64,000 bases of DNA from Lentisphaerota bacterium (GTDB taxonomy: Bacteria > Verrucomicrobiota > Lentisphaeria > Oligosphaerales > JABHEG01). Shown here one piece after another: positions 1 to 64,000 of this stretch. Position numbers and translations under genes: made by a program. The stretch lies in the NCBI GenBank assembly GCA_018676675.1, contig JABHEG010000028.1:62001-126000 (forward strand), read 5' to 3'. Below the pieces are notes generated by a model. It had not been told where the DNA came from, did no database searches, and worked only from the letters and a program-made list of their open reading frames with translations. Numbering within the stretch: position 1 is the stretch's first letter; every line of letters starts with the position of its first letter.

Positions 1-4
1 TGAG

Positions 5-673
5 TCAGTCTCTTCCCGGGACAACGTGGAACATCACCGCACACCAGTGACAGATGCTCCCCGCCAGCACGAACAGGTGCCAGATACCGTGAGCGAAAGG
101 GATGCGCTCCATCACGTAGAACAAGACGCCAACCGTGTAGGCGAGTCCTCCACTCACCAGCAGCGCCCGGCCTCCCAAAGGCAGGACCGCAAACAGCGGC
201 CGAATCGCCAAGACGATCAGCCACCCCATGCCGAGGTAGATCGGCAGTGACACCAGCTCGAAGCGCCGCGCGATTGTTGTCTCGCAGATGATCCCTACAA
301 CACACAGCCCCCAGATGGTCCCGAACAGTGACCACCCCCACCCTCCCCTCAGAGTCACAAGCGTGAATGGTGTGTACGTTCCGGCGATCAGCAGGAAGAT
401 GGAGGAGTGGTCGAGGATCCGGAATACGCGTTTGGCCTTACCTTTCCGCGCCAAGTGGTAGAGCATCGAGAAGTTGAAGAGCAGCACGATCGTTGTTCCA
501 TAGATACTGCAGCTCACCACATGCCATGCCGTACCCCGCAATGCGGCGAACACCACGAGCAGAACCAATCCGGCGATGCCGACAACCAGTCCCAGTCCGT
601 GAGTGAACGCATTCACGAGTTCCTCACGTCGCGACTGCTCGGGAGATTCTTCCGGCGTGCTGTTCGGGGGCAT
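5..673 (-). CDS. Hemolysin III / PAQR-family integral membrane protein
   Basis: A 222-residue polytopic membrane protein of the YqfA/hemolysin III (PAQR-like) family. The first 20 residues are polar and cytosolic, then about seven hydrophobic segments follow. The family hallmarks are visible: an early N-A-F-T-H-G segment near residue 22, a Y-H-L motif near 71, an H-S-S-I-F-L-L-I-A-G-T-Y-T-P stretch near 89-102, and a C-terminal H-G-I-W-H...H-W pattern near 195-208 that supplies the conserved metal-binding histidines. Length is normal for the family. The biochemical role is not settled; metal-dependent membrane hydrolase activity is suspected from the eukaryotic relatives. No strong ribosome binding site precedes the ATG. 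It follows the SGNH hydrolase gene on the same strand after 94 bp, so it may be the last gene of that unit, but the function does not obviously fit. Confidence 0.9.
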   Translation of the reverse strand: MPPNSTPEESPEQSRREELVNAFTHGLGLVVGIAGLVLLVVFAALRGTAWHVVSCSIYGTTIVLLFNFSMLYHLARKGKAKRVFRILDHSSIFLLIAGTYTPFTLVTLRGGWGWSLFGTIWGLCVVGIICETTIARRFELVSLPIYLGMGWLIVLAIRPLFAVLPLGGRALLVSGGLAYTVGVLFYVMERIPFAHGIWHLFVLAGSICHWCAVMFHVVPGRD

Positions 674-767
674 TCTGGTACGTTTCGCTATCGGCTATAC
701 GGGGTTCGTGGAGTGGTCTTTCGCAGGACGGCTGCCCGAACCGCGCACCGGCTTCGACTGAGGAAGG

Positions 768-3083
768 CTACGGGCGGGAATCGTAGGCATACAGCCCCAA
801 GACCTTCACGCTCTTCCCGACCGCCTGCAACGTCACGTGCTGCAGGCCCGGCTTAAGGTCTCGGATGCCACGGCGGTTCTCCATGAAGTGACGTTCCCCT
901 TCGTTGTCAGTAAATGGGGCATTGCAGGGCTGCAGAAGCCGTTCTTCCCCACTCACAGTCACACGGAGTGTTCCGCCTTCCGGCTGGTCAACGTAGGCCA
1001 CCGCCAGGTCCGTTGCTTCGACGACAATGCTCAGGGATTGCCCAGGGCCGAGAGTGATCACCCGATCACCGTAGGGAGCCCCCCATTCTGAGCTCCAGGC
1101 AACGGGCGCCGCCACATCTCCTGACGTGGTCCACTCCTTGCCCCCGACCGGGAAGTGCATGCGTTTGTCGCAGACCTTGCAGTCGAGAGCTGCAACCGTG
1201 ACGACTTCTTCGCCCTGTCCAACGAGCTCGAGAATGTGTCGGTCTCCCAACGACAGACGGCCATGTACGAACGACGAATTCCTCGCGTCACGTGACTTCA
1301 TCTGACGCCCGTTCCCGGCCGGTCCCTTCTTGACCGGGGTTCCATCGATCGTGACGGTCATCCACTTGTCGTGGCCATCAGAACACCAGAGATTGAACGC
1401 CGTGTCGTCGATGACCATGCGTGGTCCGCGGATCCGCGGGTTCGGAGCTGTGTAGGTCACCACATCGCCTTCCCATCCGTAGCTATAGGGATTCATACGT
1501 GGCGGGAGTCGACGCTGTGGTTCAAAGGGCAGGAGCGGCGCAGCTATCTCGAACATCTGCTCCAACTGTCTGAACCAGATGGTGTGGGCTCCGGCCTGGG
1601 GGTGCCCACCGTCGGGGCACAGTGCATAGTGGTTGCACCAGTCGGCCAGCAGCGCAGAAACCGTTGGGATGGTGTTAATGAAGGGAATCCCGTAGTAGTC
1701 GCACAGCTCGCGGCGTTTGGGGATCGGAGGGATGTTGCCGTCGCCGGCGCTTCTGTGCCATTGGCAGAACAGGAATTCGACATCCGGGAAGCGTTTCTGG
1801 AACCAGCGGATCGCTCCTTCATAGACCGCGATGCCATCCGGCGAATCGATGCGTTCGTTGTGCCCGTGCCCGAAGACAACCAGGTCTGGAGCTGGCCTCT
1901 TGCTGTCAGTGAACAGCTCTGGATAGAGTTGCTCCCACGTCTTTCCCCTCGGGTGACCATTCGCCGGTCCGGGGGGCCATTCAAGGGCCGTGTAGACGTC
2001 GAAGCCGCTATGCGATTCCCCGATGGAAGATCCACCGCACGACATGGCGTTGATGAACACGTCGTCAACGCTCAAATTAAACTTGCGCATGAGTTCGCGG
2101 TGCAGACGTCCCGTGTACTTGACGTACTGTTTCGCTGCTCCGATGTAATCCGCGAACTCCGGGCGGCCCACTTCTTCCGCACTGAAATTCCCCTTCCACA
2201 GGGGGCGTTTGTAAGTCGGACTCGTGGGGACTTCGTCATAGATGTACAGGCGAGGATTCGCGTCTCCTGTATCAATGCTGGAGCCGAGGGCGAGGATGTG
2301 GATCGGCTCCCCGCGCATCAACTTCCCAACCGTGCGGGGGAGCTTGCGGTAGTGCTGGGGAACGGGGCGCCCTGGAGCGAACTCCGCAATCGTGGCAGTT
2401 CCTTCTGCCAGCACCGGAGCGCAAACCGACACCGTCCCTGTTGCGGCACTGTTCGTGAACTCCACCAGGACGGCGACGGAGTTGCTGTACGTCCCCGAGC
2501 TCTTCCGTTGCTTCTCGAATGCTGTGGTCAGTTCAAGCCCCTCGAGCGTCAGGGATACGTCTCCTTCGTGGCCCGGGGCCGTTTTCTCCTGGTGTGGGCC
2601 ACGGACCAGCTCACCCCTGCCATGTTGGCTGAACGTGCGGTTATCGTTGCAGCCGAAGTTTTTTGGGTTCCACTCCCCATCTGCGCTCTCGATCCGCAGG
2701 AGGGTCAGTCGCGCCGTCAGGCGTCCGCCGCCCGACTGGTGAGCCCTCGCCGCAACCGTGAGGACATCGCCTGGTCGACATCCCAACTCCGGCAGTGTGT
2801 TGAACTGGTACAGGCGTTTCCCCGGGGCGATCGCCACAATGCCCACAACCCCATCAACCTCGGCGCGATCGTCTGCCTGCACTACAGGCCGCACCGTGAT
2901 GTCGCCCCACGCATCGGTGTTCCAGCAGGCCACATTGTGCGATGTTTCTCCACCCGGACGACCGGACGCATCGCGCGGCTGGAAACGGAACTCCGCGTTC
3001 CGAAGCAGATTTGCGGACTCCGCAAGCGCACTTCCCGCAGTCACCATGGCGAGCAAGCTCCAGGTAAGTTGTTTTCTGTTCAC
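768..3083 (-). CDS. Secreted SGNH/GDSL-like hydrolase
   Basis: A 771-residue exported protein. I choose the GTG at 3083 because it is preceded by GAGG seven bases upstream and gives a clean signal peptide (basic N-R-K, hydrophobic core, A-L-A cleavage near residue 20); an upstream GTG at 3104 overlaps the previous stop codon. After about 260 residues of beta-rich sequence comes an SGNH hydrolase fold: block I is L-A-L-G-S-S-I-D-T-G-D, block III is G-H-G-H-N-E, and block V is D-G-G-H-P-Q with the expected Asp/His. Such enzymes usually deacetylate or de-esterify polysaccharides. The C-terminal 200 residues look like a carbohydrate-binding beta-sandwich. It lies 17 bp behind the heparinase-like gene and is almost certainly co-transcribed, so both probably act on the same acylated or sulfated glycan. 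Substrate is unknown. Confidence 0.8.
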   Translation of the reverse strand: MNRKQLTWSLLAMVTAGSALAESANLLRNAEFRFQPRDASGRPGGETSHNVACWNTDAWGDITVRPVVQADDRAEVDGVVGIVAIAPGKRLYQFNTLPELGCRPGDVLTVAARAHQSGGGRLTARLTLLRIESADGEWNPKNFGCNDNRTFSQHGRGELVRGPHQEKTAPGHEGDVSLTLEGLELTTAFEKQRKSSGTYSNSVAVLVEFTNSAATGTVSVCAPVLAEGTATIAEFAPGRPVPQHYRKLPRTVGKLMRGEPIHILALGSSIDTGDANPRLYIYDEVPTSPTYKRPLWKGNFSAEEVGRPEFADYIGAAKQYVKYTGRLHRELMRKFNLSVDDVFINAMSCGGSSIGESHSGFDVYTALEWPPGPANGHPRGKTWEQLYPELFTDSKRPAPDLVVFGHGHNERIDSPDGIAVYEGAIRWFQKRFPDVEFLFCQWHRSAGDGNIPPIPKRRELCDYYGIPFINTIPTVSALLADWCNHYALCPDGGHPQAGAHTIWFRQLEQMFEIAAPLLPFEPQRRLPPRMNPYSYGWEGDVVTYTAPNPRIRGPRMVIDDTAFNLWCSDGHDKWMTVTIDGTPVKKGPAGNGRQMKSRDARNSSFVHGRLSLGDRHILELVGQGEEVVTVAALDCKVCDKRMHFPVGGKEWTTSGDVAAPVAWSSEWGAPYGDRVITLGPGQSLSIVVEATDLAVAYVDQPEGGTLRVTVSGEERLLQPCNAPFTDNEGERHFMENRRGIRDLKPGLQHVTLQAVGKSVKVLGLYAYDSRP

Positions 3084-3100
3084 GTGTGGACCTCGTTTTA

Positions 3101-6100
3101 TCACTTGTGCATGGGGCCGAACTCCAGATCATCAATCCAGGCTACCTGGTTCTCGGCCGTTGGCGTTTCGAAGACACAGTGCAAGCGCACAAGGCCCGGC
3201 CGGAGTTCGACCTCGTGGCGGTACTCGACCCACTCATTACCCGGTTTGATGCCCACATGGAATCCACCTGCGGAGTCCCATGCGTTCACACCCGCACCCG
3301 GGCCGGTAGCCTTGGCTTTGAAACGGAGAACATAAAGGCCGGCTTCATCCAGCTCGATCCGGCGGCTGTAAAGTCGGATTCGGCTGTTTTCGCTGAAAAG
3401 CTTGAGGCAATGCGTTCCTGAGGCCGCGTCTTCGTCACTCCAGTGCGGGAAGCTGAGGTCTGTGTTGCCGAAGTGGCGCACCCACCAGCCGCGTGGTTGG
3501 AAACCTGGCGTGCCCACCTCAAAGCCACCGTTTTGCACGAGGTTAATGATCCTGCCTCGGTGGGATTTGACCAGCTCGGCTCTCAGCTCTCTAATCGGCC
3601 GATCCCCCTGCGAGCGCACAATCAGGCGACTGCCTTTGCGGAGAACGCAGTTCGGGCTGTTGGAGGTCAGCTCAGGATCCCATCGATCTCGAACGAGGAT
3701 CACGCTTGCCTCCGGGACCGAACTGAAGCGGTAGAGCCCGGGCTCACGGGGTGTCACCCGCCCGAAGTCAAAGGTCTCACCCACCGCATTCGACGTTCTT
3801 TCCAGGGGGATTGCCATGGTCCCGGCAGAATCCTGAATCTTGAGCTCGACGGGGGCCTGCCCTTCCGCAGGCACAATCGGGTTCGCGACAAACTCCCCGG
3901 TCTGAGGTGTGGCTGAGTGGACGAGTTGAACACCATCTGACTTGAGATTCCGCGCCCTGACGAAGAACGCCTGCGTCGGGGGTGCATCCGCTTTTCCTCG
4001 AACCAGGCAGACGCACTCGCCCTCGGTGGCGCGGGTATCGCCGGTCGAGAAGCTGACCTCATAGCGTTGCTCCCCAATCGAGAACGCGAGCGCCACACTC
4101 TCAGCCGTCTCATGGAGGAGTTTCAGGCCCTGGATCGCTGGGCCCCGGGATGCGTGGAATGGCTCCATGACCGTGAGGAAGGTGAGGCCCTTCCGAGGCT
4201 TGAGCGTCTCGCTCCAACAGGTCCACATTTCGGGAAAGGCCTCTGTGTATCGGGACTTCAGCGGATGTGCTCGTTCGTTGTTCTGGCGGTAGGACAGGTT
4301 GCCCGGGAGCAGGTGGGTAGCCCGCAGGATGACATCGCGCTCGCGGATCTCCACCTGCTGCTTCGCGGGGGCGATGGCCATTTTCCCAAACGCGTTGATC
4401 TGCCAACTGTAGGTGGCCGGCTCCGGTGCAAGCAGCTGGTCGAGGACGATGAACACGCGCGGACGAATGAACAGGATTCGCCGCGTGAAGCGCTCGAGCT
4501 GCTCGCCGTAGGCTCCGCCTGCTTCCCCCACCAGATAGCTGAAACCATGCGTATTCGCAAAGCGCTCGATTCGGCCCTGATACTGGATCCCGCGCAGCTG
4601 CCCCTTGCCGTTCACGAGGATCGTGTTGTGGGACTTGGAGGCGCGGCATATTTCTCTGTGATATGCATCTCCGTAATAGCCGTAATAGCCTTTGTCGATG
4701 GCAAGGATTTCGCCGAAAGCATGGATGACGAAGCTGTTCTGGTCCTCGTGGCAGTGGCTGTGTGACCCCCAGGGACTGCTTTTGAAGAAGAGCCGTGCAC
4801 TCGAATCGTCCCAAAATCGGTCATAGAGGGCAGCCCACCCGACATCTCGGAAGACCGCGGCCTGGGGAATGTCCACGGGCGGCTTTTCGGGGAGGGTCTC
4901 ATTGCTCATGTACCAGAGGGGCTGCTTGAGTCCACCATCGACGCGATTGGCCCACCACTTCACGTAGCGGTCACCGTAGACCGAGGCCAGGAAATTCGCT
5001 CCATCCCGGTCGTTGCTGTTTCCGGTCATGGGCGTGTGCAGAGCAAAGCTGTCCCCGAAATGGTCCCACCAGTAGTCCATGTTCATGCAGTAAAGCCAGA
5101 AGCGCCCGGCATTGCGGAAGCGCGGTTTCTGCAGCAGATCGATCCGGGTAGCGGTCCGGAGCGCTGCTGCGCACTGAACCATGCCATGCCACTTGTAGTT
5201 GTAGTAGTGTCCCTCGGAATAGCCTCCATCGTTCTTTCCCCAGGCCAATCGGTTCACATACTGTGGGATGAGGTAGGCGAGCCATGTCCGGGCCTCGGGG
5301 AGATCTCCGGCCACGGCCAGGGCCGTGGTGAGCAGCTCGTGCATGTCCTGTTGGGCATGGGACGCCTGGTACTTCCGATGGATCCGGACGACGTAACGCA
5401 GTTTGCGGTAGGCCGCATCTCCATGGAACGCGATGGCCGCACACACCCGCGATCGCTCCTCAGCCGACAGCACAGGATAGAGATAGTCGTAGCAGACAGC
5501 CAAGCGTTTGAGGCCGTACTCATAGCAGTGCACGGTGTCGTGGTGGGCCCGTTCCTTCTGGTGGGCGTCGACCCTGAAGTTGGCCTGCCAAAGGAGCCGG
5601 TGTCTTGCGGACTCCGCAGACGCCGGGGAGCCCGTGATCAGATAGTGCATGGCGAGCTTCTGGGTGGTGACAGAGGCGTTCTCCAGTGTGCCGGGGCTGA
5701 CTTCGGGAGTGTGAAGTGCCCCCTCCGTCGTGAGCCAGAACGCCTGTCCACGACGCTTCGGCTGCGGGGGAAGCGCTCCGCCCGTCTTCGGCGAATCAGG
5801 CACTTTCCCTGCCTGCCCCATAGCCGTTCTTTCAAGATCGGTGAACGCTGACTTAGCTCTCGACGCTTGCCGGCCACGGAATGCGTTCAGCGTCTCAGGG
5901 GTGACATAGATGCGAGGGTGCTTCGGGAGCTCCGCCATGATCGTGTCGAGGGGCGGAAGAGCAAAGGGGATCGATTTGGGCGTCACCGCAAACCGGCGCG
6001 TGGGGCTCCAGTTGGAGAGGTCTCCCTCGGCGTGCACAGTCCGGTACCGCCAGAACCATGTTCCGGGAGCAAGTTCGGCACTGTGGTTGTACATCGGCAG

Positions 6101-6376
6101 TTCGAGGCCCTCGACGGTGATGGGCCGAGTCAACTGCGCGTCCTGAGCCAGCTGAACGGTGTATGTCTCTGCCTTCGAGTCGTACCAGAAGACCATGGGC
6201 GGGGGATTGGTTACGGCAATCGCGTTGTCGGCGGGCGCGATGGGATGGATCAGCCGGTCCTGCGGGGAGGTCTCGACGTCGAATGCAGAGCCGATGGCTC
6301 CCCCGAGCACGACCATGAGCAGTCTGCGGAGCGACCGTGCTTCGATGCCTGAAAGCAATCGGGTCGCTGTGCTCAT
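3101..6376 (-). CDS. Heparinase II/III-like polysaccharide lyase with DUF4962 and C-terminal binding domain
   Basis: A 1091-residue exported protein. The ATG at 6376 is preferred over an upstream ATG because GGGAGG sits five bases before it and it opens a signal peptide (basic R-S-L-R-R, hydrophobic L-L-M-V-V-L-G-G-A). Residues about 30-150 form an Ig-like DUF4962-type N-terminal domain (N-P-P-P-M-V-F-W-Y, W-F-W-R-Y). A long alpha-toroid region follows (H-Y-Y-N-Y-K-W-H-G-M near residue 400), then a heparinase II/III core around 540-620 with S-H-S-H-C-H-E-D-Q-N-S and H-N-T-I-L-V-N-G, the usual active-site signatures. The last 150 residues begin L-V-Q-N-G-G-F-E and look like a CBM4/9-type carbohydrate-binding domain. 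It is the first gene of a two-gene unit with the SGNH hydrolase. The likely job is uronic-acid polysaccharide breakdown in the periplasm or outside the cell. Confidence 0.85.
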   Translation of the reverse strand: MSTATRLLSGIEARSLRRLLMVVLGGAIGSAFDVETSPQDRLIHPIAPADNAIAVTNPPPMVFWYDSKAETYTVQLAQDAQLTRPITVEGLELPMYNHSAELAPGTWFWRYRTVHAEGDLSNWSPTRRFAVTPKSIPFALPPLDTIMAELPKHPRIYVTPETLNAFRGRQASRAKSAFTDLERTAMGQAGKVPDSPKTGGALPPQPKRRGQAFWLTTEGALHTPEVSPGTLENASVTTQKLAMHYLITGSPASAESARHRLLWQANFRVDAHQKERAHHDTVHCYEYGLKRLAVCYDYLYPVLSAEERSRVCAAIAFHGDAAYRKLRYVVRIHRKYQASHAQQDMHELLTTALAVAGDLPEARTWLAYLIPQYVNRLAWGKNDGGYSEGHYYNYKWHGMVQCAAALRTATRIDLLQKPRFRNAGRFWLYCMNMDYWWDHFGDSFALHTPMTGNSNDRDGANFLASVYGDRYVKWWANRVDGGLKQPLWYMSNETLPEKPPVDIPQAAVFRDVGWAALYDRFWDDSSARLFFKSSPWGSHSHCHEDQNSFVIHAFGEILAIDKGYYGYYGDAYHREICRASKSHNTILVNGKGQLRGIQYQGRIERFANTHGFSYLVGEAGGAYGEQLERFTRRILFIRPRVFIVLDQLLAPEPATYSWQINAFGKMAIAPAKQQVEIRERDVILRATHLLPGNLSYRQNNERAHPLKSRYTEAFPEMWTCWSETLKPRKGLTFLTVMEPFHASRGPAIQGLKLLHETAESVALAFSIGEQRYEVSFSTGDTRATEGECVCLVRGKADAPPTQAFFVRARNLKSDGVQLVHSATPQTGEFVANPIVPAEGQAPVELKIQDSAGTMAIPLERTSNAVGETFDFGRVTPREPGLYRFSSVPEASVILVRDRWDPELTSNSPNCVLRKGSRLIVRSQGDRPIRELRAELVKSHRGRIINLVQNGGFEVGTPGFQPRGWWVRHFGNTDLSFPHWSDEDAASGTHCLKLFSENSRIRLYSRRIELDEAGLYVLRFKAKATGPGAGVNAWDSAGGFHVGIKPGNEWVEYRHEVELRPGLVRLHCVFETPTAENQVAWIDDLEFGPMHK

Positions 6377-6574
6377 TGCCACCTCCCGAAGATCCGGCCG
6401 ACTGTGATTCATGGACACCACTCTTCGCGCTTCGCCACCGAGGACAGACTGGGTATATTACAGCCGCGCCTGGCAATTGGAACTGCAACCGCTTCGGAAG
6501 CCGCGCCTTCCGCAAGCGCCCATCGGTGACCCGTCGGTGCCGGACATTGTCGAATACACTACGGAGAGTCGAGA

Positions 6575-8170
6575 ATGAGCGTTCGAGTACGTTTTGCCCC
6601 TTCGCCCACCGGACAGGTCCACATCGGCAACATCCGCACAGGCATCTTCGACTGGCTCTTCGCCCGCCACGAAGGCGGAGCGTTTCTTGTCCGCGTCGAG
6701 GATACCGATCTGGAGCGGTCCACACCTGAGGCCATCAAAGCCCTGTTCGAGGTCATGGACTGGCTGGGCATTGACTACGACGACGAGCCGCTTTACCAGA
6801 CCAGCCAGCTCGAGACTCACCTGGCGGCGGCCACGAAACTCCTCGCGGCCGGAGATGCGTACCGTTCAGCCAAAGGCGGAGCAGGCGAGGCAACTGTGTT
6901 CCGGATTCCGTGGGACGCGGAGGCCGTTCCCGGGGTGTCGGTCGTGGGACCTGTTGAGCTGGTCGTGCATCCCGATGTGCCGGTCGTATTGAATCACGAG
7001 GGGATTAGCTATGCTCAGGTCTCGAGGAAGGGCAAACCCATGCCGCAGGTCGCCTGTCTGGCGGGGTTCAAAGACTTGGAGATCAGCGATGCCGATGGGA
7101 CTGTGCTGTTCACGCTGAACGACAGCATCCAGGGCATCCTTGCCGGTGATGAGGCGTTCGAGATCCCCGGGGCTACGACGTTCCGCTTCACTCGTCGCCA
7201 GGTTGCTTACGACGACATCGTGAAAGGCCGCCTCGCCAAGCCCCTGGACAGCATGAAGGATCAGGTCATCGTGCGGAGTAATGGTTCGCCCATCTTCCAT
7301 CTTGCCAATGTCTGTGATGACGTCACTCAGGGGATCACGCACATTGTTCGCGGTGATGATCACGTTGAGAACACCTACCGCCACATCTTCCTGTTCGCTG
7401 CCCTGGGCGCAACGCCTCCCAAGTACGGCCACCTCCCGATGATTGTCAATCAACAGGGAAAGCCCTATAGCAAGCGCGATGGCGATGCGTTTGTTGGCGA
7501 TTTCCGCGCCAAAGGCTACCTGCCACAGGCCCTTTTCAACTACTTGACCTTGCTTGGCTGGTCCCCGGGGGATGATCGTGAGAAGATGTCTCGAGACGAG
7601 ATCGTCGACGCGTTCACACTTGATCGGGTGCAGCATGCCTCTGCTCAGATGGATCTGAGGAAGTTGCTCAATCTGAATGGCCAGTACATGGCGGAAATCC
7701 CTCTGGACGAGTTCATCTCCGGGTGTCGTGAGGCTCTGGCAGAGGCAGACTGGGCCATGCAGGCGGACGCCGCCTATTTTGCGCAGGTCGCTGAGCTCAT
7801 GCAGACACGCACGAAGCTGTTCACTGATGCCGCATCGTGGCAGTGCTTGTTCGTTGATATTCCCGAGTACGAGGCCAAAGGCTGCCGGAAGTTCCTGCAG
7901 AAGCCGGGAGTCAAAGGTGCTCTTGAGGCGTTGGTGGGAGCCTTGGCAGACACGACGTTCACGGTTGACACGCTTGAGGCCGCCATCCAGGCCGTCACTG
8001 AGAGTGCGGGGTTCGCACCCGGCAAACTCAACCAGGCGATCCGCGTCGCCATCACCGGCTGCACCGTCGGAGCCGGCATCTACGAGACCATGGAACTCCT
8101 CGGCAAGGACCGCTCGCTGGCCAGGCTTCAGTACGCGATCGGGAATTGCAGCGACGCCCCCGCCCAGTAG
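6575..8170 (+). CDS. gltX: Glutamyl-tRNA synthetase, atypical middle domain
   Basis: Charges tRNA-Glu (possibly also tRNA-Gln) with glutamate. The 531-residue class I synthetase has the N-terminal F-A-P-S-P-T-G and a HIGH-type motif H-I-G-N at residues 16-19, the V-E-D-T-D-L-E-R signature at 41-48, V-R-G-D-D-H near 258-263, and a KMSKS-type loop P-Y-S-K-R at 297-301. The anticodon-binding helical domain follows. The start has GGAGAG seven bases upstream. Odd: between G-D-A-Y near residue 95 and the A-Y-D-D-I-V-K-G-R-L strand near 211, the usual zinc-binding or zinc-domain remnant is absent, and about 95 residues of unfamiliar sequence (roughly 112-208) stand in place of the stem-contact segment. 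The reading frame is open and protein-like throughout, so I do not think it is a frameshift. It is transcribed divergently from the lyase gene. Confidence 0.95.
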   Translation: MSVRVRFAPSPTGQVHIGNIRTGIFDWLFARHEGGAFLVRVEDTDLERSTPEAIKALFEVMDWLGIDYDDEPLYQTSQLETHLAAATKLLAAGDAYRSAKGGAGEATVFRIPWDAEAVPGVSVVGPVELVVHPDVPVVLNHEGISYAQVSRKGKPMPQVACLAGFKDLEISDADGTVLFTLNDSIQGILAGDEAFEIPGATTFRFTRRQVAYDDIVKGRLAKPLDSMKDQVIVRSNGSPIFHLANVCDDVTQGITHIVRGDDHVENTYRHIFLFAALGATPPKYGHLPMIVNQQGKPYSKRDGDAFVGDFRAKGYLPQALFNYLTLLGWSPGDDREKMSRDEIVDAFTLDRVQHASAQMDLRKLLNLNGQYMAEIPLDEFISGCREALAEADWAMQADAAYFAQVAELMQTRTKLFTDAASWQCLFVDIPEYEAKGCRKFLQKPGVKGALEALVGALADTTFTVDTLEAAIQAVTESAGFAPGKLNQAIRVAITGCTVGAGIYETMELLGKDRSLARLQYAIGNCSDAPAQ

Positions 8171-8206
8171 AGGAGAATGGCGCTAAGAAAAGGGCAATCG
8201 GGGCAT

Positions 8207-8258
8207 GGCAGCCCCTCCCACGTTGGCTGTACCTGACCTCAATGTGGGAGGCGGTGCC
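8207..8258. repeat. Inverted repeat in the gltX downstream spacer
   Basis: CCTCCCACGTTG at 8214-8225 faces CAATGTGGGAGG at 8240-8251 with one mismatch over 12 bp, 14 bases of loop, and further GGCA/TGCC pairing outside (8207-8210 with 8255-8258). It lies 36 bp after the gltX stop, between convergent genes, so it could act as a bidirectional terminator, but there is no T-run. It sits next to another palindromic element, which favours a small dispersed repeat. Confidence 0.55.
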
Positions 8259-8275
8259 AAGCGGCGTGCTTTTCT

Positions 8276-8338
8276 GTAGCTCCGCTCTCCGGGCGGAGTT
8301 CTTCTTTCATGAAGCCGCCGCTCAGAGTGCGGCGCTAC
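8276..8338. repeat. Compact multi-hairpin palindromic element
   Basis: Sixty-three bases can fold as a branched cruciform. GTAGC at 8276-8280 pairs with GCTAC at 8334-8338 (its innermost C and G can instead extend the inner hairpins), and it encloses three hairpins: CTCCGC/GCGGAG (8280-8285 with 8293-8298), CTTC/GAAG (8301-8304 with 8311-8314), and CGCCGC/GCGGCG (8316-8321 with 8329-8334). No protein-coding signal is present. The design resembles REP-like or MITE-like intergenic elements; no second copy was found in this window. Confidence 0.5.
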
Positions 8339-8356
8339 GTCGAACACCCGTTGCTG

Positions 8357-9322
8357 TCACCGCGGCATTTTCCAGGGCTTCTTCTTGCGGAACTTGCTCT
8401 CGAACTTGTTCTCGAGCTTGCCTTGTTCCTCCAGATGAATCATGCAGGCCCGGACGCAACCGGACGCGCCTTCCAGGGCTCTGGAGTACATGTAGACAGG
8501 CTCCAGCTTGTGGCGTTGCGCCCGCCCCACATCTTCTGCGAACTCCGCCTTGTCATGGTCGGTGACGGCAAAGGGATTGTGTTGACTGTTGCCGCCGCAG
8601 AAGCCTGTTCCGCAGCGCTTCATGTCAATATCCGCCCACTCGATATCCTCACCGGCAACATGCACTTTGACCGTCTTGTGCTTGGGGATCGCGCCGAATG
8701 TGCAGGCCTTCACACAGTCCATGCACTTGTCGCAGAGCGTGCCCGGTTTGATGACCGGATCCGGTTCGAGTTCAGCGGTTGTCAGAATGAAGGCGAGGCG
8801 TTGACGCGGTCCGAACTGGGGGGTCAGGAACATCTTGCTGTAGCCGATTTCGCCCAGGCCAGCAACGTATGCGGCAATTCGCATGTGCGGGAAGACGTCC
8901 GGGGCAGGTTTGTCCGGGGAGACGGGATTGCTTCGGGCCGGATTGTACTTCGCCGTCTTCTCGGGGTCTCGGCCGGAGCCGTCGGAGTTGCCCCAGGGGA
9001 AGTTGTTGGGCACGGGCAAGGCGTCGTGCCCGTGGTCTTCGAGGAGTTTCCCCACGTGCCAAAGCACGAGGGGCTGATAGATGTAATTGATGCCGGCATA
9101 CCCCATGGCTGAGTAAGCGGTGAAAAACGTACCCTCCTCGATACCGCGGAACAGGCCGCGGTAGTGTCGGAAGGCCATGGCAACAATGGACTTTGCGCCC
9201 GGCATCATCTGCCGGATATCCATCTGCCTGGGGGCTCCCTCGTAGCGATCGAGAGACCCGATCCCCACGGCATCCGCCCCTTGTGCTTTGGCTTCTTTCT
9301 TGATCAGTTCAGACGTCAGCAT
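8357..9322 (-). CDS. QueG-like 4Fe-4S protein, copy 2 of tandem pair
   Basis: A 321-residue soluble iron-sulfur protein of the epoxyqueuosine-reductase/reductive-dehalogenase-like family. The ATG at 9322 has GGAGGG eight bases upstream; a longer reading to 9355 lacks this. The N-terminal region carries the family pattern G-A-D-A-V-G-I-G-S-L-D-R-Y-E-G. A four-cysteine cluster motif C-D-K-C-M-D-C-V-K-A-C lies near residues 203-213. Further cysteines occur in C-G-T-G-F-C near 243 and in G-C-V-R-A-C near 289, but no second complete ferredoxin motif is visible, unlike canonical QueG, which has two. The tail is strongly basic. It lies 25 bp behind its paralogue and the two are very probably co-transcribed. 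It may be a redox enzyme using a corrinoid or an electron-transfer partner; the substrate cannot be read from sequence. Distinct from true QueG by length and cysteine layout. Confidence 0.75.
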   Translation of the reverse strand: MLTSELIKKEAKAQGADAVGIGSLDRYEGAPRQMDIRQMMPGAKSIVAMAFRHYRGLFRGIEEGTFFTAYSAMGYAGINYIYQPLVLWHVGKLLEDHGHDALPVPNNFPWGNSDGSGRDPEKTAKYNPARSNPVSPDKPAPDVFPHMRIAAYVAGLGEIGYSKMFLTPQFGPRQRLAFILTTAELEPDPVIKPGTLCDKCMDCVKACTFGAIPKHKTVKVHVAGEDIEWADIDMKRCGTGFCGGNSQHNPFAVTDHDKAEFAEDVGRAQRHKLEPVYMYSRALEGASGCVRACMIHLEEQGKLENKFESKFRKKKPWKMPR

Positions 9323-9347
9323 AGTGGATTCCCTCCGAGATTGGACG

Positions 9348-10364
9348 TCACGCATTGGGTCCGGTGGTGTCGGACGTGCTCTCGTACCAGTCTCTCTTTG
9401 GGAATGGCTCCTTGAACTTATTGCTCAGTTTCCCCTGTTCTTCCAGGTGGCGGATGCAAGCCATCTGACAGCCGCGCATTCCTCCCAACGTGCGTCCGTT
9501 CCAGAGGATGGGCCCCATCTTGTACTTCTTGGACTCCGTGTAGGGTTGCTTGGCGAATCCTTCCGCGTCCTTTTCGTTGACCGAGAAGGGGTTGTGCTCC
9601 GGGACGCCGCCATGGTAGGCGACGCTGCATTCCGCAAAGTCCAGCTTGCCCCATTCCAGCTTGTGACCGGCAATCTCGACCTTCACGGTCTCATGTTCTG
9701 AGATCGCCTTGCCAGGGCACTCGCTGACGCAGGCCATGCACTTGTCGCAGAGCCCGCCCTCATAGATGGGGTCCGGTTCGAGTTCAGCATCGGTGAGAAC
9801 GGCGGCGAACATCTGACGGGGGCCATACTCAGGAGTCAGGAACATGCCGCTGTAGCCGATTTCTCCGAGGCCGGCACAGTAGGCGGCCAGGCGCAGCTGG
9901 AAGAACACGTCCGGAGCCGGGCGCTCCGGATCAACCGGGCGACTCCAGTTGCCATCGGTTTTGCCGTAGACGCTGGGGTTCACATCGATGAATCCCTGGC
10001 CCAGTTCATCGGGGTCGAGGTCATCGATGTTGCACCAGGGAAAGTTGTCCGGAATGGGCATGGACTCATGCCCGGCATCCTCAAGGAGCTTGGTGAAACG
10101 CCACAGCGTCACAGGCTGGAAAACCCAGCGCGTGCCGGCTACTCCCATCAGGTTGTAGCTCGTGAAGAACGTGCCCTCTTCCATGCCCCGCAACGCACCG
10201 CGGAAGATGCGGAATCCCATGACGACCATCGACTTGGCGTCCGGGCAGATACTTCGGGGATCCATGCCCTTGGGAAGCCCCTCGAAACGATCCATTGAGG
10301 CAATCCCACAGATATCCGCCCCACATTCCTTCGCAAAGGCCTTCACGTCTGCCGACGTAACCAT
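9348..10364 (-). CDS. QueG-like 4Fe-4S protein, copy 1 of tandem pair
   Basis: A 338-residue paralogue of the downstream gene, sharing blocks such as M-E-E-G-T-F-F-T, A-G-L-G-E-I-G-Y-S, P-R-Q-M, A-E-L-E-P-D-P and R-H-L-E-E-Q-G-K-L. The cluster motif is C-D-K-C-M-A-C-V-S-E-C-P near residue 214; isolated later cysteines (A-E-C-S, R-G-C-Q-M-A-C) could hold a second, atypical cluster. The start is an ATG with an AAAGGAC-type site. No signal peptide or transmembrane helix is evident, so a cytoplasmic location is likely. Retention of both copies, diverged in loops and in the second cysteine region, points to different substrates or a heterodimer rather than recent duplication. Name by family only; reductive dehalogenase activity is not implied. 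Confidence 0.75.
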   Translation of the reverse strand: MVTSADVKAFAKECGADICGIASMDRFEGLPKGMDPRSICPDAKSMVVMGFRIFRGALRGMEEGTFFTSYNLMGVAGTRWVFQPVTLWRFTKLLEDAGHESMPIPDNFPWCNIDDLDPDELGQGFIDVNPSVYGKTDGNWSRPVDPERPAPDVFFQLRLAAYCAGLGEIGYSGMFLTPEYGPRQMFAAVLTDAELEPDPIYEGGLCDKCMACVSECPGKAISEHETVKVEIAGHKLEWGKLDFAECSVAYHGGVPEHNPFSVNEKDAEGFAKQPYTESKKYKMGPILWNGRTLGGMRGCQMACIRHLEEQGKLSNKFKEPFPKRDWYESTSDTTGPNA

Positions 10365-10504
10365 GTTATGTCCTTTCCATCTCGTCCGTTCGATTGCCGC
10401 ATGGCTTTGTGCCCAGCCTCGGCGGCATCACGATCCCTGATCGGTATCCCGATACAATCTTACGTCCATTCAACAGCCATGCGAACAGCAACAGGCTGTA
10501 AACA

Positions 10505-12916
10505 TCAATAGGTGACGAACACCGGTTTCCAGATGCCGCCGGCTCCCCCGGAGTCGTGGACACGCACCGCAAACTGCTGCGTCGTCCCCGGCTGGAGGTG
10601 AGCGGTGATCTCGACGACGCGCGGTTTCTTCCACAGGTTGGTATCGCCAGCCGTCGCGTAGAGAGACTCGTGGACCAGTTTCCCGTCGATGTAAAGCCAG
10701 AAGGACTCGTCCACCGCGCCGAGATGCAGGTAGACGTGGTCGCGGCTGCCCCAGGCCTTGGGAACGACGAGGCTCTGACGGTACCAGCCGTAACCGTCGT
10801 ACTTGCCCAATCCCTGGTCCTCCCAGAAGCTGAGCGAGGAAATACGGCCCCAGGCGGTGTCGTCGAAATCGGCGGTCTGCCAGCCTTTGGCTTTTCCTTC
10901 TTCCTTGGGATCGCTCTTGAACTGCCAGTAGAGAAGTCGGGCGAGTTCACGTGGATGACTGAGCTCGTCGAGCAGGGCGGTGCCGTACATGCGTCTGTGC
11001 CGGGAGCTGCGCCCTTCGCGCCAGTAGACATGGTCGGCGCCGATGGTGAAGTCATCGAAGTGTGCCGCGAGCAGGTCGCGCTTGCGTCTGAGGATCCGGC
11101 TGGCCTCTTCCAGGTTGTCACCTTTGTTCACGTAGCGTTTCACGGCTGGAAGTACGGCGGCCTGAATTTCCGCATAGTCCACCGCGACACCTGCCGCGTC
11201 GATGCGTGCCGTCGAGCCCGTGTCATCCTTTGCTTGTTTGCGGGCCTCGGCCAAAAGGGCCCGCAGTTCGGCCAGGAGCTCCGGGTTATAGAATTTGGGA
11301 ACGTTCTTGTGGAACTTGGGGTTGCGGTCGTGGTCGCCTTCTTCGTCCTTGAAGGTAGCTATCTCGTGGGTGAGTTGTTCCAGGCGAGCCCAGTACCGGG
11401 TCATCATCGGTTCGGCCTTGCCGTAGGCCGCCCGCAGAAACTCGGAGTAGAGCGTGTCAACATTCTGAGAGGGATCCCAGAGCAGTGCAGTGAGCACGTA
11501 GAAGATCGGGGCCTGAGCGGCGTACTGGTGGGTCATGCTGTCGAAATCCGTCCCGAGCATGCCGGTATCGAAGCAGTGCTTGACATCATGCCCCAGTTCG
11601 CGTGCGTAGTTCAGGGGGAAGCCGTGGCCGGCGAGAAGCAGGTTTGGGCGCAGGTAGAGCTTGCAGCCCGTCTGTCGCCAACCCTCCCAGTCTTTCCGGC
11701 TGGTTTCGTTGTACTTAGCATCGAGATAGTTGAAGCCCACGTAGCCGATGATGACACGTTTCGAGAGTTTCTCGCGCAGGGGCGGGTTGTTGTAATTGCT
11801 GTAGGCATAGGCACCGATATATCGGTCGGGACAGCGGTCGCCCATCCGTTTGGCGAGCTCGTTCCAGAACCAGACATAGCGATCACTCAGGGCCGGGTAG
11901 TCGAAGTTCTGGCCCGGGTAGTTCATCAGGCGAAGCGGGGCGTCTGGATGGTCCAGAGCTTTGCACTTGGGGCAGAAACAGAAGCCGCGGCTGTCGTTCG
12001 GGCAGGCACTGAACGACAAGACGCTGGGGTTTTTCTCAAGATAGGCGACACCTTTCTCGGCGATGAAGTCGATAAGTTCAGGGTTGGTGATGCAGAGCTT
12101 GGCGCGTTCACCATTGGGGTAGGGCTTCTCGGGTGTCACGCGGGTCCCGTCCGGCATCATGGCGAACCAGTCGGGGTGTTCTTTGCCATACTTGTCAAGC
12201 CAGTGGTTATAGGCATGCCCGAAACGGAAGGCTGCGCGTCGGCCCAGGCCCCGGCGCAGCGTCCACAGGCGGTATGTACGCACGACGTGCGTGCGCATTT
12301 CCGGAGTACGACCAAGCTTAGCGACGTCACCGGTACTGTCCTTCAACCCGCCTCGGATATTTCGCTGGATCAGTGGCGGTTGGAAGCGCCGGTCGAGATC
12401 AGGAATGACGAGGGACTTCACCTTGGGCACGAGTGTGCCGGTCTTCCCCGGCCACAGCCACCGCACGCCAACCTGGCGCTGCAGGAAGTCATGAACGGCG
12501 TAAAGTGTGCCTGACTGCCCTGTCTGTCTACCGGTGGCAGTGACGGCTCCCTCATCGCCCCCGATCAGGATCAGGGCGTTGTCAACCGTGCGGACAACCA
12601 GCGTCTCCGATGGTAACGTCGTTGTCCCCAGTCCGGCTGCCTTCGTTGCTGCCGTGTCCCCGACCAGGAGCCTGGGGCGAGCGTCTCCGTTCGGGAGTTT
12701 ACTCTCGGTCATCACCTGCAGCGTGGCACCGGTCGCCAATTGGATATGCTCGACCAACTCGCGGACGGCGAAGGCTGCCGTCGGGCTTGGTTTGTCCGCC
12801 GTCACGATCGTCGCTTGCGGAACGCCTTCCTTCACGATGGTGAGATCCCCTGCCAGGACCCCGCTGCCTGCCAAGACCACCAGACATGCCGCAAACCATC
12901 TTTGTCGCGCTTCCAT
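10505..12916 (-). CDS. Secreted DUF4838 glycoside-hydrolase-like protein
   Basis: An 803-residue exported protein. I choose the ATG at 12916 because AGGAGG lies four to five bases upstream and it starts a typical signal peptide ending L-A-G. Residues about 25-150 match the N-terminal domain of alpha-glucuronidase-like enzymes (A-V-R-E-L-V-E-H-I near 50, Y-A-V-H-D-F-L near 140). The central DUF4838 domain includes F-R-F-G-H-A-Y-N-H-W and a cysteine-rich S-A-C-P-N-D-S...C-F-C-P-K-C segment. The last 140 residues (W-Y-R-Q-S-L-V-V-P, L-H-L-G-A-V-D-E-S-F-W-L-Y-I-D-G-K) form a GH2-type sugar-binding sandwich. It probably acts on uronic-acid-containing glycans. The 140-bp spacer to the iron-sulfur genes leaves co-transcription open. 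A divergent promoter region of 338 bp separates it from the VWA operon. Confidence 0.8.
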   Translation of the reverse strand: MEARQRWFAACLVVLAGSGVLAGDLTIVKEGVPQATIVTADKPSPTAAFAVRELVEHIQLATGATLQVMTESKLPNGDARPRLLVGDTAATKAAGLGTTTLPSETLVVRTVDNALILIGGDEGAVTATGRQTGQSGTLYAVHDFLQRQVGVRWLWPGKTGTLVPKVKSLVIPDLDRRFQPPLIQRNIRGGLKDSTGDVAKLGRTPEMRTHVVRTYRLWTLRRGLGRRAAFRFGHAYNHWLDKYGKEHPDWFAMMPDGTRVTPEKPYPNGERAKLCITNPELIDFIAEKGVAYLEKNPSVLSFSACPNDSRGFCFCPKCKALDHPDAPLRLMNYPGQNFDYPALSDRYVWFWNELAKRMGDRCPDRYIGAYAYSNYNNPPLREKLSKRVIIGYVGFNYLDAKYNETSRKDWEGWRQTGCKLYLRPNLLLAGHGFPLNYARELGHDVKHCFDTGMLGTDFDSMTHQYAAQAPIFYVLTALLWDPSQNVDTLYSEFLRAAYGKAEPMMTRYWARLEQLTHEIATFKDEEGDHDRNPKFHKNVPKFYNPELLAELRALLAEARKQAKDDTGSTARIDAAGVAVDYAEIQAAVLPAVKRYVNKGDNLEEASRILRRKRDLLAAHFDDFTIGADHVYWREGRSSRHRRMYGTALLDELSHPRELARLLYWQFKSDPKEEGKAKGWQTADFDDTAWGRISSLSFWEDQGLGKYDGYGWYRQSLVVPKAWGSRDHVYLHLGAVDESFWLYIDGKLVHESLYATAGDTNLWKKPRVVEITAHLQPGTTQQFAVRVHDSGGAGGIWKPVFVTY

Positions 12917-13254
12917 CGTGCCTCCTGCCGTCGTTACTGAAGATGCGTGTTGCCGGTCGCCCAAACAGTACCGGGAAGGAACGCGACCTGCAAGACACTT
13001 GCGTGATGTCCCCGGAGTGGGCACAGTAGGGTCGACAGGGCGGGATCCCCTCGACGAGGTCTGCTGGCGTCCGGGAATCACCGTCGTGCTTGGGATCCTG
13101 CCTTTGGTCTGAAGGCCGTTTTACACTCTTTTACGATCCTTTTGCACTGGTTGACGAACAGACTCTGCAAATGTGCTCTGCCAACTCGTATGTATAGGCA
13201 GAGACCGGTCACGCAGAGTCCGCATGTCACGCAGCAGCAGAAGGAGACAGTCCG
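12917..13254. other. Divergent intergenic region, 338 bp
   Basis: No coding or RNA gene was recognised. It must hold the promoters of the DUF4838 gene (minus) and the VWA-kinase-regulator operon (plus). The only structure seen is the TTTTaCa direct-repeat array at 13119-13147, described separately. A TTGACG at 13152-13157 could be a -35 element for the plus-strand operon, but I see no convincing -10 at the right spacing. Confidence 0.5.
13119..13147 (+). promoter_or_regulatory. Direct-repeat array, candidate OmpR/PhoB-type operator
   Basis: Three related heptamers, TTTTACA (13119), TTTTACG (13129) and TTTTGCA (13140), lie at 10- and 11-bp steps, one helical turn apart, just upstream of TTGACG. 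Tandem repeats at 10-11 bp are the usual binding layout of OmpR/PhoB-family regulators, and this operon encodes one. Autoregulation is therefore a reasonable inference, not shown. Confidence 0.45.
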
Positions 13255-14631
13255 ATGAGCACACACCACACACTCACACCCGCCCGAACCGGCAACGCAG
13301 GCAGGCGCCCTTGGTGGTTGCCCGCTGTGTTCGCGATTGCGGCCCTCGCGTGCCTGGGAAGCTTGCCTTCATCCGGGCGACAGGTTGTTCTGCAGGCTGG
13401 ACTGGCCAACCCGGTCCTCCTTGCGGGGGAACGACAGACGACACATCTGAAGGTTGGGCTTACCGGATTCGAGCTGGAACGCGTTGGCGAGCGCCCCCCC
13501 GTGAACGTGGCGTTGGTCATTGACCGGTCCGGCTCCATGTCCGGCGACAAACTCGCAAAGGCGAGAGAGGCCGCCATTCTTGCCGTGCGGCGTCTCGGGC
13601 GGGATGACATCGTGTCGGTCGTTTCGTACAGCAGCAATGTCACCGTACTTGTCCCGGCCACACGTCTTGAGGACAAGGACTATGTGATCGCCAAGATTCG
13701 CCAGGTCAGCAGCGGGGGCGGGACAGCCTTGTTCGCCGGGGTCAGTAAAGGGGCGGCGGAGACCCGGAAGTTCCTGGATCGTGATCGGGTCAACCGTGTG
13801 ATCCTGTTGTCCGACGGGCTGGCAAATGAGGGGCCTTCGACGCCGGGTGAATTGGGTGATCTGGGACGCGCTCTCGGTCGCGAACGGATCAGTGTCACTA
13901 CTATCGGTCTCGGGGGAGGGTACAACGAAGACCTCATGGTGCGTCTGGCCCAGAACAGCGATGGAAACCACGCCTTTGCCGCGTCGGCCAATGATCTGAT
14001 AGCGATCTTTGATCGTGAGTTCCGGGATGTCCTCTCCGTCTGTGCCCAGGAGATCCGCATTCGGTTTCTTTGCTCGCCCGGGATCCGACCGGTTCGCGTG
14101 CTGGGGCGGGAAGCGCATATCAGCGGTCAGAACGTGGATGTACACCTGAACCAGCTCTACGGAGGCCAGGAGAAGTATGCCGTGCTGGAGCTTGATGTAC
14201 CGTCACAGGATGCCGGCACGGTCATTCGCGTTGGCGACGTTGAGGTAACCTATGCAAATTCCGTCACTCGCACGCAGGATCGCCTGACCAGTCGGGTTCA
14301 GGCCCGCGTGTCTGCCTCAAAGCGTGAGGTGGCTCAGAACATTGACAAGGGCGCCGCCGCCGCTGCTGTCGTCCAGGAGGCGAATGGCGCGAACATCCGG
14401 GCCATGAAGCTGCGCGATGCCGGCCGGGCCGATGAAGCAGCGGCTGTCCTGTATGACAATGCGAAGCTCCTGAGGGCGAAGGCGTCCGAGCTCAACGCTC
14501 CGGAGCTTGACAGCATGAGTGAAGTCCAGAAAGAGGATGCCCAAGCGGTCAAGAGCTCATCGTGGAACGTCTTTGGTCGGAAGCGCATGAGAGAGAATCA
14601 GTACCGGTATTCCAATCAGCAGAAGAAGTAA
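13255..14631 (+). CDS. Membrane-anchored VWA-domain protein with MIDAS
   Basis: A 458-residue protein with one N-terminal transmembrane or signal segment (about residues 21-40) and then a von Willebrand factor A domain. The metal-ion-dependent adhesion site begins with D-R-S-G-S-M-S at D90, continues with the S-G-G-G-T-A-L loop near 155, and ends with the L-L-S-D-G-L-A-N strand near 185. After the VWA fold come beta-rich sequence (about 260-345) and a helical, Ala/Arg/Glu-rich C-terminal region (about 365-440) with a polar tail. AAGGAGA seven bases before the ATG gives a strong start. It heads an operon with a histidine kinase and an OmpR-type regulator, 73 bp and a hairpin apart from the kinase, so an envelope-sensing or regulated-assembly role is likely. 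Similar to YfbK-type proteins but without their extra domains. Confidence 0.85.
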   Translation: MSTHHTLTPARTGNAGRRPWWLPAVFAIAALACLGSLPSSGRQVVLQAGLANPVLLAGERQTTHLKVGLTGFELERVGERPPVNVALVIDRSGSMSGDKLAKAREAAILAVRRLGRDDIVSVVSYSSNVTVLVPATRLEDKDYVIAKIRQVSSGGGTALFAGVSKGAAETRKFLDRDRVNRVILLSDGLANEGPSTPGELGDLGRALGRERISVTTIGLGGGYNEDLMVRLAQNSDGNHAFAASANDLIAIFDREFRDVLSVCAQEIRIRFLCSPGIRPVRVLGREAHISGQNVDVHLNQLYGGQEKYAVLELDVPSQDAGTVIRVGDVEVTYANSVTRTQDRLTSRVQARVSASKREVAQNIDKGAAAAAVVQEANGANIRAMKLRDAGRADEAAAVLYDNAKLLRAKASELNAPELDSMSEVQKEDAQAVKSSSWNVFGRKRMRENQYRYSNQQKK

Positions 14632-14654
14632 GGCCACGGCACAGATTGGTCAGC

Positions 14655-14685
14655 TCGACGGGTGATGTAAGGCATCGCCCGTCGA
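14655..14685 (+). terminator. Strong hairpin between VWA gene and kinase gene
   Basis: TCGACGGGTGATG (14655-14667) and CATCGCCCGTCGA (14673-14685) pair over 13 bp, with one G-U in RNA, around a five-base loop. The downstream CGCTTTATC is only mildly T-rich. It lies 24 bp after the VWA stop and 20 bp before the kinase ATG, so it may attenuate transcription or protect the 3' end rather than fully terminate. Confidence 0.6.
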
Positions 14686-14704
14686 CGCTTTATCAAGGAA
14701 ACGC

Positions 14705-16363
14705 ATGTCACGCTTCCGTCTCATCCTCGTGCTGGCTCTCTTGGTGGCCGTGCCAACCGGGCTGTTGGGGTGGTTGGGGAACCGCCTTCGGCAGTCCGAG
14801 CTGCACACGACCAGGGAGCGCGTTCAGGAACTCCTGCGAGGGGGCCTCCGAGAACACGATCGCTTGATCCAGGAACTCCTGGCTGAACGTGAGCGAGAGA
14901 TGCTCACGCACAGTCCTGCCGATGTCCTGGAGCCTGAGACCAGAGCGATTCTTGGCATGCACCCCCTGTTTGACTTCACCTTCGTGCTTGATCCCGACGG
15001 TGAGTTCCTGTATCCGAAAGAAGGTTCCGCGGGGCTCTCCGAAGGTGAACAGGCGTTCCTGGCACGGCTCCGGCCCGTGCAGGAAGCGGGAGGACTGCTT
15101 TTTACGAGTGCCGAAGTCCTTGGGGCATCGTCGAGCGAGCAACGGTCGGCTGGCCTTACCAATCGCTCGATCACGCGATCCAGGAAGGACATGGGCGCTT
15201 CCTCTTACGCGGCACCTTCGGCCCGCAGGGGGTGGTATCCATGGTTCTGGCATGATGGTCTGCATTTGATCTACCGGGTCCTGAGTGCTGACGGTGTGAT
15301 TCTCGGGTTCGAACTCAACCGTGCGCGACTCCTGGCTGACATCGTCGCCATTCTGCCGGACACACCGGTTGTTTCCACAGGGGGGGCGTCGGCGTCTCGC
15401 TCACGCATCGTGTTGCGGAGCCCGAACGGGGACTCGCTGTACCAATGGGGAGACCACGAACCCGAAGATGGCGCCGATCCGCATGCCACCCTCGCTCTGA
15501 GTCACCCTCTGAACGCGTGGCAGCTTGCTTACTTCGCGGATGTGGGCACACTTCCCGGCGGCGGGACGACCTACACCCGTGGCGGGCTGATGCTGGCCGT
15601 TCTTGTCCTTGGGTTGGTGCTGACCGTACTGGCCATCCTGATCTACCGGGAGAGCAGCCGGCGCCTCGCTGAGGCAACCACGCGGGTGAGTTTTGTGAAC
15701 CGTGTTTCACATGAACTCAAGACGCCGCTGACCAACATTCGCCTTTACGGTGAACTCCTGGAGGACGAGATCGATCCGGAGGAGGGGGCCGCTCGGAAGT
15801 ACGTGACGATCATCCGGGACGAGAGCCGCCGCTTGAGCCGCCTCATTCACAACGTCCTTTCCTTTTCTCGCAGCCAGCGCAGTCGTCTGCAGATCCATCG
15901 ACGTAAGCTGGCTCTGGATGACTTGGTCGCCGAAACCCTGGACCAGTTCAGTATCGACTTTGCGGAGAAAGGGATCGCGCTTGAGATGGACTTGGCCCTT
16001 CGCGGAGAGGTGGAGGCGGACCCGGATGCCGTCGAACAGATTTTGGTCAATCTGCTGTCAAATGCATCCAAGTACGCGGCGGATGGGGGATGGCTTGGGG
16101 TGACAACCGGCAGGGCCGATGGCCACGTGTTCGTCCGAGTCGTCGACCGAGGCCCGGGCATCCCCGGCGCATCCAGAGAGCGTGTTTTTGAGCCCTTTCA
16201 GCGCCTGAGCAACAGTCTGAATGAAGGAGTGAGCGGCACCGGGATCGGTCTCACGATCTCGCGTGAGTTGGCTCGCATGCATGACGGGGACCTCGTGACT
16301 TTGGTCTCCGAACAGGGGGCTGCGTTCGAGCTTCGACTGCCGTTAGGAGAGGGAAACGCATGA
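14705..16363 (+). CDS. Transmembrane sensor histidine kinase
   Basis: A 552-residue sensor kinase. Transmembrane helices near residues 4-22 and 296-316 flank an extracytoplasmic sensor of about 270 residues with no family I recognise. HisKA follows, with the phospho-acceptor in V-S-H-E-L-K-T-P (H336). The ATPase domain has N-L-L-S-N-A-S-K-Y (N box), D-R-G-P-G-I-P (G1), F-E-P-F-Q-R-L (F box) and G-T-G-I-G-L-T-I-S (G2). All catalytic motifs are intact. Its stop overlaps the start of the response regulator by four bases, so the two are a cognate pair. The start has AAGGAA upstream. The periplasmic signal is unknown; the upstream VWA protein may be a partner or the main target. Confidence 0.92.
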   Translation: MSRFRLILVLALLVAVPTGLLGWLGNRLRQSELHTTRERVQELLRGGLREHDRLIQELLAEREREMLTHSPADVLEPETRAILGMHPLFDFTFVLDPDGEFLYPKEGSAGLSEGEQAFLARLRPVQEAGGLLFTSAEVLGASSSEQRSAGLTNRSITRSRKDMGASSYAAPSARRGWYPWFWHDGLHLIYRVLSADGVILGFELNRARLLADIVAILPDTPVVSTGGASASRSRIVLRSPNGDSLYQWGDHEPEDGADPHATLALSHPLNAWQLAYFADVGTLPGGGTTYTRGGLMLAVLVLGLVLTVLAILIYRESSRRLAEATTRVSFVNRVSHELKTPLTNIRLYGELLEDEIDPEEGAARKYVTIIRDESRRLSRLIHNVLSFSRSQRSRLQIHRRKLALDDLVAETLDQFSIDFAEKGIALEMDLALRGEVEADPDAVEQILVNLLSNASKYAADGGWLGVTTGRADGHVFVRVVDRGPGIPGASRERVFEPFQRLSNSLNEGVSGTGIGLTISRELARMHDGDLVTLVSEQGAAFELRLPLGEGNA

Positions 16364-17046
16364 GAGTGCTGGTCGCAGAGGATGATGCCCGGACGCGTGA
16401 AGGCCTTCAGACGATTCTGGAAGGTGAAGGATACGATGTCGTCTGCGCCCGGGACGGTGGACAGGCACTGGAGATGTTCGGGAACGCGACGTTTGATTTC
16501 GTGCTCCTGGACATCATGATGCCTCGCTTGAATGGATACGATGTCTGCCGGGCCATCCGTAAGGCGAATGCGGCTGTCCCAGTCGTTTTCATCAGCGCCA
16601 AGTCAGAGGAAATTGACAAGGTTCTCGGCCTGGAGTTGGGGGCGGATGACTTTATCAGCAAGCCGTTCGGGGTGCGGGAAGTGGTCGCTCGGATGCGCGC
16701 AATCACACGGCGTTCCATGCGGGGGCGCGTCGATGAGGACGGGCTGCGTGACTTTGGTTTTGGCCCATATACGGTGTCCCCTACCGAGCTTCAGGCTGTC
16801 GATGGCACCGCTGTCCTGGAGCTCAGTTTGCGTGAGGTGAGACTCCTCAAAGCACTTGCTTCGAGTGTTGGGGTTGTGCTCGGGCGTGGGAGACTCTACC
16901 GGGAGTGTTGGGGGGAAGAGCCGCCACTTGAGAGCCGCACGCTTGACCAACACATCGCCAAGCTTCGCAAGAAGATCGAGGTCGACGCCAAGTCTCCCAA
17001 GCTCATCCAGACGGTGCATGGCCTGGGGTACCGCTACTGCGGGTAA
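16360..17046 (+). CDS. OmpR/PhoB-family response regulator
   Basis: A 228-residue regulator. The receiver domain has the acidic pair E7-D8-D9, phospho-acceptor D51 in L-L-D-I-M-M-P, switch residue S79 and K101 in S-K-P-F. A winged-helix DNA-binding domain follows from about residue 130, with L-R-E-V-R-L-L-K-A-L, R-T-L-D-Q-H-I-A-K-L-R-K-K-I and V-H-G-L-G-Y-R-Y at the end, typical of the OmpR subfamily. The ATGA overlap with the kinase gene implies translational coupling. It may bind the heptamer array at 13119-13147 in front of its own operon. The next gene, a sulfatase, starts only 36 bp downstream and could be part of the same transcript. Confidence 0.95.
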   Translation: MRVLVAEDDARTREGLQTILEGEGYDVVCARDGGQALEMFGNATFDFVLLDIMMPRLNGYDVCRAIRKANAAVPVVFISAKSEEIDKVLGLELGADDFISKPFGVREVVARMRAITRRSMRGRVDEDGLRDFGFGPYTVSPTELQAVDGTAVLELSLREVRLLKALASSVGVVLGRGRLYRECWGEEPPLESRTLDQHIAKLRKKIEVDAKSPKLIQTVHGLGYRYCG

Positions 17047-17082
17047 GTGACTCACATATAGAGGCGGAGGATCAGCTCAAGC

Positions 17083-18513
17083 ATGCCTGAGCAACCCAAT
17101 TTCCTGATCATTATGGCCGATCAGCACGCCCCGGACGCCATCGCAGCCCTGGGGCACCCTGCGGTCAAAACCCCTTGGCTTGACCGGCTCGTGTCATCGG
17201 GGGTCACGTTCCGCAACGCCTACTGTGCATACCCGATGTGCACACCGTCCCGCGCAAGTTTCATGACCGGTCACATGACCCGTGAACACGGCGTGTGGGA
17301 ACTCGGAACGCCACTTCGATCAGACATGCCGACTTGGGCGCATGTGCTGAGGAAGGCGGGATACGCCACATCCATAAGCGGCAGAATGCACTTCGTGGGA
17401 CACGACAAGCTGCACGGATTTGAGAAGAGCGTTCATCCGGATCGTGGTGCTATGCTGATGCCCTACACTTACGGCTGCTGGGACCACCCGCAGACCGACG
17501 ACCACGTCATGGTCAAAGCGATCACGGACGCCGGCCCCACAGAGAATGCCACGAGTGTTGAGCAGTACGACACGGCTGTGGTCGACGCGGCGGTGACGGA
17601 ACTCTCGGAGCTGGTAGCACATCAGGACCAACGGCCCTGGGCCTTGATGGTTGGTCTCTTACTGCCGCATTTCCCATACGCCATCAGCCAGCCTTACTAC
17701 GACATGTACGAGGATACTGACATCCCAATGCCACGTGTGCCGCCGGGTGATCAATCCTACGAGGAGTGTGTCCCGCCACAATTTGTGGACAGCCGCAAGT
17801 GGTTGGGGCTGACGACAGACGGGGCAACTCCGGAACAGGTGTGCGCTGCCCGACGCTGCTATTACGGGATGATTACGTCCATGGATGAACTGATCGGGAA
17901 GTTACTTACGCATCTCGAGCAGAGCGGGGCGGCTGAGAACACCTGGGTCGTGTTCCTTTCCGACCACGGCGACAACATGGGCGAACACGGTTTCTGGTCG
18001 AAGCTCAATTTCTACGAAGACAGCGTACGTGTCCCATTGGTTGTTGCGCGCCCGGGTGATCCCAACGCGGGCCGCGCGTGCCACGCACCGGTGTCCCTGG
18101 TCGACTGGATGAGCACGGTCCTGGATTTGACTGGTGAGGAGGCAGCATTCGAGCCGCTGCCTGGACGTTCTCTCCTGCCGTTGCTGGACGACCCGACTCA
18201 GACTTGGCCCGAACGTCCAATCGTTGCTGACTACGCCTGCGATGGCACCCGAGTGCCCATGCGGATGGTCCGTCGCGGTCGCTGGAAAGCGTCCTTTGCA
18301 CCAGGTCATCCTCCGGTCCTGTTCGACCTGGAGGACGATCCCCATGAATGGAACGACCTGAGTGGGGAGGCCCCCTCCCAGGCCGTCCTTGCTGAGCTTC
18401 GGGCCATCGCCTGCGTCGATGGTTGGGGTGAGGAACCGTTGCTCGAGGAGATCCGTGCCCATAAGCGCAGGCTCACCTACATCAGCACAGCGGAGAAAAG
18501 GACGCAAGGTTGA
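17083..18513 (+). CDS. Cytoplasmic-type sulfatase (formylglycine-dependent)
   Basis: A 476-residue type I sulfatase of the alkaline-phosphatase superfamily. The formylglycine site is C-T-P-S-R at C53, followed by the M-T-G-H block; metal ligands include the N-terminal D-Q-H and D-H-G-D-N-M-G-E-H near residue 287. No signal peptide or lipobox is present and the ORF begins directly at the fold, so it probably stays in the cytoplasm and works on an imported small sulfated molecule or sugar. It is similar in layout to choline-sulfatase-like enzymes. GGAGGATC lies about ten bases upstream. No sulfatase-modifying enzyme (FGE or anSME) is in the window. The conversion of Cys rather than Ser suits either type of maturase. 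It follows the response regulator by 36 bp. Confidence 0.88.
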   Translation: MPEQPNFLIIMADQHAPDAIAALGHPAVKTPWLDRLVSSGVTFRNAYCAYPMCTPSRASFMTGHMTREHGVWELGTPLRSDMPTWAHVLRKAGYATSISGRMHFVGHDKLHGFEKSVHPDRGAMLMPYTYGCWDHPQTDDHVMVKAITDAGPTENATSVEQYDTAVVDAAVTELSELVAHQDQRPWALMVGLLLPHFPYAISQPYYDMYEDTDIPMPRVPPGDQSYEECVPPQFVDSRKWLGLTTDGATPEQVCAARRCYYGMITSMDELIGKLLTHLEQSGAAENTWVVFLSDHGDNMGEHGFWSKLNFYEDSVRVPLVVARPGDPNAGRACHAPVSLVDWMSTVLDLTGEEAAFEPLPGRSLLPLLDDPTQTWPERPIVADYACDGTRVPMRMVRRGRWKASFAPGHPPVLFDLEDDPHEWNDLSGEAPSQAVLAELRAIACVDGWGEEPLLEEIRAHKRRLTYISTAEKRTQG

Positions 18514-18567
18514 GGCACTCCCCCGGGGGTTGTGCGGCGCCAAGCGGCGACGCGTGCTAGATTACCG

Positions 18568-18642
18568 GTTGTCACATGGACAACTCGCACGTATGCCGGC
18601 GCTTGGACTTCGCCGCCGCCGGCAACCCCTTTATCTGAGGGG
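18568..18642 (+). promoter_or_regulatory. Leader with three successive hairpins before the DAHPS-PDT gene
   Basis: GTTGTC/GACAAC (18568-18584), GCCGGCG/CGCCGGC (18595-18623) and CCCC/GGGG (18626-18642) follow one another in the 168-bp spacer. A TTGTCA-17-TATGCC promoter-like pair overlaps the first dyad (18570-18598). A small open frame (18593-18649, 18 codons) has no Phe run, so a classical phenylalanine attenuator is not supported. Confidence 0.3.
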
Positions 18643-18681
18643 CGCGTGAGTGTGTGCATCGGAGAATGGAGAGAACGAACC

Positions 18682-20556
18682 TTGATCCTGATACTGGCAG
18701 AGACGTTGACCGAGAGCCAGAGCACGCAGATCCAGACGGAGTTGCGCTGCGAGGGTTTCTCGTACAAGGAAATCGAGGTCGCTGACCGGCGGCTTCTTGA
18801 GGTCACCGGAAATCCTGGTCAGGACCTCACTCGATTTTCGAGCCTGCCGGGTGTGGAACAGGTCATCGCTTCGCCTCCTGCGTTCAAGCTGGCGAGTCGC
18901 GAGGCCCACCGGGCTGACACGGTCGTCCAGGTCGGCGACGTGGCGGTCGGCGGCGAACGCATCGTGGTCATGGCAGGACCTTGCTCAATCGAGAGCAGGG
19001 CGCAGGCCATGGCCGTAGCTGATGCCTGTCGGCGATACGGCGCTGTTCTGTTCCGAGGCGGCGCGTTCAAACCCCGGTCTTCACCGTACTCCTTCCAGGG
19101 CTTGGGAGAAGAGGGACTGAAGATCCTGGCGGAAGTCCGGGAACAGACCGGCATGCGGACCGTGTCCGAGGTCACTTCGACGGACACGCTCGAGCTCATG
19201 CTCGAATATGTCGATGTTCTCCAGATCGGCGCCCGCAACATGCAGAACTTCGAGCTGCTCAAGCGGGTTGGGAAGACAGACAAGCCCGTTCTGCTGAAGC
19301 GTGGGCTTTCCGCCACTATCGAAGAGTGGCTCATGTCTGCCGAATACATCCTCTCTGAAGGGAACCCGAACGTCATTCTCTGCGAGCGCGGCATCCGGAC
19401 TTTCGAGCCCTATACCCGCAACACCCTTGACCTTTCCGCGATTCCCGTGGTGAAGCGTCTGACTCATCTGCCGATCCTGATCGATCCCTCCCATGCGACA
19501 GGCATCCGCGAAAAGGTCATCCCGATGGCCCGGGCTGCGATTGCGGCCGGTGCGGACGGGCTGATGATCGAGGTCCACAACGAACCTGCGAAGGCCAAAT
19601 CCGACGGTGCACAGAGCCTCTACCCCGAGCAGTTCGGACAGCTCATGCGGGATATCCATGTCATTGCTCCAGTGGTCGAGAAACAGCTTGACTTCGGGTA
19701 CCTCGACAAAGCCAGGGCTGTCAGCCAGCCGGTGGATGTCGATGATGGTAACGGCTTGAAGGTCGCGATTCTGGGCGATGTCGGGACGTTCAGTCACCGC
19801 GCCTGCCTGCAGTATTTTGGTGAGAATGTGACGGCTATCCCGACCGCCTCCTACCGGGCCGCGTTCGAAGCCGTCCAGGCCGGGTATGCTCGCTTTGCCG
19901 TCGTCCCGCTGGAGAACTCGCTGACCGGCAGTGTCCACGAGAACTATGATCTTCTCCTTGATTCGCACCTGAAGATCGTTGGCGAGATCATGCTGCGGAT
20001 TGTCTACAGCCTCATCGGGCATGACGGGACAGAGATCGGCCAGATTCGCCGCGTTTTCTCTCATCCGGATGTGTTCCGGCAATGCCGGGAATTCGTCTCA
20101 GGGCAAGGCTGGGAACTGGTCTCGACGCAGGATGAAGCGACCGCAGTTCACATGCTGACTGACCGGGATGACGTGGCGGACGCCGCAATCGCCGGCCGGG
20201 ATGCGGCTGAGACGCACGGCATGACAGTCCTCCAGGAAGGCATCGAGACCAATCCCCGCAACTACACGCGCTTCGGGATCATCGGTGCGACTCCACTTAC
20301 GGATGCGCCGCGGCGCAAGTCGTCATTGATCTATCAGACGCCCAATGAGCCCGGGGCACTCTACGAGACGCTGGGGCTTTTCAGTGAGCACGGGGTCAAT
20401 TTGGTCAAGCTTGAATCGCGACCGATTCACGGCAAGCCCTGGGAGTACCTGTTCTACGTCGACATCGAGGCGGATGCGGAGTCGCCGGAGTTCGAGCCCA
20501 CGCTCAAGGCCTTGAAGGAGAAGACGGACTACCTCGCGATTCTGGGCAGCTACTGA
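18682..20556 (+). CDS. Fused DAHP synthase - prephenate dehydratase (ACT)
   Basis: A 624-residue fusion of the first step of the shikimate pathway and the committed phenylalanine step. I choose the TTG at 18682 because GGAGAG lies eight bases upstream and the product then begins like type I-beta DAHP synthases. Residues about 1-75 are the small regulatory fold. DAHPS motifs follow: A-G-P-C-S-I-E-S, F-K-P-R-S-S-P-Y-S-F-Q-G, L-L-K-R-G-L, C-E-R-G-I-R-T-F-E and D-P-S-H-A-T-G. From about residue 355 comes prephenate dehydratase: G-T-F-S-H-R-A, P-L-E-N-S-L-T-G-S-V and N-Y-T-R-F. An ACT domain with E-S-R-P closes the protein. No chorismate mutase domain is seen. Phe binding at the ACT domain may control both activities; this is inference. 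Confidence 0.9.
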   Translation: MILILAETLTESQSTQIQTELRCEGFSYKEIEVADRRLLEVTGNPGQDLTRFSSLPGVEQVIASPPAFKLASREAHRADTVVQVGDVAVGGERIVVMAGPCSIESRAQAMAVADACRRYGAVLFRGGAFKPRSSPYSFQGLGEEGLKILAEVREQTGMRTVSEVTSTDTLELMLEYVDVLQIGARNMQNFELLKRVGKTDKPVLLKRGLSATIEEWLMSAEYILSEGNPNVILCERGIRTFEPYTRNTLDLSAIPVVKRLTHLPILIDPSHATGIREKVIPMARAAIAAGADGLMIEVHNEPAKAKSDGAQSLYPEQFGQLMRDIHVIAPVVEKQLDFGYLDKARAVSQPVDVDDGNGLKVAILGDVGTFSHRACLQYFGENVTAIPTASYRAAFEAVQAGYARFAVVPLENSLTGSVHENYDLLLDSHLKIVGEIMLRIVYSLIGHDGTEIGQIRRVFSHPDVFRQCREFVSGQGWELVSTQDEATAVHMLTDRDDVADAAIAGRDAAETHGMTVLQEGIETNPRNYTRFGIIGATPLTDAPRRKSSLIYQTPNEPGALYETLGLFSEHGVNLVKLESRPIHGKPWEYLFYVDIEADAESPEFEPTLKALKEKTDYLAILGSY

Positions 20557-20581
20557 CTCCCTGGAGATCCAGCGAACAGGG

Positions 20582-20835
20582 CTAACCCGGATGTTGCACG
20601 AGTCGGGGGCGCCCGAGATGCGAGGCAGAGCACGTTGAGCTGTAGTGACTACTGCCAACGTGCTGTAACGAAGCAGGTTGGGTGTCCCCGGCTCGCCCGT
20701 AGGGTGAACACGCCTTGCTCTGGGGTGATGGAACACGGTGTACCCTCGGGAATCCATGGCATGCCAGCCGCAATGCTTTGATTGCGAATAGACTACAACT
20801 CTAATGTCTGTGTGTTCATGCAACGTTCGGGTTAA
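20582..20835. mobile_element. MITE-like element with terminal inverted repeats
   Basis: A 254-bp non-coding element fills most of the spacer. Its left end CTAACCCGGATGTTGCACGA (20582) matches the reverse complement of its right end, TTAACCCGAACGTTGCATGA (ending 20835), at 16 of 20 positions. If TTAA is the target (CTAA at the left by mutation), the repeat proper begins CCCG, the layout I associate with IS1380/piggyBac-like TTAA-inserting elements; that link is from memory. Internally AGCACGTTG and CAACGTGCT form a nine-base stem around GTAGTGACTAC, and TCGGG/CCCGA makes another hairpin. No ORF is convincing. The right end abuts the GGAG ribosome binding site of the next gene. Confidence 0.65.
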
Positions 20836-20847
20836 GGAGCGATTCCC

Positions 20848-21852
20848 TTGAACAGCCTTGAACGGTACCGGTCCACGGTGGCGGGGGAGCCCACCGATAT
20901 CCTGCCGCGTGTCCCGATCCTGATGCAGTTTGCCGCCGAGCACATTGGCTCCAACTACGGGGCGTTTGCGGCGGACCACCGAGTCTTGGTCGAAGCGAAC
21001 ATCCGGTGCCTGGACGAGTTCGGTTTCGATCAGGTCAGCTGCATCTCGGATCCCTATCGGGAGACCCAGGGATTTGGTGCCGAAATCGAGTTTCTGAGGG
21101 ACACCGTACCGCGCTGTGTCATGCCTCCTCTGGCCGACGCGAAGGATCTCTCACTGTTGCTGTCGCCCGACCCCCTCGTCGCAGAGCGGATGTTCGACCG
21201 GGTTCAGGCAGCTCGCGCGTTCAGTCGGCGCGTTGGAGGGCGATGCTCGGTACTGGGGTGGGTTGAAGGCCCCGGGGCCGAGGCCGCGGATCTCCGCGAT
21301 GTCATGAACTTCCTGATCGACTCGATGGAGGACATCTCCTTCTGCTGTGAGCTGATGGATCGCTGTGTCGACGTCGCGATCGCCTTCGCCGGCGCCCAAG
21401 TTGAGGCCGGCGTGGATACCGTGGGCATCGGTGATGCGATCGCGAGTCAAGTCACGCCGGACTTCTATGACGCTCACGTGCAACCTCGTGAGAAGAGGCT
21501 CGTCGACGCCATCCGCGACATGGGGGCTTGGAGCAAACTCCACATCTGTGGGGACATCAGTCACATTCTCCCGGGCGTTGCCGATCTTGGCGTGGATGTT
21601 CTCGATGTCGACCACATGGTTGACCTGGCCAGCGTGCGTGACGCTGTCGGGGGGGATGTGGTGATCGCGGGGAACGTGGACCCGGTCTCATGTGTCCGGC
21701 AGGGCACGCCGTCGCAGATTCGGGACAGCGTCGCCCGTTGCTACGAGGCCGCAGGAAACCCCTTCATGGTGAATGCGGGGTGCGAGATTCCAGCCGGTAC
21801 ACCGCTCGACAATCTACGTGCCTTCTGTGAGCCCGTTCCCTATCAACGTTGA
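20848..21852 (+). CDS. Uroporphyrinogen decarboxylase-family (MtaA-like) protein
   Basis: A 334-residue TIM-barrel protein of the UroD/MtaA/CmuA family. Instead of the N-terminal Arg-rich substrate site of true HemE, it has the zinc-ligand pattern of corrinoid methyltransferases: H-I-C-G near residue 231 and a late cysteine in N-A-G-C-E-I-P-A-G-T-P near 309. These fit methyl transfer between a corrinoid protein and an acceptor such as a thiol or tetrahydrofolate. The start is TTG, with GGAG eight bases before it; the ribosome binding site directly abuts the MITE-like element, so expression may depend on sequence brought in by that element. No corrinoid-binding protein gene is adjacent. A second, more distant family member is at 29389-30627. 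Confidence 0.8.
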   Translation: MNSLERYRSTVAGEPTDILPRVPILMQFAAEHIGSNYGAFAADHRVLVEANIRCLDEFGFDQVSCISDPYRETQGFGAEIEFLRDTVPRCVMPPLADAKDLSLLLSPDPLVAERMFDRVQAARAFSRRVGGRCSVLGWVEGPGAEAADLRDVMNFLIDSMEDISFCCELMDRCVDVAIAFAGAQVEAGVDTVGIGDAIASQVTPDFYDAHVQPREKRLVDAIRDMGAWSKLHICGDISHILPGVADLGVDVLDVDHMVDLASVRDAVGGDVVIAGNVDPVSCVRQGTPSQIRDSVARCYEAAGNPFMVNAGCEIPAGTPLDNLRAFCEPVPYQR

Positions 21853-21889
21853 GGCGCACCTCCAGCGCGCACAACATGTACTGCCCATA

Positions 21890-21999
21890 CCCAGGCCGCT
21901 GGCCTGGGCTACGTTGTGGGCGCCCCTTCAGGGCTCAAAGCTGCGGTCTGAGCCCCTTCCCACGCAAGGGCCCCGCCTTCGTTCGCCGTGGCCACGGCG
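21890..21999. repeat. Composite palindromic repeats in convergent spacer
   Basis: CCCAGGCC-GCT-GGCCTGGG (21890-21908) is a perfect eight-base hairpin. GCCC/GGGC (21922-21934) and the alternative GGGCTCA/TGAGCCC (21931-21955) follow, then a perfect 16-bp palindrome CGCCGTGGCCACGGCG (21984-21999). The spacer lies between the convergent UroD-like and yccF genes. The pieces look like dispersed palindromic repeats found in many environmental genomes; a termination role is possible. Confidence 0.5.
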
Positions 22000-22040
22000 G
22001 GTATGCTACGGGGACTACCTGTGTTCCATCTCACTTCTCT

Positions 22041-22430
22041 TCAGCCCAGAACGACGCGTTTTCCCAGTGGTGCGAACGACACCATTGCCAACTTGAAATG
22101 CGCCAGGCCGAACGGGATCCCGATGATGGACAGGCAGCAACTGATGCCGGTCAGCAGATGGGCGATGGCCAGCCAGAGACCGGCCAGCACGATCCACAGG
22201 ATATTGGCGAGTGCGGTGCCCGTGATTCGGTCGTCGCCCACCATCTGTGCATCCACGAGACGTTTGCCGAAGGGGAATGCGGCAAATCGGGCGATGCGGA
22301 AGGCTGCCACCGAGAACGGTATCCCAACCACGGTGATGGCCAGTACGCAGCCAAGGATCATCCAGGCCAGCCAGGCGAACAGGCCGCCACCCAGAATGAA
22401 CCACAGGATGTTTCCGAGAAGTACAAGCAT
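22041..22430 (-). CDS. yccF: YccF-domain inner membrane protein
   Basis: A 129-residue hydrophobic protein with two copies of the short YccF repeat. Each copy has a hydrophobic helix followed by G-I-P-F-(S/G) and a K-(R/L) segment (I-T-V-V-G-I-P-F near residue 33 and L-S-I-I-G-I-P-F-G-L near 100). Two to four membrane passes are expected. Length is close to that of the E. coli family. Function is unknown; a membrane-stress or permeability role has been proposed for relatives. GGAG eight bases before the ATG supports the start. It follows pgi on the same strand after 44 bp and is likely to be transcribed with it, although no functional link to glycolysis is evident. Confidence 0.88.
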   Translation of the reverse strand: MLVLLGNILWFILGGGLFAWLAWMILGCVLAITVVGIPFSVAAFRIARFAAFPFGKRLVDAQMVGDDRITGTALANILWIVLAGLWLAIAHLLTGISCCLSIIGIPFGLAHFKLAMVSFAPLGKRVVLG

Positions 22431-22474
22431 TGTCAGTCTCCACCCGGACGACTGGAGTGGGCCCGAGGTCCTCG

Positions 22475-24091
22475 CTATGCCAGGGCGAACACCCAGCCGT
22501 CCCTGTACGTCCGGGATGCTGTGAGTTTCCCGACGGTTCGTTCGTTGACCGCCATTTTCGACAGCAGTCCCTCCACTTCACGCACCTGGTCCTCAGCCCT
22601 GAGTTCGGCAGCCATCGCAGCGGCCGAGCCCTCCCAGCTCTTGTCGCCACGGTCAGCGATCCAGGTCTGCAGCGTGGCCTGCAGGTCGTTGACGGCTCCG
22701 CTTGCGAGCTTGTATGCCTGGACGCCCGGTTGGTGGAAGGCGTTGATGTGGATCAGTTCGGCGTAGAAGGCAACGGCCCGTTCGTACAGGGCAATGATCA
22801 TCCCGATGGCGAAGGCGTCCAGTGATTCGAGGATGATCTGGATCACCTTGCGTCCCTTGCCGCTCAAGGCGTTGACAAGACCGTCCTTGAAGGCGTGGAG
22901 GTAGTCACCCATACTCATGCCATCGCCCATCGGGAGTTCCTCAGAGTCCTTGAGTACCTCGATGAAGGTGACGAAGAAATCGTCTCGGCCATCGTTGAGT
23001 TGCTGGATGTAGGCATGGGCGTCAGTCCCGCCCTTGTTGCCATAGACGGTCAGCCCCTGGTGAACAACATTGTCGTCCAGGTCGAGCTCTTTGCCCAGGC
23101 TTTCCATGACGAGCTGCTGCAGATACTTGCCGAGGAGTACGAGGCGGTCAGAGTACGGCACGATGACCATGTTCCGGTTGCCTCGCCCTTCGCCTGCCAC
23201 ATACCACGCACTCGCAAGCTGGTAAGCAGGGTTGTTCGCCAACTCCGGAGCCCGGGTCAGCTCGTCCATGTACTGTCCACCGGCCACCAGTTGCCCGAAG
23301 TCGATCCCCGTGAGCGCCGCCGGTACGTGCCCGACGATGTTTGTTTCGCTCGTGCGTCCGCCAATTGACTCGGCCATCGGGAACACCTTGAGCCAGGTGT
23401 TCTCTTTGGCGTACGCATCGAGCTTGCTGCCTGCCATTGTCACGGCCACGGCATGCGCGGCGAAGTTGACTTCATGTTCGGAGAACCACGCTTCGAGAGC
23501 GGTCATGTTGTTGAGCGTTTCCCGCGTGCCGCCGGATTTGGAGACCGTCACAACGATCGTCGTGGCCGGGTCGACTGCTGCTTTCAGATCCGTCTGCCCA
23601 ACCGGGTCGGTGTTGTCCAGGAAGTAGATCTTGGGGAACCCGTTTCGAGCGGCTCTGGGGAGCTCATTCCAGTAGGGACCGTTGATGGCGAATTGCACCA
23701 GCTGCGGCCCCAGGGCTGAGCCGCCGATGCCGTTAATGACAACGGCTTCAACGGGTTTTCCGTCGGCCAGTGCCGTCCCGCCGCGGACCTCTTCCGCGAA
23801 TGCTTCGACCGCTTTGAACACGGCCGAGCCGGCATAATCGAGGCGGTCGCTAAAGTGGGTGACCTGGCGCTTTTCGTCGGGGTTCTTGATCTCTCCCGCC
23901 TCAATCTTCCCCATTTCCTTGTGGGCGGCTGCCAGCGGGGGCACGGCTTCCGCGGTATCCGTGTTGCTGAGGGCGGCCGTTGCCGCGGGATCCAGTCCCA
24001 TGTGGCTCATGTCCAACGTGAATGCTGTCTTCGGGTCAATGAAGCTCGGGAGGACAACTTGCTCGGCACCGGTTTGAAAGGTGTTTTTCAT
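22475..24091 (-). CDS. pgi: Glucose-6-phosphate isomerase
   Basis: Interconverts glucose 6-phosphate and fructose 6-phosphate in glycolysis and gluconeogenesis. The 538-residue protein has the phosphate-binding and catalytic signatures: I-N-G-I-G-G-S-A-L-G-P near 120-130, S-K-S-G-G-T-R-E-T near 184-192, the catalytic glutamate in V-M-E-S-L-G-K-E, the histidine in K-G-G-T-D-A-H-A-Y, and the lysine in P-G-V-Q-A-Y-K near 460. The length is standard. It starts at an ATG 24091 facing a divergent spacer with a 20-bp dyad that could be an operator. It is first in a unit with yccF. The isomerase feeds fructose 6-phosphate that the manA product (56951-58153) can also use. Confidence 0.97.
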   Translation of the reverse strand: MKNTFQTGAEQVVLPSFIDPKTAFTLDMSHMGLDPAATAALSNTDTAEAVPPLAAAHKEMGKIEAGEIKNPDEKRQVTHFSDRLDYAGSAVFKAVEAFAEEVRGGTALADGKPVEAVVINGIGGSALGPQLVQFAINGPYWNELPRAARNGFPKIYFLDNTDPVGQTDLKAAVDPATTIVVTVSKSGGTRETLNNMTALEAWFSEHEVNFAAHAVAVTMAGSKLDAYAKENTWLKVFPMAESIGGRTSETNIVGHVPAALTGIDFGQLVAGGQYMDELTRAPELANNPAYQLASAWYVAGEGRGNRNMVIVPYSDRLVLLGKYLQQLVMESLGKELDLDDNVVHQGLTVYGNKGGTDAHAYIQQLNDGRDDFFVTFIEVLKDSEELPMGDGMSMGDYLHAFKDGLVNALSGKGRKVIQIILESLDAFAIGMIIALYERAVAFYAELIHINAFHQPGVQAYKLASGAVNDLQATLQTWIADRGDKSWEGSAAAMAAELRAEDQVREVEGLLSKMAVNERTVGKLTASRTYRDGWVFALA

Positions 24092-24156
24092 CGCGTTCGG
24101 GTTCCGTGAGTAGCTTGAATCCTGTGGGACAAAGGATTACATTTATACACTGGTTC

Positions 24157-24176
24157 AGACCTGTGAATTCAGGTCT
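24157..24176. promoter_or_regulatory. Dyad operator candidate in the pgi divergent spacer
   Basis: AGACCTG-TGAATT-CAGGTCT is a perfect seven-base dyad with a six-base centre. A TATAAA hexamer for the pgi direction lies just downstream (about 24143-24148, minus strand), so the dyad would overlap the -35 region. A transcription factor site is inferred; none is identified. Confidence 0.4.
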
Positions 24177-24337
24177 TGACGGCTGAAGACAACCTTCGAG
24201 AACTATAGCTTCTCGCCTCCGTCCTGCACGGTGTGTCGTGAGCTGAAATGGATGACTTCAGATCTCGATGCGCTCTGGGAACCCGCCGGAGGCCACGTAA
24301 GCTGCCTGATCTACTCGACAAGATCACGTTGACGCGT

Positions 24338-25111
24338 ATGAAGACGAGTATAGCCATATTGGGTTTGTGCCTTGCGCTGACCGTTTTTCTGACGTCTTTG
24401 GTGTTGGAGACGAAGTCAAGCCCCGCCCGCCAGTCACGCATTGATGCGACGCATCTGGATGCCGTTCTGACTGACGGTGAGGCGTTGATCGACCAGCTTT
24501 CGGCCCCCGCTTCCTCCCCCGGCAGCGCTACTGCTGTCCGTGCCGTGCCGCAATCCCGAAGTGACGAACTCCTCGCCAAAGGGCACCATTTCCGCCGCTG
24601 CGGCAATCTCAGTGGGGCTATCGAGTTGTATGAGTCTGTGCTCGAACTGGAGCCGGCTCACGCCGAGGCGCTGAGTGCGTTGGGGGTGGCCTGCTTCAGC
24701 AGTCAACGCTATGCTGAAGCCGAGACCCACATTCGACGTTTGATTGAGGTGAGCACCACGGCCGACTGCATGGTGCGCATGCGATTGGCCGTGTCGCAGA
24801 TGCGCCAGGCCAAGTATGGTCCGGCGCTGGATAATCTGCGGATTGTCCTGCTGGATGACCCCGAAGATGCCGGTGTCCACTTCGCGTTGGCCTGCGTGTA
24901 TTCCGAGCTGACGGAGACCAACAGGGGGCTGTACCATCTCGAGCTGGCGTATGCCCGCATGGGCGCCACCATTCTCGCCCATATTTCCGACCCTCACCTG
25001 AACAATCTGCGCCGTACCAAGCGGTTCCACAGGATTGTTCGCTCAGCCAGGAGTCGTTATAGTAGGGGCGCGATGGTTTCTTCACGTCAGCCCGTACAGG
25101 CCACTCAATGA
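24338..25111 (+). CDS. TPR-repeat protein with N-terminal membrane anchor
   Basis: A 257-residue protein when read from the ATG at 24338, which places a hydrophobic helix (about residues 4-24) at the N terminus; a longer reading from 24248 adds 30 basic residues with no ribosome binding site. From about residue 75 there are two to three tetratricopeptide repeats: G-N-L-S-G-A-I-E-L-Y-E-S-V-L-E-L-E-P, A-E-A-L-S-A-L-G and Y-G-P-A-L-D-N-L are recognisable A and B helices. The repeats are a protein-protein interaction scaffold, probably on the periplasmic face or anchored to the membrane. The stop overlaps the start of mutL by four bases (ATGA), so translation is coupled, but no link to mismatch repair is evident. 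Start assignment is moderate because no strong Shine-Dalgarno site is seen. Confidence 0.75.
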   Translation: MKTSIAILGLCLALTVFLTSLVLETKSSPARQSRIDATHLDAVLTDGEALIDQLSAPASSPGSATAVRAVPQSRSDELLAKGHHFRRCGNLSGAIELYESVLELEPAHAEALSALGVACFSSQRYAEAETHIRRLIEVSTTADCMVRMRLAVSQMRQAKYGPALDNLRIVLLDDPEDAGVHFALACVYSELTETNRGLYHLELAYARMGATILAHISDPHLNNLRRTKRFHRIVRSARSRYSRGAMVSSRQPVQATQ

Positions 25112-26937
25112 GCCAGATCCGGATTCTCTCCGACTCTCTTGCCAATCGTATTGCCGCCGGCGAAGTTATCGAACGCCCTGCATCGGTCGTTAAAGAGTTG
25201 GTAGAGAACGCGTTGGACGCTGGAGCTACGCGCATATCAGTCAAAGTCACTCAGGGGGGACGACGGCTCATTCAGGTCTCTGACGACGGCTGCGGCATGA
25301 ACCGCGAAGACGCCATGCTCTGCATCGAGCCGCATGCCACGAGCAAGATCCGCGACGAAGCCGACATCGACCGCATTTCCACGCTCGGGTTTCGTGGGGA
25401 AGCCCTCCCAAGCATTGCCTCTGTCTCCCGTTTCCAGCTGCAGACCCGTATTCCTGCCGAGATGTCCGGAACCGAGGTGTTGATCGAGAATGGAGCGCTG
25501 CGGGATGTGCGGGATTGTGGTTGTCCGGTGGGCACGACGGTCCGCATTGAACACCTGTTCGCCGCCGTGCCCGGACGCCGGAAGTTCCTGCAGAGCCCTC
25601 CCACCGAGGAAGGGCATATCCACGAGTGTGTGCTGATGCAGGCATTGGGGAACCCCGAAGTCGCGTTCGAGCTGATCATGAACGACCGGGAGGCCGTCCG
25701 GGCGAATCGCGCACCGGAGCTCGGCGCGCGCATTGCCATGCTCCTGGGCCGTGACGTTTTTTCCGCTATGATCGAGGTCGATTACGAAGAGGCGGGGATC
25801 CAGGTCAGCGGGTACATCGCGCGTCCAGGGCTGACGCGGTCGTCACGCCGTGAGCAGCGAGTCTTCGTGAATGGACGTCCAGCCGCGGCGAATACCATCT
25901 ACTACGGCATCCGCGATGCGTACCACACGATGGTGATGAAAGGGCGTTATCCTCCGGCTGTGCTGCGGATTGAGGTTGATCCACATCGTGTTGACGTGAA
26001 TGTGCACCCGGCCAAGCGGGAAGTCCGCTTCCGCGAGGCGCGCCTGGCGGGCAAGGTGGTGACTGCGGCGGTAGGGCGAGCTCTTCGTGAGTTGGCCGGC
26101 GAGCTCGGCACTCGAGCGAGCGTACCCGGGGGCGTGTTCCCCGGCGGTGCGTTCCCCCCGCTGGAGTTTGGCTCAACGATCGAGCAACAGCGTCTGCCGC
26201 TACAGACATTTTCTCCCGCTCCGTCCGCTGCTCCTCACGTTCCCGACGGGGCAGATCTTCCGTCTGCGGCAAACCCCGTTGAGGCAGGGGGCGAGGAACC
26301 GTGCCCTCTTCCTCCCGAGGGCGGGCAGGGGACGTCTCCATCCGTGGCGACTCGCGGGGAAATCACCGCGCTCGATATCCTCGGCCGTCTCGGCGACCAT
26401 TACCTGGTGGCTCAAGGCAGCAACGGGCTCGTTCTCGTCGATCAGCACGCAGCACACGAAAGAGTGCTTTTTGAGCAGCTCCTTGCGACGGCTCGCGGCA
26501 AACCGGGGCTCCAGCAGCAGCTCCTGCTCCCGGTCACCATCGACTTGCCTCCGGATGATGCCGGCCTGCTGCGAACGCACCTCGAGCGATTCCAGACGCT
26601 CGGCTTCTGTCTGGAGCCTTTCGGAGGGAACACCTTTCTCATTACCGCTGTACCCAGTCGTTTCCCAGAGGAGAATGTGACGGGACTGGTGCGTGATATT
26701 TTGGACGATATCCGCGAAGGCGGCGCCCCTTCGTCCAAGGCCAGCGACATACGCATCGCGCAGGCGGCATGCAGGCATGCGGTCAAAGTGAACGATTCGC
26801 TCAAGAATGAAGAGATCGGGCAGCTTTTGGGGGATTTGGCTCGTGCTGAGATGCCGTATACCTGTCCACACGGAAGGCCGGTCATGATAAACATCACGTT
26901 TGCGGAGCTTCAGAAGCGTTTCGGCCGCCACTCTTAG
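25108..26937 (+). CDS. mutL: DNA mismatch repair protein MutL, endonuclease type
   Basis: Links mismatch recognition by MutS to strand incision. The 609-residue protein has an intact GHKL ATPase: V-E-N-A-L-D-A-G-A (33-41), D-D-G-C-G-M (59-64), H-A-T-S-K-I (76-81) and G-F-R-G-E-A-L (94-100), then the N-V-H-P-A-K-R-E-V-R-F transducer motif near 300. The C-terminal dimer domain carries the metal-dependent nicking motif D-Q-H-A-A-H-E-R-V-L-F-E beginning at D445, plus A-C-R-H and C-P-H-G-R-P near the end. So this is the self-nicking type used by bacteria lacking MutH. A Pro-rich linker of about 70 residues joins the halves. Translation is coupled to the TPR gene by ATGA overlap. Confidence 0.97.
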   Translation: MSQIRILSDSLANRIAAGEVIERPASVVKELVENALDAGATRISVKVTQGGRRLIQVSDDGCGMNREDAMLCIEPHATSKIRDEADIDRISTLGFRGEALPSIASVSRFQLQTRIPAEMSGTEVLIENGALRDVRDCGCPVGTTVRIEHLFAAVPGRRKFLQSPPTEEGHIHECVLMQALGNPEVAFELIMNDREAVRANRAPELGARIAMLLGRDVFSAMIEVDYEEAGIQVSGYIARPGLTRSSRREQRVFVNGRPAAANTIYYGIRDAYHTMVMKGRYPPAVLRIEVDPHRVDVNVHPAKREVRFREARLAGKVVTAAVGRALRELAGELGTRASVPGGVFPGGAFPPLEFGSTIEQQRLPLQTFSPAPSAAPHVPDGADLPSAANPVEAGGEEPCPLPPEGGQGTSPSVATRGEITALDILGRLGDHYLVAQGSNGLVLVDQHAAHERVLFEQLLATARGKPGLQQQLLLPVTIDLPPDDAGLLRTHLERFQTLGFCLEPFGGNTFLITAVPSRFPEENVTGLVRDILDDIREGGAPSSKASDIRIAQAACRHAVKVNDSLKNEEIGQLLGDLARAEMPYTCPHGRPVMINITFAELQKRFGRHS

Positions 26938-26966
26938 CCGCCATTCCAGGCTTGAGGAAACACGCC

Positions 26967-29354
26967 ATGACCAGACGAGCCAATCCCGACGCCCGCGCTT
27001 CTGCCATCACTGAATCAGCGTGTTCCGTCGAGGGTGATATCACCGGCCCCGCTCAGGCGCTGACCCTTTGGTACCGGCAGCCTGCTGCCGAGTGGGTTGA
27101 GGCGCTGCCGATTGGCAATGGCGCCTTGGGGGCCATGGTCTACGGTGGAGTCAATCGCGAATGGCTGCAACTCAATGAAGAGAGTCTGTGGACCGGCCGC
27201 CCAATTGTCCGCGATCGTGAGGGAGCCTTTGACGCCCTTGGCGAAGCCCGGCGTCTCCTTTTTGCCGGCAAGTATGCCGAAGCCGAAGCGTTGATCGAGG
27301 AGCGCTTCATGGGGCGTCGCATCGAACGCGGAAGCCACACGTACCAGACGCTCGGTGATCTTGAGCTCTGTTTCCCGGAACGGACTGCGGTGAGCGAGTA
27401 CCGGCGAGAACTGGATCTGGACCGTGCCGTTGCCGCGGTGCGCTACAGCGACGGTGAGGCGGTTCACACTCGGGAAGCTTTTGCCAGTGCCCCGGATCAC
27501 GTTCTCGTTCTCAGACTGTCGTGTGATCACCCGGGAGGCGTCACCTTTGACGCGTCGCTGACCCGGTGCCCGAGTGCCGCCGTCACCCCGGTTGGCGATA
27601 ACGGCGTGCTGATAACGGGCCAGGCTCACGCTATCGAAGAACTGCAGGACGAGGGCGATGGCAGCGCGCGAGAGGGGGTGTGCTATGCCTCCGGAATCCG
27701 TGTGGTCGCGCATGGCGGATCGGTGCGTTGTGAAGGGAATTGTGTCCGCGTGGTTGGTGCGGATTCGGCGGAGATCCTCCTGGCTGCTGCTACCGATTTC
27801 CAGGGGCAGGATCCCGCATCAACCTGCGCTGATCGGCTCAGAACGGCCAGCGCCCGTCCTTTCGCCGATCTCCTTGCCCGCCACGTTGAAGACTACCAAC
27901 GCCTCTTCCGGCGCGTATCCTTCGAGTTGGGGACGCCCGCTCCCGCAGCACTCCCGACCGATGAGCTCCTGGCCCGGGCCGAGGAGGGAGAGTGTACTTC
28001 TGCCCTCCTGTCCCTGTATTTCCAGTTCGGCCGATACCTGTTGATTTCGTCCTCACGGCCAGGTGGCCTGCCGGCCAACCTCCAGGGCATCTGGGCGGAC
28101 GGCTTTGATCCCCCCTGGAACGCTGACTACCACACCAACATCAACCTCCAGATGAACTACTGGCCGGCCGAAGTGTGCGCTCTCACCGAGTGCCATGAGC
28201 CCCTCTTCACGTTTGTGGATGCGCTTCGTCCCCGTGGTCGCGAGACCGCACGTGACGTTTTTGACTGCCGCGGTTTCGTCGTCGGGCACACGACGGACGT
28301 CTGGCTCCATGGCAGCATCATCGGGAAGCCGGCCTACGGGATGTGGCCCTACGGGGCAGCCTGGTGCGCGTGTCATTTCTGGGAACACTTTTCTTTTGGC
28401 GGGGATCGTGATTTCCTGGAGACATTGGGTTACCCGGTCATGCGCGAGGCCGCCGAGTTCCTGCTGGATTTCCTTGTCGAGCACCCGGCAACGGGGCAGC
28501 TTGTGTCCGGCCCTTCCACATCACCTGAGAATCGCTTCCGGACTGCTGATGGTCAGGTCGCCCATCTGACCATGGGGCCTACCATGGACCACCAGATCAT
28601 TCGTGACCTGTTCGGGCATTGCATCAAGGCGTCGCAGCTGCTGGGGACGGATTCATCCTTCAGGGCTGAGCTCGAAGAGGCTCTGGAACGGTTGGCCCCG
28701 CCACGGATTGGCTCTGATGGTCGGCTGATGGAGTGGCCTGAAGAGTTCGAAGAGCCTGAGCCGGGGCATCGCCACATCTCGCATCTCTACGGCCTTCACC
28801 CGGGAGCCCAGATCACCCCTGAACGCACACCACATCTCGTTGAGGCCGCTCAGCGGACCCTCGACTATCGGCTCGCGAACGGTGGCGGACATACGGGGTG
28901 GAGTCGTGCCTGGATCGTGAACATCTTTGCCCGGCTCCACGATGGCGAACGGGCTTTGGAGAATCTGCAGGCGCTGCTCGCTCAGTCCACGTTGCCGAAC
29001 CTGTTCGACAACCATCCGCCTTTCCAGATCGACGGCAATTTCGGGGGCTCAGCCGGAATGGTGGAGATGCTCCTGCAGAGCCATGAGCTGTTGTCTGGGC
29101 AGTCTCCGGAGCCGAGGTATCTGGTCCGACTTCTCCCCGCGTTGCCGGGAGCCTGGTCAGAGGGGCGCGTCACGGGGCTCCGGGCGCGCGGGGGCCTCGA
29201 AGTCAGCATGGACTGGAACGAAGGCCGGCTGGAGAAGGCGACTTTCAGCTCAGCCAAGTACATGGACGTATCTGTCCAGTACCGCGGAGTGCGCCGGGAG
29301 TTGACGGTTGAGCCGGGCATCCCGATGGTCGCCAGTGGGGACGACTTCAGGTAG
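26967..29354 (+). CDS. GH95 alpha-L-fucosidase-like glycoside hydrolase
   Basis: A 795-residue glycoside hydrolase family 95 enzyme, expected to cleave alpha-1,2-linked fucose or galactose residues. I start at the ATG 26967, nine bases after GAGG; an in-frame TTG at 26952 is less likely. The N-terminal beta-domain opens with L-W-Y-R-Q-P-A and A-L-P-I-G-N-G-A-L-G-A-M. The (alpha/alpha)6 barrel has N-L-Q-M-N-Y-W-P-A-E near 393, S-P-S-T-S-P-E-N near 514, H-I-S-H-L-Y-G-L-H-P-G near 603, and D-G-N-F-G-G near 690, as in family members. No signal peptide is obvious, so the enzyme may act on imported oligosaccharides. It starts 29 bp after mutL but has its own ribosome binding site; co-transcription is possible. 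Confidence 0.92.
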   Translation: MTRRANPDARASAITESACSVEGDITGPAQALTLWYRQPAAEWVEALPIGNGALGAMVYGGVNREWLQLNEESLWTGRPIVRDREGAFDALGEARRLLFAGKYAEAEALIEERFMGRRIERGSHTYQTLGDLELCFPERTAVSEYRRELDLDRAVAAVRYSDGEAVHTREAFASAPDHVLVLRLSCDHPGGVTFDASLTRCPSAAVTPVGDNGVLITGQAHAIEELQDEGDGSAREGVCYASGIRVVAHGGSVRCEGNCVRVVGADSAEILLAAATDFQGQDPASTCADRLRTASARPFADLLARHVEDYQRLFRRVSFELGTPAPAALPTDELLARAEEGECTSALLSLYFQFGRYLLISSSRPGGLPANLQGIWADGFDPPWNADYHTNINLQMNYWPAEVCALTECHEPLFTFVDALRPRGRETARDVFDCRGFVVGHTTDVWLHGSIIGKPAYGMWPYGAAWCACHFWEHFSFGGDRDFLETLGYPVMREAAEFLLDFLVEHPATGQLVSGPSTSPENRFRTADGQVAHLTMGPTMDHQIIRDLFGHCIKASQLLGTDSSFRAELEEALERLAPPRIGSDGRLMEWPEEFEEPEPGHRHISHLYGLHPGAQITPERTPHLVEAAQRTLDYRLANGGGHTGWSRAWIVNIFARLHDGERALENLQALLAQSTLPNLFDNHPPFQIDGNFGGSAGMVEMLLQSHELLSGQSPEPRYLVRLLPALPGAWSEGRVTGLRARGGLEVSMDWNEGRLEKATFSSAKYMDVSVQYRGVRRELTVEPGIPMVASGDDFR

Positions 29355-29388
29355 ATAGGAAGTCGGTGTTCCCATCGCCCCCCGTTCC

Positions 29389-30627
29389 TCAGTCGGGAGT
29401 CAAGCTACCGAACTCGTGGGCTGCCTCGAACATGGTCAGGAGATTGTCCACGGGAACGGTCTGCTGGATGTTGTGGACTTGCGTGAAGACGTATCCGCCC
29501 TTCTGCCCGAAGGCCGCGATGTTGCGCTTGATGTGTTTCCGGATCTCTTCCCGACTTCCCTTGGGGAGCACGGACTGCGTGTCGCAGCCGCCGCCCCAGA
29601 ACACGACTTTCCCACCGTAGGCTTCCATGAGCTCGTCAGGATCCATGTTGGCTGCAGAGATCTGGACCGGGTTGAGGATGTCGATCCCCGCGTCGATCCA
29701 GTGCTCGATGTAGCGGAATATCGATCCGCAGGAATGCAGGTAGGTCTTCCACGGCGTATTGGTGTGGACCCAGTCACAAAGCCTTGTGTAGTGGGGTTTT
29801 ATCATTTCTTCGAAGAGTTCGGGCGATACGAGTTCACTGCGCTGTGTCCCGGCGTCGTCCGACGCGATTCCCCATGCTACGCACCGGTTCCCGACCGCCT
29901 CGTGGTAGAGTTTGAGGCAGGCGATGACGGCATCGACATACCGGGCCATCATGTCGTTAGCGGCCGCCTTCTCGGTCATCAGCATGCAGAGCCAGTTGTC
30001 GAGGGATCCCTGAGTGATGTTGTCTGAGAGGAGTGCGCTCATGCCGAGGAGGCTCAGGCTGAACCCCCAACCGAGGATTGCTTTGTCGGTCTCCCGGAAG
30101 AGGTAGTCAGCCCGGGCGCGCAGGGCCTCCAGCTCTTCGTCAGGTACGGTCGTTGGTGGCCGGAACGCATCGGGGTTGATCTGGTCGCCGCTCATCGTGG
30201 AGCGCACGTAATCGAAGTAGTAGCCATCCTTTGGCATGTGTGCGAAAGCTGTCCCCGCACTGTCACAGTGCATCCAACTCCCATCCGGTTCGGTTCGAAT
30301 GGCCGTCCCGGGAGGGAACGTGACACGCTGTCCGCAGAAGAGGGTCACGGGGACGCCGTCGTCAGCACGTTGCCCGGCCCATCGGGAGAGCCCCGGCTCC
30401 AGAGGGACGACATCTCCATGGAGTCGGTCAAGTACGTCGAGTTCCACCTGGGCCAGAATCTGGAGCTTGTCCCAAATCTTGGTTGGGGTGTGGATCCCCA
30501 GTCGCTGTTTGAGCTCGTGGTAAACAACCGCATTTATGCCGCTCGCTCTCATGCCGCCGAGATCGATCGGGACGCGGTCCGGCGTCCCGAAGTTCACGGC
30601 TTCCGCAACTCGCTCACGTGATGTCAT
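29389..30627 (-). CDS. Uroporphyrinogen decarboxylase-like protein (catabolic clade)
   Basis: A 412-residue UroD/MtaA-family protein. The ATG at 30627 has GAGGAGG eight bases upstream, so the longer reading to 30729 is rejected. The product begins M-T-S-R-E-R-V, the usual family start. It has P-D-R-V-P-I-D-L near residue 20, the zinc-type ligand pattern L-H-S-C-G-S near 312, and G-G-G-C-D-T-Q near 355 in place of the HemE arginine cluster. Compared with the MtaA-like gene at 20848 it is 78 residues longer, with insertions in the middle. This clade is common in sugar and plant-polymer degraders and may be a corrinoid-dependent demethylase component, but no substrate is known. It is convergent with the GH95 gene and 34 bp from it. 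Confidence 0.82.
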   Translation of the reverse strand: MTSRERVAEAVNFGTPDRVPIDLGGMRASGINAVVYHELKQRLGIHTPTKIWDKLQILAQVELDVLDRLHGDVVPLEPGLSRWAGQRADDGVPVTLFCGQRVTFPPGTAIRTEPDGSWMHCDSAGTAFAHMPKDGYYFDYVRSTMSGDQINPDAFRPPTTVPDEELEALRARADYLFRETDKAILGWGFSLSLLGMSALLSDNITQGSLDNWLCMLMTEKAAANDMMARYVDAVIACLKLYHEAVGNRCVAWGIASDDAGTQRSELVSPELFEEMIKPHYTRLCDWVHTNTPWKTYLHSCGSIFRYIEHWIDAGIDILNPVQISAANMDPDELMEAYGGKVVFWGGGCDTQSVLPKGSREEIRKHIKRNIAAFGQKGGYVFTQVHNIQQTVPVDNLLTMFEAAHEFGSLTPD

Positions 30628-30663
30628 CGTCTCGGCCTCCTCGGTCGACTTGTCTCCCACACG

Positions 30664-30675
30664 TGTCAGGTGACA
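30664..30675. promoter_or_regulatory. Short dyad upstream of the UroD-like gene
   Basis: TGTCA-GG-TGACA is a perfect 12-bp dyad in the divergent spacer, 37 bp before the UroD-like ATG. It could be an operator half-site pair; nothing else supports it. Confidence 0.25.
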
Positions 30676-30796
30676 GGATATTGGCTCACACCGCTTGCTG
30701 CAAGCCGCCTCCTTTTGGACTCGAATCACCGGGATCTCGCGCTATAGTTTCGGGCTCGCAATGACATAACGGGGCCAGGCACACCGTGGAGGATAC

Positions 30797-31300
30797 GTGA
30801 AGGAAATCGGGCAGCGACCGTGGCACAAGCATCCCGTCCGTCTGGTCGGGTTTGCGCTGATGTGCTATTTCCTCTTGCGCCTGTTGATGGTGTCTCATCT
30901 TGCCCTCATTGGTCGCCCCGTCCCCGGCTTTTCCGGATCTTTGAAAGGCAATGAGATTCCTGAAGCGGGAGCTCCGGTGCTGTATGTGTACCACGTTGCC
31001 GGCACATCCTCGCAGGATCCCCCCGGTTTCGGATGGCGCCGTGGCATCCAGTGGGGCGGGCAGGAGATCTCGGTCTTCTACTCCCCGCTGCACCCGCGTA
31101 TGCACTTCGCTTCGCTGACTCCCAGACTGACCGACCCCTCCGGGCTCTGGTGTGATGTTGACTTCCTGTTGCGGATTGCCCTCTTTGGGGGACCTGCCGT
31201 TCTTTGCCTCATTCTTGCGCTTTTCGGGCACCGACTTCCCACCGCCCTGCCGCACGGGTGGAACTTTCTGCATGGGCTCGAGAGGCACCGGCAGCATTAG
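30797..31300 (+). CDS. Small membrane protein, DUF3592-like
   Basis: A 167-residue protein with one hydrophobic helix near residues 17-38 and a second near 122-143, and about 80 polar residues between them, probably outside the cytoplasm. The polar part has the spaced pattern of DUF3592 proteins: A-P-V-L-Y-V-Y-H-V-A-G and then I-S-V-F-Y-S-P-L-H-P (near 92-103) before the second helix. The assignment is a resemblance, not a firm match. The start is GTG, with GGAGG five bases upstream. It sits 23 bp before the SDR gene on the same strand and is probably co-transcribed, but there is no clue to function. Confidence 0.6.
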   Translation: MKEIGQRPWHKHPVRLVGFALMCYFLLRLLMVSHLALIGRPVPGFSGSLKGNEIPEAGAPVLYVYHVAGTSSQDPPGFGWRRGIQWGGQEISVFYSPLHPRMHFASLTPRLTDPSGLWCDVDFLLRIALFGGPAVLCLILALFGHRLPTALPHGWNFLHGLERHRQH

Positions 31301-31323
31301 TTCTGTTTGCGGGTGGAGACACC

Positions 31324-32094
31324 ATGGGTTTGGAAGGAAAGACCGCAATCGTTACCGGCGGAGCCCAGGGGATTGGCAAGTGCACGGCACTGTCTTTACT
31401 CCGGGAGGGAATGAACGTCATCATCGCCGACGTTGACACGGAAGCCGGCCTGGAATGTGTCGCGGATCACATGCCTGCGGGCCAGATTCAGTTCGTTCCC
31501 ACCGATGTCGGCAACGAGACCGCTGTGGCAAACTGTGTCCGCAGAGCGGTCGAGTTGTTCGGCGGCGTGGATGCGTTGGTCAACAATGCGGGGGTCGGGA
31601 TCGAGCGCAAGATCGAGGACCTCTCCCTGGACGAGTGGAACAGGGCGATCAGCACGAACCTGACCGGGTGCTTCCTGATGGTGAAGTATGCCATTCCTTA
31701 CCTCAGAGAGAGCCAGGGAGCCATCGTCAACGTTGCGTCCGTCAAAGGGCTGCAGGCGGTGGTGGCTGAGGCAAACAGCGAGTGCTACTGCGCCGCAAAG
31801 GGCGGACTGATCGCCCTGACGCACGCCCTCGCTATCAGCCAGGGGCCGAACGTCCGAGTCAACTGCATCAGCCCGGGATGGATCAACACCGCTGCCGCGG
31901 GGGGCGAACGGCTGGCGGCGTGTGCGGAGTACGCGGCTGCCGTGGACGCCGAGCACCCGGTTGGTCGAGTTGGCCAACCCGAGGACGTCGCAGGCATGGT
32001 CAAGTACCTGCTCTCCGACGAGGCCGGGTTCATTACCGGTCAGAACTTCATCGTCGACGGCGGCATCTCCAAGAAGATCGTTTTCCCGGTGTAG
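31324..32094 (+). CDS. Short-chain dehydrogenase/reductase (SDR)
   Basis: A 256-residue classical SDR. The ATG at 31324 is preceded by GGAG and starts directly at the Rossmann fold, so the longer reading from 31204 is discarded. The dinucleotide site is T-G-G-A-Q-G-I-G (residues 11-18), with acidic D-V-D at the end of strand 2, which favours NAD. N-N-A-G lies near 89-92. The catalytic triad is visible as S in V-A-S-V-K-G, and Y-C-A-A-K with its Tyr and Lys near 155-159. C-terminal S-P-G-W-I and G-Q-N-F-I-V-D-G-G are standard. It probably oxidises a sugar or sugar acid; the actual substrate is unknown. It is convergent with the deacylase gene, 216 bp away, and that spacer shows no recognisable gene. 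Confidence 0.92.
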   Translation: MGLEGKTAIVTGGAQGIGKCTALSLLREGMNVIIADVDTEAGLECVADHMPAGQIQFVPTDVGNETAVANCVRRAVELFGGVDALVNNAGVGIERKIEDLSLDEWNRAISTNLTGCFLMVKYAIPYLRESQGAIVNVASVKGLQAVVAEANSECYCAAKGGLIALTHALAISQGPNVRVNCISPGWINTAAAGGERLAACAEYAAAVDAEHPVGRVGQPEDVAGMVKYLLSDEAGFITGQNFIVDGGISKKIVFPV

Positions 32095-32310
32095 CAGGGG
32101 ATGTGGGCGTAGAGGCACCGCCGACTTCCCGTGCCTGGAGGGACCGAGGACACTGGGAGTGCGGACGAATGGCACCGAGTTAAGGGCTGAGGAGTTCGGT
32201 GTTCCCGGCGGATTAGCGCGATTCCGGCAGGATCTACGTCCCCGGCTAGCAAGAGGTACACCTCATCCCGAGACCTCGGGCACGCTCGCCGCAGTCTTCC
32301 CTGGTTCCGA

Positions 32311-33837
32311 CTACTGAGTACGCGGGATGAAGACACCGGGCCAGACCCCAGTGTGCGTGCCGTGGTCCAGGACGACCTTGCCATTCACGAGCACGTAGTT
32401 GATGCCGACCGGGTAACGATGGGGGTCCTCGAAGGTCGCGAGGTCCGCGATCGTGTCCGCTCCGAACACCGCAACATCAGCCCATGCCCCGGCCTTGAGC
32501 ACACCACGATCACTGATCCCAAGCCTTTCGGCGGGCATCGAGGTCATTCTTCTGACCGCCTCCTCGATGGGGAATAGCGCCTTCTCTCTGCAGTAGCGAG
32601 CGAGAACACGCGGGAACGTGCCGTAAAGTCTTGGGTGCGGGTGACCAGCGCCCACGTCCACTCCCCATCCGTCAGACGCAATGATGGTGTGCTCGTAGCG
32701 CATGATACGCTCGACATCGCTCTCACTCATGCTGTGGGACGTACACATCGTGTCGCAGGACGCGGGCCTGTCCTTGGCCAGCTCCAGCACGAATTCAGCC
32801 ATATCTGCGTACACGTCTTCGGCTCCACGTTGATCTGCGATCTCCGCAAACGTCATCCCCACCAACCCCGGTTCGATCACCGAACTGGCGATCAGGATGC
32901 GCTCCAGTTCTCCGCCGTAGAAGCTCTTGTAGAGCTTGACAACGGCCTCTTTGATCTGTGCCCGAGTCCCGGGATCCCGCAGCCTCGCATGGGCCTCCTC
33001 GTCTCCGCTTGAGCAGACCCAACGTGGCATGATCGTGCCGACGCGGGCGCACGATGCCGTGTAGGGATACTGATCAGGAACAACATCAATACCCTCGGCT
33101 CGGGCCGCGTCGATGACCCCCAGCGTGGCCTCGCTCTTCCCCCAGTTCGGAACACCTGCAACCTTGTGGTGCGAGATCTGCACCGGCAAGCCGCTTGCCC
33201 GGCCAACCGCAATGGCCTCTGCCATCGCCTCCTCCACGCTGTCGGCCTCGTCGCGCATATGGGTGCTGTAGAAGCCTCCGTATCCCGCCGCGGTCTGCGC
33301 AAGCTCAGCCAACTCCTGCGGTTGCGCATAGCACCCGGGCACGTAGTAAAGACCGCTGGACAGAGCAATTGCGCCGCGCTCCATGGCTGCGCTGACCAAC
33401 CGTTTCATTTCGCTGAGCTCAGCGACGGATGGCGGCCGATCGGCCTGACCCATCACGGCCCCACGCACGGAGTTATGGCCGATCATCATTGCCAGATTGG
33501 TGTTCTGGTCGATGCACTCGAGGTCACCCATCATGGCCTCGAAATCGACTGGGCCAAAGCCGCAGTTCCCGCCGACAACCGTGGTCACCCCCTGCTGGAT
33601 GTAGTTCATGCTCCCGCCGCGCCGTGAATGCTTGGGATCAAGCCCGCAGTGCGTATGGAGATCGACGAAACCGGGCGACACCACCTGGCCTCGGGCATCC
33701 AGGCGCTGCCGGGCTTCGGCCCGCCCCAAATCCTCCAGAGCCGCGATCCGCCCTTGCGATATGCCCAGGTCAGCACGCCTTCCAGGGCGCCCCGTGCCGT
33801 CGACGATCGTCCCCCCCTCAATCACCAGATCAAACAT
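32311..33837 (-). CDS. N-acyl-D-amino-acid deacylase / D-aminoacylase family amidohydrolase
   Basis: A 508-residue metal-dependent amidohydrolase. It starts best at the ATG 33837, with AAAGGG about eight bases upstream; a GTG six codons earlier is possible. The N-terminal small beta-domain begins F-D-L-V-I-E-G-G-T-I-V-D-G-T-G, and the TIM barrel opens with P-G-F-V-D-L-H-T-H-C (metal ligands in H-T-H) near residue 60. H-M-R-D-E-A-D-S-V-E (near 190) and S-H-H-K (near 220) supply more ligands, and an A-S-D-G-W loop near 380 carries a family Asp. C-terminal residues close the small domain. The family releases D-amino acids from N-acyl forms. No signal peptide is seen. Its presence near the D-threonine-aldolase-like operon at 42.9 kb is suggestive. 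Confidence 0.88.
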   Translation of the reverse strand: MFDLVIEGGTIVDGTGRPGRRADLGISQGRIAALEDLGRAEARQRLDARGQVVSPGFVDLHTHCGLDPKHSRRGGSMNYIQQGVTTVVGGNCGFGPVDFEAMMGDLECIDQNTNLAMMIGHNSVRGAVMGQADRPPSVAELSEMKRLVSAAMERGAIALSSGLYYVPGCYAQPQELAELAQTAAGYGGFYSTHMRDEADSVEEAMAEAIAVGRASGLPVQISHHKVAGVPNWGKSEATLGVIDAARAEGIDVVPDQYPYTASCARVGTIMPRWVCSSGDEEAHARLRDPGTRAQIKEAVVKLYKSFYGGELERILIASSVIEPGLVGMTFAEIADQRGAEDVYADMAEFVLELAKDRPASCDTMCTSHSMSESDVERIMRYEHTIIASDGWGVDVGAGHPHPRLYGTFPRVLARYCREKALFPIEEAVRRMTSMPAERLGISDRGVLKAGAWADVAVFGADTIADLATFEDPHRYPVGINYVLVNGKVVLDHGTHTGVWPGVFIPRTQ

Positions 33838-33969
33838 ACCCGTATCCCTTTCCACCTTTCACGTGCCCCGTGCATGCGGAGTCGGCGATGGTAGTCTACA
33901 GTGTCTGTGCGAACGAATCACGGCCCCACACAGGCTCGACTGTCACTTTCACGCCGGAAGGAACGCTCA

Positions 33970-34437
33970 ATGAACGTGACAATTCTCTACTACACCAAGA
34001 CAGGGCACACACTGGAAGCGGCAACCGCAGTGGCGGAAGGGATCCGCTCAGCCGGAAGCGAAGCAGAGCTCGTGCCCATAGAAGATGCTGTACTCGAATC
34101 GCTTGCGGACTCCGCAGGGCTGATCGTGGCCAGTCCGTGTTGGGCAGGCTCCATCACGCCCTCCGGTGTCGCCCGCCCCGTGGCCGAAGTGCTTGACAGT
34201 CTTCCTCCCGATTGCCTCTCCGGCAAGCGCTGTGGCGGGGTGGCCGTCCATTCCACAACCGGCGGCAAGCGAACGGTGAAGACGCTGGGCAGACGTCTCG
34301 CGGACAAAGGCTGTACCGACTACCGGGCCGGGCCCGCCGCCAAAGCCGGGTCCGCGCTCAGCCTGTGGAAAGGCCCGTCAGTCCAACCCGACGACGAAGA
34401 GCGCTTCAGAGCTTACGGCGCCGACTTCGTCGCGTAG
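33970..34437 (+). CDS. Flavodoxin family protein
   Basis: A 155-residue FMN-binding flavodoxin-like protein. The start at 33970 has GGAAGG nearby and places L-Y-Y-T-K-T-G-H-T at residues 6-14, the phosphate-binding loop of flavodoxins. An S-P-C-W-A-G-S-I-T-P stretch near 55-64 and V-A-V-H-S-T-T-G-G near 91-99 form the other flavin loops. It is probably a low-potential electron carrier or a quinone-type reductase domain. It is divergent from the deacylase gene (132-bp spacer) and 68 bp upstream of the Gfo/Idh/MocA gene on the same strand, with which it may be co-transcribed. Confidence 0.85.
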   Translation: MNVTILYYTKTGHTLEAATAVAEGIRSAGSEAELVPIEDAVLESLADSAGLIVASPCWAGSITPSGVARPVAEVLDSLPPDCLSGKRCGGVAVHSTTGGKRTVKTLGRRLADKGCTDYRAGPAAKAGSALSLWKGPSVQPDDEERFRAYGADFVA

Positions 34438-34505
34438 TACACCCCTTCTGCATCGAGGAACGAGTGAGTCCTGAACGGAGCACCGACCACACCGAGGGAC
34501 AGACC

Positions 34506-35723
34506 ATGAAACTCGGAATTGGCCTAATTGGCGGAATGGGACGGGGGGCGTTCGTTGGACAGCTCTTCAACGAAACCGGTGAGGCAGAGGTCCGGATCGT
34601 CTACGACATCGCCCCGGGCTCCTTTGCGGTGGGGCGCGAACGCTTCGAGACGGGCGGAGCCAAACCCACCTGCACCACAGACCTCAACGAGTTGCTCGGA
34701 CGAGACGACCTGGACTGGGTCGTCGTCGGCACCCCCGATCACACTCACTATGCCCTTGCCCGGCAGGTGATCGAGGCAGCGAAGAACGTGTTCATCGAGA
34801 AGCCCATGACCTCGACCACAGCCGAAGCAGATGAGCTCTGCGCCCTGGCCCGCAAACACGGCGTCCAAGTCGTCGTCGGTTGCGAACTCCGCTACAGTCC
34901 TCCTGTGGAAACCGTCAGAGAGGCGCTTTGGGCCGATCGGGTCGGGAAGCCCGTCTCCGCAGTGTTTGTCCACCAGGAAGCACGTGGCTACACTTACTTC
35001 CTGCGCAATTTCCGCAAGCGCCGCTGGGGTGGCGTGATCATGCAGAAGGGCATCCACTACATCGACATGATCAACGACTGGGCCGACTCCCCTCCGATCC
35101 GCGTCACAGGGACAGCAACGCAAGGGGTGTTTGGGGGCCGCCCGGAAGCAGCGGGCCAATACTGCCGGGACTGCAGGGAGAACGGGACGTGTGCCTTTTC
35201 GTTCGACACCGTGCCCTCCCCAACCTGGCGCAAAGGTGGCCCGCGGGAGAAAGGTGAGCATGCCTTCGACCACTGCGTCTTCATGCCCGATTCGGACACG
35301 GAAGACAACATGCATATCCACATTGACTACGCGAATGGCCTGCGGGTGAGCTACTCGGCCATCTACTTCGCCCCCATCAACCGCAAGGAAGTCTGGCTCT
35401 GGGGCAGCAAGGGCAGTCTCCATGCCGTGCTGGATGGCCCCGAGCCCGTGGTGGAGTTTACACCATTCGTTGCAGGCATGAGGGAAGGTCAGCCTGAGAG
35501 ACTGCCCATCGAGTCATTCAGTGGTGGGCATGGCGGAGGCGACGCCAGAATGGTCCGCGCCATCGTGGCCGCCAGCCGCGCAGGCCAGGTCGTCCGCCCG
35601 CACGCCCTTGACGGGCGTCACGGCGTCGCGGTTGCAGAGTACGCAGCGAAGTCAATCCTCAGTGGAATGCCCGAAGCGATTCCGCTTCCCGGCGACCCGA
35701 TCACGCCCCCGGACTCGCTGTAG
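34506..35723 (+). CDS. Gfo/Idh/MocA-family NAD(P)-dependent oxidoreductase
   Basis: A 405-residue sugar or inositol dehydrogenase family member. The ATG at 34506 has GAGGGAC upstream. The Rossmann fold is G-L-I-G-G-M-G-R-G (about 6-14), then V-V-V-G-T-P-D-H-T-H-Y near 73-83 and the hallmark E-K-P-M near 97-100. A C-terminal alpha/beta domain follows, with the catalytic-region pattern G-V-I-M-Q-K-G-I-H-Y-I-D-M near 175. Odd: residues about 212-225 contain C-R-D-C and a third cysteine five residues later (E-N-G-T-C), a possible metal-binding loop not usual in classical inositol dehydrogenases. The preceding gene is flavodoxin; a hairpin at 35726-35758 likely ends the transcript. Substrate not determinable. 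Confidence 0.9.
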   Translation: MKLGIGLIGGMGRGAFVGQLFNETGEAEVRIVYDIAPGSFAVGRERFETGGAKPTCTTDLNELLGRDDLDWVVVGTPDHTHYALARQVIEAAKNVFIEKPMTSTTAEADELCALARKHGVQVVVGCELRYSPPVETVREALWADRVGKPVSAVFVHQEARGYTYFLRNFRKRRWGGVIMQKGIHYIDMINDWADSPPIRVTGTATQGVFGGRPEAAGQYCRDCRENGTCAFSFDTVPSPTWRKGGPREKGEHAFDHCVFMPDSDTEDNMHIHIDYANGLRVSYSAIYFAPINRKEVWLWGSKGSLHAVLDGPEPVVEFTPFVAGMREGQPERLPIESFSGGHGGGDARMVRAIVAASRAGQVVRPHALDGRHGVAVAEYAAKSILSGMPEAIPLPGDPITPPDSL

Positions 35724-35725
35724 GC

Positions 35726-35758
35726 AGGCGAAGGGCATGGCATTCCGGCCCTTCGCCT
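35726..35758 (+). terminator. Terminator-like hairpin after MocA gene
   Basis: AGGCGAAGGGC and GCCCTTCGCCT pair perfectly over 11 bp around an 11-base loop, starting three bases after the stop codon. No T-run follows, so it may be a weak terminator or an RNA-stabilising hairpin. Confidence 0.6.
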
Positions 35759-35857
35759 CAGCTGAGAGCTCGAGCGTTGCTCCGGCATTCGGGGATTCCG
35801 GCGTTCTATTATCGCCTGCAGTTTGACCTGTGCTGAGCAAGTGAAGGAGCGTTCCTC

Positions 35858-37315
35858 ATGAACAAACCGAACATCATCTACATCCTGGCCGACGATATGG
35901 GCTACGGGGATGTGTCGTGTCTGAATCCGGATTCAAAGATCCATACACCCAACATCGACCGGCTTGCGTCCGAAGGGATGGCGTTCACGGATGCCCATTC
36001 CAGCTCGGCCGTCTGCACCCCCTCCCGCTACAGCATTCTCACCGGGAGGTACAACTGGCGTTCCTCTCTGAAGCAAGGCGTCCTTCAAGGATACGATGGT
36101 CCCCTGATCGAGTCGGGGCGCGAAACCGCTGCGTCCCTGCTGCGTCGACACGGGTATCACACCAACTGCGTAGGGAAATGGCATCTCGGCTGGGACTGGC
36201 ACCTCAACAGTTCTGATCCCAAAGACATCGATTTCGCCAAGCCCATCAGCAACGGACCACGGGATCGGGGCGGGTTTGACCGCTTCTTCGGTATCATCGC
36301 GTCCCTCGACATGCCACCGTTCGTCTACGTAAACGACGACCTGCCAACCGCGATCCCGGACCGCATCATTGACGGCAAACGCGAGGAGCAGGTCATTTGG
36401 AGCCAGGGCCCCATCGCTCCTGACTTCACCCACGACGGCGTGCTGCCGGCATTTGCCGAAAACGCTTGTAACATCATCCGGGAACGAGCCGCAGCCGATC
36501 AGCCGTTCTTCCTCTATTTCCCGCTCAACTCACCCCACGCGCCATGTCTCCCAACGCCCGAGTTCAAGGGCGCCTCCGGCCTCAACGACTTCGCCGACTT
36601 CTGCCTGATGACCGATGCGGTGGTGGGCCAGGTACTGGACACCCTTGCCGCGTGCGGTCTGGAGGAAAACACGATCGTCATCTTCACCAGTGACAATGGC
36701 TGCACCCCGGTAGCCGACTTTGAGACCCTCGCCCGTTTCGGACACCACCCCAGTTACGTATTCCGCGGCCACAAAGCGGACATCTACGAAGGGGGACACC
36801 GTATTCCTCTGCTGATCCGCTGGCCTGAGCAGATCGAGGCCGGTCGAGTGTGTGATGAGACGGTGTGCCTCGTGGATTTCCTGGCAACCTGTGCAGATAT
36901 CGTGGGTGAAAGCCTGTCCGACAACGCCGGTGAAGACAGTGTCAGCAATCTCCCTCTCTGGCGTGGTGAGACCCCGGGTTCGACGCTCCGCGAAGCAACC
37001 GTGCACCACTCGTATTTCGGTGCCTTCTCGATTCGACAGGGCCGTTGGAAGCTCGAGTTCTGCCCGGGCTCAGGTGGTTGGAGCTCGCCGAGGCCAGGAC
37101 AGGAGCCGGCAGGATCCCCCCTGACCCAGCTGTACGACCTCGACGCGGACATTGGTGAACGAACGAACCTGGTCGATCAGCACCCGGCCGTGGTGGCCCA
37201 CCTGACCAATCTGATGATCCGCTATGTCCGCGAAGGACGCAGTACCCCGGGTGCCCCTCAGGCCAACACTGGGCCCGCCCACTGGCCACAGCTTGCCTGG
37301 ATGAGTGGATCCTGA
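35858..37315 (+). CDS. Cytoplasmic-type sulfatase (formylglycine-dependent)
   Basis: A 485-residue type I sulfatase. The formylglycine site is C-T-P-S-R with C53, followed by Y-S-I-L-T-G-R. The N-terminal metal-binding block A-D-D-M-G-Y-G-D lies at 11-18, and a K-W-H-L-G loop near 108 and T-S-D-N-G-C near 281 complete the site. As in the sulfatase at 17083, the ORF starts directly at the fold with no signal peptide. The start has AAGGAG about ten bases upstream. It stands alone between the hairpin that follows the MocA gene and the convergent gspF gene. The two cytoplasmic sulfatases differ in length and sequence, so they probably act on different sulfated sugars or acids. Confidence 0.9.
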   Translation: MNKPNIIYILADDMGYGDVSCLNPDSKIHTPNIDRLASEGMAFTDAHSSSAVCTPSRYSILTGRYNWRSSLKQGVLQGYDGPLIESGRETAASLLRRHGYHTNCVGKWHLGWDWHLNSSDPKDIDFAKPISNGPRDRGGFDRFFGIIASLDMPPFVYVNDDLPTAIPDRIIDGKREEQVIWSQGPIAPDFTHDGVLPAFAENACNIIRERAAADQPFFLYFPLNSPHAPCLPTPEFKGASGLNDFADFCLMTDAVVGQVLDTLAACGLEENTIVIFTSDNGCTPVADFETLARFGHHPSYVFRGHKADIYEGGHRIPLLIRWPEQIEAGRVCDETVCLVDFLATCADIVGESLSDNAGEDSVSNLPLWRGETPGSTLREATVHHSYFGAFSIRQGRWKLEFCPGSGGWSSPRPGQEPAGSPLTQLYDLDADIGERTNLVDQHPAVVAHLTNLMIRYVREGRSTPGAPQANTGPAHWPQLAWMSGS

Positions 37316-37349
37316 GGCGGGGAGGAGAAACGCCGGGGACCTCTGAGAT

Positions 37350-38570
37350 CTATCGGATGTAGTCCTGCAAAGCAAAGATGGGCAGGACCATGCCGATGAC
37401 GATCGTCCCGATGATTCCGGCCATGACGAAAAGAAGAGCCGGCTCAGCCAGGGCAACAGCCATGCGCAACCGTCGGTCCACTTCCTTCTCGGTCGTGTCA
37501 GCCAGGCGAATCAGCTCATCGTCTAGGCGCCCAGCCTGCTCGGCCACGGAAATGATCTCCACGACCGATCCGGGGAACAGGAGCGTACACTGAGACAAGC
37601 TGTCTGCGAGGCGACTGCCCTGTCGGACGTGCTGTCCGCCTTCGTGTACGGCATCGACGAGGACTTGATTCCCCAGAGACCTTTCGGCAACATCCAGGGC
37701 GCTTACCAACGGGACGCCAGCTTTGAGCAGCGTCCCGAACATGCGACAGAAGCGCGTCATGGCCAACCGGGCCGTCAGGACGCCGAACACGGGAAGTCCA
37801 AGCAGCAGGGCTTCCCAATGACGTCGCCCCCTCTCTGACGCCCCCCATTCGCGGATTGCCAGCAGCGCGCAGGCAACAACCAGGGCGACGACCAGTCCCC
37901 ACTGGCGGATCCAGGCACTCGTGCCCATGATCAGGCGGGTAAGCAGGGGGAGGGTAGCCCCGAAATCACTGAACATGGCTTCGAAGCGCGGGATGAAGAA
38001 GGCAAGCAGGAAAATAACCGCGCCGACCGAGAGAACGGCCAGGACGGCAGGATAGACCAGGGCGGCAACAATTCGGCCGCGCAAGTCACGCTCCCTGGCC
38101 TGGAAATCCGAAATTTGCTCCAGCACCAAGGCCAGGAAGCCGCCTTTCTCCCCGGCGCGTACCATCGCGATGTGGACGCGCGGGAAGACGCGCGGGAACT
38201 GATTCATCGCGTCAGCCAGCGATGTCCCGTCCGCGATCAGGTCATGGATTGCCTGCCAAACCCGCCCGGCCACCTCGCTGTGGGCCTCCTTTGCGAGGCG
38301 GTACAGCGCGGTGGCGAGAGGAACACCTGCGGCAAGCAGCGACGAGAGCTGGCGTGTGAATGATTCCCGTGAGGATGCCGGGACTCGCCCGGCCTCTGGG
38401 ACAAGCGCTACGCCTTGCTCCCCCGGAACGCCCCCGCACTCGTCAAGGCGGACCAGCGTCAGGCCCTCACTTGTGAGCTGAGCCACAGCCGCTTTCCGCG
38501 AGTCCGCCTGAAGCGTCTTCGCAACGGTGTCCCCCGCCACGGTCAGTGCTGTATACTCATAGTCTGGCAT
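37350..38570 (-). CDS. Type II secretion / type IV pilus inner membrane protein GspF/PilC
   Basis: A 406-residue platform protein of the GspF/PilC family. It opens with a short P-D-Y-E-Y-T-A domain, then two cytoplasmic GspF folds separated by membrane helices: the first contains R-Q-L-S-S-L-L-A-A-G-V-P-L near 75-87, the second has the homologous F-G-T-L-L-K-A-G-V-P-L near 278. Hydrophobic helices lie near 170-195, 225-245 and 378-400, and the family's G-E-K-G-G segment is near 140. No good Shine-Dalgarno site precedes the ATG. Upstream 85 bp is gspE. No secretin, pseudopilin or peptidase gene is nearby, so the rest of the machine must be elsewhere. Confidence 0.92.
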   Translation of the reverse strand: MPDYEYTALTVAGDTVAKTLQADSRKAAVAQLTSEGLTLVRLDECGGVPGEQGVALVPEAGRVPASSRESFTRQLSSLLAAGVPLATALYRLAKEAHSEVAGRVWQAIHDLIADGTSLADAMNQFPRVFPRVHIAMVRAGEKGGFLALVLEQISDFQARERDLRGRIVAALVYPAVLAVLSVGAVIFLLAFFIPRFEAMFSDFGATLPLLTRLIMGTSAWIRQWGLVVALVVACALLAIREWGASERGRRHWEALLLGLPVFGVLTARLAMTRFCRMFGTLLKAGVPLVSALDVAERSLGNQVLVDAVHEGGQHVRQGSRLADSLSQCTLLFPGSVVEIISVAEQAGRLDDELIRLADTTEKEVDRRLRMAVALAEPALLFVMAGIIGTIVIGMVLPIFALQDYIR

Positions 38571-38655
38571 ACGTGGGTGTTTGCCTGCTGTCCGTTGTGC
38601 TGTCAGTCTCTGAGGGCCATCGCGGCGGACTCAGCATCCGCGAAGGTCTCACGGG

Positions 38656-40341
38656 TCAAGGCGATTCAACGGTCGCTCCGTTGCCGGTCGCAGCGGTGTC
38701 ACGGCTGACTCGGAGGACTTCCTCCAGAGTGGTGACGCCGTCACGCAGGAGGCGCAGCCCATCCTCAAAGAGGGGGCGCCACCCCTGCTCGACGGCCGCC
38801 GCGCGGATCTCCCCCAACGGGCGTGAGGCGGCGACCATCGCGGCGATCTCTTCCGTCATCGGCAAGAGCTCGAAGATCGCGTGGCGCCCCAGGTAGCCTG
38901 TGTTCCGACACTCCGAACAGCCAACAGCCGCATAGGCCGGCCCGGTTGCGGCCACGGGCGAAACGGCAGCCGCTTCTTCCCGTTCCATGTCGGTCACCGG
39001 TCGCCGACAGTGCGGGCAGAGCAAGCGCACGAGGCGCTGAGCAAGTATGGCTTCCAGCGACGATGCCACCAAGTACGGCTCAACCCCCATGTCCACCAAC
39101 CGTGTGAGCGCACTGGGAGCGTCATTCGTGTGCAGCGTCGAGAACACCAGATGCCCGGTGAGTGAGGCTTGCACAGCGATGTGGGCCGTCTCCGCGTCAC
39201 GGATTTCTCCCACCAGGATGATGTCTGGATCATGCCGGAGGATCGAGCGCAATCCACGCGCAAACGTGAGGCCTGTCTTCTCCGACACCTGGATTTGATT
39301 GATCCCGTTCATCTGGTATTCAACCGGATCCTCAACGGTCACAATCTTGCGCTCCGAGTCATTGAGTTCCTGGAGGGCAGCGTAGAGCGTCGTGGTCTTC
39401 CCACTCCCCGTTGGGCCAGTAACCAGGATAATCCCGTGCGGAACTCCTAGAAGACCACGCAGATGATCGAGAGTTTGGGGCGCCATATCCAGCTCGCCGA
39501 GCCCCATCAGAGCAGAATCCTGACGGAGCAGGCGGAGAACCACAGCCTCGCCATGCACCATCGGGATGATGGAGACACGGACATCGACATCGCTGCCCCG
39601 GAGTCGAAGCTTGATACGCCCGTCTTGCGGCAGACGCTTCTCCGCGATATCCAGATCACTGACAATCTTGATCCGGCTGACCACAGCCGGCTGGAAACGC
39701 TTGAGCTGTGGAGGAACGGGAACATCCTGCAACACACCATCGATGCGGTAACGGACCCGGAACTCATCCTCGAAAGGCTCCAGGTGGACATCGGTAGCAC
39801 GCTGCCCGATGGCATCGACCAGCATCTGGTTCACAAAGCGGATGATCGAGGCATCCTGCGCCGATTCATCCAGGTCAACGCCGGCCCGAGGGCTGTCTTC
39901 GACAACCTGCAGGAACGCGGAGGACTCAAGGCTGTCGATGGTGTCGGCCCCAACGCCCAGATGAGTCTTGATGCAGGCACGAATGGCGTCGCTTGGGGCC
40001 AGGACAGGAACGACCGGCTCGCCAAGCGTTACCCGTAGTGCGTCTGTTCCTCGCGTGTCGAAGAGTCCACTGACTGCGACCTCCACGCGACCATTGTGCC
40101 GCCGGAGCGGCAACACATCCCATTGCAGCAGCAAGCGCGCGGGGCAGGCAGCAATCAGAGCCATGTCAGGCTGGAGATCGCCGAGGTCCGAGAAGGGCAC
40201 GCCGTACTCAGCGGCGACTGCCTGCAGAACATCCTGCTCGGCCGCCCCTCCAGCACGCTCCCGCAGTGCGTCACGAATACGCAACGCATCGGAAGCGGGG
40301 AGCTGCCCCGCACGAACCATATCGGCAATGACGTCGTCCAT
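38656..40341 (-). CDS. Type II secretion / type IV pilus assembly ATPase GspE/PilB
   Basis: A 561-residue assembly ATPase. The N-terminal 140 residues are the GspE N-terminal domain. The ATPase core has T-G-P-T-G-S-G-K-T-T-T (Walker A, near 314-324), the Asp box D-P-V-E-Y near 350, I-L-V-G-E-I-R-D-A-E-T (Walker B and catalytic Glu, near 383-393), and a His box T-L-H-T-N-D-A near 407. A CM-type zinc motif C-P-H-C...C-S-E-C is intact near 447-484, as in GspE rather than PilT. The start has GAGGAA about ten bases upstream. It follows the LTXXQ-like gene by 13 bp and is 85 bp before gspF. The three genes form one minus-strand unit. Confidence 0.95.
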   Translation of the reverse strand: MDDVIADMVRAGQLPASDALRIRDALRERAGGAAEQDVLQAVAAEYGVPFSDLGDLQPDMALIAACPARLLLQWDVLPLRRHNGRVEVAVSGLFDTRGTDALRVTLGEPVVPVLAPSDAIRACIKTHLGVGADTIDSLESSAFLQVVEDSPRAGVDLDESAQDASIIRFVNQMLVDAIGQRATDVHLEPFEDEFRVRYRIDGVLQDVPVPPQLKRFQPAVVSRIKIVSDLDIAEKRLPQDGRIKLRLRGSDVDVRVSIIPMVHGEAVVLRLLRQDSALMGLGELDMAPQTLDHLRGLLGVPHGIILVTGPTGSGKTTTLYAALQELNDSERKIVTVEDPVEYQMNGINQIQVSEKTGLTFARGLRSILRHDPDIILVGEIRDAETAHIAVQASLTGHLVFSTLHTNDAPSALTRLVDMGVEPYLVASSLEAILAQRLVRLLCPHCRRPVTDMEREEAAAVSPVAATGPAYAAVGCSECRNTGYLGRHAIFELLPMTEEIAAMVAASRPLGEIRAAAVEQGWRPLFEDGLRLLRDGVTTLEEVLRVSRDTAATGNGATVESP

Positions 40342-40354
40342 TGGTCCGAATTCC

Positions 40355-40891
40355 TCAGTCGAGGATCCCCATCAGGACAAGTTGGGCTTCCTGCTTCACA
40401 GTCAGAACCTGGCGCAGATTCTCTCTTGAGGCTTTCAGCTCGGACTCCTTCTGAGTACGTTCAGCTCGCAGTGCGTCCAGCTTAGCCTTCACTGCCTCGG
40501 CTGAACTGTCGTCCTTCTCTAGCAGGCCACGCAATTCGGACGTTGGGGTTACGGGTTCCTGCTGCTGATCATCGCCACCACGACGACGGCCCCACGACCG
40601 CATCCCGCGCATCATGCCTTCGGCCCGCTTCTTGAGCACGTCCTTGACCAGGGGTTCAATGGCCGTCCATTCTGCTTCAGGGGCTTTGATGGCTTCCTTG
40701 AGGCGGCCGAGCATCATCTGCTCCATCCGTGCCGGGTCCCACCCACCGCGTCCACCGCGTCCGCGGCGTCCGCCGCCCTGTCCACCACGATCACCACCGC
40801 CAGCGCCAGCGCCGCCCTGTCCCATTGTGGGAAGTGCCAGTGCCAGTGTGAGTAAGGCGGCGATCCACGTCATGCGAGTTGACTTCATCAT
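40355..40891 (-). CDS. Secreted LTXXQ/Spy-like protein
   Basis: A 178-residue exported protein with a signal peptide (basic K-S-T-R, hydrophobic core, cleavage after about residue 24), then a Gly/Arg-rich stretch (about 25-50) of short G-G-R-R-G-R-G repeats, then an amphipathic helical region. The C-terminal R-Q-V-L-T-V-K-Q-E-A resembles the L-T-x-x-Q motif of CpxP/Spy periplasmic chaperones. The start is an ATG doublet at 40891/40888, with AAAGGAGAG upstream. It is first in a unit with gspE and gspF. The role may be periplasmic protein quality control coupled to secretion, which is inference from position and the motif. Confidence 0.75.
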   Translation of the reverse strand: MMKSTRMTWIAALLTLALALPTMGQGGAGAGGGDRGGQGGGRRGRGGRGGWDPARMEQMMLGRLKEAIKAPEAEWTAIEPLVKDVLKKRAEGMMRGMRSWGRRRGGDDQQQEPVTPTSELRGLLEKDDSSAEAVKAKLDALRAERTQKESELKASRENLRQVLTVKQEAQLVLMGILD

Positions 40892-41235
40892 CGGTCTCTC
40901 CTTTGGTCTGGTTTCTGCCTCAGAAACGTTCGGTTATGCACGTCACCTGTCACCCCATTAGAGAGTTCCGTGCCAGATCCACCCACAACAGCACAACCTG
41001 CTTTGCTGCAAGCTATTGCCCGGTCATCAAGGCGCACGATGTCACAGCGTGAAGCGAGGCAGGGTTGCCCTGAGCCCCGAGGAGGGCTGCGCAAGAATTG
41101 CTCACGTTGCGGGAGGAGACACATTGGTGACGCACAACGAGGGAGGGACGTGCGTTGAGGACGCAGGCGGCGTAAACGCATCGACATGGAGCGCGGCAGG
41201 CTGTCGCGAAGCCCCCTTCCCCCAACGGAACGACC
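40892..41235. other. Intergenic spacer, 344 bp
   Basis: Between the exported sulfatase (41236-42699) and the LTXXQ-like gene. No gene, RNA or repeat beyond the 17-bp dyad at 40911-40927 was recognised. Short open frames here have neither ribosome binding sites nor recognisable composition. The promoter of the LTXXQ-gspEF unit must lie here on the minus strand. Confidence 0.5.
40911..40927. promoter_or_regulatory. Perfect 17-bp dyad in the leader of the LTXXQ-gspEF unit
   Basis: GTTTCTG-CCT-CAGAAAC is a perfect seven-base dyad with a three-base centre, 20 bp upstream of the ATG and close to the ribosome binding site. It could be an operator or an RNA hairpin controlling translation. Confidence 0.4.
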
Positions 41236-42699
41236 TCACCATCTTCCGTCGTTGGCCTGATCATACTGCGGATTGCGGGCGGGGATCGTCGCTCCGGTTG
41301 CCTTGCGCCAGGCGATGAGTTTAGCCCGCAGTTCACTGAGAAGCTCCGGACGATCGCCGGATAGGTCGTTCCGTTCGCCAATGTCTTCCCGCAAATTGTA
41401 GAGTTCGAGTTTCCCGTCTTCGAAGAACTCGATGACCTTGTAGTCGCCTGAGCGCATTGCATGGGCAGGGGCTTGCCGGCCGGGCAGGTACCCGGGCATC
41501 CACCAGAAAATGTCTGTGCGTTCGAGCGTCCCCCGTGAGTCTCTCAGAAGCGGAACGATGCTCTCGCCGTCCAGTTCCTGTTCGGATGGAGCCTGGGCGC
41601 CGGCCACTTCGACAAACGTGGGGTAGAGATCGACTCCCGTGACGGGAACCCGGCACACCGAACCAGCTGATGTGATCCCCGGCCAACGGACGAACATCGG
41701 GACACGAATCCCTCCTTCGTAGAGCATGCCCTTCATGCCGCGCAGAGGCACGTTTGAGGTGAGACCATTGCCCGGCCCGAGCCCGGGGTTCTTCGCGGTC
41801 CCGCAACCCCCGTTGTCGGAGAAGAAGATGACCATCGTGTTCTCCGCGAGTCCAAGCTCATCCAGTTTGCTCAGCACACGCCCAAAATTGGTGTCAAGCG
41901 TCTCGATCATCGCGGCGTAGACAGGATTCCGGTGCCCTCCCACAGCCGCCTTGGCTTTGTACTTCGCAACAAGGGCTTCTTTGGCCTCCAAGGGAACATG
42001 CACAAGGTACTCCGCGTAGTAGAGGCAGAACGGCCGGTCTCGGTTCGCCTCAAGAAATGACAGCGCTCGCCCTGCCAGGACGTCACTCAGATAGGCTTTC
42101 GGCTCGTCTTCGCTCTTCCGTCTCCCCCCGTCCGGCCTAATCCAGTGAGTTTTTGATGTCGGGATAGGGAGAGATTCAGCAAAGCCCTGGCCGGCAGGCG
42201 ACTCGCCTGCACCGCCACCAAGATGCCACTTCCCGAAGTGCCCGCACACGTAGCCGGCAGCTTTGAGGGCCTCCGCAAACGTCACCTTGTCCCCCGCGAG
42301 CCCCTTCTCGTTGTCAGGTGCAAGGAGCTTCCGTTCATGCCACTTGAGGAGTCTCTTGTTGGTGTCAAAACGCCTTTTTCCTCCGACGGTGTAGACGCCA
42401 TGCCGCGGGGCGTACTGCCCGGAGAACACACAGGCTCGAGCGGGCGCGCAGTTCGCGGCAGGACTATAGGCGTCGGTGAACCTCATGCTCTGGGCGCAGA
42501 GCCGATCGAGATTGGGCGTCTCGTAATACCCGCTGCCATAGCACCCCAGATCGGTCCAGCCCAAGTCATCCGCATATAGAAAGACGATATTTGGGGGACG
42601 TTTGGGAAGCGGAGCGGAGCGGAGTAACCCTGGAAGGGCCAACCCTACGAGTAAAGCGAGACCAATCTGTTTCAGGAAGTCGCATCTGCCAATAGCCAT
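41236..42699 (-). CDS. Exported sulfatase with degenerate Tat-type signal
   Basis: A 487-residue type I sulfatase with an N-terminal signal. The leader reads G-R-C-D-F-L-K-Q followed by a hydrophobic core and A-cleavage near 30. This resembles a twin-arginine motif (R-R-x-F-L-K) with the second Arg replaced by Cys (codon TGC, one transition from CGC). The fold starts at about 35, with metal residues in Y-A-D-D-L-G-W-T-D-L-G. The formylglycine site is C-A-P-A-R at C84, a C-x-P-x-R variant with Ala in place of Ser at position 4. S-D-N-G-G-C-G lies near 294. GAGGTG lies six bases before the ATG. It stands as a single gene, divergent from the D-threonine-aldolase-like gene. Confidence 0.88.
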   Translation of the reverse strand: MAIGRCDFLKQIGLALLVGLALPGLLRSAPLPKRPPNIVFLYADDLGWTDLGCYGSGYYETPNLDRLCAQSMRFTDAYSPAANCAPARACVFSGQYAPRHGVYTVGGKRRFDTNKRLLKWHERKLLAPDNEKGLAGDKVTFAEALKAAGYVCGHFGKWHLGGGAGESPAGQGFAESLPIPTSKTHWIRPDGGRRKSEDEPKAYLSDVLAGRALSFLEANRDRPFCLYYAEYLVHVPLEAKEALVAKYKAKAAVGGHRNPVYAAMIETLDTNFGRVLSKLDELGLAENTMVIFFSDNGGCGTAKNPGLGPGNGLTSNVPLRGMKGMLYEGGIRVPMFVRWPGITSAGSVCRVPVTGVDLYPTFVEVAGAQAPSEQELDGESIVPLLRDSRGTLERTDIFWWMPGYLPGRQAPAHAMRSGDYKVIEFFEDGKLELYNLREDIGERNDLSGDRPELLSELRAKLIAWRKATGATIPARNPQYDQANDGRW

Positions 42700-42882
42700 T
42701 GTACACCTCGCAAGAACGGACTCGATCTGGCAGTAACGTAGTACGCTGTCAGCATCCGGTCGCCCAGTATACCGACAGGAATCGCCCGTGGCCCCGTACC
42801 GTCTTGCATTTGTCGGTCGGATTGCCTACGTTGTCGAGCCTTGACGGAATGGACTGACGTGCCTGGAATCGGAGGGCAAATT

Positions 42883-43974
42883 GTGGCGCGAAGCAACGCA
42901 GAACTCGTAGGACGCAGCGTGTCGGAGCTGGCGACACCTTGCTTGATTGTAGACGAAGCGGCACTCACAGCCAATTTGGAGTTGCTGGCCTCGTATTTTG
43001 AGGATCGGGTGTGCAAGATCCGTCCCCACTTCAAAGCTCACAAGTGCGTCAGCCTCGCGCGACGGCAACTCTCAACGGGGAGCTGTGTTGGCATCTGCTG
43101 CGCCAAGCTGTCTGAAGCAGAGGTGCTGGTAGAAGGCGGTATAGAAGACGTGCTGATCGCGAATCAGGTCGTTGGCCCGGACAAAGCCACGCGCCTGGCC
43201 AGACTCAACCGGACGGCAACGGTGCGCTGTGCAGTTGACGACTGCGCCAATATCGCCGAGCTTGGCGCCGCAGCCGCAGAGGAGGGAGTCACCGTCGGCA
43301 TCCTCGTGGAAGTCGACGTGGGGATGAAACGCTGCGGGGTGCCGCCTGGCCAGCCGGCTGTCACAATGGCGCAGTTGGTCGCTGCCACTCCGGGCCTGCG
43401 TTTCGATGGACTGCAGGGATACGAAGGACACGCCGTTGTCCTGCCGGACTACGACGAACGGAAACAACGTGTCACTGAGGATCTCGGGATGCTCGTGGAT
43501 ACTCGTCGCGCCATCGAGTCAAGCGGCCTGCCGGTCAAGATCGTGTCCTCAGGAGGAACCGGAACCTACGACATCACCGGCAACATCCCTGGGATTGACG
43601 AAGTGCAATGTGGTACCTATGCCCTGATGGACGTTTTTTATGCTCAGGTGAGGCCGGAGTTCGCGATCGCGCGATCGATTCTCGCCACCGTCGTCTCCAA
43701 CAAGCACGACCAGGTGGTTGTGGACGTGGGGCTGAAGGGCATCGGTGGGGAATTCTGCGACCCCGTCCTACTGGAGTACCCAGAGGCCAAACCGCGCTAC
43801 GTCTCGGAAGAACACACCCCCTTTATGGAGGTGACTGAGGACGTCGGGAAGCGAGTTTACATCCTTCCGCCGCATGGATGCACCACGAACAACCTCCACC
43901 GGGAGCTTTACCTTGTCCGCAACGGCAAGGTCGTCGATGTTTGGCCCATTGAGGGCGCCGGGTGCCTCGAATAG
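42883..43974 (+). CDS. D-threonine-aldolase-like (DSD1-family) PLP enzyme
   Basis: A 363-residue fold-type III PLP enzyme of the D-threonine aldolase / D-serine dehydratase (DSD1) family. I choose the GTG at 42883 because GGAGGG lies six bases upstream; a TTG at 42841 has no such site. The product begins just before the conserved T-P-C-L-I-V-D. The PLP lysine is in P-H-F-K-A-H-K (K51), and the C-terminal metal-site motif P-P-H-G-C-T-T-N near 332 has His and Cys, as in D-threonine aldolase. Expected chemistry is cleavage or dehydration of D-3-hydroxy amino acids. It is the first gene of a five-gene unit (gaps 51, 23, 59 and 34 bp) ending at the terminator at 47682. Exact substrate is unknown. 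Confidence 0.88.
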   Translation: MARSNAELVGRSVSELATPCLIVDEAALTANLELLASYFEDRVCKIRPHFKAHKCVSLARRQLSTGSCVGICCAKLSEAEVLVEGGIEDVLIANQVVGPDKATRLARLNRTATVRCAVDDCANIAELGAAAAEEGVTVGILVEVDVGMKRCGVPPGQPAVTMAQLVAATPGLRFDGLQGYEGHAVVLPDYDERKQRVTEDLGMLVDTRRAIESSGLPVKIVSSGGTGTYDITGNIPGIDEVQCGTYALMDVFYAQVRPEFAIARSILATVVSNKHDQVVVDVGLKGIGGEFCDPVLLEYPEAKPRYVSEEHTPFMEVTEDVGKRVYILPPHGCTTNNLHRELYLVRNGKVVDVWPIEGAGCLE

Positions 43975-44025
43975 AGCACTGGATACCAGACACAATAGCA
44001 GCAGCACACCACTGGGAGACAAGGA

Positions 44026-44481
44026 ATGGCCACGTATATCGAGATGCGTTACCTGGAAGACGACATCGCCGTCCGTGCCCGTCTGCTCGAAGACGACATG
44101 CCGCGAACGTGCGCGGAGCTCCTGAAGGACCTCCCGCTCGAGAGCACAGCCACTCATGCCCGATACTCAGGCAGCGAGGTCGCGATGCTACTCTCCACCG
44201 ACATCCACATCGAGCGCGAAAAGGCGACGTGTGCAACGCTGCCTGGGGACGTCGCTTACGTCTGGCTCAATGAAGACGATCACTACGGGCTGGATGGTGA
44301 TGTCTCCGAAATCTGCTGGTTCTATGACCGGGATTGCTGCCCGAGTATGTTCGAAGGGCCGGTTCTCGTGAATATCTTCGCTCAGATCGAAGGAGATACC
44401 AAGGCATTCTACGACGCATGCGCCGACACCCGGATCAGCGGCGTCAAGACCCTCCGCATCAGCCTGGTCAAGGATGCGTGA
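44026..44481 (+). CDS. DUF3830 cyclophilin-like protein
   Basis: A 151-residue protein of the DUF3830 family, a cyclophilin-like beta-barrel of unknown function. Family features are E-D-D-M-P-R-T-C-A-E near 22-31, L-P-L-E-S-T-A-T-H-A-R-Y-S-G (36-49) and L-P-G-D-V-A-Y near 72-78. Family members typically occur beside N-acyl-D-amino-acid deacylases, DSD1-type aldolases and related catabolic genes in proteobacteria (established gene-neighbourhood knowledge, not checked here). It follows the PLP enzyme by 51 bp. With no recognised catalytic residues it may be a small accessory or an uncharacterised hydrolase. Confidence 0.82.
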   Translation: MATYIEMRYLEDDIAVRARLLEDDMPRTCAELLKDLPLESTATHARYSGSEVAMLLSTDIHIEREKATCATLPGDVAYVWLNEDDHYGLDGDVSEICWFYDRDCCPSMFEGPVLVNIFAQIEGDTKAFYDACADTRISGVKTLRISLVKDA

Positions 44482-44504
44482 CCCGGAAAAGGAGAAGCGT
44501 TGGT

Positions 44505-45494
44505 ATGGGTGAGCAAAGCAAGGCTGCGGGAGTTGGGACGGTCGGTCTGGTTGGTTTGGGACTGATGGGGCGCGGCATTGCGGCCTGCCTGCTGAGCCAC
44601 GGCATGCGCGTGGTTGCCTTCAATCGTACGGCTGAACGGGCCAGGAAGGCCCGTGAGTTCATCGCCAACGCAATGGACGAGGTGGTGGCACGCGGCGTGG
44701 CCGAGGCCGAAACGGTGGCTGATTGGGCCGAACGTTTCACAATCGTTCCGGCCATTGACGGCTTGGCCGAGTGCCCCTTCGTGGTCGAGTCTGTCAAAGA
44801 GGACATCGTGCTCAAACGTGACCTGTTTGGCCAGCTTGAAGCCTGCCTGGCGGCCGATGCGGTCATCGCTTCGAATACCTCGAGTTTCCCGCTGACCATG
44901 CTCCAGAGCAAGAGTCAACATCCTGAACGGTTCGTGATCATGCACTGGTCTGAACCGGCTTGGATTACCCGCTTCCTGGAAATCGTCCGCAACGAGGTGA
45001 CATCCGAAGCCACCATCACCCGAACAAAGGCGTTGGGCCTCGCGTGCGGTAAAGAGCCGAGCTTCCTGAACTTCGATATCCGCGGCTTCGTCGCCAATCG
45101 CCTGATGTACGCGTTCATCCGTGAGGCTTGTCACCTGGCTGATATCGGCGTAGCGGACGTTGCCACGATCGATCGATCATTCCGGAATGACGTGGGCTGG
45201 TGGGCAACCATCGCCGGTCCTTTCCGCTGGATGGATCTGACGGGCATACAGGCCTATGGACTGGTCATGGAAGGGCTCCTGCCCGAGCTCTGCAACGACG
45301 GGAAACTCCCGGAAATCATGGAAAAGATGATGGCAGAGGGGGCCGAAGGGACAGGAAACCAGACAGGGTTCTATCCCTATACCCCCGAAACAGCCAAAGT
45401 GTGGGAGGAGGCCTGGGTGGAATTCAGCTACGATGTGCGCGAGCTCCTGCAGAAGCACGAAGCACGACTCCGCGAACGTGGAGCTCTCGAGTAA
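44505..45494 (+). CDS. 3-hydroxyacyl-CoA-dehydrogenase-family NAD enzyme
   Basis: A 329-residue dehydrogenase with a Rossmann N-terminal domain (G-L-V-G-L-G-L-M-G-R-G, residues about 14-24) and the helical C-terminal domain. The segment N-T-S-S-F-P-L (near 126) and the substituted M-H-W-S-E-P near 146 (normally H-F-F-N-P) keep the catalytic His, but the CoA-contacting surroundings are atypical, so a small non-CoA hydroxy acid substrate is plausible, as in lambda-crystallin-like relatives. The catalytic-domain start F-V-A-N-R-L-M-Y is near 195. AAGGAG lies about 10-12 bases before the ATG. It follows the DUF3830 gene after 23 bp. Confidence 0.88.
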   Translation: MGEQSKAAGVGTVGLVGLGLMGRGIAACLLSHGMRVVAFNRTAERARKAREFIANAMDEVVARGVAEAETVADWAERFTIVPAIDGLAECPFVVESVKEDIVLKRDLFGQLEACLAADAVIASNTSSFPLTMLQSKSQHPERFVIMHWSEPAWITRFLEIVRNEVTSEATITRTKALGLACGKEPSFLNFDIRGFVANRLMYAFIREACHLADIGVADVATIDRSFRNDVGWWATIAGPFRWMDLTGIQAYGLVMEGLLPELCNDGKLPEIMEKMMAEGAEGTGNQTGFYPYTPETAKVWEEAWVEFSYDVRELLQKHEARLRERGALE

Positions 45495-45553
45495 GCTCCC
45501 CCCCCTGACACGTGCCACGGATGAAAGCACATCGGGCCCCAGTCGGCAACCCC

Positions 45554-46402
45554 ATGGCGAAGAACATCTCCATCCGAGTTCTGGTCGAGAACACCGCGGA
45601 GGAAGAAGGGACATTGGCCGAGCACGGCTGGGCGGTCTGGGTCTGCGCGGGAGATCATCGCGTTCTCCTTGATGCCGGCCAGGGCGTTGCGGACGTGCTC
45701 CTCCGCAATGCGATCCGCCAAAACGTCCCTCTGGCAACGGCCGATGCCATCGTTCTGAGTCATGGTCATCACGACCATACCGGGGCCTTGGCGCAAGCCC
45801 TCCCGCTAATGTCCCGGCCGGCCATTTTCGCCCATCCCGCTGCCCTCGCCCCCAAGTACGCCAAACGCCGTGGGACTTCTGCGCGGGAAGCCGGTATACC
45901 GGCAGCGGCGCTTCGCGCAATTGAGGAGCATGCCGGGCAGATCGTGGAAACGACCTCGCCCACGGAAATCTGCCCGGGTGTCCACGTCACCGGCCCTGTT
46001 CCCCGTCTGACGACCTTCGAGAAGACCAACCGTCGCTTCTTCCTGGATGAAAATCTGACGCGCCCTGATCCACTGCATGATGATCAAGCTCTGTACGTGG
46101 ACAGCAAAGCCGGCACGGTGGTTGTGCTCGGGTGTGCCCACGCCGGCGTAGTGAACACCCTGATATACATCCGTGAACTCACGTCAGGCCGGCCTCTGCA
46201 CGCCGTCCTCGGAGGACTGCACCTCGGCTCCGCATCGCAGGACTGCATTGTGCAGACCATCGACGCTCTCCGCGATTTGGGCGTACAGCGTTTCTGCGTC
46301 GGGCATTGTACCGGGATAGTCGCCCAGACGGCGTTGTGGGCCGCATTCCCGGGAAAATGCATGCCCTGTCATGTCGGGGCACGGTTGACGGTCGAGCAAT
46401 GA
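45554..46402 (+). CDS. Metallo-beta-lactamase-fold hydrolase (dihydropterin-synthase-like clade)
   Basis: A 282-residue MBL-fold protein. The ATG at 45554 is chosen because the product then starts at the usual I-S-I-R-V-L-V-E-N strand, though no strong ribosome binding site is seen. The metal motif H-G-H-H-D-H is intact (near 63-68), with further ligands in G-C-A-H-A-G (near 196) and G-G-L-H (near 220). The opening L-L-D-A-G-Q-G is typical, and the closest group I recognise is the beta-ribofuranosylaminobenzene 5'-phosphate-synthase-like MBL clade. In this operon it is more likely a catabolic lactonase or ester hydrolase; this is inference. Gaps on both sides are under 60 bp. Confidence 0.85.
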   Translation: MAKNISIRVLVENTAEEEGTLAEHGWAVWVCAGDHRVLLDAGQGVADVLLRNAIRQNVPLATADAIVLSHGHHDHTGALAQALPLMSRPAIFAHPAALAPKYAKRRGTSAREAGIPAAALRAIEEHAGQIVETTSPTEICPGVHVTGPVPRLTTFEKTNRRFFLDENLTRPDPLHDDQALYVDSKAGTVVVLGCAHAGVVNTLIYIRELTSGRPLHAVLGGLHLGSASQDCIVQTIDALRDLGVQRFCVGHCTGIVAQTALWAAFPGKCMPCHVGARLTVEQ

Positions 46403-46436
46403 AGGTCCTGCCGCGTCGGTGCCGGAAAGGGAATCC

Positions 46437-47681
46437 ATGGACATTTCCAGAACGTATGATGTCATCGTTGTTGGGGGCGGAATCTCCGGGACAATGGCCG
46501 CCATCTCTGCCGCCCGCGAAGCTGCACACACACTGCTGGTTGAACGATATTCAGCCCTGGGCGGCATGGGGACGCTCGGACTGGTCCAGCCTATCACCAC
46601 GTGGGGCCTCGGCAAGAACTATGTGGTAGGCGGAACAGGACGCCGGATCCTGGAAGAACTGGCTCAGTCTCACCCGTACGCAGCCACCGGCATGACCACC
46701 TACGGCCCCTCCTGTGACAGCGAATACCTCAAGTGGTGCCTGGAGTGTCGGGCCGTCGATGCAGGCGTGGATCTGCTCTATCACAGCTGGGTTCGAGATG
46801 TGACGACCGCTCAGGACGGCCGGATAACCAGTCTGGTCGCGCTCACCAAGGCAGGCGATGTTGTCCTCAAGGGCAAGACCATCATTGATGCCTCCGGCGA
46901 TGCGGATGTTGCCGCTTTCGCCGGCGTCCCTTTCGATGTCGGCTCCCAGGGAATAACGCTGATGTTCCTGGTCGCGGGAATCGATCGCCAACGCTGCGGA
47001 AAACGCAACGAGATCAGCCGGGTCTATGGTGAACGCCGCGTGGGGTACCGAGGACTGGCGCTCTTCTGGCACGCCAGACCGGACGCGGCCTACTTCAATG
47101 TGACCGAGGTCGAAAACCACAACGCGCTCGATCCGGTGGACCTTACACGAGCCACGGTGGACTGCCGACGGCAGGCATGGCAGATCCTCGAGATCATGAG
47201 AAAACACGCCCCGGGATTTGAGGAGGCCTACATTGCGGAGACCGCACCGGCGCTGGGGGTGCGCGAGACACGACGGATCAAAGGGCTGTTCACACTGGGG
47301 CTGGACGACGTGAAACGCGGCGGATCATTCCCCGACGCCATCGCCCGGGCCGGATGTCCGGTCGATGTGCATGGGAGTGCGGACAACGGGAAGGGGGACT
47401 ACTGGGGGCTCTCGGCCAGCTATGCGATCCCCTACCGCTCCCTGATCGCGGCGGAAACGCCGAACCTGATCGTGACCGGCCGGCCGATATCCGCGGACCA
47501 CGCAGCCCATTCCTCGCTCCGACGCATGGCCCCGGGATTCGCTCTGGGCGAAGCGGCCGGCGTGGCTGCAGCACTTACCGGGGAGGGGGATGTACGCGAA
47601 CTCGACACCGGAGCCCTCCGGGAAACACTGCGCCAGTACGGCGCCATACTGGACCCGGAGGATGAGATACCGTCAGGCTAA
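46437..47681 (+). CDS. FAD-dependent oxidoreductase (FAD_oxidored family)
   Basis: A 414-residue flavoprotein. The ATG at 46437, with AAAGGG upstream, puts the dinucleotide motif V-V-G-G-G-I-S-G at residues 11-18, followed by the E-R-Y-S-A-L-G-G-M-G block that binds FAD. D-A-S-G-D-A-D-V-A near 145 and the C-terminal G-R-P-I-S-A-D-H-A-A-H-S-S-L-R-R-M pattern are typical of PF12831-type proteins, which oxidise hydroxylated or aminated carbon compounds in a poorly known way. It is the last gene of the operon and ends directly before a perfect terminator hairpin. Confidence 0.88.
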   Translation: MDISRTYDVIVVGGGISGTMAAISAAREAAHTLLVERYSALGGMGTLGLVQPITTWGLGKNYVVGGTGRRILEELAQSHPYAATGMTTYGPSCDSEYLKWCLECRAVDAGVDLLYHSWVRDVTTAQDGRITSLVALTKAGDVVLKGKTIIDASGDADVAAFAGVPFDVGSQGITLMFLVAGIDRQRCGKRNEISRVYGERRVGYRGLALFWHARPDAAYFNVTEVENHNALDPVDLTRATVDCRRQAWQILEIMRKHAPGFEEAYIAETAPALGVRETRRIKGLFTLGLDDVKRGGSFPDAIARAGCPVDVHGSADNGKGDYWGLSASYAIPYRSLIAAETPNLIVTGRPISADHAAHSSLRRMAPGFALGEAAGVAAALTGEGDVRELDTGALRETLRQYGAILDPEDEIPSG

Positions 47682-47708
47682 ACCCTCCGCGTTCTTTTCG
47701 CGGAGGGT
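47682..47708. terminator. Bidirectional terminator hairpin
   Basis: ACCCTCCGCG and CGCGGAGGGT pair perfectly over 10 bp with a TTCTTTT loop, placed between the convergent FAD-oxidoreductase and rng stops. It can terminate both units. Confidence 0.8.
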
Positions 47709-47712
47709 CAGG

Positions 47713-49374
47713 CTAGAGCTCTTTCCCGCGGCCTTGGTCGACAAGCTTGAACTCTTCCATGTGCAACGATGCTTCGCCCCGGAAGGACAGTTCTCCACCG
47801 AACTCAGACTCCATGGACATCAGCAGGTCCGCATCCTCGTTCCGAAGACGCTCGAGGATGCTGGGATGCACCATGACACGCACATGTTCAGGCTTGCGGC
47901 GCTGACGCAGGATATGCTGGAGTCGGCGCTGGATCTCGACGCTCATGCTCGTCGCGGACTTCACCATGCCCTTGCCTTCGCAGTAGGGGCAGGGCGAGTA
48001 GATGGCATCCAGCAGGCTCTCGTGCTCGCGCTGCCGAGTCATCTCCACCAGACCCAGCGGGCTGATGGCGTAGGTCTTGGTCCGGGCGCGGTCCTCCAGC
48101 AGGGCCTTCTTCAGAGTGGTGTAGACTTCGCGCTGGTCCGGCTTGGCCCTCATGTCAATCAGATCCAGAACGATTAGACCACCGAGATTGCGCAAGCGCA
48201 ACTGGCGGGCAATCTCGTCGACCGCCTCAAGATTGGTCTGCTTTATCGTTTCAGGATGATCCTTGCCCTTGCGGTTTTTCCCGGAGTTGACATCAATCGC
48301 AATCAACGCCTCAGTCTCGTCAATGCAGATGTATCCGCCGCTGGGAAGCGGCACGCGACGGCCGAACACGTTCTCAATCTGTTGGGTCAGCCGGTAGCGC
48401 TGGAAGATCGGGACGGCGTCGCGGTGGTACTTGATCTTGACCCGCTCCCGGCGACTGAGTTTCTGCAGCTTCGTCTGAGCAAGCTCACAGACATCCTTGC
48501 TGTCGGAGACAACTTCGTCCACATCTTCGGTCATCACATCACGCAGAGCCCGTTCCACAAGGTCCGGCTCCTGGTATACGCAGCAGGGAGCCCGTTTGTT
48601 CTTCAGGTTGTCCTCGAGGAGTTCCCAGGCGTCGAGAAGCATGTCCAGATCACGCTGGAAAAACTCTTCTTTCTTGCCGGCGCCGACTGTACGGCAGATC
48701 ACGCCCATGCCCGAAGGGATGTCCAGATCCCGCAGGATCTGACGCAGTCGAGAGCGTTCTTCATGGTCCTCGACCCGCTTCGACACACCGATGTGTGAGG
48801 AATTGGGCAGCAAAACCAGGTAACGCCCGGGGATACTGAGGTTCGTGGTGACTCGGGCCCCCTTGGTGCCAATCGGCCCCTTGGTGACTTGCACGAGTAC
48901 TTCAGAGTTGACCTTGAACAGATCCGGAATGTCCTCGACCGTGAAGTTGTTCTTCTTCCGGGCGGGTTTCCGGCGACGCCGCTGCCGTTGCGGGGGTGGC
49001 GGGGGGGCCTCCTCCTCAGCTTTCCCGAAGAAGCGGCTCCGGATACGCCCGATCAACGTCTCTTTGACCGGCTCGACCTCAGGCTGGCGCCGCTGCCGCT
49101 GCCGCTGTTGAGGGCGCTGGGAGTTGCCCTCTTCCAGCATCTCCTGAGTGGCGGGGAGCATGTCCCAGTAGTGGAGAAACGCGTTCTTCTCGGCTCCCAC
49201 ATCCACAAACGCGGCCTGCAGAGAGGCCTCCAGATTGCGGATCTTGCCTTGGAAAATGGAGCCGACAAGACGCTCTTCATCACGACGTTCGATGAAGAAA
49301 TCCCGTAGCCTGCCGTTCTCGACAACGGCAACACGAGTCTGCAGTTCTTCGCAGTTAATCAGTATTTGTTTCAT
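47713..49374 (-). CDS. rng: Ribonuclease E/G with basic insert in the S1 region
   Basis: A 553-residue endoribonuclease of the RNase E/G family, acting in rRNA maturation and mRNA decay. The S1-like fold starts at G-S-I-F-Q-G-K-I-R-N-L near 38-48 and A-F-V-D-V-G near 55. After residue about 84 there is an unusual Gln/Arg/Pro-rich insert of about 60 residues (about 84-145) before the S1 fold resumes at V-N-S-E-V-L-V-Q-V-T-K. The catalytic DNase-I-like domain has A-I-D-V-N-S-G-K near 345 and L-D-L-I-D-M near 388, and the zinc-link C-P-Y-C-E-G-K-G is near 455. It follows fmt by 35 bp. Length is close to RNase G plus the insert. Confidence 0.95.
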   Translation of the reverse strand: MKQILINCEELQTRVAVVENGRLRDFFIERRDEERLVGSIFQGKIRNLEASLQAAFVDVGAEKNAFLHYWDMLPATQEMLEEGNSQRPQQRQRQRRQPEVEPVKETLIGRIRSRFFGKAEEEAPPPPPQRQRRRRKPARKKNNFTVEDIPDLFKVNSEVLVQVTKGPIGTKGARVTTNLSIPGRYLVLLPNSSHIGVSKRVEDHEERSRLRQILRDLDIPSGMGVICRTVGAGKKEEFFQRDLDMLLDAWELLEDNLKNKRAPCCVYQEPDLVERALRDVMTEDVDEVVSDSKDVCELAQTKLQKLSRRERVKIKYHRDAVPIFQRYRLTQQIENVFGRRVPLPSGGYICIDETEALIAIDVNSGKNRKGKDHPETIKQTNLEAVDEIARQLRLRNLGGLIVLDLIDMRAKPDQREVYTTLKKALLEDRARTKTYAISPLGLVEMTRQREHESLLDAIYSPCPYCEGKGMVKSATSMSVEIQRRLQHILRQRRKPEHVRVMVHPSILERLRNEDADLLMSMESEFGGELSFRGEASLHMEEFKLVDQGRGKEL

Positions 49375-49409
49375 GGGGTGGTAGGCACGGGCCCGGCATC
49401 CAGTCCCGG

Positions 49410-50399
49410 TCAGAGAATGACCGAGGACACGGCGAGCGGACTGCCACGGAGAAAATCAGCTGCGCTCATCTCACTGCGGCCCTCGGGAATGAGGCGATTT
49501 ACCCTCAACGTCCCGGTACCGCAGGCAACGACCAGACCACTTTCATCCGCCTGCAACACAGTCCCCGGCGGAATGCCGGCCGCGTTGGAGGCATCAATGA
49601 CAGTGGCAGCAGTCAACTGCAAGCGCTTCTCTTTCTCTCGGATTGCGACGCGGCAGTAGGCGCGCGGCCAGGGGCTCAGTGCCCGGATCTTCCGTTCAAT
49701 ATGTTGAGCTTCTGAGGACCATTCGATGGCCCCATCCTGCTTCTTCAGTTTCGGTGCATACGTGACGCCGGTCTCAGGTTGAGAGTGCTCCGAGAGCCCT
49801 CCGCGACACACGCGCCACATGCAATCAACGATGTGCGCTCCGGCCAACTCGGCCAGGCGCCCTTCCAACTGGTCGGCCGTCTCGGCCTGACCAATCCCGA
49901 TCTCCACTTGTTCATATACCGGCCCCGTATCCAATCCCCTGTCCATTTTCATGAAGGACACGCCGGTCTTTGCATCGCCAGCGAGAATCGCCTGGTTGAT
50001 CGGTGCTGCCCCGCGATGCCTGGGGAGCAGTGATGCATGAACGTTGAGACACCCCTGAGTCGGCAAGTTCAGGAGAATCTCCTTCAGCAATTGTCCGAAA
50101 GCCACGACTACAATCAGTTCGGGGGCAAGAGCCCGAATCTGCTCAAGGAAGCCCGAGGCATTCACCGATGCCGGTTTGTCAGGCCTCAACCCAAGCGTTC
50201 CTGCGTAATCCCCCAACGGCGTCGCTTTCAACCGGCGTTTGCGTCCAGCCGGCCGGTCCGGCTGTGTTCCGACTCCCACAAGCTTGACGCGAGCGTTCTC
50301 TGCCATGTTTCGCAGGACGGGAATGCCCAGTTCGCCTGAACCGAGGAAGTAGGCGGCTACCGGTGCTTGGGCATCGTTGTCTCTGCTGCAACTCGTCAT
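49410..50399 (-). CDS. fmt: Methionyl-tRNA formyltransferase
   Basis: Formylates Met-tRNA(fMet) using 10-formyl-THF for translation initiation. Read from the ATG at 50399 (residue 78 of a longer open frame); no Shine-Dalgarno site is clear, but upstream sequence is not family-like. The 329-residue protein begins with a Rossmann-type A-A-Y-F-L-G-S-G-E-L-G segment. The active site shows S-L-L-P-R-H-R-G-A-A-P-I near residues 115-126 and V-S-F-M-K-M-D-R-G-L-D-T-G-P near 137-150. A C-terminal OB-fold domain follows. It sits upstream of rng in a short unit and is divergent from the MrfB-like gene. Confidence 0.95.
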   Translation of the reverse strand: MTSCSRDNDAQAPVAAYFLGSGELGIPVLRNMAENARVKLVGVGTQPDRPAGRKRRLKATPLGDYAGTLGLRPDKPASVNASGFLEQIRALAPELIVVVAFGQLLKEILLNLPTQGCLNVHASLLPRHRGAAPINQAILAGDAKTGVSFMKMDRGLDTGPVYEQVEIGIGQAETADQLEGRLAELAGAHIVDCMWRVCRGGLSEHSQPETGVTYAPKLKKQDGAIEWSSEAQHIERKIRALSPWPRAYCRVAIREKEKRLQLTAATVIDASNAAGIPPGTVLQADESGLVVACGTGTLRVNRLIPEGRSEMSAADFLRGSPLAVSSVIL

Positions 50400-50693
50400 T
50401 GTGGTCGTCTGTCGGTGGCACAGGCAGGCACGGGCAAAGGATCCAGCAACGTGTCCGTCGCCGCCTGTCCAGGAAAAAATTGTCTGTTCCTCTATTGTGT
50501 CTATCGGCGTTCGGTGACCGATATGACCGAGTAACATAGCGTCACGGCCTCTCCTTTGAAAGCCGTTCAGGCCGGCGCTGTAACGGACGTCGGCTCGGGC
50601 GTGGAGAGATCGGGCGCTTTTTGCGCTCAACGATGTTATCTATTTCCTGATTGTGCACCTCGGTTGGCTTCCGCACGAACGGGGATTAGGTTC
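50400..50693. other. Divergent intergenic region, 294 bp
   Basis: Separates fmt (minus) from the MrfB-like gene (plus). No gene was recognised. A short hairpin GCGC-TTTTT-GCGC (about 50618-50630) is present, and the promoters of both units must lie here, but no confident -35/-10 pair can be called. Confidence 0.45.
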
Positions 50694-51734
50694 ATGTTCC
50701 ATAACAGGAAAGCAGAAGTGCTGACGATGACGAGCGGAGACCACGAACAGCGACGGGAGAAGATCCGCGGTCTGCGGGCACAGCTCGACGCCTTGCGGAA
50801 ACGCACATCCGGTCCCCCGGAACAGCGTGCGGCTGAATCAGCCATCAAACGCTCATTGCGAAAGCGTTCGTCCGGAAGACCACGAAAAGACGAAGCCCCT
50901 GCTCCCTCGGCAGGCCCACCCGGAACCCCGGCTGTCATCTCCTACGAACGCGGGGTCCCCAGACGCTCACAGGTCCCCACCCAACCCCCAAAGCCCGGGA
51001 CGGACCGGCCGCCGGTAGTTCTGGCCGATGCTGTTTCGGGAAGTGAGACAAGCCACGCACAGTTCGGCCCGGCCTATCTCGTCGCTCAAGTGGTGGACGA
51101 CTTGGAGGATAACGATGGCTTCAGCGCCGCGTTTGAGGCGGCTTTAGCGGCGCGAGAGACCTTCCTGGGCGAGCGGCTCGAACTCCTGTGCCCGGACTGC
51201 CCGCCAACTCCCCGGGACATTGTCTTCATGGACATCGAGACGACAGGCCTCGGCAGCGCCCCCCTTTTCCTGATCGGGGTGATGCTGTGGGACGAGCGAG
51301 GGTTGGAGGTCAGGCAGTACCTGGCCCGAAATTATGCTGAGGAGGCCGCTGTGATCGGCTTCTTCGCCGACGACTGCAGTACACGGCGCGTACTCATCAC
51401 ATTCAACGGGAAGAGCTTTGATGTCCCTTTCATCCGCAATCGCTCGCTCGTGACCGGTGTTCCATACACCCCTGATCTGGCGCACTTTGACCTGCTCCAT
51501 GAAAGCCGCAGGGTCTGGAAGGATGTCCTCCCGAACTGTAAGCTCCAGACGCTCGAACGCTTTGTGTGCAAACGTATCCGCCATGGTGACATTCCCGGGG
51601 ATCAGATCGCTGACGCCTACCATGCCTACGTACGCAACGAAGATGCGCGTGACATTGTCACGATCCTCAAGCACAACCTTCTGGACTTAATCACTCTTGC
51701 TGACCTGATGATCCACTTCGACACCAGACCATGA
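50694..51734 (+). CDS. MrfB/YprB-like exonuclease (RNase H-like fold)
   Basis: A 346-residue protein if it starts at ATG 50694; a GTG at 50718 with AGGA eight bases upstream is an equally good start. The N-terminal 130 residues are basic and disordered (R-K-R-T-S, R-K-R-S-S-G-R-P-R-K). The C-terminal 200 residues are an RNase H-like domain of the YprB type: D-I-E-T-T-G (Asp and Glu) near 178, T-F-N-G-K-S-F-D near 240, and a C-terminal D-I-V-T-I-L-K-H-N with the last acidic residue. In Bacillus subtilis YprB (MrfB) works with the helicase YprA (MrfA) in repair of mitomycin C damage. Here it overlaps the helicase gene by four bases. Confidence 0.85.
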   Translation: MFHNRKAEVLTMTSGDHEQRREKIRGLRAQLDALRKRTSGPPEQRAAESAIKRSLRKRSSGRPRKDEAPAPSAGPPGTPAVISYERGVPRRSQVPTQPPKPGTDRPPVVLADAVSGSETSHAQFGPAYLVAQVVDDLEDNDGFSAAFEAALAARETFLGERLELLCPDCPPTPRDIVFMDIETTGLGSAPLFLIGVMLWDERGLEVRQYLARNYAEEAAVIGFFADDCSTRRVLITFNGKSFDVPFIRNRSLVTGVPYTPDLAHFDLLHESRRVWKDVLPNCKLQTLERFVCKRIRHGDIPGDQIADAYHAYVRNEDARDIVTILKHNLLDLITLADLMIHFDTRP

Positions 51735-54553
51735 ACGTCGCCGCATTCCTTCATGAGCTCCAGACGAGCGCTGAGTACTCCGATCAGATCGTGCATGTGC
51801 ATGAAGTACCGGCTCGCCCGGGTACATTTGCCGACTTTGACCTGGGCGGGAATACGCATCTTCAGGCTTTAGGGGCGTCGCAGGGCATTGAGCGGCTTTA
51901 TACCCATCAGGCAGAAGCCATAGAGGCCGCTCGCGCCGGAGAAAATGTCCTCATCGCGACAGGCACAGCGTCCGGCAAGACCCTGTGCTACACCGTACCT
52001 ATCCTCGAGTCCCTGGCAGCGGATCCACAAGCGCGCGCCCTGCTGCTCTTCCCCACCAAAGCGCTGTGCCAGGACCAATTCAGCAAGTTCCTCTCTCTCC
52101 TCGAGGGTGCAGGGCTGAGCGACAGATTGGCGGGGGTGTACGATGGAGATACCCCATCTGCGCTGCGACGAAAGCTGCGCGATCAGGCGTCAGTCGTGTT
52201 CAGCAACCCCGACATGGTCCACGCCTCCCTCATGGCGCAGCACGCACGGTGGGCCGACTTCCTGGGCAACCTGAAACTCCTGGTCATCGACGAGCTGCAT
52301 GTCTACAGCGGAATCTTCGGCTCGAACATGACTCACGTCCTTACCCGTTTCTCCCGTGTCTGTCGCCACTATGGAAGCAACCCGCTTCTCATCGCCTGTT
52401 CCGCCACAATCGCCAACCCAACTGAACTTGCCAATGCGTTGACCGGGAGGCCATTCCATCTCGTGGAACAGGATGGAAGCCCGAGAGGGCGGAAGTACTA
52501 CGTGCTCTGGAATCCGCCGCGAGTGCGCACCGGCCACTGGAGGTCACGGCGCAGTGCCAACGTCGAGGCGCATGAGATCATGGCCAGACTCGTGGCCAGA
52601 GGAGTCCCGACGATCACCTTTTCCAAGGCTAAGATGACGGCAGAGATGATCCACAGGTATGTCACGGAGAAGCTCCGCAGCACAGCGCCGCACCGAGCAC
52701 AGAAAGTGACGCCCTACCGCGGTGGCTACCGACCGGAAGAGCGGCGGGAAATAGAGAAGAGGCTTTTCAACGGCGAGTTGCTCGGAGTCAGCACCACCCG
52801 TGCTCTCGAACTCGGGATCGACGTTGGCACGATCGAGGCCAGCATCATCGTAGGCTATCCCGGCACGCGTGCGTCGTTCTTCCAGCAGGCAGGACGAGCC
52901 GGGAGAAAGGCAGCCGACTCCGTTGTCTTCCTGATTGGCTTGGACACCAGTATCAACCAATACATCATGACCAACCCCGCGTATGTGTTCGAAGAATGCA
53001 TCGAACGGGCCGTCATTGACCCGGGAAATCCATTCCTGGCCACGGGGCACCTACGCTGTGCTACCCACGAGCTCCCTCTTCAGGATGGGGAAAGAGGTCG
53101 ATTCGGCCCTCATACTGACATGGCCCTCAAGGTGCTCAGCGAGAACCGGAAAGTGCACCGAATCGGCCTGGAGTGGTACCATGCCGCATCCGAGACCCCG
53201 CAGCATGAAGTTTCGCTCCGCAACTACGCTGACAGCAACGTGCTGATCGAAGACGTGGGCACAGGGGAAATGCTGGGCGAAGTCAACATGTTCGACGCGG
53301 AACCTATTCTGCACCCGGAAGCCATCTACATGCATCGGGGGGACACCTACCGCGTCCTCAAGCTAGACTTGGAACGGAACATCGCCAGCGTCAAACGTGT
53401 AGAGGTCGACTACTACACACAGCCACTCGGCGGAACGGACATTCATCACATCGACAACCAGCTACGGGAGAGGGCCTTTGGTACAGGACGCATCTACTGG
53501 GGGGAGGTCACCGCTTACTTCAAGACACACGCGTACGAGAAGGTCCATTTCTACTCCCTGGACGCAATCTCAACCCACGACCTGGACCTGCCAACCATGG
53601 TCCTCGAAACGCTGGCCTTCTGGATCGTGCCCCCCGATGACCTCCTAGAGCGCGTCCGACTCGCTGGCCTGGACGCTCACAGCGGATTGCGGGCTGTCGG
53701 CTATGCGACCAGAATGCTGCTGCCGTTGTTCATGACCTGCGATACGCTGGACTTCTCCCACACGGTGGGCAGTGTCAACTCACCGTGGCAGGCCGTGTTC
53801 ATCTACGAACGCTTCCCCCACGGCCTGGGATTCACCGAGAAAGCCTACGAGATGATGGCAGACATTCTCCCTCGTGTCCGTCAGAACGTGGCCTCCTGCC
53901 CCTGTGAAGCCGGGTGCCCCTGCTGTGTCGGCAAGCCCTTGCGGCAGTATGCAACCTGGAACGTCGAGCGTGGGGAGGCGTCGATTCCCTGCAAGCGGTC
54001 TGCCCTCATGATTCTCGACGGAATGATCGCGGACGGCGATCACCTGACAGAGCCTGATGACGGAGCACTGACGGACTCGGATCCCGCCTCTGCCATCCGT
54101 CTGGAGAAAGCCCTGCGGCGACGCCTGGAGCGAGGGAGAGAAGCGCAGGTCTTCCACCCGATTCGTCCGCGGCCGGAGTTGAAAACGGCCTACCCCGACA
54201 CTGAAAAGCAGGAGACACTGCAGACCCCTGACGTGAGCAAGCGTTCGGAGCGCCGACGGTCCTTCGATCGCGACCTGCACAAGCGACTGGCAAAGCGGAT
54301 GGAACTGGGAGGCATGGATCCCCTGAGTGCCGGGCCTGGAGTACCCAACGGGATGGCGCGCCGGGGCAGCAACCTGCGGCCAACCGACTTTGCCGGACAC
54401 CCCGCGGGCGCGATGCCGGAGGGCCGACCGACAACGCCCCCGGCAGCAGCGGACGCGGACGAGAGTCCATCGACCATCGAGCTCGGGGACTCTCTGGCCG
54501 CGCGGGCCATGAAGCGAATCAAGAGGAAACGCGCCGACTCCCAGGACGACTGA
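51731..54553 (+). CDS. MrfA/YprA-like DEAD/DEAH helicase with DUF1998
   Basis: A 940-residue superfamily 2 helicase. Q-motif-like Y-T-H-Q near 57-60, Walker A A-T-G-T-A-S-G-K-T at 76-84, D-E-L-H box near 188, S-A-T-I-A-N-P near 224, and helicase C-terminal motifs V-S-T-T-R-A-L-E-L-G-I-D-V-G and Q-A-G-R-A-G-R are intact. The DUF1998/MZB zinc domain ends with C-P-C-E-A-G-C-P-C-C near 722. After this, about 200 residues (740-940) are charged and low-complexity, which most family members lack. The upstream gene is the YprB-like nuclease (ATGA overlap), so this is a probable MrfAB pair. The gene order (B then A) is opposite to B. subtilis. Confidence 0.9.
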   Translation: MNVAAFLHELQTSAEYSDQIVHVHEVPARPGTFADFDLGGNTHLQALGASQGIERLYTHQAEAIEAARAGENVLIATGTASGKTLCYTVPILESLAADPQARALLLFPTKALCQDQFSKFLSLLEGAGLSDRLAGVYDGDTPSALRRKLRDQASVVFSNPDMVHASLMAQHARWADFLGNLKLLVIDELHVYSGIFGSNMTHVLTRFSRVCRHYGSNPLLIACSATIANPTELANALTGRPFHLVEQDGSPRGRKYYVLWNPPRVRTGHWRSRRSANVEAHEIMARLVARGVPTITFSKAKMTAEMIHRYVTEKLRSTAPHRAQKVTPYRGGYRPEERREIEKRLFNGELLGVSTTRALELGIDVGTIEASIIVGYPGTRASFFQQAGRAGRKAADSVVFLIGLDTSINQYIMTNPAYVFEECIERAVIDPGNPFLATGHLRCATHELPLQDGERGRFGPHTDMALKVLSENRKVHRIGLEWYHAASETPQHEVSLRNYADSNVLIEDVGTGEMLGEVNMFDAEPILHPEAIYMHRGDTYRVLKLDLERNIASVKRVEVDYYTQPLGGTDIHHIDNQLRERAFGTGRIYWGEVTAYFKTHAYEKVHFYSLDAISTHDLDLPTMVLETLAFWIVPPDDLLERVRLAGLDAHSGLRAVGYATRMLLPLFMTCDTLDFSHTVGSVNSPWQAVFIYERFPHGLGFTEKAYEMMADILPRVRQNVASCPCEAGCPCCVGKPLRQYATWNVERGEASIPCKRSALMILDGMIADGDHLTEPDDGALTDSDPASAIRLEKALRRRLERGREAQVFHPIRPRPELKTAYPDTEKQETLQTPDVSKRSERRRSFDRDLHKRLAKRMELGGMDPLSAGPGVPNGMARRGSNLRPTDFAGHPAGAMPEGRPTTPPAAADADESPSTIELGDSLAARAMKRIKRKRADSQDD

Positions 54554-54562
54554 CTGGTCCCG

Positions 54563-55417
54563 TCACGGGCCAACGATCATGGACAAATGGTCCCGGAGCA
54601 GGATGCGAAGGGTGTCGACGATCAGGGGGGAGGCAAAACGGTTGGCGTCGCCGATGCTCGCCCGGGTAGGTGGTTTCGCGTGGTGTCCGGCCGCCTCGCC
54701 GGAAACGACCGCCAATGCGGCAACTCTGCAGCCCATCCCCCGGGCAAGAATCGCCTCGAGCACCAAGCTGGTGCCAAGAACAGCGACATCACTCTGCCTC
54801 GCCGCATCCACCTCCGCCGGGGTGCTCCCCTGGGGACCCATGGTTGCCTCGTAGATCCCCAGCCGCGGTGTTACACCAATCTCATGCGCCGCGTTGACCA
54901 AACCCGAGATGATCTCCTGGGAAAACGTCTCGTTCATGTCGAGGAAGGGATCATCTATCAGGTCGAGATTGCCGACCAACGGGGATACCCCGAGGCGATT
55001 CACATAGTCGGTGAGGATCAGCCAAGCCCCGGGATGAAGCTCATCCCAGACGGCTCCGGTGGTCGACCCGATGAGGATAAATGTCCGGACTCCGGCCAGG
55101 GCGGCCGCGGCGATCGGCAGAATGCACGGCATCACGCCATGCCCTTCGTAGAGATGGCGACGGCCATGAGCCACGAGGATCTGCGTATCCCCAACGCACG
55201 TGCCGAGAGTCAACGTCAAAGGGTGCCCGGCAGGGGATGGGGCGTCCGGCATCCCGGGAAGCGCGCTCAAAGGCAGAACGCCCTGCTCCCGGTCAAGCAG
55301 ACCCGCAGGAACGAAACCGGCCCCGAACTGAACCATAACCCGAGGGTCGGCCCACTCCGACAGTTCGGAACGAAGGCGATCGGCGGCTTGTTCTGCACAT
55401 TCACGCAGCGCTGGCAT
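54563..55417 (-). CDS. Purine nucleoside phosphorylase-like protein
   Basis: A 284-residue member of the PNP/MTAP trimeric family. V-M-V-Q-F-G-A-G-F near 28-36 is the phosphate-binding start, G-R-R-H-L-Y-E-G-H near 84-92 is the signature, L-T-D-Y-V-N-R-L-G near 134 resembles the P-Y-L-x-N family loop, and Y-E-A-T-M-G-P near 188-194 carries the base-binding region. G-T-S-L-V-L-E near 213 replaces the G-M-S-T-V-P-E consensus, so specificity may differ from standard PNP. It follows the S1-domain gene with a 14-bp gap and is the last gene of that unit. Converts purine nucleosides to base and ribose 1-phosphate, in salvage. Confidence 0.85.
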   Translation of the reverse strand: MPALRECAEQAADRLRSELSEWADPRVMVQFGAGFVPAGLLDREQGVLPLSALPGMPDAPSPAGHPLTLTLGTCVGDTQILVAHGRRHLYEGHGVMPCILPIAAAALAGVRTFILIGSTTGAVWDELHPGAWLILTDYVNRLGVSPLVGNLDLIDDPFLDMNETFSQEIISGLVNAAHEIGVTPRLGIYEATMGPQGSTPAEVDAARQSDVAVLGTSLVLEAILARGMGCRVAALAVVSGEAAGHHAKPPTRASIGDANRFASPLIVDTLRILLRDHLSMIVGP

Positions 55418-55431
55418 CCGGCCCCCGCAGC

Positions 55432-56880
55432 TTAGAGATCCAGCCCCCCAAGGAGGTCGCCCAGACTCCCAAGCGATTCTCCTGCGGAGTCGGTCATGTC
55501 CTTCGCGTCAAGCTTCTCCGATTCACGCTCCAGTGTCTCCGGAAGGGTCAGAGAAATCCGGTCTCCCCTGATTTCCCGGACAACCACCTCGATGCTGCTC
55601 CCCGGAGGGAACATGTCGAAGAGAGCGCGACGTTGATTGGTGGAGCCGCGCAGTTCGATCTCGCTGACGTGCAGCAACCCACTTCGCTCATCCGGCAACC
55701 GAACGAAGGCACCGAAATCACGCACGCCGTCAATCACGCCAGTCACACGACTGCCCGGCTGAACAACGATCCCGGGCAGGTCGTCAAACTGCTCAATGTC
55801 AGCGCCCAGCGTGCCGTCCATCGTCAGCGCGATCCGGCGGCGCTCAAAGTCAATATTGGAGATCACCACCTCGACGCGGTCACCGATACTCACGACTTCG
55901 TCCGGATGATTGATCCGCTTCCCCGCCCCCAACTGCGAAACATGCACAAGCCCTTGGATGCCCGGTTCCAGCTCAACAAACGCCCCGAAAGGAGCCAATT
56001 GGACGATCGTGCCCTCGAGGCGCTGCCCGACCAGGTAGTTGTCTGACGTCTCGACCGTCTCCCAGGGATCTCCCGCAGCCCGTTTGAGACTGAGGGAGAA
56101 ACGTTCCTCTTTCCAGTCGAGCTGCAGAACCACAACGCGGACAGACTGCCCCGGCTGCAGGACGTCCTCAGGTTTCGTGCCATGCCCCCAGCCAAGCTCG
56201 CTGACATGGACGAGTCCCTCGACGCCGCCGATATCGACGAATGCGCCGAACGGCATCAGCCGCGTCACTTTGCCGTCAACAAAATCACCAACCGCGAGCG
56301 ACTCCTGAAGCTGCTCCCTCTGCTGCTCCCGCTCACGCTCGAGAAGCGTGCGCCGGCTCAAGACCAGGTTACGGCCACCCTCGCTGTTCTCCGTGATCAC
56401 AAACGCAAACCGCTGCCCGATGTAGGTCTCGGGTTCGCGCCGGAATAGATCAATCTGGGAGTAGGGGCAGAACGCTTCCTGGCCCGCCAGTTCAACCGTG
56501 TACCCCCCTTTGCGCTCCTCGGTAACCTTCCCCTCAACAGGGATGCCAGTTTCATAGGCATCATCAAACGTGGCTTCAGCCACGCGACCTGCCATACGGA
56601 TGCTTAGCCGGATCCCTTCCTCATGGTGGAAGCCAACGTAGTAGGCCGTAATCTGATCGCCGACTTCAACGGTGAGATTACCGTCGTCGTCGGTCAGTTC
56701 GGATCGCTCGATGATGCCGTCGCTTCGTGCCCTGATGTCCACGAATACGGATGTTCGACCGGTTGCGGTCACGACACCCTCGATCTTGTCACCGACGTGG
56801 AATTCCGTTCTGAGCGAGGCCAGGTTGGCTTCGAGGTAGGCCCCAAAGTCCTGTCCGGAGGATTGGCTGTCTGCCATCAT
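55432..56880 (-). CDS. rpsA: Ribosomal protein S1-like protein, five S1 domains
   Basis: A 482-residue RNA-binding protein with five OB-fold S1 repeats. Their openings are G-D-K-I-E-G-V-V (about 26), G-I-P-V-E-G-K-V (about 112), G-D-F-V-D-G-K-V (about 190), G-Q-R-L-E-G-T-I (about 275) and G-S-R-V-T-G-V-I (about 365); repeats 3-5 contain the F-G-A-F-V hallmark and repeats 3 and 4 the G-L-V-H-V-S motif. Length is between Gram-negative S1 (six repeats) and the shorter Gram-positive form. The start is an ATG doublet at 56880/56877 with AAAGGAC upstream; the longer frame to 57153 has no family-like sequence. It promotes mRNA binding at the 30S platform. Symbol used on family grounds; a paralogous S1-domain protein cannot be excluded. 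Confidence 0.85.
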   Translation of the reverse strand: MMADSQSSGQDFGAYLEANLASLRTEFHVGDKIEGVVTATGRTSVFVDIRARSDGIIERSELTDDDGNLTVEVGDQITAYYVGFHHEEGIRLSIRMAGRVAEATFDDAYETGIPVEGKVTEERKGGYTVELAGQEAFCPYSQIDLFRREPETYIGQRFAFVITENSEGGRNLVLSRRTLLEREREQQREQLQESLAVGDFVDGKVTRLMPFGAFVDIGGVEGLVHVSELGWGHGTKPEDVLQPGQSVRVVVLQLDWKEERFSLSLKRAAGDPWETVETSDNYLVGQRLEGTIVQLAPFGAFVELEPGIQGLVHVSQLGAGKRINHPDEVVSIGDRVEVVISNIDFERRRIALTMDGTLGADIEQFDDLPGIVVQPGSRVTGVIDGVRDFGAFVRLPDERSGLLHVSEIELRGSTNQRRALFDMFPPGSSIEVVVREIRGDRISLTLPETLERESEKLDAKDMTDSAGESLGSLGDLLGGLDL

Positions 56881-56950
56881 GCGTCCTTTCGATACTTCAG
56901 GCCCGCCACTCCCCGCATGATGAGGGGTTGGGTCCCGTTCAGTTAGGATA

Positions 56951-58153
56951 TCAGGTGCCTGGTCTTGCCCTGACAACCCGTACGTGTTCAGTTTGCATTG
57001 CCACGCGGCAATCTGCAAGCGCTCCCGGCCAAAGCCAGCAGGACCCGCGGGTTGCCGAAACTGGTTCTTGTCCCGGGGCACGGAGCGATGCCGTGCCGTC
57101 GAGGACGAGCAAGAGGGAGACTGTACCGTCAGAAGCAGGCGAAAACTCATCACCCGCGTCTCCCTCCCAAAGTTCCACAGCGAAATCCGGGACTGGGACC
57201 TCGAAGCAACGGCCGCCGCCGGGGAGAGCCCCTCCGCGCCAAATGCGCGGCAGTCCTTCCTCGTAGGTCAGCATCTCAAGCAATACCGGTACGTCCATGA
57301 ACTTCGGCGTCAAGCCGGCTCGTACAACATTGTTGGAGTTGGCCATGCACTCGATGATCGTTCCGTGGAGATAGGCATGCGGCTCATCGGGGGCTAGGAA
57401 GATCGCTTCCCCCGGGGCCAACTCCACAGTGTTGAGAAAATAGGCGCACAGGGCTCCCCGGTCTCCCGGGTAGTGTCTGGCGAGATCACTGAAACACCGA
57501 TCCTCCGGGCTGGGGGACTGGGAGGCGGCCAGCGTGTCTGTCAGCGTCTTCAACGCATTGCCGATTTCGGTGGAGTCGGCGCCGAACAGCCGACGGTAGG
57601 CACGTCGCAACCACCTCGGTTCAGCTACATCGTCGAGCTGTTCCGAAAAGAGCGTGGAAAGAGCGGCATGCCGAGAGAGGTCGCCCTGGATCTGTGCGCG
57701 CTCTCGGAACCTGCACAGGGCCTTGAAAGGCGTCAACGCGATGGCGACTTCAGGCTTGTGGTTCGCGTCGGGGTAGTGGTCGGGGTGCCGCTGGTGGAGG
57801 GTCCGCGCCAGGGCCCTGTTCGGGTGGGCCTGAATAGAGAGCGGGGCCTCACAGTCCAGAATCTTGAGCAACAGCGGCAGCGATCTGAGTCCGGCGTCCA
57901 CCAGCCGGGAACCAAGGATCTCTTCTGGGAACTCGGCAATCGCGTCGTTCAGCTTCCACTCGCGGCCGGCGACGGAAAACGTGCAGGGAAGTGCGGGATG
58001 GGCACCGACCCAAAGCTCAGCGTAGGGTTGGTCGTCGTCAGGGGCTCGACTCAGCAACTGGGCAATATAGGGTAACTCGTCGCCATGACGGCGTGCTCCC
58101 CAGGGGTATGCCTGGACACCGGGATTCAGTCGGTAGAAGCGGTCCCACATCAT
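56951..58153 (-). CDS. manA: Mannose-6-phosphate isomerase, type I
   Basis: Interconverts mannose 6-phosphate and fructose 6-phosphate. The 400-residue zinc enzyme has the metal-binding S-I-Q-A-H-P-N near residues 107-113, N-H-K-P-E near 132-136, and the C-terminal catalytic pattern A-Y-L-H-G-T-I-I-E-C-M-A-N-S-N-N near 260-275, then R-A-G-L-T-P-K. It begins at the first of two ATGs (58153), with GGAGAG six bases upstream; a GTG at 58168 is possible. The gene sits 70 bp upstream of the S1-domain gene and 103 bp after the HD hydrolase gene on the same strand. It may feed mannose- and fucose-type sugar-nucleotide synthesis. Confidence 0.95.
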   Translation of the reverse strand: MMWDRFYRLNPGVQAYPWGARRHGDELPYIAQLLSRAPDDDQPYAELWVGAHPALPCTFSVAGREWKLNDAIAEFPEEILGSRLVDAGLRSLPLLLKILDCEAPLSIQAHPNRALARTLHQRHPDHYPDANHKPEVAIALTPFKALCRFRERAQIQGDLSRHAALSTLFSEQLDDVAEPRWLRRAYRRLFGADSTEIGNALKTLTDTLAASQSPSPEDRCFSDLARHYPGDRGALCAYFLNTVELAPGEAIFLAPDEPHAYLHGTIIECMANSNNVVRAGLTPKFMDVPVLLEMLTYEEGLPRIWRGGALPGGGRCFEVPVPDFAVELWEGDAGDEFSPASDGTVSLLLVLDGTASLRAPGQEPVSATRGSCWLWPGALADCRVAMQTEHVRVVRARPGT

Positions 58154-58256
58154 CGCGAAGCTCTCCACAAGCGGCGACGATCTGCCTGCCCAGGGGTGAA
58201 GGCGCGGAGGCGTCTCCGTGCACGACCCGCGATAGAGGGATCAAAGTACAACGTCT

Positions 58257-58937
58257 TCACGCGTAGTCTCTCCCCTGAACTTCCTGGTTCAGTTGACCGA
58301 AAAAAGCTACCATGAAGTCATGCCTCCCTGCGGCCATCCGTTTGCCTTCACCGGTCATCATGCGCTCATGAACGTGTTCCAGCTTCACGAGGTACTCCCG
58401 GTAAGCTGTGTCCTCGCGGCTGTAACTGGCCGAACTAACGGCTTCCTCGGCCGTGTTGTGGACACGTGCGCCTGTGCGCCCGGCAAAGTGAAAGGACCGG
58501 CCGATGCCAATGGCCCCAATACAGTCAAGCTTGTCGGCGTCGAACACGATCCGGGCCTCGAGAGTGGCGGGGAACGTGCCTTCAGACCGCCTGCGATAGC
58601 GATGGGCCCGTACGCAGTGGGCGACTTGCTCGATGAACGTTCCGTCAGTAAGACCAAGTTCAGGCAGGAGTCGCAGGACCATATCGCCGCCCCGTTCGGC
58701 GTGGCACGTCTTGCCGGTGTCAGCCAACTCGACGGGACGCCCAATGTCGTGGAGAACAGCCGCAAACTCGACCACACCCGCATCCCCGCTCTCCGCCTCG
58801 ACCAAGTGCCGGGCGTTGTTCAACACACGCAAGGTGTGATCCCAGTCATGGCAGGCAGGACTAGCGTTCAGGATAGATTGTGCCTTGGCGATAAGGCGTG
58901 GAAGTAGAGCGCTGTGGGCGTGTTCTGTCACGGTCAA
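58257..58937 (-). CDS. HD-domain phosphohydrolase (YedJ-like)
   Basis: A 226-residue metal-dependent HD-superfamily protein. The metal ligands are H-D-W-D-H near 30-34, A-V-L-H-D-I-G-R near 60-67, and a distal D-A-D-K-L-D near 134-139. The H-R-Y-R-R-R basic patch near 112 may bind phosphate. The start is uncertain: the frame opens with TTG at 58937, a GTG lies two codons later, and neither has a clear ribosome binding site. Family members hydrolyse nucleotides or sugar phosphates; the substrate here is unknown. It lies 38 bp from the FecR gene stop and is in the same strand unit. Confidence 0.82.
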   Translation of the reverse strand: MTVTEHAHSALLPRLIAKAQSILNASPACHDWDHTLRVLNNARHLVEAESGDAGVVEFAAVLHDIGRPVELADTGKTCHAERGGDMVLRLLPELGLTDGTFIEQVAHCVRAHRYRRRSEGTFPATLEARIVFDADKLDCIGAIGIGRSFHFAGRTGARVHNTAEEAVSSASYSREDTAYREYLVKLEHVHERMMTGEGKRMAAGRHDFMVAFFGQLNQEVQGRDYA

Positions 58938-58975
58938 TGGGGCTGCGCGATCAGGCGAAGCTGTTCCGTAAGTTA

Positions 58976-61900
58976 CTATTTGTCAGCGGCAAAGACACCA
59001 ATATACCGCGTCTCGATTGCCTGGCTATTCGGGGAAGCTACTTCCGCCGCGAAGCTCCCACCGACCGCATTCGCCTCCGGACCAAAGAAATCGCCTTGAA
59101 GCTGACTCGTCACCGGAGTGACTGCAGCCCCTCCTCCTGCTGTACCCGCATTGACGGACGCAATGGAACCGCTGAATCCGTTCCCAGCCGGATCAACCAC
59201 GCCCGTTGCGTTGAGACTCAACTCGGGAAATGCCAGTGTCCCGTTGACCAATCGGGTGTCAAAGAAGACGGTCAAGTTCGACGTGCCGGTCATCTCCTCC
59301 GGGGGAAGGCCGTTCTGCAGGGTAGTGCAGAGGGCCCCGCCGCTGTAAACGCCCATCGCCCCCGTAGTCCCAATGAGGCTGCGGATGTAGCTCCGGGGAG
59401 TCGGCTCGCCGGCGACCCAATAGGCTCCCGGCATGTGCACGTGCCGGATCTCGCCGTTGGCCCCCTGGTAGGACGCGGCCCAGTATCCCCAAGTCAGCCA
59501 GTCGGAAACCTGCTCCTCGACGGGGGCAGTGACCATGTAATTGCCGTTCTGATTCGTGCTCAGGGACCGGACGGATTCGATCGCGGCCAGTTCGGCGGCG
59601 AACCCCTTGTCACTCACGTAGGCTGAGTTGGATCCGGTCGCAGCCGCGCGGCCACCGTCAGCCGCGGTGGACGAAGTTGTGGCTGTCCCATCTGCCGACT
59701 GCGAGGGACCGCCGATCTGTAGGACGAACGGTTCAGCGTCCCCTTCCGGGGTACTGAGACTCATCCACCCGGTCACGGTGCCATTGTCACGGTCAAGCTG
59801 CAGAGACAAACCCGTATTGCTCCCACGGGCTGCCGTGTCGAGCGCGTTAAGCAACAGGACCGGGTCTTGGTCGGGGGCCTCAATATCCTCGGCCACACCA
59901 ATGACGAAACCGGACCACGCCACCTGGCCACCGGGAACTTCGAACAACTCGCTGGCCAGATAAAGTCCACCCGCCAGGCTCAGATCCCCAACCGAAGCCT
60001 GATCAAGAAGCGCCAGTTCCTCTGCCTCAAGATACAGGCCCAATCCCTGATGGGCGCTCCCATAGAACTGGCCGAAGGCATCTGCTGTGTTCAAGACGAA
60101 CGGCATGCCCTCAGCACCTCCGGCTCCCCCGTCGGCCACTCCCCCGCCGAGGAGCACCACATTCTCCAATCCGGCTCCGGAGATGTCCCCCACGAATGTG
60201 AGCCCCGTCGCCCCCTGATCGGTCACAATGTTCCCCATCACCTTCCCTGAACGGAAGTTGGCGCGGGCAGTGATGGCACCACTGAGTTCGGAGAATGTCG
60301 TGCCATCCGGCTGCCCTTCGACCAGCAGCAAAGGCCCGGAGTATGCCGCCAAACCGGTCTTGGGGAGCACATAGGATGGGATGCCGGCAAACCCAAGCTC
60401 AACGAAGTCGTAGCCCTCCCCATCATCCAGCATGCTGAGATAGGCCCCCTCGACGGCATAAGCATCCGGGTTCTCGGCGGGGTCAGGCGGCTCGCCAAGC
60501 TCGTTCACGGTTCCCCGTCCACCTCGGGAGTTGCCATACTCAGCCGATTCCAGACCGGCCGTGAATACGAAGAACTCACCCAAGTTGTCATAGGCATGGG
60601 AAAACGGGACTCCAAGCTCGTTGCCTGACAGAGAGACGGTGTGCTCGCCGCCCGTGGTCGCCGTTCCCGCATAGATCCCCCCGGGCTCTGCCGGGGCGAC
60701 TCCATCAACACTCAGACTGAAAAGAAGGTCTCCCGCGGCCCTGGCAGATGCTTCTCCCACATCACGCACATCCAAACTGACGCCGCCGGCCGCCGTCTCA
60801 CCATCAACCCGGCCAACCGATTGCGCGCCGGCAGTGGTCACCGTGAGTGCATCGGCAAAGTTCTCCTGCATCGGGTTCCCCAAGCGATCGGTCGCTGCGA
60901 CAGAGACGTCGTAGGAACCATCGCTCAATGGGGTCGCGATGAGAGCCCCGGCGAGCCCCCACGTCCCGTCTCCGTTGTTCTCGGCCTGGTACACGACCCC
61001 ATTGACGGTGACCTCAACTGCCACTTCAGGGTCATCGATTGTGCCGGTGAGAGCCGGGGTGAAATCACGGCGGGTCAACGGATCAGCCGCCGCAAGAGGG
61101 GGAGTGGTATCGATGAGCAAACTCCCTTGCCCTTGGCCGGGGTTCCCTGCCGCATCCAGGGCTTGAGCAACGACCTCATATGTGTCATCAGCCAATGGAG
61201 CACCGGCAAAGGACGCACCGTCCAGTTCCCACGTGCCGTCTCCCTGGTTAACAGCGTCGAATGCCTGACCGCCAATCGTGACAGAAACCGTGGCCGTAGG
61301 GTCGTCGACCGTCCCTGTAAGGGTGGGGGTTGCATCACGCGTTTCCTGTGCAACGACGGTCACAATGGGGGGCGTCGCGTCGCGGTCCTGAGAGTCCCGC
61401 GTTGACTCCTGCTGGACCTGACTTGCCGGATCCTGTTCGCCGCTGTCCTGTGTCTCTGCCGGTGGTATGGGCGTATCATCGTCGTCATCGTCATCATCTC
61501 CGTCATCGATGGGAGGGAGGCCACCGTCATCGTCGTCGTCATCCCCGTCCGGAGCGGGGCCGTCGTCGTCCTCTTCCTCGCCAACCGCCAACAGGTCGTC
61601 AACCAGGCTGGTCAGCTCCTGAACCGCATATCGCCTCGGGGCGGCCGGTCTCTCACCGGGGCGAACCGACGTCCCATACCCGGGCGTCTCAATGTCTTCC
61701 CCGCCGTGCTCGTTCCGCACCCAGATACCCCGTCCACCAAGAAACACGACCTTCAGCACCTGCTGGTTTACGCTGCCCATGTAGAACGATCCCCGGATCC
61801 CGATGGTGGCCGTCGGTGTGACGGTTCGGAAGTTGTCGGGAGCAATCTTGGTGATCGCCCCTCCCATCACCCGAAAGACGCCGCTCTTCACGTGGGTCAC

Positions 61901-62239
61901 CATCTTGCCCGAGCTCTTCTCAGCACTGTACTCGTACTCATCAATCAACATTTCAGTGTTACGCCCAAGGTGCACGATCGTCCCGTCGCTGAAGCTGATC
62001 TGAACCCGCCCTCTGGCACCGGTGTTCACCGTGTCCCCCTCAAAAATCGACTCTCGAATGGCGAGAGCACGCCGGACATTGGTCGGAGAGACGGCTTCCA
62101 CCTTACCACGTACAGCAACGACCCTCCCGACCGGCTTGGGAGCGGCGCTCCCAGCTACGGGTTGTGCATGCAACCCGGGCACCGCAAGGAGTATGCAGCC
62201 TGAGAGCAAAATAGAGCGGAGCGTGGCGAATGTCTTCAT
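58976..62239 (-). CDS. Large secreted FecR-domain protein with acidic linker, Ig-like repeats and a beta-barrel-like tail
   Basis: A 1087-residue exported protein with a signal peptide ending near residue 25 (H-A-Q), chosen from the ATG at 62239 with GGAGG upstream. Residues about 50-150 are a FecR domain (R-V-Q-I-S-F-S-D-G-T-I-V-H-L-G; then T-P-T-A-T-I-G-I-R-G-S-F). Next comes an Asp-rich acidic linker (about 200-240), two Ig-like repeats with G-D-G-T-W-E-L-D-G and G-D-G-T-W-G-L-A-G (about 300-460), and a long unfamiliar region. The C-terminal 200 residues (W-G-Y-W near 895, Q-G-D-F-F-G-P-E near 1040) resemble transferrin-binding-protein-like barrels. Probable surface adhesin or sensor with sugar or calcium binding; function is inferred only. 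Confidence 0.75.
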   Translation of the reverse strand: MKTFATLRSILLSGCILLAVPGLHAQPVAGSAAPKPVGRVVAVRGKVEAVSPTNVRRALAIRESIFEGDTVNTGARGRVQISFSDGTIVHLGRNTEMLIDEYEYSAEKSSGKMVTHVKSGVFRVMGGAITKIAPDNFRTVTPTATIGIRGSFYMGSVNQQVLKVVFLGGRGIWVRNEHGGEDIETPGYGTSVRPGERPAAPRRYAVQELTSLVDDLLAVGEEEDDDGPAPDGDDDDDDGGLPPIDDGDDDDDDDDTPIPPAETQDSGEQDPASQVQQESTRDSQDRDATPPIVTVVAQETRDATPTLTGTVDDPTATVSVTIGGQAFDAVNQGDGTWELDGASFAGAPLADDTYEVVAQALDAAGNPGQGQGSLLIDTTPPLAAADPLTRRDFTPALTGTIDDPEVAVEVTVNGVVYQAENNGDGTWGLAGALIATPLSDGSYDVSVAATDRLGNPMQENFADALTVTTAGAQSVGRVDGETAAGGVSLDVRDVGEASARAAGDLLFSLSVDGVAPAEPGGIYAGTATTGGEHTVSLSGNELGVPFSHAYDNLGEFFVFTAGLESAEYGNSRGGRGTVNELGEPPDPAENPDAYAVEGAYLSMLDDGEGYDFVELGFAGIPSYVLPKTGLAAYSGPLLLVEGQPDGTTFSELSGAITARANFRSGKVMGNIVTDQGATGLTFVGDISGAGLENVVLLGGGVADGGAGGAEGMPFVLNTADAFGQFYGSAHQGLGLYLEAEELALLDQASVGDLSLAGGLYLASELFEVPGGQVAWSGFVIGVAEDIEAPDQDPVLLLNALDTAARGSNTGLSLQLDRDNGTVTGWMSLSTPEGDAEPFVLQIGGPSQSADGTATTSSTAADGGRAAATGSNSAYVSDKGFAAELAAIESVRSLSTNQNGNYMVTAPVEEQVSDWLTWGYWAASYQGANGEIRHVHMPGAYWVAGEPTPRSYIRSLIGTTGAMGVYSGGALCTTLQNGLPPEEMTGTSNLTVFFDTRLVNGTLAFPELSLNATGVVDPAGNGFSGSIASVNAGTAGGGAAVTPVTSQLQGDFFGPEANAVGGSFAAEVASPNSQAIETRYIGVFAADK

Positions 62240-62374
62240 TGTAGTCTTGCCTCCATTCTCACGCGCTGTCGGGCAGCCCTCCGAACGGGAATCGCCCGTC
62301 AGCACGATGGTCATTCTTGTCAGAACACTACACTCCAGGCATCACGATTCACAGCGTTTTCCTACCGGGAACAC

Positions 62375-64000
62375 TCATTCAACCGGCTCTGGGGTCCGTA
62401 TCCCACCCAGACTGAAGCTCTGTCCCCGCCGGACCTCCATCCAGTAACCCGATCCGCAGCGGAGCTCATTGTCGTTGACGTAGCCTGTCCCGTCCCACGC
62501 GTAAGGACGAGGCGTTGCCGCCCCGTCGGGACGAACCAACCACTCGGGGCGCGAAGGGGCAAAATCGGGCGCCGAGACGGCCCCCACAAGATGCCACCCC
62601 GGGGGCAGTTCCCGGGCTGCATCGCGGACAGCATGCCCGTGGATGGGAATGGTAGTCGCATCACCATCGTGGAACACCCAGTAGCCCATCCCCGGGGAGA
62701 GGGCCTGCACGCTCACGTAGTCGCCATCTTGCCACCCCCAAACAGGCCCTACTATTGTGCTGCCAAGAACCGCTTCAACCGACGAATCCAAGGGAGCCAG
62801 CGGGACTGAAATCAGGTTCCACCCCGTCTGCAGGGGGAGATTAAAGACAAGCTCCGACCGGGTGATGGAGATCATCACCGTAGCTTGCCCGGGCGCATAG
62901 CCCTCCGCCCGCACCTCATAGGTGAACTGATCACTCTCTTCGGCAGTGTCATCGAAGCTCAGGGAAGACGGATCGGACACATAGACGAAGCTGCCGTCCG
63001 CACTAAGGGCGACCGTTCCCTTCGCCGGTTCAGTCAGGAGCGTCACTTCGCGCACCGAGGTTCTGGTCACACTGTCATTGGCCAGAACGCCCGGGGCTGA
63101 AGGCTCAAGTACCGCGAACTCCTCTGTGGAGTAAGCATCATCGGTTGCCGGCACACGTCTTTCGTAGATCGAGACAAAGGTCGGGGGGCTGACAGCAGTC
63201 GCCCCGTCACTGTCCGTTACTCGGATACGTACCTCGTGGACCCCAACCGGGAGATCCTCCACAGTAACGGTGAATGGTCCATCTGCGAGGAGGGTGCCCT
63301 TCGGCCCCCGTCCCATGTCAGCGGGGATCTCCTGCTCGCCGATCAGGAACACGACGTGAGTAATCTCACCGTCGAGATCAACCCCATCGGCGGCCAGCAA
63401 GAGCGGTTCGCCAAGCACTCCCCAGGCCCCAGCCTGCCCGAGCACGTGTGGGGCCTCTGCCATGGCCGGCAAGTTCGCAGCCGGGACCGCAAATCGGAAC
63501 GCCTGAGTCACGCCATCTCGAAGCCCGTACCCAACCACGTCACCGGCATCATTGATGGCCGTAGCGCTCTGAAGGTCCCATTCTCCAGCCGCCCCCCAAA
63601 GCAGTCCATTGAGGTCCAAGACAGCGCCACGTGCATCCCACAGAACAGCGTGCAACGCCCCGATCTCATTCTCGGCCCAGCCGACGGCGCGTCCTTCTGC
63701 GTTGACCGCCAGGGCGCAACTGTAGACTCCGCCCAGCCCAGCCAGCTCCTCGGCCTCACCCTCCCGCCAGCGAGTCGCCTTGAGGGCGCCATCCGCGTCA
63801 GCACGTTGCCCCACGATGACACCACTGTCGCTGATGTCGTACGCGACGCTTCGATAGGGTGGATTCGGGTCCAGCGGGACCATCTGGCCATCGCGATAGA
63901 GAAAGGCCGTGGTGACACTGGTTGCGGTTGCTGACTCACCAACAATCTCCCCGCGCGCATTGATCGCATACGCAACGCTCTGGGCCCCACCCAATGTCCC
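62375..64000 (-). CDS. HAF-repeat secreted protein, partial at the window edge
   Basis: The frame runs off the right edge, so the N terminus is missing; the visible part is about 541 residues. It starts within an extracellular HAF repeat (L-G-G-A-Q-S-V-A-Y-A-I-N) and has about four copies of the repeat, with centres A-Y-A-I-N-A-R-G-E-I-V-G, A-Y-D-I-S-D-S-G-V-I-V-G, A-L-A-V-N-A-E-G-R-A-V-G and A-T-A-I-N-D-A-G-D-V-V-G. Next are Ig/cadherin-like domains (D-D-A-Y-S-T-E-E, V-L-A-N-D-S; then G-S-F-V-Y-V-S-D near 347) and a closing domain that begins T-G-W-N-L-I-S-V-P. No transmembrane anchor is seen. It probably belongs to a cell-surface or secreted structural protein encoded with the FecR gene. 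Confidence 0.75.
   Translation of the reverse strand, partial: GTLGGAQSVAYAINARGEIVGESATATSVTTAFLYRDGQMVPLDPNPPYRSVAYDISDSGVIVGQRADADGALKATRWREGEAEELAGLGGVYSCALAVNAEGRAVGWAENEIGALHAVLWDARGAVLDLNGLLWGAAGEWDLQSATAINDAGDVVGYGLRDGVTQAFRFAVPAANLPAMAEAPHVLGQAGAWGVLGEPLLLAADGVDLDGEITHVVFLIGEQEIPADMGRGPKGTLLADGPFTVTVEDLPVGVHEVRIRVTDSDGATAVSPPTFVSIYERRVPATDDAYSTEEFAVLEPSAPGVLANDSVTRTSVREVTLLTEPAKGTVALSADGSFVYVSDPSSLSFDDTAEESDQFTYEVRAEGYAPGQATVMISITRSELVFNLPLQTGWNLISVPLAPLDSSVEAVLGSTIVGPVWGWQDGDYVSVQALSPGMGYWVFHDGDATTIPIHGHAVRDAARELPPGWHLVGAVSAPDFAPSRPEWLVRPDGAATPRPYAWDGTGYVNDNELRCGSGYWMEVRRGQSFSLGGIRTPEPVE

What the first reader, a model, noticed from the sequence alone, without database searches (positions are those of the whole stretch)
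42883..47681. Five-gene operon pairing a D-specific PLP enzyme with DUF3830 and three redox/hydrolytic enzymes
Seen: tight same-strand spacing (51, 23, 59, 34 bp) and one clear terminator after the last gene. Family knowledge: DSD1/D-threonine-aldolase enzymes act on D-3-hydroxy amino acids; DUF3830 has no known function but often neighbours D-amino-acid genes. Inference: the unit is a degradation route for a D-configured hydroxy amino acid or hydroxy acid, with the 3-hydroxyacyl-CoA-dehydrogenase-like, MBL and FAD steps following. An N-acyl-D-amino-acid deacylase at 32311-33837 could supply the substrate. I know of no described pathway with this exact set.
Basis: partly seen in the sequence, partly recalled or inferred. 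Interest (0 to 1): 0.72.

Follow-up and report, generated by a model that had tools for sequence, protein, structure and literature searches.

The report
Scattered D-hydroxy-amino-acid breakdown module (DUF3830)
Five tightly packed bacterial genes contain a three-gene core, including the uncharacterised family DUF3830, that recurs in bacteria labelled as several different phyla; together they likely break down an unusual D-configured hydroxy amino acid, possibly an oxidised amino sugar, and would give DUF3830 its first pathway.

Summary
The five genes are real and tightly spaced, but elsewhere they were not found together as five. The conserved part is PLP enzyme, DUF3830 and a 3-hydroxyacyl-CoA-dehydrogenase-like gene (3HCDH). 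In 8 of 8 close DUF3830 loci 3HCDH follows DUF3830, and all 8 genomes also carry a related PLP gene and a particular aldehyde dehydrogenase, side by side in 6. Close homologues of the window's metallo-beta-lactamase (MBL) and FAD genes were in none of 14 DUF3830 loci, though one (L008) has a distant FAD_oxidored gene nearby; both look like local additions. The window's genome gave no match to the aldehyde dehydrogenase.

The PLP enzyme has the D-threonine-aldolase scaffold without its signature residues: metal ligands His and Cys, not His and Asp, and Val in place of catalytic His193. D-serine dehydratase is reported to have this pattern, so ammonia removal is likelier than aldol cleavage. DUF3830's fold is closest, after its own family, to bacterial Pictet-Spenglerases. 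Best reading: a sporadically spread catabolic module for a D-3-hydroxy amino acid, perhaps an amino-sugar acid as in the oxidative chitin pathway. Substrate and activities are untested. The deacylase 9 kb away shows no linkage.

The parts
42883..43974 (+). PLP enzyme, fold type III, D-threonine-aldolase scaffold with dehydratase-type metal ligands (363 aa)
43033..43035 (+). Lys51, equivalent of the PLP-binding lysine (RPHFK motif; role recalled)
   Evidence: invariant in alignment A3; aligns with RPHAK of D-threonine aldolases
43420..43440 (+). YEGH loop; Val186 stands where D-threonine aldolase has its general base His193
   Evidence: role of His193 from PMC4401734 (passages read)
43873..43881 (+). 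His331-Gly-Cys333, predicted metal ligands (His/Cys as in D-serine dehydratase; aldolases have His/Asp)
   Evidence: PMC4401734
44026..44481 (+). DUF3830 protein (151 aa), cyclophilin-like fold
44505..45494 (+). 3-hydroxyacyl-CoA-dehydrogenase-like NAD enzyme (329 aa), probably on a non-CoA substrate
   Evidence: PF02737 + PF00725; nearest solved protein 4om8, FHMPC dehydrogenase; MHWxEP motif
45554..46402 (+). MBL-fold hydrolase (282 aa); looks like a local addition, not part of the conserved core
   Evidence: PF00753; nearest solved 2p4z, Tm1679 3h3e, 7dck; no match in 14 of 14 DUF3830 loci
46437..47681 (+). FAD_oxidored flavoprotein (414 aa); looks like a local addition; 101 matches to it in this genome
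   Evidence: PF12831 325.6 bits; no match at E 1e-5 in 14 DUF3830 loci, a distant family member in L008
47682..47708 (.). 10-bp hairpin between convergent genes; possible transcription end
   Evidence: fold about -21 kcal/mol; not listed by the terminator scan

Best explanation
Five tandem genes carry a core (PLP enzyme, DUF3830, 3HCDH-like dehydrogenase) that recurs in other bacteria, and this core is likely a catabolic module in which the PLP enzyme is predicted to remove ammonia from a D-configured 3-hydroxy amino acid. The product of that step would be a 2-oxo-3-deoxy acid. Inferred: the most likely substrate class is an amino-sugar acid (2-amino-2-deoxy-aldonate), delivered by a symporter and freed by a deacetylase in the genomes that have them. 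In two planctomycete-labelled genomes an HpcH/HpaI aldolase would then split the oxo acid into pyruvate and an aldehyde, and the module's aldehyde dehydrogenase would oxidise that aldehyde. The 3HCDH-like enzyme is predicted to oxidise a free beta-hydroxy acid or aldehyde rather than a CoA ester. DUF3830 is predicted to be a small enzyme or binding protein for a carbonyl or imine intermediate. In the window's genome, where no match to the aldehyde dehydrogenase was found, the FAD oxidoreductase and the MBL hydrolase may supply a different oxidation (for example sugar to lactone, then lactone to acid). Shown: gene order, conservation, co-occurrence and active-site residues. Inferred: every reaction and the substrate.
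For: Core: 3HCDH directly after DUF3830 in 8 of 8 close loci (66-83% DUF3830 identity), with the PLP gene before DUF3830 on 5 of 8. Separately, 10 of the 52 DUF3830 hits on contigs of 3 kb or more share their exact contig length with a 3HCDH hit (jittered-length null: mean 0.1, max 2; best 120 hits of each list). All 8 genomes have a PLP homologue at 49-62% and the aldehyde dehydrogenase (L008's copy was the query; 63-83% in the other 7); it lies directly before PLP in 6 of 8. In 294 genomes of the phylum of G288, a PLP homologue at 49% or more occurs in G288 plus 1 other. Distance matrices correlate: 3HCDH-ALDH r 0.88, PLP-ALDH 0.62, DUF3830-3HCDH 0.61, DUF3830-ALDH 0.57, 3HCDH-PLP 0.54. Dehydratase type: His-x-Cys, YEGH loop and no His193 equivalent in 12 of 12 close sequences (9 from the module genomes, window included, and 3 from G296/G297), against His-x-Asp plus His193 in 3 of 3 solved aldolases (meaning of the residues from PMC4401734). 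HpcH/HpaI aldolase and Gfo/Idh in the PLP clusters of G288 and G289. Sodium symporter in 3 of 8 and M20 amidohydrolase in 2 of 8 close loci, several of them cut short. [quoted passage not shown]
Confidence: 0.42

Rival explanations
1. The PLP enzyme is an aldolase after all: it cleaves a D-3-hydroxy amino acid to glycine and an aldehyde, which the neighbouring aldehyde dehydrogenase oxidises; the invariant His of the YEGH loop replaces His193.
For: Aldolase scaffold; aldehyde dehydrogenase directly before PLP in 6 of 8 genomes; a distant DUF3830 lies beside a GntG-family aldolase of unrelated fold.
Against: Asp ligand and His193 both absent in 12 of 12 close sequences. The window's genome has no match to the aldehyde dehydrogenase. 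In a small unrooted tree the three solved aldolases sit among lineages that mostly have His-x-Cys (node supports 0.75-0.89), so His/Asp may be derived.
Confidence: 0.3
2. The window operon is a chance or transcription-level grouping: a conserved trio followed by two unrelated genes of very large families, with no common pathway.
For: MBL and FAD in 0 of 14 DUF3830 loci at E 1e-5; no contig of 3 kb or more shared between the MBL and DUF3830 top-120 lists, and only the window's own contig shared between MBL and 3HCDH; 101 FAD matches in this genome.
Against: Gaps of 59 and 34 bp on one strand and no gene between. A distant FAD_oxidored gene lies three genes after 3HCDH in L008, one of only 4 close loci that reach more than 500 bp past 3HCDH. 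This rival concerns only the last two genes, not the core.
Confidence: 0.18
3. The PLP enzyme is a racemase or epimerase of a hydroxy amino acid feeding ordinary L-amino-acid breakdown.
For: Fold-III enzymes include racemases; alanine racemase models match weakly (TIGR00492, 20.9 bits against a cut-off of 168).
Confidence: 0.07

Closest known systems
D-threonine aldolase / BhcC 3-hydroxy-D-aspartate aldolase (4v15, 7dib, 6qkb)
   Same: Same fold and full-length match; Lys of the RPHxK motif kept
   Different: His/Asp metal pair and His193 base replaced by His/Cys and Val; BhcC model 279 bits against a cut-off of 690
D-serine dehydratase (3anu) and D-threo-3-hydroxyaspartate dehydratase (3wqc)
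   Same: His/Cys metal pair, no His193 (3wqc; 3anu: PMC4401734 passages)
Oxidative chitin (ong) pathway of Pseudoalteromonas
   Same: Fold-III PLP ammonia-lyase on a D-amino-sugar acid, SSS-family transporter, deacetylase (PMC9537276, passages)
   Different: KdgK and RidA counterparts not recognised (not searched for); the module adds DUF3830, 3HCDH and an aldehyde dehydrogenase; OngC's sequence was not compared
5-formyl-3-hydroxy-2-methylpyridine 4-carboxylate 5-dehydrogenase (4om8)
   Same: Nearest solved relative of the 3HCDH-like enzyme, with MHWSNP for MHWSEP; acts on a non-CoA aldehyde (from its name)
   Different: NF042925 scores 184 bits against a cut-off of 500; no other vitamin-B6 breakdown gene was recognised among the five
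Pictet-Spenglerases KslB and McbB
   Different: 12-18% identity; catalytic residues not compared

Membership tests
D-threonine aldolase (fold-III, metal-dependent) | Fold-III barrel with the PLP lysine | tested here: met
D-threonine aldolase (fold-III, metal-dependent) | Metal held by His347 and Asp349 | tested here: not met
   His331 and Cys333 instead
D-threonine aldolase (fold-III, metal-dependent) | General base His193 | tested here: not met
   Val186; T/A/Y/M/D/L in the other 11 close sequences
D-threonine aldolase (fold-III, metal-dependent) | Glycine and aldehyde as products | not testable with these tools
   needs an assay
D-serine / D-3-hydroxyaspartate dehydratase | His/Cys metal pair and no His193 | tested here: met
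   PMC4401734
D-serine / D-3-hydroxyaspartate dehydratase | Sequence and fold closer to dehydratases than to aldolases | tested here: not met
BhcC equivalog (NF045642) | Score over the curated cut-off of 690 bits | tested here: not met
   278.9 bits
beta-hydroxyaspartate cycle | bhcA, bhcB and bhcD with bhcC | tested here: inconclusive
   none among the five genes (gene set recalled); not searched for in the genome
DUF3830 (PF12903) | Score over the gathering cut-off of 26 bits | tested here: met
   75.1 bits
FHMPC dehydrogenase (NF042925) | Score over the curated cut-off of 500 bits | tested here: not met
   184.2 bits
Oxidative chitin (ong) pathway | Fold-III PLP ammonia-lyase with SSS transporter and deacetylase | tested here: inconclusive
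   symporter in 3 of 8 and M20 in 2 of 8 close loci; neither is among the window's five genes; OngC itself was not compared
Pictet-Spenglerase (KslB/McbB) | Cyclophilin-like fold | tested here: met
Pictet-Spenglerase (KslB/McbB) | Catalytic residues and condensation activity | not tested
   no residue-level comparison made

The most novel reading that the evidence does not exclude
DUF3830 is the signature enzyme of an undescribed catabolic route: a cyclophilin-like enzyme, built on the Pictet-Spenglerase fold, that resolves or forms the imine or aminal made when a 3-hydroxy amino acid meets its carbonyl product, working with a new His/Cys subclass of the D-threonine-aldolase family and a non-CoA 3HCDH.
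Probability: 0.13. Interest if true: 0.75.

Novelty: new variant of a known kind. Interest (0 to 1): 0.5.

Why it matters
DUF3830 has a structure released in 2009 (3kop) but is named by Pfam as of unknown function; the held open-access library has no paper naming DUF3830. A DUF3830-3HCDH pair in 8 of 8 close loci, with the same PLP enzyme and aldehyde dehydrogenase in all eight genomes, gives the family a pathway to test. It also marks a branch of the D-threonine-aldolase family whose members may be mis-named as aldolases: the best NCBIfam model for those scanned is BhcC, yet the aldolase residues are missing. If the substrate is an amino-sugar acid, it would be a different gene set for the problem solved by the oxidative chitin pathway.

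Tried and rejected
Rejected: an ALDH-PLP fusion in G295 suggested by a 903-aa open frame; the two genes are in different frames. Rejected as core partner: MBL. Its nearest homologues in the eight genomes are 54% in G288 and 39% in G295 (weaker ones in G292 and G294), and tblastn of the module proteins against those two stretches finds only MBL itself. Rejected: the deacylase at 32311-33855 as partner (one remote match in L015).

Led nowhere: DUF3830 in plasmids (no match), in viral contigs (15 pattern matches, none confirmed), and in samples of three phyla (1 of 288, 1 of 296, 1 of 294) and two orders (1 of 198; 2 of 196); in each the centre genome is one of the hits. Paper searches for DUF3830, PF12903 with cyclophilin-like, D-glucosaminate dehydratase, BhcC, McbB and the gene set: in the listings I saw nothing that describes this module; of these papers only listings and the starts of abstracts were seen.

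Limits: one search lists 120 of 257 and searches list 120 of 3036 and of 3686 hits; A1 uses the window and 40 of the 120 listed; A2 lacks L002 (coordinates failed), L003, L006 and L009; A3 lacks the G295 PLP. In one search I left out L016-L027 (same genes as rows already in) and sequences of 250 aa or less; L037 and L039 are one gene. In one search no more than 6 candidates per genome are shown as scored. One search reports E 1e-5 or better; at E 0.1 adds one FAD match (L008) and one deacylase match (L015). Only L002, L004, L008 and L009 reach more than 500 bp past 3HCDH. The eight genomes are metagenome bins, so phylum labels may err.

Full report
OBSERVATION. The five ORFs are present as stated: PLP enzyme 42883-43974, DUF3830 44026-44481, 3HCDH-like 44505-45494, MBL 45554-46402, FAD 46437-47681, with gaps of 51, 23, 59 and 34 bp. 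Each passes its Pfam cut-off. Upstream is a divergent sulfatase, downstream a convergent ribonuclease E/G gene (47713-49374). A 10-bp hairpin lies between the two convergent ends but has no T-run on the + strand and was not listed by the scan. GC3 of the five genes (0.70-0.74) lies within that of 20 other long ORFs of the window (0.69-0.77).

CORE VERSUS ADDITIONS. A scan of genome contigs with 41 aligned DUF3830 proteins gave 14 loci: eight close (66-83% identity, L002-L009), six distant (38-46%, L010-L015). The record titles of the eight name planctomycetes, Chlorobiota, Gemmatimonadales, Verrucomicrobiia and Bacteroidetes; they are metagenome bins. In 8 of 8 close loci the 3HCDH-like gene follows DUF3830; in 0 of 6 distant ones is it on the locus. 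PLP precedes DUF3830 on the same stretch in 5 of 8 (directly in L004, L005, L006; one esterase-like gene between in L007 and L008). MBL and FAD homologues at E 1e-5: 0 of 14. A looser look finds one distant FAD_oxidored gene in L008 (24% identity, E 0.002; Pfam 150 bits), three genes after 3HCDH, and only 4 of 8 close loci reach more than 500 bp past 3HCDH, so the absence downstream is tested in few. Protein searches agree on the core: of the DUF3830 and 3HCDH hits on contigs of 3 kb or more (52 and 72), 10 exact contig lengths are shared (null mean 0.1), while DUF3830 and MBL share none (only the 120 best hits of each were compared).

THE MISSING PARTNER. In L004, L005, L006, L007 and L008 an aldehyde dehydrogenase (for L008 the best model is betaine-aldehyde dehydrogenase, below cut-off) lies directly before PLP, with ORFs overlapping by 13-16 bp in four. 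The three close genomes without PLP beside DUF3830 have both genes elsewhere: adjacent in G295, in one cluster with an HpcH/HpaI aldolase and a Gfo/Idh gene in G288, and on two contigs in G289, whose PLP cluster also has HpcH and Gfo/Idh and a divergent second 3HCDH. So 8 of 8 genomes hold PLP (49-62%) and this aldehyde dehydrogenase. As a control, 294 genomes of the phylum of G288 contain a PLP homologue at 49% or more in G288 and one other (48% in a third; threshold chosen after the fact), while the DUF3830 alignment hits only G288 in a sample of the same size drawn the same way. The window's genome (14.1 Mb, 93.9% complete, 8.1% contaminated) has no match to the aldehyde dehydrogenase; at that completeness this is not proof of absence. 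Other recurring neighbours: sodium symporter in L004, L007 and L008; M20 amidohydrolase in L004 and L008; URO-D in L006 and L008.

CO-INHERITANCE. Over 8 or 9 genomes, pairwise distances correlate for 3HCDH-ALDH (0.88), PLP-ALDH (0.62), DUF3830-3HCDH (0.61), DUF3830-ALDH (0.57) and 3HCDH-PLP (0.54), but not for DUF3830-PLP (0.03, 2350 of 5000 shuffles as high). So the pairings are not uniformly tight, and PLP in G288 and G289 is a divergent branch.

SUBSTRATE. The reading as an amino-sugar acid rests on the lyase-type site, the HpcH/HpaI aldolase (2 of 8 genomes), the symporter and deacetylase (3 and 2 of 8 loci) and the parallel with OngC (PMC9537276, passages read). It is an inference of modest strength; a plain D-3-hydroxy amino acid is the safer class statement.

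VERDICT. The operon is real, its first three genes belong to a sporadically spread module for which I found no description, and its last two genes look local.

Noticed in passing
L013, L014, L015, L094: An about 380-aa protein family (no Pfam match for the L014 and L094 members) lies next to or near distant DUF3830 genes; the L014 protein matches the others at 38-75%. Function unknown.
   Followed up: partly
L094:4969-8853 (G1242): Distant DUF3830 in a run with an ArgE-like M20 deacylase, a GntG-family PLP aldolase and an APH-type kinase.
   Followed up: partly
L013:9929-11047 and L014:1221-2234: DUF3830 sits at the start of longer ORFs (372 and 337 aa), perhaps a two-domain form.
   Followed up: no
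window genome G000: 101 matches to the FAD_oxidored protein (pieces counted apart) and no match to the module's aldehyde dehydrogenase in a 14.1-Mb assembly.
   Followed up: partly
L008:13823-14661: A FAD_oxidored gene (PF12831, 150 bits) at the edge of the stretch, three genes after 3HCDH; distant from the window's FAD gene.
   Followed up: partly
window 26952-29354, 35858-37315, 41236-42699: GH95 alpha-L-fucosidase-type hydrolase and two sulfatases: a polysaccharide-degrader setting.
   Followed up: no
window 29389-30729: A URO-D family gene; the same family lies beside the module in L006 and L008.
   Followed up: no
L061:13057-13986: A second 3HCDH-like gene (45% to the window's) divergent from the HpcH-PLP cluster of G289.
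   Followed up: no
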